A DNA stretch of 35,138 bases from Candidatus Iainarchaeum sp. (GTDB lineage Archaea; Iainarchaeota; Iainarchaeia; Iainarchaeales; JAAZKV01): assembly GCA_012799645.1 (NCBI GenBank), contig JAAZKV010000030.1:1-35138 (forward strand), in the 5' to 3' direction. A model generated the notes under the pieces. The model was not told the DNA's origin. It ran no database searches and saw only the letters and a program-made list of their open reading frames with translations. Position numbers and translations under genes: made by a program. Below, in pieces: positions 1-35,138 of the stretch. How positions within the stretch are numbered: the stretch's first letter is position 1; every line of letters begins with the position of its first letter.

Positions 1-491
1 AATCTTGAAGAATCCTCTGCTTTCCTAACCTCAATCCTTTCAGCATCAAGAATTTTTTTACCCTCGCTTGATTTAACTAACCTAACTTTTGGATTATTAG
101 GATCATCATAATTAGGATACACCAAAACATCTTGTAATTGTGACACTGGCAAAATTTCACTCATCGCTTGAGCAATCAAAGATTTTCCAGTACCAGGAAC
201 TCCAACCAAAAGAACATTTCTTTTTTGAGCAGCGGCTTTTTTTATAATCTCAACACTCTTCTCCTGACCAATTACTTGATCAACCAAACCCTTAGGAACA
301 AAAATATCCTTAGTGCTAGAAAAATTAATTCCAAAAACACTATCAGAAACATTACCGCTCTTTTCAAAAATAGTATTTTTCTTTTCAAAATTGATTTGAT
401 CACTTTTCTTGATCTGATCACTTTTCAAAACTTTTTTTGAAACGATCTTTTTCGCAAGTGTTTTTTTCTTATTTTGTGATCTCTTAACCAT
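1..491 (-). CDS. lonB: Archaeal LonB ATP-dependent protease, N-terminal part (runs off window edge)
   Basis: Reverse translation from ATG at 491: MVKRSQNKKK...FVPKGLVDQVIGQEKSVEIIKKAAAQKRNVLLVGVPGTGKSLIAQAMSEILPVSQLQDVLVYPNYDDPNNPKVR; Walker A GVPGTGKS and the LonB-like VDQVIGQE and VYPN.DDPNNPK motifs. Not in ORF track because no stop lies in the window. Confidence 0.88.
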   Translation of the reverse strand, partial: MVKRSQNKKKTLAKKIVSKKVLKSDQIKKSDQINFEKKNTIFEKSGNVSDSVFGINFSSTKDIFVPKGLVDQVIGQEKSVEIIKKAAAQKRNVLLVGVPGTGKSLIAQAMSEILPVSQLQDVLVYPNYDDPNNPKVRLVKSSEGKKILDAERIEVRKAEDSSR

Positions 492-580
492 AACTAACAA
501 ATAATACCTCCAATAAAAGGTTAAAAAAGGTATTCAAACACAAATCAAAACATAACAAAACAACAAAAATTGGGTAAAAA

Positions 581-626
581 CAAAAATTAAAACAAAAATT
601 TGAACAAACAAAAATTAAAACAAAAA
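581..626. repeat. 18-bp direct repeat caaaaattaaaacaaaaa (581-598 and 609-626) in divergent lonB/RNase Z intergenic region
   Basis: Read directly; low complexity A/C-rich. Confidence 0.6.
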
Positions 627-675
627 CAAAAAATCAAAATAAAAATCGAGTAAAAAAACAAAAAGTGAATTAATT

Positions 676-1584
676 ATGGAACCAATAAAAGTTACATTCC
701 TTGGAACAAGCGGAAGTGTTCCACAAAAAGACAAAAATTTTGCATCACTAATAATTTCTTACAAAGGAGAAAATCTTTTGTTTGATTGCCCTGAAGGAAC
801 ACAAAGACAAATAATGAGCTCACCCCACTCCTTAATGAAAATAAACCACGTGTTCATTTCACACATGCACGCGGATCACTTTTTAGGGTTATTTGGTTGG
901 ATAGCAACAATGACAATGAACCAAAGAAAAGAAAAATTAGTAATATATTCTCCAAAAAAAGGAAAAGAAAAAATCAAAAAAATCTTGGCCGAAGTGGTTA
1001 AACCAAGTTTTGAAATAGAATACAAAGAAACAAAAAAAGGAACAATACTAAAAAATAAAGATTTTGAAATCAGTGCATTTCCACTAAAACACGAAGTTAC
1101 TTGCTTTGCGTATGTGTTTAAAGAAAAAAACAAAATTGGAGAATTTAATAGAAAAAAAGCTGAAAAACTCGGAATACCTGTTGGACCACTTTACTCAAAA
1201 CTCGTAAGTGGAAAAACAATAAAAATAAATGGAAAAACATTCACACAAAAAGATGTTATGGATTATTCTAAATCAAAAGAAGGGAGAAAAATTGTTTTCG
1301 TTTCTGATACACGCCCAATAAAAGAAATAATTCAACACTCAAAAAACGCTGACATATTAATTCACGAAGCAACTTTTTTGGAAAAACAAAAAGACAAAGC
1401 AATAGAAACACTACACACCACTGCTCTTGAAGCCGCAACCACTGCAAAAAAAGCAAAAGCAAAAAAACTAATTTTATTCCACTTCAGTGCAAGAAACTCT
1501 GATCCAGAAGAAATACTAAAAGAAGCAAAAAAAGAATTTAGTGAAACAAAAATAGCGAAAGAACTAGAAACAATAACAATCTAA
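676..1584 (+). CDS. rnz: Ribonuclease Z (tRNase Z)
   Basis: FLGTSGSVPQKDKN, FDCPEGTQRQI, SHMHADHFLGLFG, SDTRP and LFHFSAR motifs typical of RNase Z. Confidence 0.93.
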   Translation: MEPIKVTFLGTSGSVPQKDKNFASLIISYKGENLLFDCPEGTQRQIMSSPHSLMKINHVFISHMHADHFLGLFGWIATMTMNQRKEKLVIYSPKKGKEKIKKILAEVVKPSFEIEYKETKKGTILKNKDFEISAFPLKHEVTCFAYVFKEKNKIGEFNRKKAEKLGIPVGPLYSKLVSGKTIKINGKTFTQKDVMDYSKSKEGRKIVFVSDTRPIKEIIQHSKNADILIHEATFLEKQKDKAIETLHTTALEAATTAKKAKAKKLILFHFSARNSDPEEILKEAKKEFSETKIAKELETITI

Positions 1585-1793
1585 TATAAATAAAATAACC
1601 AAATCCAACTAAAATAATTTAAATAAATATAATTTAAATAAATCCAACCCAACCAAAATAATCCAACCAAAATAAAATAATCCGAGTTAAATAAACTAAT
1701 TAAAAAAAACAAGAACGATAACAATTGTGATTTTATATCCGTGTAATTTTATTATTGATTTTTGTGATTTTATTATTGACCATTTATTATTTT

Positions 1794-1905
1794 ATTATTG
1801 ATCTTATACATTATTGATCTTATACATTATTGATCTTATACATTATTGATCTTATACATTATTGATCTTATACATTATTGATCTTATACATTATTGATCT
1901 TATAC
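1794..1905. repeat. Tandem array: 7 perfect copies of 16-bp attattgatcttatac
   Basis: Counted directly: units at 1794, 1810, 1826, 1842, 1858, 1874, 1890; degenerate attattga motifs upstream (about 1750-1793). Confidence 0.97.
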
Positions 1906-1939
1906 TTTACTATTGGTTTCTATAAACACACTATTAGTT

Positions 1940-2446
1940 CTATGATTTTACTATTTTTACTATTTGATTTTCTTTATCAATTAATTCCATTTCTCTTTTT
2001 CTAGTCAAAAATTCGAAAACATTTTGTTTAATTTCTCTTTTCAATAATTTTGATTCCAAAAAAGACATTTCTCTTCTGATCATTTCTAATTCTTTTAATA
2101 ATTTTGCAAGTTTCAATTTTTTGTAATTTGTTGGGCGAGACATTTTTTCAACAAGTTGGTTTAATTTATCTTCAACAGAAATAGTTTTTTCTTGTTTTAT
2201 TCTAAAAATTTCAAGTTCCTTTTCAATCATTTCTCGCTCCATATCACCCGAGAGTGGTTCAAAAACTTCTCTTCGTATTTTACCCTGCATAAACTTTCTT
2301 TCAGCAATCATTAATTTTTGTTTATCATCAACAATTTTTTCTTCAAACAAAGAAATCAAACTAGTTTTATCTTCTTTATAAGTAATGAACCAAAAAATAG
2401 CTATTAGTGCGAATAAAACCAAAACCAAAAAAATAACTTCAATCAT
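1940..2446 (-). CDS. Single-TM coiled-coil protein with internal duplication
   Basis: N-terminal TM MIEVIFLVLVLFALIAIFWFITY followed by two similar charged segments (ERKFMQGKIRREVFEPL..EREMIEKELEIFRI / ESKLLKREIKQNVFEFLTRKREMELIDKENQIVKI). Confidence 0.75.
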   Translation of the reverse strand: MIEVIFLVLVLFALIAIFWFITYKEDKTSLISLFEEKIVDDKQKLMIAERKFMQGKIRREVFEPLSGDMEREMIEKELEIFRIKQEKTISVEDKLNQLVEKMSRPTNYKKLKLAKLLKELEMIRREMSFLESKLLKREIKQNVFEFLTRKREMELIDKENQIVKIVKS

Positions 2447-2550
2447 TAAAATCACTCAAAATTAAACACCACTCAAAAACATAACCAACAATTCATAACT
2501 ACTCAATAATTTATAATCAATAATTGTTTATCGAGAATATATTCTTTTCT

Positions 2551-2670
2551 ATGAGAAGTTTAAAACAAAAAAACCTTTCTAAACAATTAAAAAACTTAAA
2601 CATTAATATCTGTGTAAAAGAAGCACAAAAAATAAGAGAGAATTATTCAAATTTGGAGGAATTATTATGA
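2551..2670 (+). CDS. Small ORF (39 aa) overlapping the SOD start by ATGA
   Basis: ATG at 2551, MRSLKQKNLSKQLKNLNINICVKEAQKIRENYSNLEELL*, TGA at 2668-2670 overlapping SOD ATG at 2667. Confidence 0.45.
   Translation: MRSLKQKNLSKQLKNLNINICVKEAQKIRENYSNLEELL
2655..2660 (+). promoter_or_regulatory. Shine-Dalgarno GGAGGA for SOD
   Basis: ggagga 6 nt upstream of ATG 2667. Confidence 0.7.
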
Positions 2671-3290
2671 GTGGACATGTTTTAAAAAAAAGACCATATT
2701 CTGATGAGGAAGCAAAAAATATTCTTGCAAATGTAATGAGTAAAGAAACAACTGAATGGCACTATTACACACACCACAAAGGGTATGTTGAAAAAAGAAA
2801 TGAAATCGAAAAAAAACTTTTAGAAGAAAAAACAGTGTTACTCGAAAAAGCTAATGCAAACTATTCTGAATTTGGAGAACTAAAAAGAAGAGAATCATTT
2901 AATGCTAACGGAGCTATTTTGCACGATATTTTTTGGGAAAACTTAGGAGGAGATGGAGAGATAAATAAAGCAACAGAATTGAAGAAAAAAATTGAAACAG
3001 ATTTTGGTAGTGTTGAAGAGTGGAAAAAAGAATTCAAAGCAGTGGCACTAAGCGCAAAAAACTCTGGATGGGCAGTACTCGCAATTGACACTCATAGTGA
3101 TGGAAAACTACGAAACTTGCTTGTTGATGAACACGGAGTGGGAGCAATATGGGGTGCAAAACCATTAATTGCGTGTGATATGTTTGAACACACCTACTAT
3201 CACAAAGATGGACCAAAAAAAGCAACATACATTGATAATTTTTTAAACAACTTACACTGGGAAAGAATAGAAAAAAGATACAAAAATTGA
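2667..3290 (+). CDS. sod: Superoxide dismutase [Fe/Mn]
   Basis: WHYYTHHKGYV, ILHDIFWENLGG and CDMFEHTYY motifs of Fe/Mn SOD. Confidence 0.93.
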   Translation: MSGHVLKKRPYSDEEAKNILANVMSKETTEWHYYTHHKGYVEKRNEIEKKLLEEKTVLLEKANANYSEFGELKRRESFNANGAILHDIFWENLGGDGEINKATELKKKIETDFGSVEEWKKEFKAVALSAKNSGWAVLAIDTHSDGKLRNLLVDEHGVGAIWGAKPLIACDMFEHTYYHKDGPKKATYIDNFLNNLHWERIEKRYKN

Positions 3291-3400
3291 ACAATTAACG
3301 ACAACAATTAACAACAATAGTTAACAATAAAAATTAACAAAAAACAATTAATAATAAACAACTAACAAAAAACAACCAATAATAATCTTCAAAACACTTA

Positions 3401-3535
3401 TCAGTATTTTGGATTAAAGTGTTTTTCTAATTGTTCAGCATCTTTTTCTTTCAACTTAAAACCAAAATTTAGCAAAAGAAAAATTAAAATTATTGCAATT
3501 AAAACCAATAACAAAACCCAAATCACAAAAACCAC
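3401..3535 (-). CDS. Small single-TM protein (~41-45 aa), GTG start
   Basis: Reverse translation VVFVIWVLLLVLIAIILIFLLLNFGFKLKEKDAEQLEKHFNPKY*; one clear TM helix plus charged tail; below ORF-track cutoff. Confidence 0.45.
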   Translation of the reverse strand: MVFVIWVLLLVLIAIILIFLLLNFGFKLKEKDAEQLEKHFNPKY

Positions 3536-3600
3536 CAATCCATTTTTTCAATCCAAATTTTTAACTCATCAATTTCCAAATCAAAATATAACAACAACAT

Positions 3601-3633
3601 ATTATAACAACATTATAACAACATTATAACAAC
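3601..3633. repeat. 3 x 11-bp tandem repeat attataacaac
   Basis: Counted directly at 3601, 3612, 3623. Confidence 0.8.
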
Positions 3634-3670
3634 AACACATAACAATTTTTTAAATTCTAAATTTTTAATT

Positions 3671-4348
3671 TTAAATTTTGAATTTTTGTCCAGGATTCAA
3701 AATTATTGTATCAGTTTTTAGAACACTATCCTCAATTCTTTTCTTCAAATCAACAGGATCAAATTTTTTTGGTTCGAAAATATCATATTGCATAGGAACA
3801 ATCATTTTTGATTTTAGAATTTTTGCTGCTCTAACCGCATCAACAACATCCATTGTTCTAGAACTAATAGGCAACAAAGAAATATCCGCTTGAATTTTTT
3901 CAAAAGAATTGTGAAGAGAAGTTACTCCTGCATGATAAACTTTTACTCCATCAAAATCAAGCAAATAACCCAACGGATAAAAACTTTTAGGAAAATGAGC
4001 TGTTTTTGATTGTATTTTAACTCCTTTCACAGTGATCTCCGTATTTGAGTAAATTGGAACTTTTTGTGTTCTTGGTAAATTCAATTTTTGTAAAACAACA
4101 TCGTGTCCAATAACCGTGGAATTATTTTTTAGCGCAATCTCTTGAACAGCAACAGGATCAAAATGTTCAGGAGTTTCATTCGTTAATAAAATAATTGAAA
4201 CATTTTTCAACTTGGAAGATGATGCTGGAATTTTTTGATTCTTTTTTAAAACAGTTTTTGAACTATCAAAAACAGGGTCAATTAACAAAACTGAAGACCC
4301 GTGTTTTAATTGAAAAAAAGAATGACCAAAATATTGAAGCTCAACCAT
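3671..4348 (-). CDS. UPF0173-like metallo-beta-lactamase-fold protein with degenerate metal site
   Basis: FGHSFFQLKHGSSVLLIDPVF, ILLTNETPEHFDP, KVYHAGVTSL, IVPMQYDIFEP align with UPF0173 motifs but ligands are substituted. Confidence 0.8.
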   Translation of the reverse strand: MVELQYFGHSFFQLKHGSSVLLIDPVFDSSKTVLKKNQKIPASSSKLKNVSIILLTNETPEHFDPVAVQEIALKNNSTVIGHDVVLQKLNLPRTQKVPIYSNTEITVKGVKIQSKTAHFPKSFYPLGYLLDFDGVKVYHAGVTSLHNSFEKIQADISLLPISSRTMDVVDAVRAAKILKSKMIVPMQYDIFEPKKFDPVDLKKRIEDSVLKTDTIILNPGQKFKI

Positions 4349-4452
4349 AAAATATTAATATTCACTAAGGGATAAAAAGCTATTCCTAAATATAAAAAGG
4401 TGAAAAAATGGTAAAAGAAATAATTAATAAGCTAAAAAGAGTTAATTAGTTC

Positions 4453-5229
4453 ATGAAAAAATGGAATATTTTATTCATAATACTACTAATCATAGGATTA
4501 ACTTTTTCTTACGCAGAATATACTATTAGTGAACACAAAATAAACATTGTAGTTGATAGTGGGGGATCTGCAGAAATTGTTGAAAAATTCACTATTAATT
4601 TTGAAAATGATGTTGATAAAGTTATTTTTAGAAACCAAAGCACTACAATGGGATCTGATTTTGATAAATGGAAAACATTCAACCCAATATTTGGACCAAA
4701 CATTGGAGTAAATAATATAATGAATGGAAAAATATCTTACACTGAAGGAAATCCAGGGATTCTTGAAATAAGTTATAGATTAACAGAAAAATTAATGGTA
4801 TTAGGAAAAGAAACAAGTATGATGAGTGAATACCAACTAAAAGCAAATTATTGGAACAAATTTTACCAATCAGGAGTTTGGATAATTCCTGATAACACCA
4901 AGGTTCAAATTGAATTACCCGCAGGAGCTGAAATTAGAGAAGATATTGAACCAGCAGCAATAGTAACTGCAATTGGGTCAAAAAAAGTAATTTTATGGGA
5001 AGGATACAAAACCGGTAACAAATTAACTTTGAAATATGTTTTGTGGAAAAAAGTAACTCCTGTAGTGGATCTAAACCAAATAATTAATTTCTTATTCAAA
5101 ACCAGCACTGGATTAATATTTGTTACAATTATCGCACTAATAATTTTGACAATAATTTGGAAAAGAAAATACATTACAAAAAATATTGAAGAATTTGTGG
5201 AAAAAAATTCAAAACTTGAAGAAGAATAA
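4453..5229 (+). CDS. Secreted/membrane-anchored protein (signal peptide, ectodomain, C-terminal TM), unknown function
   Basis: Hydrophobic N-terminus MKKWNILFIILLIIGLTFSYAEY and C-terminal TM GLIFVTIIALIILTIIWKRK. Confidence 0.7.
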   Translation: MKKWNILFIILLIIGLTFSYAEYTISEHKINIVVDSGGSAEIVEKFTINFENDVDKVIFRNQSTTMGSDFDKWKTFNPIFGPNIGVNNIMNGKISYTEGNPGILEISYRLTEKLMVLGKETSMMSEYQLKANYWNKFYQSGVWIIPDNTKVQIELPAGAEIREDIEPAAIVTAIGSKKVILWEGYKTGNKLTLKYVLWKKVTPVVDLNQIINFLFKTSTGLIFVTIIALIILTIIWKRKYITKNIEEFVEKNSKLEEE

Positions 5230-5355
5230 CTAACTAATTTTTTAGTATTTTTTTGTTAAAAATTTTTTTAAAAAAAAACACCCAAGTTTTACTAAATTTT
5301 AATATTTTTGTAAAAAAAATACAAAAATGATTTTCAAAAAAATTTAAAAAAATTT

Positions 5356-6678
5356 TTAAAATAGTTTTGATTGTTTGTTGAAAGATTTTTCATAAATTAT
5401 TTTTTTCTCTAATTCTTTTGCTTTTGTTAAAAGTTCTTTTGCTTTTTTTTCTTTTTTTCCACCAAGCAAAAACATTATTTCTTTTTCATCAAAATCAAAA
5501 CCCAAAACCAAATGTTCCGCTTTATCTGATTGCATTAATAATGATAAAAGCCACATATCTTGAACTGCTTGGGAAGAAGAACAATGAATTTTTTTAGCAA
5601 CTTTTTTTGCAATACTTTTTCTTAGTGTTCTTGAAGAAGAGCTTGCAGAAAGAGAGCTTAATAAACTTGGAAATTGGAAAGGAATAAAAGAATTATAATT
5701 TTTAGAACGAGACAATCCAACTGCCGTGGTTGATAAAAAACCAGAGTATTTTAAAAAGGAATAATGTTGTCTCCGCATTATCCTTCCATTAAAAATATCC
5801 CCTTTACTTAAATAATCAAATGCCACAGCGGAATCTTTTGAATCAAATTGCCTTGGAATATTTTCTTCCACCCATCTAATGAGCAAATCATTCGGCACTT
5901 CTGAATTGTAAACAAATTGATTTATTTCTCTTAAATTATCTCCTTTAAATATTTTTGTTAAAACAGAAAACACTTTTTCTTTTCTTTGTCTTGTGTCAAG
6001 ATTTTTTACATCAAGCAAAGTAATGTTTGGAGAAAGTGAATGCAAATCAAGAAGAGTGCTTCTATAATCCCCACTGGAGTTTTTCGCTAATTCTTTAATT
6101 GCTTCCTCTTCATAAGCAATATTTTCTTTATCACAAATTTCCCTTAATTTTTTTGCGATACTCAAATAATTTATTTTTTTAAATTCTTTTAATTCACAAA
6201 TTGTTCTAAACGGAATTAATTTCTTATCACCATACAAATCATTTGCTGTTAATATTACAGGATTATTTGATTCTTTAACTATTGAAGCAATTGCACTTGC
6301 TCCGCCACGATCTTGCACTTGTAAACAATCAATTTCATCAATTAAAACTAACCTTAATCCACCAAACAAAGATGCATTTCCTGTTGCAGCACCAGCAACT
6401 TTTTCTATTTCTTCTTTATTCCTCAAATCAGAAGCATTTGATTCAAACAATTGCCAACCCATTTCTTTTGCGATTAATAATGCAAGCGCGGTTTTTCCAA
6501 CACCGGGAGAACCAAAAAAAAGTAACGGTTTTTGTTTTTTCCCCTCACCCCACTTTTTTGCCCAATCAATAGTAAAATCAACTATTTCTACATTTCCAAT
6601 AAATTCTTCAAAACTTTTTGGAAAATATTTATCAGTAAAAAGAACAGGTTTTTGAGGAGTAACTATTTGTGCTTCCAT
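5356..6678 (-). CDS. rfcL: Replication factor C large subunit
   Basis: DKYFPKSFEEFIGN, FFGSPGVGKTALA, ESNASDLRNKEEIEKVAG, LVLIDEIDCL; C-terminal partial PIP-like NKQSKLF. Confidence 0.92.
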   Translation of the reverse strand: MEAQIVTPQKPVLFTDKYFPKSFEEFIGNVEIVDFTIDWAKKWGEGKKQKPLLFFGSPGVGKTALALLIAKEMGWQLFESNASDLRNKEEIEKVAGAATGNASLFGGLRLVLIDEIDCLQVQDRGGASAIASIVKESNNPVILTANDLYGDKKLIPFRTICELKEFKKINYLSIAKKLREICDKENIAYEEEAIKELAKNSSGDYRSTLLDLHSLSPNITLLDVKNLDTRQRKEKVFSVLTKIFKGDNLREINQFVYNSEVPNDLLIRWVEENIPRQFDSKDSAVAFDYLSKGDIFNGRIMRRQHYSFLKYSGFLSTTAVGLSRSKNYNSFIPFQFPSLLSSLSASSSSRTLRKSIAKKVAKKIHCSSSQAVQDMWLLSLLMQSDKAEHLVLGFDFDEKEIMFLLGGKKEKKAKELLTKAKELEKKIIYEKSFNKQSKLF

Positions 6679-6796
6679 AATTAATTAGAATTACGAAAGA
6701 ATTAAAACACTAAATTTTATGCACAACTATAAATAAACAACCTAAATTCCAATACCATAATTTTGGAACCATAATTTTGGAACTATGATTTCAGAA

Positions 6797-7582
6797 TCAT
6801 AATTTTTGATTAAGAACTTTGGAAGCATATTTGTTGGGATTTTCATTAGCAATAACTTCCAGAGATTTACCTTCTCTTAATTTTTTCCGAACAATTGTTT
6901 CTCCTTGATTATACGCTGTCAAAGCCAATTTGTGATTTTTAAATTTTTTATACAAATAAGAATAATATTTTGCAGCAACATCAATATTTTGTTTTGGATT
7001 AAAAGGATTACACTTATACTCTGGTTTAATAGAACTATTCCAAATAACAGGGGTTAGTTGTCCAAGACCAATATCTTTACTCTTTCCAACAACATACGGA
7101 TCCCACATTGATTCGTGTTGAATTAATTTAACCATTATTGTTTCAGAAACACCGTGCTTTTTTGCTGCTTCCTTCACCATTGGTAAATAAATACTTTTAT
7201 TGTGATTGATTTGTTTTTTTGAAAGCGGAGAAGATTTTATTCTGACTCCTCTTAATATAGCAGAAATATGACTTTGAGGCAATCTTGCCAAAGAAGAACC
7301 ACGAGTAAAAGAAGAAAAAGGAACAACCGCATTAGTAACCATATTATTCTTATTTTGTTGAGCACTCACAGTAGCAACATTTTTTGAAACTGCAGCAAGT
7401 TCTGCACTAACTTTATTAGGATTTGTTGATTGGATAGCACCTGAACCAAAAGCGAGCGAAGCGGATAATGCAGAAGCAGCAAATATTGAAGCTAATTTTT
7501 TACGAAAACTTTTGCGAATATCCCTCTCGGATTTTTTGGGTTTTGGTTTTATTAAACCACCACGATTTCTTCGTTTAAACAT
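6797..7582 (-). CDS. SLT-family lytic transglycosylase-like protein with basic N-terminus and hydrophobic signal/anchor
   Basis: LIQHESMWDPYVVGKSKDIGLGQLTPVIW ... KLALTAYNQGETIV fits the soluble lytic transglycosylase core (ES.WDP, GLGQLTP, AYN.G). ATG at 7582 (MFKRRNRGG) preferred. Confidence 0.85.
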   Translation of the reverse strand: MFKRRNRGGLIKPKPKKSERDIRKSFRKKLASIFAASALSASLAFGSGAIQSTNPNKVSAELAAVSKNVATVSAQQNKNNMVTNAVVPFSSFTRGSSLARLPQSHISAILRGVRIKSSPLSKKQINHNKSIYLPMVKEAAKKHGVSETIMVKLIQHESMWDPYVVGKSKDIGLGQLTPVIWNSSIKPEYKCNPFNPKQNIDVAAKYYSYLYKKFKNHKLALTAYNQGETIVRKKLREGKSLEVIANENPNKYASKVLNQKL

Positions 7583-7690
7583 ATCAATTATAATAGTTAT
7601 GATATTTAAATTTCTTGCGGAAAAAGAACAAAAAAATAATAAAAAAAAATAAATAAAAAAAAATAGTAAAAAAATAACTGTGTGATTTTG

Positions 7691-8902
7691 ATGCAAGTTG
7701 GGATCGTTGGAAAACCATCTAGTGGGAAAAGCACTTTTTTTTCAAGCGCAACACTAATTGATGTGGGAATAGCAGCATACCCTTTCACCACAATAGAACC
7801 AAATAAAGGAATAGGATTTGTTAGAGTAGAAGATGCAGGAAAATTTTTTGGAGTAACAAGCAACCCAAAACACGGATTTTTAATAAAAAACAAAAACAAT
7901 GACCCAATACGTTATGTTCCAATTGAATTAATTGACGTTGCAGGACTTGTGCCAGGAGCTAGCGAAGGAAAAGGACTCGGAAACAAATTCTTGAATGATT
8001 TAAGTCAAGCGGACGCACTAATCCACGTAGTTGATGCAAGCGGATCTACTGATGCTGAAGGAAAAATTGTCCCTGAAGGAAGTCACGACCCAATAGAAGA
8101 CATAAAATTTTTGGAAAACGAAATAGAACTTTGGTTTTTGAAAATAATTGAAAACAATTGGACAAAATTTTCAAGAGTTCCTGAAAAAGATTTTTCAAAA
8201 AAAGTACAACTAATGGCTCAAAGTTTATCAGGAATAAAAATATTAGCACACCACATAGAAAAAGCGATAAGACAATTAAAAATTGAGGAAAAATCTTTAC
8301 AAGAATGGACTAGTGAGGAAAAAAAAGAATTTGCGCACTATTGTAGAACAATAAGTAAACCAATAATTATTGCTGCAAACAAATGTGATTTACCAAGCGG
8401 GGAAAAGAATGTTAAAAAAATGAAGGAAACATTTCCTACCCTCACCATAATTCCTTGTTCTGCTGCAAGCGAACTTGCACTAAAAAAAGCAACAAAACAA
8501 AATATTCTAAAATACTATGCGGGCGAAAATGATTTTGAAATAATTGGAGAAATAAATGATAAACAAAAAACAGGGCTTGAAACAATTAAAAAAAATGTTC
8601 TTGAAAAATTTGGAGGAACAGGAGTGCAAAATTGTTTAGATCACACAATATTCAATGTGTTGGAATACTTCCCAGTGTTTCCTGGCGGAACAAAAGGACT
8701 TGCTGATAAAGATGGAAACATTCTCCCCGATTGTTTTTTACTCCCGCCAAAATCAACCGCACTTGATTTTGCATACACCCTACACACTGATATGGGAGAT
8801 GGATTTATTCGAGCAATTGATGTTAAAACAAAACAAATAATAGGAAAAGAACACCCACTAAAAAAAGGGGATGTAATTGAAATAATATTCAATAAAAAAT
8901 AA
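7691..8902 (+). CDS. Archaeal YchF/OLA1-related GTP-binding protein with TGS domain
   Basis: MQVGIVGKPSSGKSTFFSSATL, TTIEPNKG, ELIDVAGLVPGASEGKGLGNKFL, ANKCDLP, C-terminal TGS KSTALDFAYTLHTDMGDGFIRA. ATG 7691 preferred over GTG 7682. Confidence 0.88.
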   Translation: MQVGIVGKPSSGKSTFFSSATLIDVGIAAYPFTTIEPNKGIGFVRVEDAGKFFGVTSNPKHGFLIKNKNNDPIRYVPIELIDVAGLVPGASEGKGLGNKFLNDLSQADALIHVVDASGSTDAEGKIVPEGSHDPIEDIKFLENEIELWFLKIIENNWTKFSRVPEKDFSKKVQLMAQSLSGIKILAHHIEKAIRQLKIEEKSLQEWTSEEKKEFAHYCRTISKPIIIAANKCDLPSGEKNVKKMKETFPTLTIIPCSAASELALKKATKQNILKYYAGENDFEIIGEINDKQKTGLETIKKNVLEKFGGTGVQNCLDHTIFNVLEYFPVFPGGTKGLADKDGNILPDCFLLPPKSTALDFAYTLHTDMGDGFIRAIDVKTKQIIGKEHPLKKGDVIEIIFNKK

Positions 8903-9036
8903 AAAAAAACAAGAAAAGAAAAAAAATGTGAAAAGAAAAAAAGCACAAAAAAACTATTCAATAAAAAAATCAAAAAAAAAGAAAATTTTCCAATAAAGAA
9001 ACAATTTTAAACCATTTTTTTAATAATAAATCAGTT

Positions 9037-9042
9037 AGGAGG
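9037..9042 (+). promoter_or_regulatory. Shine-Dalgarno AGGAGG for mscL
   Basis: aggagg 8 nt upstream of ATG 9051. Confidence 0.8.
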
Positions 9043-9050
9043 ATTTAATA

Positions 9051-9380
9051 ATGGCTAAAATCGACACAGAAGTTAAAGGATTTTATAAAGAATTTATGGA
9101 CTTCTTGAATGAATACAAAATTGCAGGACTTGCAATAGCATTCATTATGGGAGTTGCAGCAACCTCTTTAGTTAAATCATTAGTAGATAATATCATAATG
9201 CCAACAGTGACTCCATTTATTCCCGGCGGAGGATGGAAAACCGCTACAATCGCACTTGGCCCTATTGTATGGGGAATAGGTGCATTTGCTGGAGAATTAC
9301 TAAACTTTATGATATTAGCACTAGTAGTTTTCTTAATAGCAAAATTTATTTTAAAAGAACAAAAAGTAACTAAAAAATAA
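9051..9380 (+). CDS. mscL: Large-conductance mechanosensitive channel MscL
   Basis: EFMDFLNEYKIAGLAIAFIMGVAATSLVKSLVDNIIMPTVTPFIP plus a second TM; size and topology of MscL. Confidence 0.88.
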   Translation: MAKIDTEVKGFYKEFMDFLNEYKIAGLAIAFIMGVAATSLVKSLVDNIIMPTVTPFIPGGGWKTATIALGPIVWGIGAFAGELLNFMILALVVFLIAKFILKEQKVTKK

Positions 9381-9418
9381 TTAAAAAATAGTTAAAAAAA
9401 AATAAAACTAAATTTGGT

Positions 9419-9451
9419 TGGTGCAAAAAAGCACCACCACTTCTTTTTTAA
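9419..9451 (+). terminator. Hairpin plus T-rich tract downstream of mscL
   Basis: tggtgc-aaaaaa-gcacca stem-loop followed by ccacttctttttt. Confidence 0.6.
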
Positions 9452-9600
9452 AAAAATAAAATATTTAAAATTAAAAAATTATTAAAAAAATAAAAAGAAT
9501 AAAAAAAATAAAATTAAAAAAAGAAGAACAGAAGATTTAGAAAAATGAATAAAATAGTGAAAAATAAAAAAAAATAAACAAGCCCAAATTTTCTATTTTT

Positions 9601-9942
9601 TTATTTTTCTTCAATTATTTCAGTAATTGTTTTTTCTCTTTTTAGTGGAACTTTTTGTGTGGTTTCTTCTGAATCTTGAGGAGGTGATTTTTGGGTTGAT
9701 ATTGTTGTTTTTGTTTCAACTGTTTTTGTCACAGTGCTAGTTTCTGTTTTTTTGTCTTCCTCTGCTTTTTTTATTTCTGCAACAATTTTTTTCATTGATT
9801 CGTCTTTATTCTTTAATTTTTTTAAAGTGTAAAAATATGCATTAATCATTTGATCCAAATCAAGTTGTCTCTTAAAACCGAGTCTTGCCACATCTTCAAA
9901 ATACAATCTCACTATTCTAAAAGCTACTTCTTCATCATTCAT
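9601..9942 (-). CDS. Uncharacterised protein with ~45-aa domain shared with 10139-11038
   Basis: MNDEEVAFRIVRLYFEDVARLGFKRQLDLDQMINAYFYTLKKLKNK aligns with DDEEIAFKIIQTYFKEIARYGFKKQLTLDEIINAYFYALARVKRK. Confidence 0.75.
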   Translation of the reverse strand: MNDEEVAFRIVRLYFEDVARLGFKRQLDLDQMINAYFYTLKKLKNKDESMKKIVAEIKKAEEDKKTETSTVTKTVETKTTISTQKSPPQDSEETTQKVPLKREKTITEIIEEK

Positions 9943-9974
9943 AATTTACACCTCAATAAAAATTATTTCCACAA

Positions 9975-10136
9975 TTATTTTTTTCTTTTAAACCCTAACA
10001 AGAATCTTGAAAATAAACTTTTCTTTTTCTTTCTTGCTAATGCTTCGTTTACTTTTCTAACCCCTTCAGGATTTGACGGAGCATATGGCTTGATCCTACT
10101 TCTCCCCACTGATCCATTTCTTGCTTGCACAAACAC
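9975..10136 (-). CDS. Small basic protein (53 aa), GTG start, between the two paralogous-domain genes
   Basis: Reverse translation VFVQARNGSVGRSRIKPYAPSNPEGVRKVNEALARKKKKSLFSRFLLGFKRKK*; starts within a few nt of the upstream gene stop. Confidence 0.6.
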   Translation of the reverse strand: MFVQARNGSVGRSRIKPYAPSNPEGVRKVNEALARKKKKSLFSRFLLGFKRKK

Positions 10137-10138
10137 AC

Positions 10139-11038
10139 CTATTTTGTTATTCCTGCTTCTCTAACTGCTTTTTCTGCTTCTGGAGCATTTTTTCTTTTAA
10201 CTCTTGCTAGTGCGTAAAAATACGCATTAATTATTTCATCAAGAGTTAATTGTTTTTTGAAACCATACCTCGCAATTTCTTTGAAGTATGTTTGGATTAT
10301 TTTGAAAGCAATTTCTTCATCATCAGGATTAATCATTGAAGAAATATCATCCCTTGAAATTGATCTACTCATTGATGAAGAAATCATTTCTCTCAACATT
10401 TTCGAATCAACATCACTCCCACTCTTAACAATTTTTGTAACAGTTCTTGTTTTTGGTTTTTGTGGAACTTTTTTCACAATTGTTTTTGTTAAAGTTCTTG
10501 TTCTGTATTTTATTTTTGGTTTTGGTTTTATTACTCTTGTTTTAACCACTGTTTTTGTAACAGTTCTTGTTTTTCCTTTTTTTCCAAGTTTCCCTGCTTT
10601 TGCTAATCTCCATAAAGCAACTGATTCAGCCCAAGTTTTACCTAATCTCATTTGTGATCCAATAAATTGATTATATGCACTTGGTTTTCTTTTATTTTTT
10701 TCTTGAAGAGCTTTATATTTACTCCATTGTTTTGCGGCTTTAGTAAAAGACATTCCTGATTTTATTTGTTTTCTAATAAAAAGGTTATATTCAGAAACTC
10801 TTCCTCTTGAAACTTTTTTAGATTTTAGTTTAGCGATTTCTGCTTTAAGCATTTCAATATCTTTATCTTGTTTTAAGTTCTTTGCTTTTTCTTTCTTAAC
10901 AATTCTTTTCGCTTTCGCAACTTCTTTTTTATTACTAGATGCTTTTTTGTTAGCTAATTTAGCCATTTTTTTTGTTGCCAAAACTTCTTTCTTAACAACC
11001 TTTTTTACTTTTGAATGAGTAACTTTATTTTTAGCCAT
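10139..11038 (-). CDS. Lys/Arg-rich putative DNA-binding protein with two HMG-box-like repeats and C-terminal shared domain
   Basis: Repeats SEYNLFIRKQIKSGMSFTKAAKQWSKYKA and SAYNQFIGSQMRLGKTWAESVALWRLAKA; TRTVTKT.VK repeats; basic N-terminus. ATG 11038 (MAKNK) preferred. Confidence 0.78.
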   Translation of the reverse strand: MAKNKVTHSKVKKVVKKEVLATKKMAKLANKKASSNKKEVAKAKRIVKKEKAKNLKQDKDIEMLKAEIAKLKSKKVSRGRVSEYNLFIRKQIKSGMSFTKAAKQWSKYKALQEKNKRKPSAYNQFIGSQMRLGKTWAESVALWRLAKAGKLGKKGKTRTVTKTVVKTRVIKPKPKIKYRTRTLTKTIVKKVPQKPKTRTVTKIVKSGSDVDSKMLREMISSSMSRSISRDDISSMINPDDEEIAFKIIQTYFKEIARYGFKKQLTLDEIINAYFYALARVKRKNAPEAEKAVREAGITK

Positions 11039-11250
11039 AACAATCACTACTCTCCTAAATTAAATTCCTAAATTAACTAACTTACTAATATGTATAATAT
11101 GTTAATCAACTTTTAACCAAACTATAAGTAATTGTGGTAAAAACAATATAAAAAACCTTTCTATAACTCGAAAAAGTGAATAAACAATGGTTTTTTGGAA
11201 AATTAATAAATTTTGAAAAAAAGAACAAAAATAAGGCAAAATTCAATAAT

Positions 11251-12318
11251 TCAATTTTTGAAAATTACTCTTGAAAACCCACCTTTGCCTTTTTGTATTT
11301 TCTCTAATCTAATTAGTTTTTTTTCTTCAAGATCGGTTATTGCTTGACGAAGGGTTCTTTCTGCGAACTTGTTTTTTAGCGCAGAATAGATCTCTCCTGA
11401 ATCCACTCCATTATTTTTTGTTAAATAATCCAAAATCAATTTTTCTTTTTCTGAAAGAGTGGATGTTAGTTCAACTTTCACTACTTTTTCTTGCATAAAA
11501 GATTTACGAACATGAACAGCCTCTATTTTTTTTGAGTTCGCCCTCTCCGCAATCCTTGCGGATTTTAATAACACATCAATCGCTACTCTTGCATCCCCAT
11601 TATTTTTTGAAGCGTGAGCAGCACACAACCCAATCACACCATCACTCAACACGTTAGGGTAAAAAGCAAATTTTGCTCTTTCATTAAGTATTTCTTTTAA
11701 CTCAACATGAGTGTATTTTTCAAAACAAATAGAACTCGCTTGAAGAGAACTTCTAACTCTATCATCAAGTTTTGATAAAAAGAAATTATCATTAGAAATA
11801 AATGCTAACCCAATATTTATTTTAAATTGTTCAGGAAGTCTTGACAAATCATACAAAAGTTTTTTTGAATCATCATTAAGTAATTGCTCCGCTTCATCAA
11901 AAATAACGAAAGGAGTAATTTTTTTTGATTTTAACACTGCTACAAATCTATCAAAAATTTCTTCAGTGCTCACTCCTCTTTCAGAAACCGGATAACCAAA
12001 AGCGTTTGTTAGTTTAGCTAGAATTGAGTGTCTTGAAGAAAACTCAAAACAATTAATATAAACTCCTTTCACTCTATCAGAAAATTCTTCAAGTTCTTTT
12101 AAAACAAATTTTAGAGAAACAGTTTTTCCTGTTCCTGGAGAACCATAAATGAACACATGCGTAGGTTTTTTTCCAACTGATAAAGGTTTTAGTGCAAAAA
12201 CCAGTTCTTCTATTTCTTCATCTCTAAAAGGTAACTTTTCAGGAACATAATCAGGATAAAGAAATCTTTCATCTTTAAGAATGTGATTTTCAACACTATT
12301 ACTAAATATATTAGCCAT
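11251..12318 (-). CDS. cdc6: Orc1/Cdc6-family replication initiator ATPase
   Basis: FIYGSPGTGKTVSLKFVLKEL, FVIFDEAEQLL, DARVAIDVLLKSARIAE, C-terminal winged helix. ATG 12318 (MANIFSNS) preferred. Confidence 0.88.
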   Translation of the reverse strand: MANIFSNSVENHILKDERFLYPDYVPEKLPFRDEEIEELVFALKPLSVGKKPTHVFIYGSPGTGKTVSLKFVLKELEEFSDRVKGVYINCFEFSSRHSILAKLTNAFGYPVSERGVSTEEIFDRFVAVLKSKKITPFVIFDEAEQLLNDDSKKLLYDLSRLPEQFKINIGLAFISNDNFFLSKLDDRVRSSLQASSICFEKYTHVELKEILNERAKFAFYPNVLSDGVIGLCAAHASKNNGDARVAIDVLLKSARIAERANSKKIEAVHVRKSFMQEKVVKVELTSTLSEKEKLILDYLTKNNGVDSGEIYSALKNKFAERTLRQAITDLEEKKLIRLEKIQKGKGGFSRVIFKN

Positions 12319-12492
12319 AATCAAATAAGGTAGTAAAGGAATAAAAAACTTGACAAATAAGAAAAAAATATTTAATAAAACATTTGATAAAAAAAACAAA
12401 AATAAAACAAAAATCGTTTACAAAAACAAAATCTATTTATAAAAATAAAACCCAATTATAAAAACAAAATTCATTTTTATGAAAATTTATTT

Positions 12493-14157
12493 TTATAATT
12501 CAATTTCAAAAATAGTTACTGGTTTTTTTAGTCCGAACTCTTTTAATACATCTTCTTTTACTTCCCCAATAAACCCTTTTTTTCCACCAAGATTAATTTC
12601 TCCAGAGTTTTCTCCAAGGAACACGAATTTTTGTTTAGTTACACTAACTTCTTTTCCTAAATACTTAGCGATTTGAACAAGAACTGATTTTATTTCAGTA
12701 AAATTAGTGTTTGAGTGAGTGATTGCAACACACAAAACATTTCTTTGATTTACCCCACTATCTTTGCTTTTATCAAGTTCAAGAACTGTTCCTATCTCAA
12801 AAATTCTTTGAGGATATTCTTGGGATTTGTTTTTTGATAAAAATGATAAAAGTTGAGGAGTCATTTTTTTTCTAAATATTTGATAATTTAGTGAAACATA
12901 ATTCGCTATTTCTACAAACTCTTCTTTTTCATCAAGAAGCATTTGTTTTTGTTGAATTTCTTTTGAAGTTAAATTATATGTTTGAACCTCTTGCAACCCC
13001 AACCCAATTGCTCCTTCCCTCACAAAATCAATATACCTAGCTTCTTCACTTTGTGATCCTACCAAATTCATTTCTATTTTTTGGGGAACAATATTGTTGA
13101 ACCCGTAAGAAATTAATAAATCCTCAATCACATCAACCGCGTGAAGAATATCAATCCTATATGAAGAATACTCTGCAATTATTTTATCTTTTGAAATTTT
13201 TGGGACAAATCTTGCTTTTGCAAGCAATTCAATAATTTCTTTATCTTTTAATTCAAGTCCTGTTTTTGCGAGCAACTCTTTTTTTGAAAAAACTATTTTC
13301 TCTGTTGAAAAAAGCGGAGTAATTATTTTTTTTGCAGGATAGGGTTTTTTGTTTGATGGATAATTCACTGTGCAGGAATAAATTTTTCCTCCCCTATCAG
13401 CAAGTGCCATACACATCACTTCAAGCGCTGTTTCTATTGTGCTAAAATTTTGTCCAGTAACTTCAATAAACAAATTTTTTGTTTGAGAAGTAACTTTTCC
13501 TGTTATTTGTGAATTAATTATTGGAGGCATTGAAGCAACTACATTATTTGAATCCAACACTATTGGGTAAAGTTTTGTTCCTTCTAACAAGTGTTTGTAT
13601 GCTTTACCTTTATCGTGTTGAATTAAGATCTCGCTCGGTCTCATTGGAACTTTCCATTCAAGTGGAATAAATTCAATTTCATTATCCTTAAATCCTTTGT
13701 AAAAAATTGGGGGTTTCATTATATCAAGATCGTATATTCCTATTGCAAGTTCTTTTCTTTTTCTTCCAAAACTCTCCCCTAATTTTTCTTGCAATTGAAT
13801 CATTTGGTTTAATAAATTTTCAGTGATTTTTATATCTTTTATCACTGCACAAACAATTAGTGGTCTTATTTTTTCTAAATTTTTATCAACATTAAGAACA
13901 ATGTTTGATTTTTGCACTTTATATTTCACAATTCCTTTTTGTTTTCCTGTTTTTGCTTTTAATTCTCTCGCAACTCCTTCAACACTCCAAAAATCTGGAC
14001 GATTAGGATCTTTGCAATCAATTTTTAGATTATCCCCATCAATCACATCAACTTCTCCTTTAACAAACTCTAACAATTCTTCTATTTTTTCTCTTGAAGA
14101 TAATTTTATTCCTGACAAGGATTCTAAATCTTTTATTGATACATCAATTTTTGGCAT
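12493..14157 (-). CDS. pheT: Phenylalanyl-tRNA synthetase beta subunit (archaeal type)
   Basis: MPKIDVSIKDLESLSG, DCKDPNRPDFWSVEGVARELK, LTSKEIQQKQM, FEIGTVLELD; next to pheS. ATG at 14163 also possible. Confidence 0.92.
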   Translation of the reverse strand: MPKIDVSIKDLESLSGIKLSSREKIEELLEFVKGEVDVIDGDNLKIDCKDPNRPDFWSVEGVARELKAKTGKQKGIVKYKVQKSNIVLNVDKNLEKIRPLIVCAVIKDIKITENLLNQMIQLQEKLGESFGRKRKELAIGIYDLDIMKPPIFYKGFKDNEIEFIPLEWKVPMRPSEILIQHDKGKAYKHLLEGTKLYPIVLDSNNVVASMPPIINSQITGKVTSQTKNLFIEVTGQNFSTIETALEVMCMALADRGGKIYSCTVNYPSNKKPYPAKKIITPLFSTEKIVFSKKELLAKTGLELKDKEIIELLAKARFVPKISKDKIIAEYSSYRIDILHAVDVIEDLLISYGFNNIVPQKIEMNLVGSQSEEARYIDFVREGAIGLGLQEVQTYNLTSKEIQQKQMLLDEKEEFVEIANYVSLNYQIFRKKMTPQLLSFLSKNKSQEYPQRIFEIGTVLELDKSKDSGVNQRNVLCVAITHSNTNFTEIKSVLVQIAKYLGKEVSVTKQKFVFLGENSGEINLGGKKGFIGEVKEDVLKEFGLKKPVTIFEIEL

Positions 14158-14218
14158 AACCATCACACAAACTTTAAACCCCACTTTCAAAAATATTTCA
14201 AAAAATCATTTTTCAAAA

Positions 14219-15658
14219 CTATTTTAAAAAAACCCCGCTTGCTTTTCTTAAATAACCAATATCTTCCGAAAATAAATACCTAATATCTTTTATTCCAAGT
14301 TTGAACATAGCAAGTCTGTCAATTCCCACTCCCCACGCTATTGCTTGTCCTTTTATTCCTAAATTTTCTAACATTTCAGGCCTAAACATTCCTGCCCCCG
14401 CAAACTCTATCCAACCCATTTCAGGATGCTTTGCACTTAATTGAACACTAGGTTCTGTGAAGGGATAATAATCCGGAAAAAATTTTACTTTCTCTGCTCC
14501 AGCAAACTCTATTGCGAAATCCTTAAGCATTCCAAGCAAGTGTTTGAAATTTAAATCATCACCAACAACAAATCCTTCCATTTGGTTAAATTCAATCAAG
14601 TGCGTTGCGTCAAGAACATCAGGTCTAAAACACCGAGCGATCGCAAAATACTTGTGAGGACTTTTCACTCCTTTTACGAGTTGTCTTGCTGAATGCGCTG
14701 TACCGTGCATTGCAGGAACTGCACGAGAAGCAATACTTTCACTCCACTCATAACCCCACCCCTTACTCTTAGACACACCCCCATTCTCGTGAGCTGATTT
14801 TATTGCAGAAACAATTTTCTTGTTAGGAAGAGAACCCACTCTTGGTTTTAGTAATTGATACGAATCGGTCCAAGTACGCGCAGGGTGATTTTGTGGTTGG
14901 AACAAAACATCAAAATTGTAAAACTCAGTAACAACAAGAGGAGCACTAACTTCTTCAAAACCCAACGCAACTAATTTGTGTCTAATTTGTTGCAAAAATT
15001 GAACATAAGGAGTTTTTTTTCCTGCAAAAATTTCTGGAACAGGAGCACTAACATCAAAAGTTCTTTCAATATCACTTGTAGATAATATTTTTTGTGCAAC
15101 ACCACCATTTTTTGAAATTTTTATTAAACGAGAGGTAACCAATTTTTTTTCAACAAGACCTCTTTTTTGTAAATCAAGTAATAAACCATCTTCAATTTCT
15201 TTTCCATCAACAACATTTTGCAAAATATTTTCACAAGAATTTGGTTGATCATTCGCAACCCCTGTTTCTTCAATCACTCCGTTAACTATTACAATGAAAG
15301 CTTTTCTTTTGTTTATTCCAAGCGCTGCAGTGAATTCTTGAGAAGATAATTTTGATGCTTTTTGTAAATCAGAAAAAGAAGCTCTGCCACCCAATTTTGA
15401 TAACGCGGATAGAAAAATACTTTCAGGCAATCCTTCTAACAATGCTTTATTCCCCAAATCAGTTAGCACAAATTTTTCTTCAGTGCTTTCTTTCATTATC
15501 GCAAAATCTTTTTCACTAAGCCAAGCACTCGCTCTCCTAACAGAATCAATTGGTAAAAGTGAAAGTTTGGAACAATTCTCAAAAGAAATTAATTCATCAG
15601 AAAGAACTAAAAGAACTTTTCTTTCAATTTCACTCAATTCTTTAACTCTATTAAGCAT
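14219..15658 (-). CDS. pheS: Phenylalanyl-tRNA synthetase alpha subunit
   Basis: FQPQNHPARTWTDSY, SESIASRAVPAMHGTAHSARQL, YFAIARCFRPDVLDATHLIEFNQMEG, WGVGIDRLAMF class II aaRS motifs. Confidence 0.95.
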   Translation of the reverse strand: MLNRVKELSEIERKVLLVLSDELISFENCSKLSLLPIDSVRRASAWLSEKDFAIMKESTEEKFVLTDLGNKALLEGLPESIFLSALSKLGGRASFSDLQKASKLSSQEFTAALGINKRKAFIVIVNGVIEETGVANDQPNSCENILQNVVDGKEIEDGLLLDLQKRGLVEKKLVTSRLIKISKNGGVAQKILSTSDIERTFDVSAPVPEIFAGKKTPYVQFLQQIRHKLVALGFEEVSAPLVVTEFYNFDVLFQPQNHPARTWTDSYQLLKPRVGSLPNKKIVSAIKSAHENGGVSKSKGWGYEWSESIASRAVPAMHGTAHSARQLVKGVKSPHKYFAIARCFRPDVLDATHLIEFNQMEGFVVGDDLNFKHLLGMLKDFAIEFAGAEKVKFFPDYYPFTEPSVQLSAKHPEMGWIEFAGAGMFRPEMLENLGIKGQAIAWGVGIDRLAMFKLGIKDIRYLFSEDIGYLRKASGVFLK

Positions 15659-15758
15659 ACCAAAAATAAACAAATTTGTTATTTTAAAGCTTTGGATATG
15701 AAAATAGGGGGAAAGTAAAGATATTAAAAATTACCCTACAAGAAATAAATAGGTTAAT

Positions 15759-16022
15759 ATGAGCGAACTTGATAAAAAAATTGATGGAATTTATTCAAAA
15801 ATCCAAAAAAAAGTAACAGGGTCAATTGCAGAATTTGTTGCATTCTTTTTCTTTGTAATCACACTAGGATCACTAGTAACAATATACATTATAACTCAAT
15901 TCCCACAACACGCTTTTTGGGTAGTACTTACCCCAGCACTAGCAGGAATAATTTCATACTACAATAGAACATTTGCCACAATCATATTTTTAGGAATATT
16001 ACTACTACTAATATTATTATAA
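15759..16022 (+). CDS. Small membrane protein with two predicted TM helices
   Basis: MSELDKKIDGIYSKIQKKVTG... plus two hydrophobic segments. Confidence 0.65.
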   Translation: MSELDKKIDGIYSKIQKKVTGSIAEFVAFFFFVITLGSLVTIYIITQFPQHAFWVVLTPALAGIISYYNRTFATIIFLGILLLLILL

Positions 16023-16101
16023 AAAACAAAACAATCTTCCCATAAAAATCACAAACAACCCCCCACTTTACTTGAATTCAACAATCAACGAAAAACAAGT
16101 A

Positions 16102-16650
16102 ATGCTTAAAAGTGAAAAGAAAAATGCTTTTTTTATGAAAAAATTAAACCAAAAAGGATTATTTAATTTTATAATAGTAATAATAATTATTGGAATAATT
16201 TTTAGTGTCACAATAAATTCTAACAAAATACGAAAAGAACTAGAAGAAACAAAAAATGAATTAATTATTACTGAAATCAATCAAAAAGAACAAACACTAC
16301 TAGAAAACAATGTTGATAAAATAATTGAAACCAAACTTAGAGAACAAATTTTGTTAAAAAATTTTAATTCTCACAAAATCCAAACTGAAATCAACACAAA
16401 ACTCTACAATTATTTAAAAGATAAAACATATGCTTGTGATACAATAACTGAAAGCAAAAAAACTTTAACAACTAATTATTTGAACAACACAACAAATACA
16501 TACATCATTCAAACAGAAAATGTTTCCATTGGAGAATACACCTTCACCTCAAACTTAACAAAAAACCAAATAATTTGTACCCCTCTTGGAAATAAAACAA
16601 AAATTGAATTCAAAATACCAATTGGATATAATGTCAAAGTAATTAATTAA
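16102..16650 (+). CDS. Pilin-like single-TM protein
   Basis: MKKLNQKGLFNFIIVIIIIGIIFSVT then hydrophilic ectodomain; start uncertain (16072 TTG, 16102 ATG or 16135 ATG). Confidence 0.55.
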   Translation: MLKSEKKNAFFMKKLNQKGLFNFIIVIIIIGIIFSVTINSNKIRKELEETKNELIITEINQKEQTLLENNVDKIIETKLREQILLKNFNSHKIQTEINTKLYNYLKDKTYACDTITESKKTLTTNYLNNTTNTYIIQTENVSIGEYTFTSNLTKNQIICTPLGNKTKIEFKIPIGYNVKVIN

Positions 16651-16761
16651 ATCCAAAAATAAAAAACAAAATAAAAAATGGAAAATAAAAAACAGAAATC
16701 AAAGATGAAAAAATAAAAAAATAGAAAAAAATTAAGAAAAAACTAAAAGGAGAGATTTGGA

Positions 16762-17088
16762 GTGAATACGCTTGATGCAATAATATCCCTAACAATACTT
16801 TTCGCAAGCATAGGGGTTTTAGTTAATTCGCTCGCAATTCAAAGCGAAACAAACACTAATAGTGATCAATTAATTAAAGCAAAAACAACATCCTTAATTT
16901 GTGCAACAACAATTGATTCAATTTATTCAAATAGTGCGAAAAGTTACACAAAAAGTGTTGATTGTATTCCGCAAGAAAACAAATTAATTTCAAAAATAAA
17001 TAACACCCAAAAAGAAAGTTACTCAATAACCACTGCTCAAAAAAACACAAAAATAGAGGTGAAAACAAATGCCCACTATCTTGAATAA
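16762..17088 (+). CDS. Pilin-like protein, apparently without leader (GTG start)
   Basis: MNTLDAIISLTILFASIGVLVNSL; SD aaggaga upstream; in-frame TAA at 16744-16746. Confidence 0.6.
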   Translation: MNTLDAIISLTILFASIGVLVNSLAIQSETNTNSDQLIKAKTTSLICATTIDSIYSNSAKSYTKSVDCIPQENKLISKINNTQKESYSITTAQKNTKIEVKTNAHYLE

Positions 17089-17584
17089 AAAAACAAATAA
17101 AAAAACAAATAAAAAAATACTAAATATTTCAACAAAAGGAATGATATTTTCTTTTGATACAATGATATCATTCATTATTATGTTATTCGTGATTTTTGGA
17201 TCAATTTATTTCATTTCAACAAATTATGAAAAACAAAAAGAAAATTTAGAAAACTTTTATTTAACAGAAAAAACACTACTCACAATTGACTCTTTAGTAA
17301 AAAATCATAATGAAGAAAATTACTTGCTGGGTTCAGCAACAATTGATATTTTAAAAAAAAGAGTAAAAAGCAATGAACTCACAAAAGAAAATTTGCTCAA
17401 TTCAAAAAAATTTGAACTCAATGATTTTTTTGTTAAAGAAATTAGTTGGAAAAATGATTTGGAAAATAAAAAAATTGTTTTAAACCAAAGAGAATCAAAA
17501 AAATGTTTTTCTTCAAAAAGGTTTGTAAAAATTGATGGAGAAAAATCAATAATTGAATTAAAAGGGTGTTTGGTTGAAAAATAA
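17069..17584 (+). CDS. Type IV pilin-like protein
   Basis: Basic leader NISTKG then MIFSFDTMISFIIMLFVIFGSIYFI; overlaps previous ORF by 20 nt. Confidence 0.65.
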   Translation: MPTILNKKTNKKTNKKILNISTKGMIFSFDTMISFIIMLFVIFGSIYFISTNYEKQKENLENFYLTEKTLLTIDSLVKNHNEENYLLGSATIDILKKRVKSNELTKENLLNSKKFELNDFFVKEISWKNDLENKKIVLNQRESKKCFSSKRFVKIDGEKSIIELKGCLVEK

Positions 17585-17939
17585 AAAAGGTTTTGTTATT
17601 TCCATAGAAGCGATGATTTCATTACTAGTACTAATTTTGGTTTTACTATCCTTACCACAAGAAAATAATACTTCGCTTAAAGAATTATTAATAACTCAAC
17701 AAGAAAATGATTTACTCCGCGTTTGGGCATCTGAACAACCACTAATTAACCAAAATGATTTAATTAATGATTCAAAAAAAATATTCGGAGAAAATTTCAC
17801 CCTTTATCTTGATGGGAAAAAAATTTATGGAAACCAAATCAATTTACAAAAAAAAGAAAATTGTGTTTCGAGCGAAGGAACAATCATAGAAAAAATAACT
17901 CTTATTGAAAAAAATATTAAAATAATTGTTTGTGAATAA
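17574..17939 (+). CDS. Type IV pilin-like protein (TTG start)
   Basis: MKNKKG|FVISIEAMISLLVLILVLLSL; overlaps previous ORF by 11 nt. Confidence 0.65.
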   Translation: MKNKKGFVISIEAMISLLVLILVLLSLPQENNTSLKELLITQQENDLLRVWASEQPLINQNDLINDSKKIFGENFTLYLDGKKIYGNQINLQKKENCVSSEGTIIEKITLIEKNIKIIVCE

Positions 17940-17967
17940 TTTGTTTGAAAATAATTTTGTGCAAATA

Positions 17968-18048
17968 ATTTATTCGTAAAATATTGTTCGAGAATAATTT
18001 ATTTGAAAATGATTTATTCGTAAAATATTGTTCGAGAATAATTTATTT
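17968..18048. repeat. Two 37-bp direct repeats, 44-bp period
   Basis: atttattcgtaaaatattgttcgagaataatttattt at 17968-18004 and 18012-18048. Confidence 0.85.
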
Positions 18049-18059
18049 ATAAATGTAAA

Positions 18060-18488
18060 TTATGTTTCGTGTGCAATAATTGTGATTGAATCATTTTCTT
18101 TTAAAATAATAATTTTAAATTTTGTTTCAAAACTTTTTTCAAAAACACTATTATTTTTACAAACAAAGGTGTAATCTTCACCAAAATCATTAGTAGGAGA
18201 AATAGTTATTGTTTTTCCATCACTTTTTATTTTTATTAATTTTGATGGTGATTGAATTAATTCTTTACTTGAACCATTTCCTGAATAATTAAACAAATTG
18301 CATTGTTCTTCTAGTTCTTCTGCAATATTTTTTGATAAAATTGTGTCACTAATTAGAAAAAAAGAATCAGTAGAGTTTTCAATTATTGGTAAAATTATTC
18401 CAAGTGAGGCAAAAAAAGCAGTCAAAACCAATAAGTACTCTATTGAGGATTGACCTTTGTTCTTTTTTTGCCCCAATTTTCTCACCAA
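18060..18488 (-). CDS. Class III signal peptide pilin-like protein
   Basis: VRKLGQKKNKG|QSSIEYLLVLTAFFASLGIILPI matches the QXSXEXXXL motif. Confidence 0.75.
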   Translation of the reverse strand: MVRKLGQKKNKGQSSIEYLLVLTAFFASLGIILPIIENSTDSFFLISDTILSKNIAEELEEQCNLFNYSGNGSSKELIQSPSKLIKIKSDGKTITISPTNDFGEDYTFVCKNNSVFEKSFETKFKIIILKENDSITIIAHET

Positions 18489-18557
18489 GTCACATGTGTT
18501 TTTTCAAAAAATTCTTTTTTTTTGAAAAAAAATAATTTATTAGAAATTTAGATTTAA

Positions 18558-18737
18558 CTAAATTTCATCAATTTTTTTGAATACATCCCCTGCTTCTTTT
18601 TCTAGTTTTTTTGCACCCGCTTCACTTGTTGATTGAAGTTGGCTAACAAGCACTAAAACCACTGCTACTACTGCCGCAAGCACAATTATTAACTCAATTG
18701 AAATTTGGGCCCTTTCTTGATAGAAAAGTTCTTTCAT
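18558..18737 (-). CDS. Small class III signal peptide protein (59 aa), absent from ORF track
   Basis: Reverse translation MKELFYQERAQISIELIIVLAAVVAVVLVLVSQLQSTSEAGAKKLEKEAGDVFKKIDEI*; QISIELIIVL motif. Confidence 0.75.
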   Translation of the reverse strand: MKELFYQERAQISIELIIVLAAVVAVVLVLVSQLQSTSEAGAKKLEKEAGDVFKKIDEI

Positions 18738-18895
18738 TAAATCACCTAAAAAGAAAAGCCAATTTTTTAGTATAAAAACATTTAGAAAAATTCGTTAATT
18801 GCCGAGTTAAAGTTTTTTTGTTTTATTAGTGCTTCATTGGTAATTTGTTCGCAGTATTTGGTAGTAATATAAATCTGTTGGAATAATAGTTTGGT

Positions 18896-19531
18896 ATGGT
18901 GCAGGATAAGAAATCAATATTTTATTTTTCTCAACAAGAAGGAATTGATCTTTTAATTTCGTGGATTAGTTTGAGTATTGCTTTTGCTTTAATGATAAGT
19001 CCTGCTTTGTTACAAATTAGTAGTATTATAGTTGCTCTTCCTGTTGCTTTTTTAGCTGTTGGAACAGGGTTTGTTTTTCATGAACTTGCTCACAGAGAAG
19101 CAGCAAAGCATTATGGATTTCATTCAGAGTTTCGTGCGTGGTACCCCGGACTTGCAATTGCAATAGGACTTGTTTTGATTAGTGGAGGAAGATTTTTTTT
19201 CGCTGCACCCGGAGCAACATATTACGTAGCAACAAACCCTACAAAAAAACAAAATGGAATAATTTCCATTGCAGGGCCCGTAGTGAATATTGTTGTAGGA
19301 ACAATCCTTGTAATAATTGGAGCACTAGTTCAAGATAATTTTTTGCAATTTGTGTTTATTCAATCAGGAGTAATTAATTTCTTTTTCGCATTATTCAATA
19401 TGATACCAATTTGGCCTCTTGATGGATCAAAAGTAATTGCTTGGAGAGGAGATTATTGGTTAATTGTTACCGCAATCGCAGCAGTGTTTGTTTTCTTTCC
19501 AGAAATAGTTTTTGGGTTACTTGGAATATAA
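18896..19531 (+). CDS. Site-2-protease-like M50 zinc metalloprotease
   Basis: GFVFHELAHREAAKHYGF (HExxH) and FNMIPIWPLDGSKVIAW (NxxPxxPLDG); multiple TM segments. Confidence 0.88.
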   Translation: MVQDKKSIFYFSQQEGIDLLISWISLSIAFALMISPALLQISSIIVALPVAFLAVGTGFVFHELAHREAAKHYGFHSEFRAWYPGLAIAIGLVLISGGRFFFAAPGATYYVATNPTKKQNGIISIAGPVVNIVVGTILVIIGALVQDNFLQFVFIQSGVINFFFALFNMIPIWPLDGSKVIAWRGDYWLIVTAIAAVFVFFPEIVFGLLGI

Positions 19532-19544
19532 ATCAAATTATTAC

Positions 19545-19700
19545 TAACAACACTTACCCACATTTATCCAAACTTGCCAACACAAATCCACATTTATCTA
19601 AACTTACTACACTTGCCTAAACTTACTACACTTACCCAAACTTATCAACACACTTCCACACTCACCCAAACTTACTAAACTTACCAACACTTGCTTAGAT
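19545..19700. repeat. Degenerate A/C/T-rich repeat tract (aaacttactacacttacc-like)
   Basis: Recurrent aaactta(c/t), cacttac/gcc and ccacatttatc motifs between convergent genes; G almost absent. Confidence 0.6.
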
Positions 19701-21893
19701 TTATCTAACATAAGTTGGGCGATAATCTAATGCTGTTTCTTTGAATTTATCATACGCTTTTTCTGTTTCTTCATCAATTGTTGGAACTAGTTTTTCAAGA
19801 ATTTGATCTATGTGTTTTTTTGTTATTGGTGCAGGTTTTAATTTATTTTCGCTTAAAACTAAAAGAGCAGCTTCTCTAATTAATCCATCAAGATCAGCAC
19901 CACTAAATCCTTTTGTTTTTTTTGCAAGCTCTTTAATATCAACATCGTTTGATATTTTTACTTTTTTTGTAATAACTTTTAGTATTTGTTCTCTTGATTT
20001 TTCATCAGGAGCAGGAACCATTATTAATTTATCAATTCTTCCTGATCGTAGTAATGCCGGATCAATCAAATCAGGTCTATTCGTTGCAGCAATTATTACT
20101 ACATCTTTAAGTGCTTCCACTCCATCAATTTCTGTTAATAATTGATTAACAATTTTTTCTGAATAATTACTTCCAACCTGTCCTCCTCTTTTTGGTGCAA
20201 GTGCATCAAACTCGTCAAAGAAAATAATGCACGGAGCAACTTGTCTTGCTTTTCTAAAAATTTTTCTCACACCTTTTTCGCTTTCCCCAACCCACATACT
20301 CAATAACTCTGGTCCTTTTATTGAAATAAAATTTGATTCGGTTTCAGTAGCAATAGCTTTTGCTAACATTGTTTTTCCTGTTCCTGGAGGACCATAAAGA
20401 AGAACTCCTTTTGGTGGATTTATTCCCATTTCTTTAAACGCGTGTGGTTTTTTTAGTGGCCACTCTATTGTTTGTTTTAGTTCTTGTTTTACCAAATCAA
20501 GCGAACCAATATCACTCCATTTAACATTTGGTATTTCAATAGCAACCTCTCTTAATGCACTAGGTTGAACATCTTTAAGTGCTTCTACAAAATCTTCTTT
20601 TTTTATTTCTAATTTTTCTAAAACTTCTGGTGAAAGTGTTTCATCTTGTAAATTAATTTCGGGCAAATATCTTCTTAGTGATTTCATGGCAGCTTCTTTT
20701 GCAAGAGCGTTCAAATCAGCTCCAACAAATCCGTGAGTAAGATCCGCAAAATATGCTAAGTCCACATCTTCGCTAAGTGGCATTCCTCTTGTATGAATTG
20801 ATAAGATTTGTTTTCTTGATCTCTTATCAGGAATACCTATTTCTATTTCTCTATCAAATCTCCCAGGCCTTCTTAATGCTTCATCAATAGAATTTACTCT
20901 ATTCGTTGCAGCCATTACTATTACTTCCCCTCTTGCTTCAAGACCATCAAGGAGAGAAAGTAATTGCGCAACCACTCTTCTTTCAACCTCTCCAACAACC
21001 TCGTCACGCTTTGGAGCTATTGCGTCAATTTCATCAATGAAAATAATTGAGTGCCCATTCTCTTTTGCTTCTTTGAATAAATTCCTTATTCTTTCTTCTG
21101 CTTCACCAACAAACTTCCCCATAATTTCGGGAGCAGAAATTGAAATGAAATGAACTTGTGCTTCATTCGCCACTGCTTTTGCTAAAAGAGTTTTTCCTGT
21201 TCCTGGAGGACCATGCAACAACACTCCTTTTGGTGGAACTATCCCCAATTTTTGAAACAACTCTGGATGTTTCATTGGTAATTCAACCATTTCTCTAACT
21301 TTTTTTACTTGCTCATCAAGACCACCAATATCTTCATACGCAACTTTTGGCACACTTTCAAGAGAATCCTTCACTGGTTTTTCTTTTAACACGAATTGAG
21401 TGGCATCAGTTACTTTTACAATAGTGCGAGGTTGAGTTTCTACTACCCTGTAAATAAAACCAGAACCAAAAACACTAACCCAAACATTATCTCCAATAGT
21501 TAATGGTCTTCCTAAAAAACTTTTTTTTAAAATTCTTTCATAACCCGAAGCAATAATTCTCACTTCTTCAATTGGAGCAAGAGTAATTCTTTTTGCTTCC
21601 TGAGGAACCCCCTTACTTACTTTAACCTTATCCCCCAAAGCAACTCCTGCATTATGTCTAATAAAAGAATCAGCTCTAATAATTTTTTTTCCTTCATCAT
21701 CAGTTCTTGCAGGCCAAACAATTGCAGCGGTTTTTTTTTCACCCTCAATAACAACAATATCTCCAGAAGTTATATTGAGCAAATCTTTTGTTTCCTTATC
21801 AAGAGTAACAATATTTCTACCAACATGAGTAGGATCAGGATCTTGAACAAATAAAAAAACATCAGCACCCTTAGAAGGATTATTAGAAACCAT
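19701..21893 (-). CDS. Cdc48/VCP-like double AAA+ ATPase
   Basis: Two AAA modules: [18 protein letters not shown] / [16 protein letters not shown] and [17 protein letters not shown] / [16 protein letters not shown]-terminal double-psi barrel region. Confidence 0.96.
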
Positions 21894-22021
21894 AAAATAA
21901 CGAAACTTAAAAAGAATTAAAAAGGTAAGTAAATGCTAAAAAAACAAACCAAAAAAGAACAAAAAAAAACAATCAAATCACAAAAATTATTTTGCGAAAA
22001 TTATTTTACAAAAATATTGAA

Positions 22022-22074
22022 AAAATGATTTTTGGAAAAATGAAACCACAAAAATTTTTGTGAAAAATCATTTT
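22022..22074. terminator. Nested inverted repeats downstream of the NFACT-R gene
   Basis: aaaatgattttt/aaaaatcatttt arms around the 16-bp palindrome cacaaaaatttttgtg (22047-22062). Confidence 0.5.
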
Positions 22075-22084
22075 GTAAAAATTA

Positions 22085-22852
22085 TTATAATTCAAATCCA
22101 CCGTTTGGAATTAATGATAAGTATTTTTCTTGTGGAAAAACATAACCTTTTTTTTCAAAAATCTTTTTTAATTTCACCGCAGCTTTGTTTTTTTCTACTC
22201 TCCCTTGTTTTAGTTCAACAAAAAATTTACAATTTTTTTTAATTGCCGAAACTGGACCACTCATAAGAGTCCCTTCTTTTTCAAAAAAACCTATTGCACA
22301 AGAAAGAGGGGTTTTTTTGAACCAATTTCTTTCCCCATAAATCATAAATGCCCCAGTAGGCAAATATTCTCCAGGCCTAGCTGTTTTTGAAACCTGTTCA
22401 GGTTTTACTGAATAAGCATCAGCAATTAGTATATTTTGTTCCCACGCTTTAGAAAAAGTAACCGCAAATTGAGCGGCCTCATTCATTGTAGTAATCGGAA
22501 TTGATTTTCCTTGTGATTGGATAAAACAATGCGGAGCACCATAAACTTCTGCGTGAAAATAAACATCATTTTCTTTCATTCTTTTTTTCACTACATTTTC
22601 ATTACTCTTAGCATCCTTTCCGCCCACAACCAAAAATCCATCACTTGAAAAAAACCACCTGAATTGTTCAAACCATTTTTGAGAACGCTCAATTTTAACC
22701 AATTTTTTTTCTTCTTTTGAAATACTTTTCTTAACTGCCACTTCAAGAGCTTTATGTAACCCCACAATTGTTTTTCTCGCATCTTTTGATTTATTATAAT
22801 ACATTGTAGCATTTTCTTCAATTGTTTTTGACAAATCAATTTCTATTTCCAT
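22085..22852 (-). CDS. NFACT-R domain protein (RqcH/NEMF C-terminal-like)
   Basis: MYYNKSKDARKTIVGLHKALE coiled-coil; WFEQFRWFFSSDGFLVVGGKDAKSNENVVKKRMKENDVYFHAEVYGAPHCFI. Confidence 0.88.
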   Translation of the reverse strand: MEIEIDLSKTIEENATMYYNKSKDARKTIVGLHKALEVAVKKSISKEEKKLVKIERSQKWFEQFRWFFSSDGFLVVGGKDAKSNENVVKKRMKENDVYFHAEVYGAPHCFIQSQGKSIPITTMNEAAQFAVTFSKAWEQNILIADAYSVKPEQVSKTARPGEYLPTGAFMIYGERNWFKKTPLSCAIGFFEKEGTLMSGPVSAIKKNCKFFVELKQGRVEKNKAAVKLKKIFEKKGYVFPQEKYLSLIPNGGFEL

Positions 22853-22931
22853 AAAAAAAACCAAATATGTTATACAAATAATGAATTCTTGCAAACCTTT
22901 TTTAAGGAGTTAGAAGAACAAAATTATCTAA

Positions 22932-23420
22932 ATGAAATCAAAAAATAATAAAAAAATAAAAAAACCAAAAAAATTACAAAAAACACAAAAAATAAAACAA
23001 AAGAAAAAAAAAGAAAAAATCGGATTATCTAGTTGTTGTTTTTTAGAAGAAAAACCAAACCATTACTTGTTTTTGAAAAGAAGTGCTCAATCTAGTTGGG
23101 GCGCAAACAAATGGGATTTGCCTGGAGGAAAAATGAGCCAAGGAGAAACCCCAAAAGAAACACTAAAAAGAGAGGTAGAAGAAGAAACAGGACAAACAGT
23201 AAAAAACCCTGAACTTTTAGGAATGGTAAAAGTTACCGTGAAAAAAGGAGCAGAAAAAATTAATGTTCTGAAATTAATTTATGTTGGAAAAGCAAAAGGA
23301 AAAATAAAAATAAACACTGAACACCAAGAATACAAAATACTAACACTCAAAGAAGCGAAAAAACTTTCCCTCGCGCCAAAAGTAATACGCGCAATAAAAT
23401 TACTTGAAGAAAATAACTAA
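22932..23420 (+). CDS. NUDIX hydrolase with Lys-rich N-terminal tail
   Basis: Nudix box GGKMSQGETPKETLKREVEEETGQT. Confidence 0.9.
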   Translation: MKSKNNKKIKKPKKLQKTQKIKQKKKKEKIGLSSCCFLEEKPNHYLFLKRSAQSSWGANKWDLPGGKMSQGETPKETLKREVEEETGQTVKNPELLGMVKVTVKKGAEKINVLKLIYVGKAKGKIKINTEHQEYKILTLKEAKKLSLAPKVIRAIKLLEENN

Positions 23421-23491
23421 AAAAAAACGAAAAAAACACAACACTTTTAAAAACAAAAAAAAACAGCACTCACTCCACCACTAACCCATAC

Positions 23492-24031
23492 TTAATCTAG
23501 TGCTGCTTCGTTTCTCAAAATTTTTATAACAGAATCAGTTCTTGATCCTCTTTTAAAAATTGGTTCAGTTAAATAAAACACTTGTCTATCTTTAACTATT
23601 TCATAATAATGAGGAATTTTTTTTACATAATTCTCTTGCAAATTTTTGTGATACGATTCTACATCTTTGTAAAATTGAAAACTCATCAAATTATAATTCC
23701 CTGAACCCATTATTGAACTAAGTGCATAAACATGTGGATCATTTTTTATCACTTCTAAAAATTTTTCAACCAACTCATTTTTTGAAAAATCCACTTGCAA
23801 TAATTCCACAGCTTCTAATTTATACCCAAGTTTCCAAAAAGCAAGTTTGGGACCATAACCAGTAATAATTCCCTCTTTTGTCAAAAAATCAATTGAACCC
23901 TTAATTGTCGCAAGGTGATATTTGGTTTTGTTTTTTATTCTACGCAAATTTGGTTGAGTAGAACCCTTATCAAGAAGAGCACTCAAAATATTCAACCTAA
24001 TTTCATCATTAATTTGCATTTTTTGAGCCAT
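23492..24031 (-). CDS. Lrp/AsnC-like transcriptional regulator (divergent)
   Basis: N-terminal winged HTH (IRLNILSALLDKGSTQPNLRRIKNKTKYHLATIKGSIDFLTKEGII) plus a ligand-binding-like C-terminus. Confidence 0.6.
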   Translation of the reverse strand: MAQKMQINDEIRLNILSALLDKGSTQPNLRRIKNKTKYHLATIKGSIDFLTKEGIITGYGPKLAFWKLGYKLEAVELLQVDFSKNELVEKFLEVIKNDPHVYALSSIMGSGNYNLMSFQFYKDVESYHKNLQENYVKKIPHYYEIVKDRQVFYLTEPIFKRGSRTDSVIKILRNEAALD

Positions 24032-24187
24032 AACAACCAACCCCAACCAAACCACAAATGGCGAATAATACATGCAAAAAACAACACATACTGCCAAAAC
24101 TAACAAAATATAACACTAAGAGGTATTTAAATGTATTTTTTGTTACACCATAATGCGATTAATACTTAATAATACTAAATGAGGTAT

Positions 24188-24280
24188 ATGGTTATTGAAA
24201 TGAGTTTTATTAAGGAGGCGATAGAAAGAAATGAGGTGGAGAAATTTTTAAAGAAGGAAGTAATAAGGATTGTGAAGTAG
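24188..24280 (+). pseudogene. Orphan 30-aa ORF resembling the N-terminus of archaeal ribosomal protein uS3
   Basis: MVIEMSFIKEAIERNEVEKFLKKEVIRIVK*; resembles archaeal uS3 start (M-x-IE-x-x-FI-x-EA...EFL-x-KEL). Confidence 0.5.
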
Positions 24281-24328
24281 GCTCACCAGGCTCATTCTTA
24301 TTGTAGAAATATTTTACAATCCTTATTA
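24261..24328. repeat. 13-bp perfect inverted repeat, extendable to about 19 bp with GU pairs
   Basis: taataaggattgt (24261-24273) / acaatccttatta (24316-24328); loop contains ggctcaccaggctca. Confidence 0.85.
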
Positions 24329-24329
24329 T

Positions 24330-24480
24330 GAAAAAAATCTAATTTTAAAAACTAATTTTAAAAAACTAATTTTTAGAAATCTATTTTGAAAAACTAATTT
24401 TATTAAAAACCCATTTTAAAAATTTGATTTTGTTAAATAAATAATTTTATCAAAAAAAAATAATTGTTAAAAAATATATC
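24330..24480. repeat. Degenerate repeats of aaaactaatttta type
   Basis: Repeated (a)ctaatttt(a) units downstream of topA. Confidence 0.55.
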
Positions 24481-24503
24481 TTTTGTGAAAATCATTTTGA
24501 AAA

Positions 24504-26681
24504 TCATTTTGTGGATTTTTTCTTAACATCTTTTTTTGTTTTTATTTCTTTTTTGCCAGTTTTTGTCTCAGTTGTTTTCTTTTCTTCTTTTTCATTTTTT
24601 TCTTTTTCTTCTTTCTCTTTTTCTTCTTTCTCTTTTTCTTTTCTCTCTTTTTCTTCTTTCTTTTTACCCCAATCTTTTTTTGTCACACAATTCATTGTTA
24701 AACACATTTTGTAACTCAACCGACCATTCCTTACTTTAATTATTGGCGCACCACACTCAACACATTTTTCTTCGGTAGGAGTGATTGTTCCTTTTTGTGG
24801 AAGTGGAAAAGAATTATTACAATCAGGATAAGATGAACACCCAACAAATCTTTTTCCTGATCTTCCTTTTCTTGCAACAAGATTTCCTTTACTGCACTTT
24901 TCACACGCCCCAAGAACTAAAGAAAACCTCAAAGCATTCCTAATATCAGAACCCACCTCATTTTTGTTTTTCACCAAAATATCCATTATTTTTTTTAACT
25001 TAACACCAGAATCATTCACAACTTCCAATTGTTCTTTTTTTCCAGCAGCAATTTCATCCATTTCTTTTTCCAAAATACTAGTCATCTCAGGTTTGGTCAC
25101 AATATCACAGTGTTTTTCAAGAGAATCAATTACCGCAAAAGCAACCTTGCTCGGTTCAATACTTTTATTACCAGAAATATAATTCCTAGAATACAATTTT
25201 TGGATAATTGCTGGACGAGTTGATTTTGTCCCCAAGTTTTTTTCTTCCATTAATTTAATTAAAGAACCCTGAGAATATCTTCCAGGGGGTTGGGTTTCTT
25301 TTTCAACCAACTCTACTTTTTCAATATTAACAACATCATCAACAGCGAGTTTTGGCAAAATCACTTCCGAAACTTTACTATAAGGATAAATTTCTTTCCA
25401 ACCAAAGTAAAGAATTATTTGTCCCCTTGAAACAAAATTCTCCCCACTAGCATCAAGAAGAACTGAAACATTTTCTGTCTTTGCATCCTCTGAAAGAGTT
25501 GCTAAAAATCTTCTACAAATCAATTCATAAATTTTCCAATCATCAAGAGTGAGGGCATCTTTTTGAACAACCCCAACAGGATAAATTGGAGGATGATCTT
25601 TTGTTTCCTTCCCCGCAGAAGGAACAATTTCTTTTTGAGCCAAAACCTTAGCCACATCATCCCTAAGTTCATTAACTGAAGCTAATTTATTCAACACCTC
25701 TTTTAGATTAAGAGATTTGGGATAAGTAGAATTATCAGTTCGCGGATAAGAAGTAAATCCCCTTTGATAAAGTGATTCAGCAATAGACATTGCCCTACCA
25801 GCAGAAAAACCAATTGCGGTAGCAGCCCTAATATATTCAGTAGTATTGAACGGAACAGGTTTTTTTAACACTCTAACTTTTTTATCAATTTTTTTAACTA
25901 TTGCTTTTTTTAAATTCTTGTCAAAAATACTTAATGCTTTTGCTTTTTCCCAAAGTTTTTCTTCAATATGCAATGCATCAAATTTTTCATTATCTTTCTC
26001 ACACTTAGCAACCACTTCCCAATATTTTTTTTTATCAAAAGCCAATCTCTCCTTCTCTCTATCAACAACAAGTGCAAGAGTTGGTGTTTGAACACGACCA
26101 ACACTCAAAAAATCTTTTCCAATTTGGCCCGAAACAAGTGAAAGAAATCTTGTAAGCACAGCACCCCAAATTAAATCAATTTCTCTCCTAGCATTTGCGG
26201 AGTAAGCAAAATTATAATCAAATTTTTCCAAATTGTTAAAAGATTTATCCAAATCCTCTTTTGTAATTGCTGAAAAGTATGCTCTTTGAATCTTTATATT
26301 CTTGTTTGTCTCCTTTGCATAATTAATTGCTTCAAGACCAATCGCTTCCCCTTCCCTATCAGCATCAGTTGCAATAATTATATTATTTGCTTCAGGTGCA
26401 GAAAAACGAATACAATCAATAATCAATTTTTCTGTTTCGGAATAAACTATTGGAGCAGTAATCAAATCTCTCACATCAATTCCAATCCAATTAGAATATT
26501 TTTTTGGAAACTCAACATTACTAATGTGTCCCCTTAAAGGAATTAATCTAATTGGGTTACCATTCCACATAAACTCAAACACTCTTGCACCATTAATTGT
26601 TTTGTTTGAAACTTTTCCATCAGCTAAAAGTTCTGCGATTCTTTCACCAGCAATAGCTTTTTCTGAAATTATCAAATCCAT
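24504..26681 (-). CDS. topA: DNA topoisomerase I, type IA
   Basis: DLIISEKAIAGERIAELL, ATDADREGEAIG, SVGRVQTPTLALVVDRE, GFTSYPRTDNSTYP, two C-terminal zinc fingers, Lys/Glu-rich tail. Confidence 0.95.
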   Translation of the reverse strand: MDLIISEKAIAGERIAELLADGKVSNKTINGARVFEFMWNGNPIRLIPLRGHISNVEFPKKYSNWIGIDVRDLITAPIVYSETEKLIIDCIRFSAPEANNIIIATDADREGEAIGLEAINYAKETNKNIKIQRAYFSAITKEDLDKSFNNLEKFDYNFAYSANARREIDLIWGAVLTRFLSLVSGQIGKDFLSVGRVQTPTLALVVDREKERLAFDKKKYWEVVAKCEKDNEKFDALHIEEKLWEKAKALSIFDKNLKKAIVKKIDKKVRVLKKPVPFNTTEYIRAATAIGFSAGRAMSIAESLYQRGFTSYPRTDNSTYPKSLNLKEVLNKLASVNELRDDVAKVLAQKEIVPSAGKETKDHPPIYPVGVVQKDALTLDDWKIYELICRRFLATLSEDAKTENVSVLLDASGENFVSRGQIILYFGWKEIYPYSKVSEVILPKLAVDDVVNIEKVELVEKETQPPGRYSQGSLIKLMEEKNLGTKSTRPAIIQKLYSRNYISGNKSIEPSKVAFAVIDSLEKHCDIVTKPEMTSILEKEMDEIAAGKKEQLEVVNDSGVKLKKIMDILVKNKNEVGSDIRNALRFSLVLGACEKCSKGNLVARKGRSGKRFVGCSSYPDCNNSFPLPQKGTITPTEEKCVECGAPIIKVRNGRLSYKMCLTMNCVTKKDWGKKKEEKERKEKEKEEKEKEEKEKNEKEEKKTTETKTGKKEIKTKKDVKKKSTK

Positions 26682-26804
26682 TAAAACCACAAATCAAAAT
26701 TAACCCAAAAATTAATTACTACTAATCAATAAACAAAAACCAATAATAAAAAAAGAAAAGAAAAAGAATAAAAAACCAAAAGGCGAAATAAAAAATTGAC
26801 GAAA

Positions 26805-27284
26805 TTAAATTTTGTTTTGAAAAGTTGTTGCAGGAAGGGTTTTTGATTTTTTTACATCAGAAAGAACAACCATTGTTTTTAGATCAATTACCCCATCAAT
26901 CAAACCAAGTTGTGAAATAAATTTTTCAGCACTATCAAGATTTGGCACGATTAATTTTGCGATCAAATTATACTCTCCCAACACTTGATACAATTCAATA
27001 ACAAAATCCATTCCTTGAAGTTTTTTTATAATGTCTTTGTTTTTTGAAACATCAGTCCGGAGTTGTAAAAAAATCGGATTCTCATAACCCAAAACTTTGT
27101 AATTAAGACCAACTGAAACAGAATCAATAACCCCTCTTTTTTTTAGTGATTCAAATCTTTTTTTTATTGCAACATCAGTTAATTTTGTTTCACGAGCAAT
27201 TGCTGAAAAAGAAGCTCTACCATCCAAAAGAAGTGCTTGCAAAATAACATGATCAATTTTATCCAAAGGCACAACCACTCCCAA
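26805..27284 (-). CDS. Lrp/AsnC family transcriptional regulator
   Basis: LDKIDHVILQALLLDGRASFSAIARETKLTDVAIKKRFESLKKRGVI HTH plus C-terminal RAM-like domain. Confidence 0.88.
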   Translation of the reverse strand: MGVVVPLDKIDHVILQALLLDGRASFSAIARETKLTDVAIKKRFESLKKRGVIDSVSVGLNYKVLGYENPIFLQLRTDVSKNKDIIKKLQGMDFVIELYQVLGEYNLIAKLIVPNLDSAEKFISQLGLIDGVIDLKTMVVLSDVKKSKTLPATTFQNKI

Positions 27285-27481
27285 CCCCTCCCCATTTTAA
27301 ATAATAAAAACTAATAAAAACAATTAAAGTTAAATAAAACAACCTTGCAAAGCCTTAAAAATTTAGTTTCCTAACAAAAGAAGAGAAAAAAGTTAAATAA
27401 TCACACTTTTTTGGACATTGTTTTTTATGAAAATTATTTAATAACATTTTCAATCAAAAATATTTTAGTAAAAAACTAATT

Positions 27482-29026
27482 ATGTTGATGAATATGAAAA
27501 TTATTGAAGAAAAAATTCAAATAATTGCCAAAGAAATAATGGAAGCAAATGCTTCCCCTTGGACAATTACAAAAATTGTAAAAGAATTGTCAGAAATGAA
27601 TACCACTAGTGAAAAAAAACTTAGAGAAAAATCTCAAAAACTTTTAGAAGAACTCGATCCACAAGCAGCAATAATTTATAATAAATTTAACCAAATGAAA
27701 GTATACACATCAAACGAAAAAATATTGCCATTCAATAGAGGACACATAATCAAATCACTTTTAAAAGAAACAAATTTACCAAGAAATATTGCTGAAAAAA
27801 TAACTCTTGAAGTAGAAAATCAAATAAAAGATGCAAAAATTGAAACACTCAACACCACCTTAATTAGAGAACTTGTTAACTCTAAATTAATTTCTTATAA
27901 TTATGAAGAAGTTAGAAATAATTATGCACGACTCGGAGAAGCAGCACACGATATTAGAAAAAAATTGGAAGAAAAACCATATTTTGGGGAAGGAGTGAGA
28001 GAATATAATACTGCTTTAGTGCTTCCAAAAAAAGCAAGAAAATTACACTGCGAAGGAACAATACATATCGAGGATACTATGGGATATTCTTCAAGAGTTT
28101 TTTCACACACACACATTTTTGAAAAATTTGAGGATGAAGATGAAACAATTTCACAAAACATAAAAAAAATTATTGAAAAACAAAAACTAGTATTTACTCC
28201 AATAAGCATTTATGGAGCAACCCACACCCTTTCTGAATTTTGTGACAACCCAAACCAATCAAAAAAAATTGGAAAAAAATTAATAAAATATTTAGAAATA
28301 TTGCCAAAAGAAACAAAAATATCAATAGAACTATTTACTCCGGAAATACTTAAAACAAAAAGTAACAAAACAAACGCACTACTAATTGGAGAACAATTAA
28401 TTGAAAAAAAAGAAAGCATAATTAGCATTGATTCAACATACGAATTAAAATTATTAAAAAAATTAAATAAACAACTAACAATACTTAATTGTTCGGAAAA
28501 AGAGTACTACCCTCAATCAGAAAATATTTATTCAACCACCCCAACAATAAATTCATTCATTAATCTAAATTTGGAAAAAATCGCACAAGAAAACAATTTT
28601 GAAGAATTTATTAAAGAAATTAAAGAAATTAGCGAAGAAGTAAAAAAAATAGAAAATCAAAGAAACGAAATTCTTTCAAAAAAACAATTTTTGAATAAAT
28701 TTTCAATTGAAAAAAATAAAACAGGCATAGGGATAACCAACTTACACACTTTGACAAAATATTTCCAAGAAATGAAACCAAGCGAATGTGTTAAAAAAAT
28801 TAATAAAGAAATAAACACTATTTTTAGTGATGAAATTATTTTGGATCTTACAAAAATTGCCCAAAATAAATTTAAAGAAATAAATTTACAAAATGTGGAA
28901 AATGAAGAAAACTCAATAATGAGTGAAAGTAAAACAGAACACGATTTTTTAAAAACAGCCAAAACAATTAAAGAAGTGGAAGAAATGATAAAAGAAAAAA
29001 TCAAAATAATTCAATTTGGGGAATAA
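27482..29026 (+). CDS. ATP-cone protein resembling the N-terminal part of anaerobic ribonucleotide reductase (NrdD), no glycyl-radical motif
   Basis: ATP-cone VYTSNEKILPFNRGHIIKSLLKETNLP...ELVNSKLISYNYEEVRNNYARLG and NrdD-like KARKLHCEGTIHIEDTM; C-terminus ends KIIQFGE. Confidence 0.65.
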   Translation: MLMNMKIIEEKIQIIAKEIMEANASPWTITKIVKELSEMNTTSEKKLREKSQKLLEELDPQAAIIYNKFNQMKVYTSNEKILPFNRGHIIKSLLKETNLPRNIAEKITLEVENQIKDAKIETLNTTLIRELVNSKLISYNYEEVRNNYARLGEAAHDIRKKLEEKPYFGEGVREYNTALVLPKKARKLHCEGTIHIEDTMGYSSRVFSHTHIFEKFEDEDETISQNIKKIIEKQKLVFTPISIYGATHTLSEFCDNPNQSKKIGKKLIKYLEILPKETKISIELFTPEILKTKSNKTNALLIGEQLIEKKESIISIDSTYELKLLKKLNKQLTILNCSEKEYYPQSENIYSTTPTINSFINLNLEKIAQENNFEEFIKEIKEISEEVKKIENQRNEILSKKQFLNKFSIEKNKTGIGITNLHTLTKYFQEMKPSECVKKINKEINTIFSDEIILDLTKIAQNKFKEINLQNVENEENSIMSESKTEHDFLKTAKTIKEVEEMIKEKIKIIQFGE

Positions 29027-29078
29027 TTATTTCCCACACATCTTGTTTTTTATTACAAAGCATATCACAAATTTTTGA

Positions 29079-29882
29079 TCACAATTTTCCTCTTGGGTTC
29101 TTTTCACGCAACCTAGTTGTTCTTTCAAAAGGTTCAACAAATTTCTTTTTACGTCTCGCGCTACTTACTTCAGAGGCTCTAATTAAATTATTTTTCAAAA
29201 TATAAGCGTAAGATTTCATTTGTTCAACGAATGGAATCAAAAATATTAAAACTAAAACAAAAGAAATAATTGATCCTGGGAAACCAAAATAATCAAAAAC
29301 AAATTCAATAAGTATTATTAAAAATAACGCAATTGTTGATAAAAACAATATTCCGAAACTAACTCCGAAACTTTTTCTCCAAAAAGAAACACTCTCTCTT
29401 ATTGCATAACCCACTCCAACTTCATCAAAAATAATACTTTGTGGAACATACATTAAAAGTGTTGAAATAACAAACATTACTACGCTTGAAAAAACCACTT
29501 GTGAAAAAGTTAAACCCAAAATTGATAATACAAAAAATAATAAAACTAAAAAGAAATAAAAAATAAAAATATTTAATGAACCTTTTTTTAGTAATACACT
29601 CCAATACTCATCAAGGGTTAATCTGTGAATATCTCTTTGAATTGAATAAACTGATAAGGAAATAAAAAATGAAAATGCGTACAAAAAAACCAATGCACAA
29701 ATTAATCCAACTAATGTGAACAAATTAATGTCAAAGAACAAAAAAACTGTTCCTGATGAAATAAAAAATTGTTCAAAAAATACAAAAATTGCTACAAAAA
29801 TAAATAGAACTCCAAAACTTAAAGCCACTTTAAAATTATCCGAAAATTCTTCAAAAGTACGCTTTAAAACAATATTAAACAT
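29079..29882 (-). CDS. Polytopic membrane protein, unknown function
   Basis: About six hydrophobic segments; basic C-terminal tail. Confidence 0.75.
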   Translation of the reverse strand: MFNIVLKRTFEEFSDNFKVALSFGVLFIFVAIFVFFEQFFISSGTVFLFFDINLFTLVGLICALVFLYAFSFFISLSVYSIQRDIHRLTLDEYWSVLLKKGSLNIFIFYFFLVLLFFVLSILGLTFSQVVFSSVVMFVISTLLMYVPQSIIFDEVGVGYAIRESVSFWRKSFGVSFGILFLSTIALFLIILIEFVFDYFGFPGSIISFVLVLIFLIPFVEQMKSYAYILKNNLIRASEVSSARRKKKFVEPFERTTRLREKNPRGKL

Positions 29883-29946
29883 AAAGTAAAATAGTGAAAA
29901 AAGTATTAAAAACCCTTATTTTTGTGAAAACTAAAATATTGAAAAA

Positions 29947-31191
29947 TTATTTCGTTTCCCCTTTAAAAAAATGAGGGAATGCTTCAACAATTTCAACATC
30001 AACAAAACTTGAATAACCAAACCCAACATTCACTGGACGATAATTGTTTGTTCTGGCAACAAAAAGATTTTTTGATTTTTTTTCTGAAACCAAAACACGC
30101 ACTTTTTCTCCAACCCTTTTTTTGTTATTAACAAGCATATATTCATCACAAAATTTGGTTAATTTTCTTGAATAATCTTTTTTTGTTGCTTCTGAAAGTT
30201 GTCCGGAAAAGACAGCGGCTTTTGTTCCATCCCTCTTTGCAAATCTTGAAATATTAACCACCTCAGGAGTGGTTTTTTTTAGTAACAACAAAGTTTTTTC
30301 AAAATCTTTTTCAGTTTCTGTAGGAAAACCAACAATAATATCCGTTGAAAAAGTAATTCCTTTAACTTTTTTTCTAAACAAATTAACCAAATCAACAAAA
30401 TCTTTATTCTTATATCCCCTGTTCATTAATTTCAAAACCCTATTCGAACCTGATTGAACAGGAACGTGCAAAAATTTGTACAAACGATCATCCGAAAAAA
30501 GAGGAATTAATTTCCCACTAATTTTTTTTAAAAAATTAGGGTTCATCATCCCCAACCTTATTCTATACTCCCCTTTATTTTTTAGTAAAACTTTAAGTAA
30601 CTCAACAATATCTGTTTTAATATCAAAACCATAACAACCAAGATCTTGAGAAGTTAACCAAATTTCTTTCGAACCGGATTTTAGTGCACTTTTGAAAGCA
30701 AAATCGATTTCTTTTATTGAATACGAAAAAAAATTAGGCCGCGCTATTTTTGTAGCACAGTAAGTGCAATTACCCAAACACCCAACACTCACAGGAATAA
30801 TTGAAACTAAAGGATTGGATTTTTTTCCTAATAATTTTGGGGAAAAGGATCTTTTTTTAATATTCAAAACTAAACAAAGTGATTCAAGAGAAGTATCACA
30901 AACTAAAATCGTCGGAAATTTTTTTAACAAATCTTTTTTTTTATGAGCTGCAAGACAACCAAAAACAATAATTTTTGAAGAGGACTTTTTATTATTTAAA
31001 AAAAACTCTATTCGTGAAAACATTCTTTGTTCAGTAACTTGTTTTACTGAACAAGTATTAATTATTACAAAATCAGCACTATTTAATTTATCAGTTCGTT
31101 CAAAATTATTTGATTCCAAAAACTCATCAATTTTTTGGGTTTCGGAAATATTAAGCGAACAACCATACCCTTCCAAAAAAAACTTTTTCAA
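29947..31191 (-). CDS. MiaB-like tRNA methylthiotransferase (probably t6A37-modifying, archaeal type)
   Basis: GYGCSLNISETQ, INTCSVKQVTEQRM, radical SAM VGCLGNCTYCATKIARP, FSTDIIVGFPTETEKDFEKT, C-terminal TRAM-like region. Confidence 0.92.
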   Translation of the reverse strand: MKKFFLEGYGCSLNISETQKIDEFLESNNFERTDKLNSADFVIINTCSVKQVTEQRMFSRIEFFLNNKKSSSKIIVFGCLAAHKKKDLLKKFPTILVCDTSLESLCLVLNIKKRSFSPKLLGKKSNPLVSIIPVSVGCLGNCTYCATKIARPNFFSYSIKEIDFAFKSALKSGSKEIWLTSQDLGCYGFDIKTDIVELLKVLLKNKGEYRIRLGMMNPNFLKKISGKLIPLFSDDRLYKFLHVPVQSGSNRVLKLMNRGYKNKDFVDLVNLFRKKVKGITFSTDIIVGFPTETEKDFEKTLLLLKKTTPEVVNISRFAKRDGTKAAVFSGQLSEATKKDYSRKLTKFCDEYMLVNNKKRVGEKVRVLVSEKKSKNLFVARTNNYRPVNVGFGYSSFVDVEIVEAFPHFFKGETK

Positions 31192-31238
31192 AAAAAAACA
31201 CCCATAATTTTAGAAATTGTAAAAAATAAAAAATAATA

Positions 31239-31270
31239 AATTATTAATTTAATGAATTATTAATTTAATG
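31239..31270. repeat. 2 x 16-bp tandem repeat aattattaatttaatg
   Basis: Units at 31239-31254 and 31255-31270. Confidence 0.8.
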
Positions 31271-31293
31271 AATTAAAAAATCAAAGAAAATAA

Positions 31294-31935
31294 TTATTTT
31301 TTTGATTCTAAAAAGTTTTTAACAAAAAGAGGTAACCAACCAATCATTGCACCCAACATAAAAGTCAAGTAAATACTTTCTTTTAATTCTGCCCAAAAAT
31401 TTACTGGAATGTTTTGTTGAATTGTTGTTAAATTATTTGATTGGGCTTGATTTATTAGTTCTTGATTTATTTTTCCAACCATTGCACTACAATCAGCAGG
31501 ATTTACTTCAGTAACACAAAAATACAACCCTACTTTTAAACCATCCCTAGAATTTAGTGCAGCAGCTTCACCATAATACCAATTCAAATTAATAAAATAA
31601 CCAAAAATTAGTGCAAAAACAAGTATCGCGAACATAAAAATACTTGAAGCGAATTTTGTTTCAAAATATTGATTATACCATTTTAAAACAAAATAAGAAA
31701 TAATCATCCCCGCAATTGGAGCAAACCAGTACATCAAAGAATGCCAAGGGTTAAGTGGCAAAAATAATTGAAGCACGGGAATATTACTAACTCCACTTAT
31801 TGCTTCCTTTGATAAACAAGTTCCACCTGAAAAAGGATCAAGGCAAGCTCCTCCCAAAAACCACAAAACCAAATACGCAACTAAAAAATAAGCAATTAAA
31901 AAAACTGTATTTTGATTTACGCTTTTTGAACTCAT
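31294..31935 (-). CDS. Polytopic membrane protein, unknown function
   Basis: Several TM segments; extracellular-like loops with Cys residues. ATG 31935 preferred. Confidence 0.75.
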   Translation of the reverse strand: MSSKSVNQNTVFLIAYFLVAYLVLWFLGGACLDPFSGGTCLSKEAISGVSNIPVLQLFLPLNPWHSLMYWFAPIAGMIISYFVLKWYNQYFETKFASSIFMFAILVFALIFGYFINLNWYYGEAAALNSRDGLKVGLYFCVTEVNPADCSAMVGKINQELINQAQSNNLTTIQQNIPVNFWAELKESIYLTFMLGAMIGWLPLFVKNFLESKK

Positions 31936-32057
31936 AAAAAACACCACTTAATTTTTCAATACCTATCAATAATACTCATCACAATAAAACTCATCAATTA
32001 TTAGTAAGGAAATATTAAAATAATAGGCTTTTAATCTTTACTTAGAAGGATTTTTTT

Positions 32058-33023
32058 ATGACTGATATTGAGTTACCTTGGGTTGAGAAATACAGACCGA
32101 AAAACTTAAGCGAAATAATTGGACACGAGGAAATAACTAAAAGACTCAAAGGATATGTTGATAAAAAAAATATGCCCAATATGATGTTCTCTGGGCCGGC
32201 AGGAACAGGAAAAACCTCTTCAAGCATAGCGCTTGCTAAAGAATTCTTTTCTACTAATTTTGAACAAAATTTTTTAGAACTAAACGCGAGTGATGATAGA
32301 GGAATTGATATTGTTAGAAACACTATTAAGGATTTTGCAAGAACTCTTGCATTTGATTCGAATTTTAAAATAATATTTCTTGATGAATGTGATGCATTAA
32401 CACAAGATGCACAACAAGCGCTAAGAAGAACAATGGAAAAATATACAAAAACTTGTAGATTTATTTTATCGTGCAATTATTCATCAAAAATAATAGAGCC
32501 AATTCAATCAAGATGTGTTATTTATAGATTTAAACCACTTGGCGCAAAAGAAATTAATGAACAAATACAAAAAATTTCTGAAAACGAAAAAATAACTATT
32601 GATGAAAAAGGAAAAAACGCTATTAATTATATTTGTCAAGGGGATTTGAGAAAAGCTATTAATATTTTGCAAGCTGCTGCAACACTTGATAAAAAATTGA
32701 ATGAAGAAATTATTTACACTGTTTCCTCAAAAGCAAGACCTGAACAAGTACAAGAAATGATAATACTCGCATTGAATGGAAAATTTATTGACGCGAGAAA
32801 AAAACTTGATGAACTAATGTATGAACAAGGAATGAGTGGAGAGGATGTAATGGTGCAAATTTATAGAGAAACAATGAACTTGAGTGATGATAAACTTGAT
32901 CAAAAAAGTAAAATTGAATTAGTGCATACTATTGGAGAATACGATTTTAGATTAACTGAAGGAGCGAATGAAAGAATACAACTTGAAGCACTACTCGCAC
33001 AATTTATGAAATACAAAAAATAG
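32058..33023 (+). CDS. rfcS: Replication factor C small subunit
   Basis: LPWVEKYRPKNLSEIIGHEEI, FSGPAGTGKTSSSIALAKE, ELNASDDRGIDIVRNTIKDFA, FLDECDALTQDAQQALRRTMEKY, SCNYSSKIIEPIQSRC. Confidence 0.97.
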   Translation: MTDIELPWVEKYRPKNLSEIIGHEEITKRLKGYVDKKNMPNMMFSGPAGTGKTSSSIALAKEFFSTNFEQNFLELNASDDRGIDIVRNTIKDFARTLAFDSNFKIIFLDECDALTQDAQQALRRTMEKYTKTCRFILSCNYSSKIIEPIQSRCVIYRFKPLGAKEINEQIQKISENEKITIDEKGKNAINYICQGDLRKAINILQAAATLDKKLNEEIIYTVSSKARPEQVQEMIILALNGKFIDARKKLDELMYEQGMSGEDVMVQIYRETMNLSDDKLDQKSKIELVHTIGEYDFRLTEGANERIQLEALLAQFMKYKK

Positions 33024-33032
33024 GGGAAAACT

Positions 33033-33614
33033 ATGTCAAATATTTCCAGAGCAAGAAGAGCCAAAGCAGGAAAAGTTAATACGACAAAAATTAATACAAC
33101 AAAAACTGGCACAAGCATTATTGATGCAAACAAATATGTGCTGAAAGGAAGCAAACTCAAAGGACCAGCAATAAAACTTGCTCAAAGAGAATATAGTGCA
33201 ATAAACCAAATGGAAAAAGTAGGAGAATCTCTTGAAGGAATAGGAAGAATATCTAGAGAAAAACTCCAAAAAGCAAGAGCTGAATCAAAAAAAATTTTAC
33301 GAAAAGCACAAAGAGATGAAAATAGGGATATAAGAATCGCTACTCAAAAAACAACAGGAAATGTAATACGCCAATATGGAATAACTAGTCCTTATTTTAA
33401 AAAAATAATTCACCAACGAGCACAAAAATTAATCACTGCACAATTAAGTGGAAAAAATGTCGGGGGAGAAACCAAAAAATTGCATGATGCATTTTATATT
33501 GCACTAATGGGAAATCAAACAAAAGCCACTAGAGCCACAGGCAGTGTTATTAATGCTGCAACAACAAATTCTGAAAAATTAAGAAAACTAAAAAATGAAA
33601 TGCTTGAACACTAA
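33033..33614 (+). CDS. Uncharacterised basic protein, likely co-transcribed with rfcS
   Basis: 193 aa, Lys/Arg/Thr-rich, no recognised domain; starts 9 nt after the rfcS stop. Confidence 0.7.
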   Translation: MSNISRARRAKAGKVNTTKINTTKTGTSIIDANKYVLKGSKLKGPAIKLAQREYSAINQMEKVGESLEGIGRISREKLQKARAESKKILRKAQRDENRDIRIATQKTTGNVIRQYGITSPYFKKIIHQRAQKLITAQLSGKNVGGETKKLHDAFYIALMGNQTKATRATGSVINAATTNSEKLRKLKNEMLEH

Positions 33615-33648
33615 ACAAAAAAAAAACAACCCACTAATTTTTTAAAAA

Positions 33649-34881
33649 CTAAAACCATTGGTTCAATCTTGTTTGTTGTTTAAAATGTTTTAATAAAATT
33701 GATTTATTTTTATAATGTTGAATTGGAACAATTAGTTTTTTTGATAAAAAATCCAAACTCAAATCAAGAGTTGAAAACTCTAAAGGTTTTTGTTTCAATG
33801 CAGCACGAACATTTTCTCGTATTTGCCAAACCCCCAATGGAACAGCATAATTTGTTCCTATTTCTCTAAAAACAATTGAAGCAGCATTCGATTTGTTTTC
33901 TGATAAATACTCTGCAACTGCGAGCCGTGCAGCAAAATAAGCCCCTTCTGTTTCTTCAGGATATCCTTTAAGCCCAGTGTTTAGTTCATGATCTGCTAAC
34001 ACATTAAACTCTGTTGATTCTTTATTCCATATCCCGCCAGGAAGCCAAGTTTCTACTTGTTCAAAACTCCAAGGATAAGGCATTAATAACACCCAAAAAT
34101 TATTATCCAAATAATTTGAATTAAATAATTTAAAAGAATCAATTATTTTTCCCTGAGAAACCTTTTCATTAATTAAATATTTTGATAAATTTGAATCAAC
34201 CGCCGTAATACTCCAACGAGTTGGAACAAGTTTTCTGTTCTTTTTCACTCCAAGCGCTCCTGCTGAAAGAATTTTTGATAAAGCTGAAACAGGAACCCCA
34301 TCTTTGTATAATTCAATTAAAGCAATATTTGATTTTGCTGAAACATCATTGTGCAAATAATCAACTTTTTGAGGAATTTTTGGGTTCTCAATAATTGATA
34401 ATTTGTTTAATTCAGCGGAAGGACCCATTGGGGCGGTGAAAGAATCAAAAGAAAAATCAGCTTGTGGTTTTCTTGCTAAATTAACTTCCAACTCCACTGT
34501 TGAAGAAGCCATTGCTAATTCTTGAAAATCAACCAACTCATAAGTTGGATTTGATGCTAAAGAAACAGGCATTTTTTTGTAAGATCTTAAAAGTGATTCT
34601 CTGAAAGAAATAATTTTTTCTTGACTCAAACCATACCATTTTTCTGGCAAATCACTCAACTCACTAACCTCATTAGGTAATGCTGAAAGCGGAGCTACTG
34701 CAACTTTGGGGTAAGATTGCCAAGAAACAAAAAAACCAGGAGGGGTTGCGCCGACAAAATTATTATCCTTCATTGAAGAAACAATGGTTGATTGTTTGAA
34801 TTGTTTTTCCAAAATAGGACACTTATCAAGACCGCAAAGTAATTTTCCTTTACACTTAATACAAAGCTCGGGAGAAATCAC
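33649..34881 (-). CDS. nreA: DNA repair protein NreA with zinc-finger-like N-terminus and C-terminal PIP box
   Basis: ISPELCIKCKGKLLCGLDKCPIL, FVGATPPGFFVSWQSYPKVAVAPL, C-terminal QTRLNQWF. GTG 34881 or TTG 34890 start; GGAGG upstream. Confidence 0.88.
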   Translation of the reverse strand: MISPELCIKCKGKLLCGLDKCPILEKQFKQSTIVSSMKDNNFVGATPPGFFVSWQSYPKVAVAPLSALPNEVSELSDLPEKWYGLSQEKIISFRESLLRSYKKMPVSLASNPTYELVDFQELAMASSTVELEVNLARKPQADFSFDSFTAPMGPSAELNKLSIIENPKIPQKVDYLHNDVSAKSNIALIELYKDGVPVSALSKILSAGALGVKKNRKLVPTRWSITAVDSNLSKYLINEKVSQGKIIDSFKLFNSNYLDNNFWVLLMPYPWSFEQVETWLPGGIWNKESTEFNVLADHELNTGLKGYPEETEGAYFAARLAVAEYLSENKSNAASIVFREIGTNYAVPLGVWQIRENVRAALKQKPLEFSTLDLSLDFLSKKLIVPIQHYKNKSILLKHFKQQTRLNQWF

Positions 34882-34993
34882 AAAAACCAACCTCCCCCAT
34901 CAAAAAAAACAAAAAATGTACTACCAAGCAAAGCGCAAGTAGTACCTCGTTTAGTCATGGCGAAACAGGACATACAAAGCTCGGGAGAAATCA
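34859..34993. repeat. Perfect 22-bp direct repeat spanning the nreA start region
   Basis: atacaaagctcgggagaaatca at 34859-34880 and 34972-34993. Confidence 0.97.
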
Positions 34994-34994
34994 T
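34878..34994 (-). CDS. Possible nreA leader ORF (38 aa), overlapping nreA start by GTGA
   Basis: MISPELCMSCFAMTKRGTTCALLGSTFFVFFDGGGWFL*; ATG 34994, TGA 34880-34878; first residues duplicate the nreA N-terminus. Confidence 0.5.
   Translation of the reverse strand: MISPELCMSCFAMTKRGTTCALLGSTFFVFFDGGGWFL
34902..34945 (-). terminator. Hairpin plus T-tract upstream of nreA (terminator or attenuator-like)
   Basis: On minus strand GTACTAC-(14 nt)-GTAGTAC followed by ATTTTTTGTTTTTTTTG. Confidence 0.55.
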
Positions 34995-35138
34995 ACCAAC
35001 ACTAACCCTATAAAGTGCATTCAACCAAATAAACATACTCTTTAAATCCAAACCCAATCCCTCAAACTTAATCTCTTATTACAAATAAATACAAAAAAAA
35101 TTTTAAAAAAAACTACTCAATCAAAAAAATACTTGCAG

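Follow-up and report, generated by a model that had tools for sequence, protein, structure and literature searches.

A nameless small domain encoded twice beside the second Orc1/Cdc6 gene of Diapherotrites archaea, and a possible two-subunit DNA-binding complex

Bacterial replication initiators have accessory and regulatory proteins, among them DiaA, HobA, SirA, YabA and Hda, which bind DnaA or help origin assembly. To our knowledge, few accessory factors of the archaeal initiator Orc1/Cdc6 are known, and the papers that we searched held nothing on such factors in DPANN archaea. In archaeal Orc1/Cdc6 neighbourhoods, genes for PolD, RFC or MCM adjoin cdc6, and linkage to cdc6 has been used to predict recruitment to origins, for example of DP1 with Cdc6 (PMC2643942). 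The locus described here is similar to these neighbourhoods in that genes are retained beside an initiator gene; however, the partners are uncharacterised proteins without a known family, and the initiator is a second paralogue rather than the PolD-linked one. We propose that the two encoded proteins, like DiaA, HobA, SirA, YabA and Hda, may bind an initiator or aid origin assembly. The bacterial proteins serve DnaA, which belongs to another initiator family, whereas here the contact is a predicted one and the likeness is in the proposed working only.

The locus was analysed in a window of 35,138 nt (the whole stretch of DNA examined) from a member of the Candidatus Iainarchaeum family (Diapherotrites, DPANN). 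The features are, in the order of transcription:

11251..12321, minus strand: orc1/cdc6 paralogue A (orc-A), an AAA+ ATPase with a Cdc6 lid (Pfam Cdc6_lid, 1.7e-23), the linked partner gene.
10139..11038, minus strand: putative large subunit, 299 aa, pI 10.6 (ORF, domain match, AF2 model).
10574..10804, minus strand: tandem helical-hairpin repeat, putatively DNA-binding (shuffle test, AF2 helices, sub-threshold DUF6434/YABBY matches).
10187..10324, minus strand: 45-aa domain, large-subunit copy (E 2.6e-29 against profile A1, of which this copy is a part).
9975..10136, minus strand: doubtful 53-aa basic ORF at a variable spacer position (codon score; without a conserved counterpart).
9601..9942, minus strand: putative small subunit, 113 aa (ORF, domain match, kept in 10 of 10 family genomes).
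9802..9939, minus strand: 45-aa domain, small-subunit copy (E 8.3e-30 against profile A1, of which it is likewise a part).

At its longest, the frame of the large gene has 302 aa and begins with a GTG at 11047, 204 nt from orc-A upstream of it; the ATG at 11038 (299 aa) is the better start.

Residues 239-284 of the large protein align with residues 2-47 of the small one with 26 of 46 identical and 40 of 46 positive (E 1e-19), a match that is, as judged by BLASTP, far beyond chance. The original prediction had noticed a shared domain by eye (23 identities in 36 columns) and had placed it at the C terminus of the large protein and the N terminus of the small one; the domain is real and slightly longer, and both placements are borne out. 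The consensus reads x-DEE-x-A-x3-L-V-x-x-Y-F-x-E-I-A-R-x-G-F-K-R-x-L-x-L-D-x-x-I-N-A-Y-F-Y-x-L-x-R-L-K, and these two copies are the only ones that score in the whole window genome. The 45-aa domain has no significant match in Pfam, NCBIfam, PHROGs or PADLOC, a PDB profile search with it gave nothing under E 0.2, and Foldseek searches with the models of both proteins (low to moderate confidence) matched no known fold. The open-access papers searched also contain no description of such a family. The domain appears to be a new one without a database name, in keeping with its earlier description as uncharacterised.

Several database likenesses were set aside. The Retinoblastoma-B match of the small protein in Pfam (E 0.0011, 19.3 bits against a cut-off of 26.9) falls mostly on the charged tail and is read as composition. 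An anti-phage defence system was rejected as well, the PADLOC matches being at chance level only (Cas10_Id, E 0.0033, 13.8 bits). The tail hub protein B gp39 of crAss001 (7qoj_I) has a motif, YF...G(F/Y)KK...D.II, that resembles the domain at E 0.23; however, this likeness is non-significant by sequence or fold, and kinship was rejected because the resemblance is lost with a deeper domain profile.

The large protein has a Lys-rich N-terminal helix (residues 8-73), the hairpin repeats (~79-149), a basic linker (150-235) and the domain (~239-284). Across 10 of 10 family genomes its pI is 9.8-11.5 and its K+R content 19-31%. The AF2 model, which was built on an alignment of only two sequences and is of low to moderate confidence, has a helix at 8-73, hairpins at 78-93/98-117 and 121-131/136-147, a disordered linker and helices at 238-257/266-294; the hairpin block has a pLDDT of 74-90. 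The repeat motifs are SEYNLFIRKQI..G.SF..A...W and SAYNQFIGSQM..GKT....V.LW. Their repeat-to-repeat score beats all 2000 shuffles in 10 of 10 genomes, with 8-14 identities in 30, and the hairpin repeat, at 82% mean column identity, is more conserved than the variable linker. This repeat, and no other part of the protein, has a local likeness to DUF6434 (PF20026, a profile of 64 positions) and to the YABBY C-terminal domain (PF04690, 69 positions), although all the matches are partial and below the curated cut-offs. The window protein has no DUF6434 match, and its relatives stay below the cut-off, the best being E 4.8e-4 in residues 101-129 of L079 (20.5 bits against a gathering cut-off of 26.8, profile positions 23-51). 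For YABBY, the window protein reaches 15.0 against 28.6 bits at profile positions 19-36, and 6 of 32 large proteins give sub-threshold matches (best E 0.024). These profile matches are a hint that the hairpin repeat may bind DNA. With regard to an HMG-box-like fold, the hairpins are modelled as two-helix units, for which Foldseek gave no match below E 3.9.

A basic protein with repeated putative DNA-binding hairpins, encoded beside a 212-nt, AT-rich intergenic region, might be a local transcription regulator that binds between orc-A and the large gene and autoregulates the cluster, with the small protein as co-factor or antagonist. This is improbable: a local repressor seldom has so long a coiled coil, or a basic low-complexity linker of such length, the intergenic gaps at the locus range from overlap to >2 kb, and no conserved inverted repeat was established.

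The small protein is made up of the helical-hairpin domain (2-47), a long helix, a disordered tail and, at the C terminus, a short conserved helix (EKTITEIIEEK), a motif whose like recurs in most small proteins. Its AF2 model, with helices at 3-20, 29-67 and 107-111 and a disordered tail, has a mean pLDDT of 58 (low to moderate confidence). Between the two genes, the 53-aa ORF that had been taken for a missed gene does exist, but it is doubtful as a gene and has no conserved counterpart. It begins with a GTG 2 nt past the preceding stop, no ribosome-binding site is visible, and its score of 0.26 bits per codon, compared with 0.45-0.58 for the real neighbours, falls among the highest values reached by spurious ORFs (95th percentile 0.10, maximum 0.30). 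Elsewhere in the genus the spacer position holds basic ORFs of 140-174 aa that are unrelated or barely similar to it, and the sister genus has no spacer ORF and essentially no gap between the large and small genes. Codon score and lack of conservation rule it out as a conserved third gene. Of the 'three-gene locus' of the original prediction, two conserved genes therefore stand, and the locus is better described as a pair, separated by a variable spacer, that follows an orc1/cdc6 gene. That gene, directly upstream of the large gene, had been overlooked and is the strongest clue.

Conservation of the pair in relatives, the other expectation for this locus, was found throughout the family: both genes are present in 10 of 10 genomes. 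With E up to 0.1 and a few weak matches included, a profile of 19 copies finds the domain in 67 of the 87 genomes of the phylum; with more diverse profiles, by which class-level copies become significant, the count is ~69 of 87, and the domain is also found in 18 of 19 genomes of a second archaeal phylum. Beyond both phyla, a sample of 389 archaeal genomes gave a single convincing case, G387 (1.5e-19), and a marginal one, G218. Domain paralogues lie at other sites in some genomes (L102:6702-7082(+), L070:4676-5392(+), L074:2463-3146(-), L075:4515-5411(+) and L076:2200-2895(+)) and carry a C-terminal module, G(F/Y)SYTNKKGQ.YYLH..GKLYYFS....LP.GY.VKEN..TGLP.LKKK. A taxonomically restricted family with such accessory paralogues, and with a weak likeness to a phage tail hub protein, could be a mobile-element or viral pair that settled beside orc-A. 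However, the queries tried found no relatives in IMG/VR or in phage or plasmid collections, PHROGs was empty, and the position is stable order-wide, so that this origin is highly improbable and largely refuted.

The link to orc1/cdc6 extends far beyond the window. The surroundings of the domain gene were examined in 65 domain-bearing phylum genomes, and in 52 of these, from 14 families, an orc gene precedes it on the same strand; all come from one phylum, so the samples are non-independent. The distance is within 400 nt in 38 of the 52, and for 4 of the 13 exceptions (G010, G030, G038, G048) the contig ends close upstream. Diverged class-level copies, which have lost five loop residues, also follow orc-A (L117, L118, L167), and this same place is an independent sign that they are genuine. 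Two orc genes were found in 5 of 5 domain-bearing Diapherotrites genomes tested, and a small tree puts Orc-A and Orc-B in different clades (support of 100 on both sides). Orc-B, of the canonical type, is encoded at G000:C2:52933, next to a gene that by eye reads as the PolD large subunit; Orc-A keeps the Walker-B DE and, in most cases, an R-finger-like arginine. Families f4, f10, f13, f16 and part of f8 have both orc paralogues and no detectable domain gene, and the domain proteins are therefore non-essential for Orc-A. The association is strong and non-obligatory. In three f8 genomes (G051, G052 and G055; L243, L242 and L233) without a detectable domain gene, the RFC large subunit follows orc-A (by eye); in these the locus is reorganised or lost.

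We also looked for an origin beside orc-A. No origin-like repeats conserved between genomes were seen when the upstream intergenic sequences were compared by eye. In the complete genome G045, the cumulative minimum of the sampled GC skew falls neither at orc-A, at 1.128 Mb, nor at orc-B, at 0.840 Mb, with the qualification that 12,482 of the 20,000 bases of G045:C1:868000-887999 (L200) are N in an otherwise single-contig genome, which makes that skew sample unusable. Neither the upstream sequences, unlike one another by eye, nor the skew samples lend support to an origin at this place.

The wider surroundings bear on other readings. The pair is flanked in the window by genes for a YGR210-like GTPase, the RFC large subunit, PheT and another aminoacyl-tRNA synthetase-like protein. 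(Also in the window, at 6797-7582 on the minus strand, is a gene for a lysozyme-like SLT transglycosylase, E 3.8e-23, which in an archaeon is presumably directed at bacterial cell walls.) With PheT, the synthetase-like gene and the GTPase gene nearby, a ribosome- or RNA-linked role could be imagined for basic coiled-coil proteins, which could bind RNA. We regard it as quite improbable, given that the translation genes are stable neighbours at a distance, whereas orc-A is the closest of the conserved partners on the same strand. The domain locus of the second phylum likewise adjoins a YGR210-like GTPase gene, with the RFC large subunit and PheT nearby. Because these three are common to both phyla, the neighbourhood probably predates the phylum split, and on that basis the small-protein form is probably the older one.

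Second-phylum genomes with the domain have one copy of it, mostly in a protein of 85-108 aa. Many of these small proteins (L148-L163) have acidic tails ending in F-x-F-D (FEFD, FKFD, FNFD, FDF), a possible protein-docking motif. At the loci examined the domain gene is not beside orc and typically follows two coiled-coil genes, the second of which encodes a DUF7121 (PF23435) protein (for example L153:3551-4920, L151:3582-5020 and L163:1968-3389); these coiled-coil genes have weak matches to SMC/Rad50 coiled coils. The window large protein has no DUF7121 match; still, the DUF7121 protein, which adjoins the single-domain protein, possibly plays the role of the coiled coil of the large protein.

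This arrangement favours the main rival to an Orc-linked function, namely a role in general chromosome architecture, in which the domain would be an oligomerisation module on DNA-bridging or DNA-compacting coiled-coil and basic proteins and the nearness of orc-A would reflect an information-processing neighbourhood. The Lys-rich and coiled-coil parts throughout the large proteins are in line with it, and so is a second copy of the pair in G070 (L111:3624-5224(+)), in which overlapping genes encode a 174-aa repeat protein and a 60-aa domain protein and are directly preceded by a ScpA-like gene (read by eye), ScpA being a condensin partner. However, in 14 families the domain gene stays directly beside orc-A as other neighbours come and go, and most of these genomes, including G000, have histones and Alba, so that a stand-in chromatin protein is not obviously needed. 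We consider an architectural role rather unlikely. The narrower reading of the large protein as a histone substitute was rejected, histones being found in 71 and Alba in 61 of 87 phylum genomes; neither the large nor the small protein has a histone-fold or Alba match in Pfam.

The history of the pair was followed in a domain tree of 115 copies and 49 columns, in which most forks are unresolved. The f1, f2, f6 and f7 copies from large proteins group together, away from the copies of small proteins (SH-aLRT 85-89), and the f1 small-protein domains form a group of their own (96); the duplication is thus probably older than the divergence of these four families. Domain shuffling, as originally suggested, is not favoured: the genes are tandem neighbours, and the tree, within what 49 columns can resolve, fits an origin of the pair by old tandem duplication. 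Both domains are fused in one protein in seven genomes (G008, G040-G043, G064, G065), and in the G008 fusion domain 1 falls inside the large cluster and domain 2 outside it. Gene fusions are classic, though inconclusive, evidence for joint function of separate proteins. That the two proteins have a common partner or form a complex is a plausible idea, which gains strength from the fused forms, while the pairing itself is something that we infer.

Our preferred reading, held tentatively and at somewhat less than an even chance, is that the two genes encode a two-subunit, Orc-linked DNA-binding complex, paired via the hairpin domain. The large subunit would hold on to DNA by means of a basic coiled-coil stem, the two tandem hairpins and the basic linker, and its C-terminal 45-aa domain would pair with its paralogue in the small subunit, or homodimerise. 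The tail of the small subunit, with its short conserved helix, may dock on Orc-A or another replication protein, and the complex may act in initiation by aiding the placement, bridging or regulation of Orc-A on DNA, at its origin or close by. This Orc-linked model is supported by the orc-A linkage, the fusions, the basicity of the large protein, the conserved hairpins, the ScpA-like neighbour at L111 and the conserved surroundings across two phyla. It is opposed by the consideration that neighbourhood is not interaction, by the second phylum, which has no orc neighbour, and by the domain-free lineages with both orcs; the origin repeats that were not seen, the G045 skew, the low-to-moderate-confidence models and a 212-nt gap that fits a separate promoter also count against it. 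A more specific version, which we think unlikely, is a lineage-specific DPANN accessory complex in which the two paralogous subunits and the second Orc1/Cdc6 would form a bridging or loading platform at origins, without a counterpart in other archaea.

A nameless domain family that stays beside a second Orc1/Cdc6 through most of a phylum is a small, expressible target (~100 and ~300 aa, plus Orc-A). If the complex forms, a group with very small genomes would have a co-factor for its initiator, and the retention of two Orc1/Cdc6 paralogues would be easier to explain.
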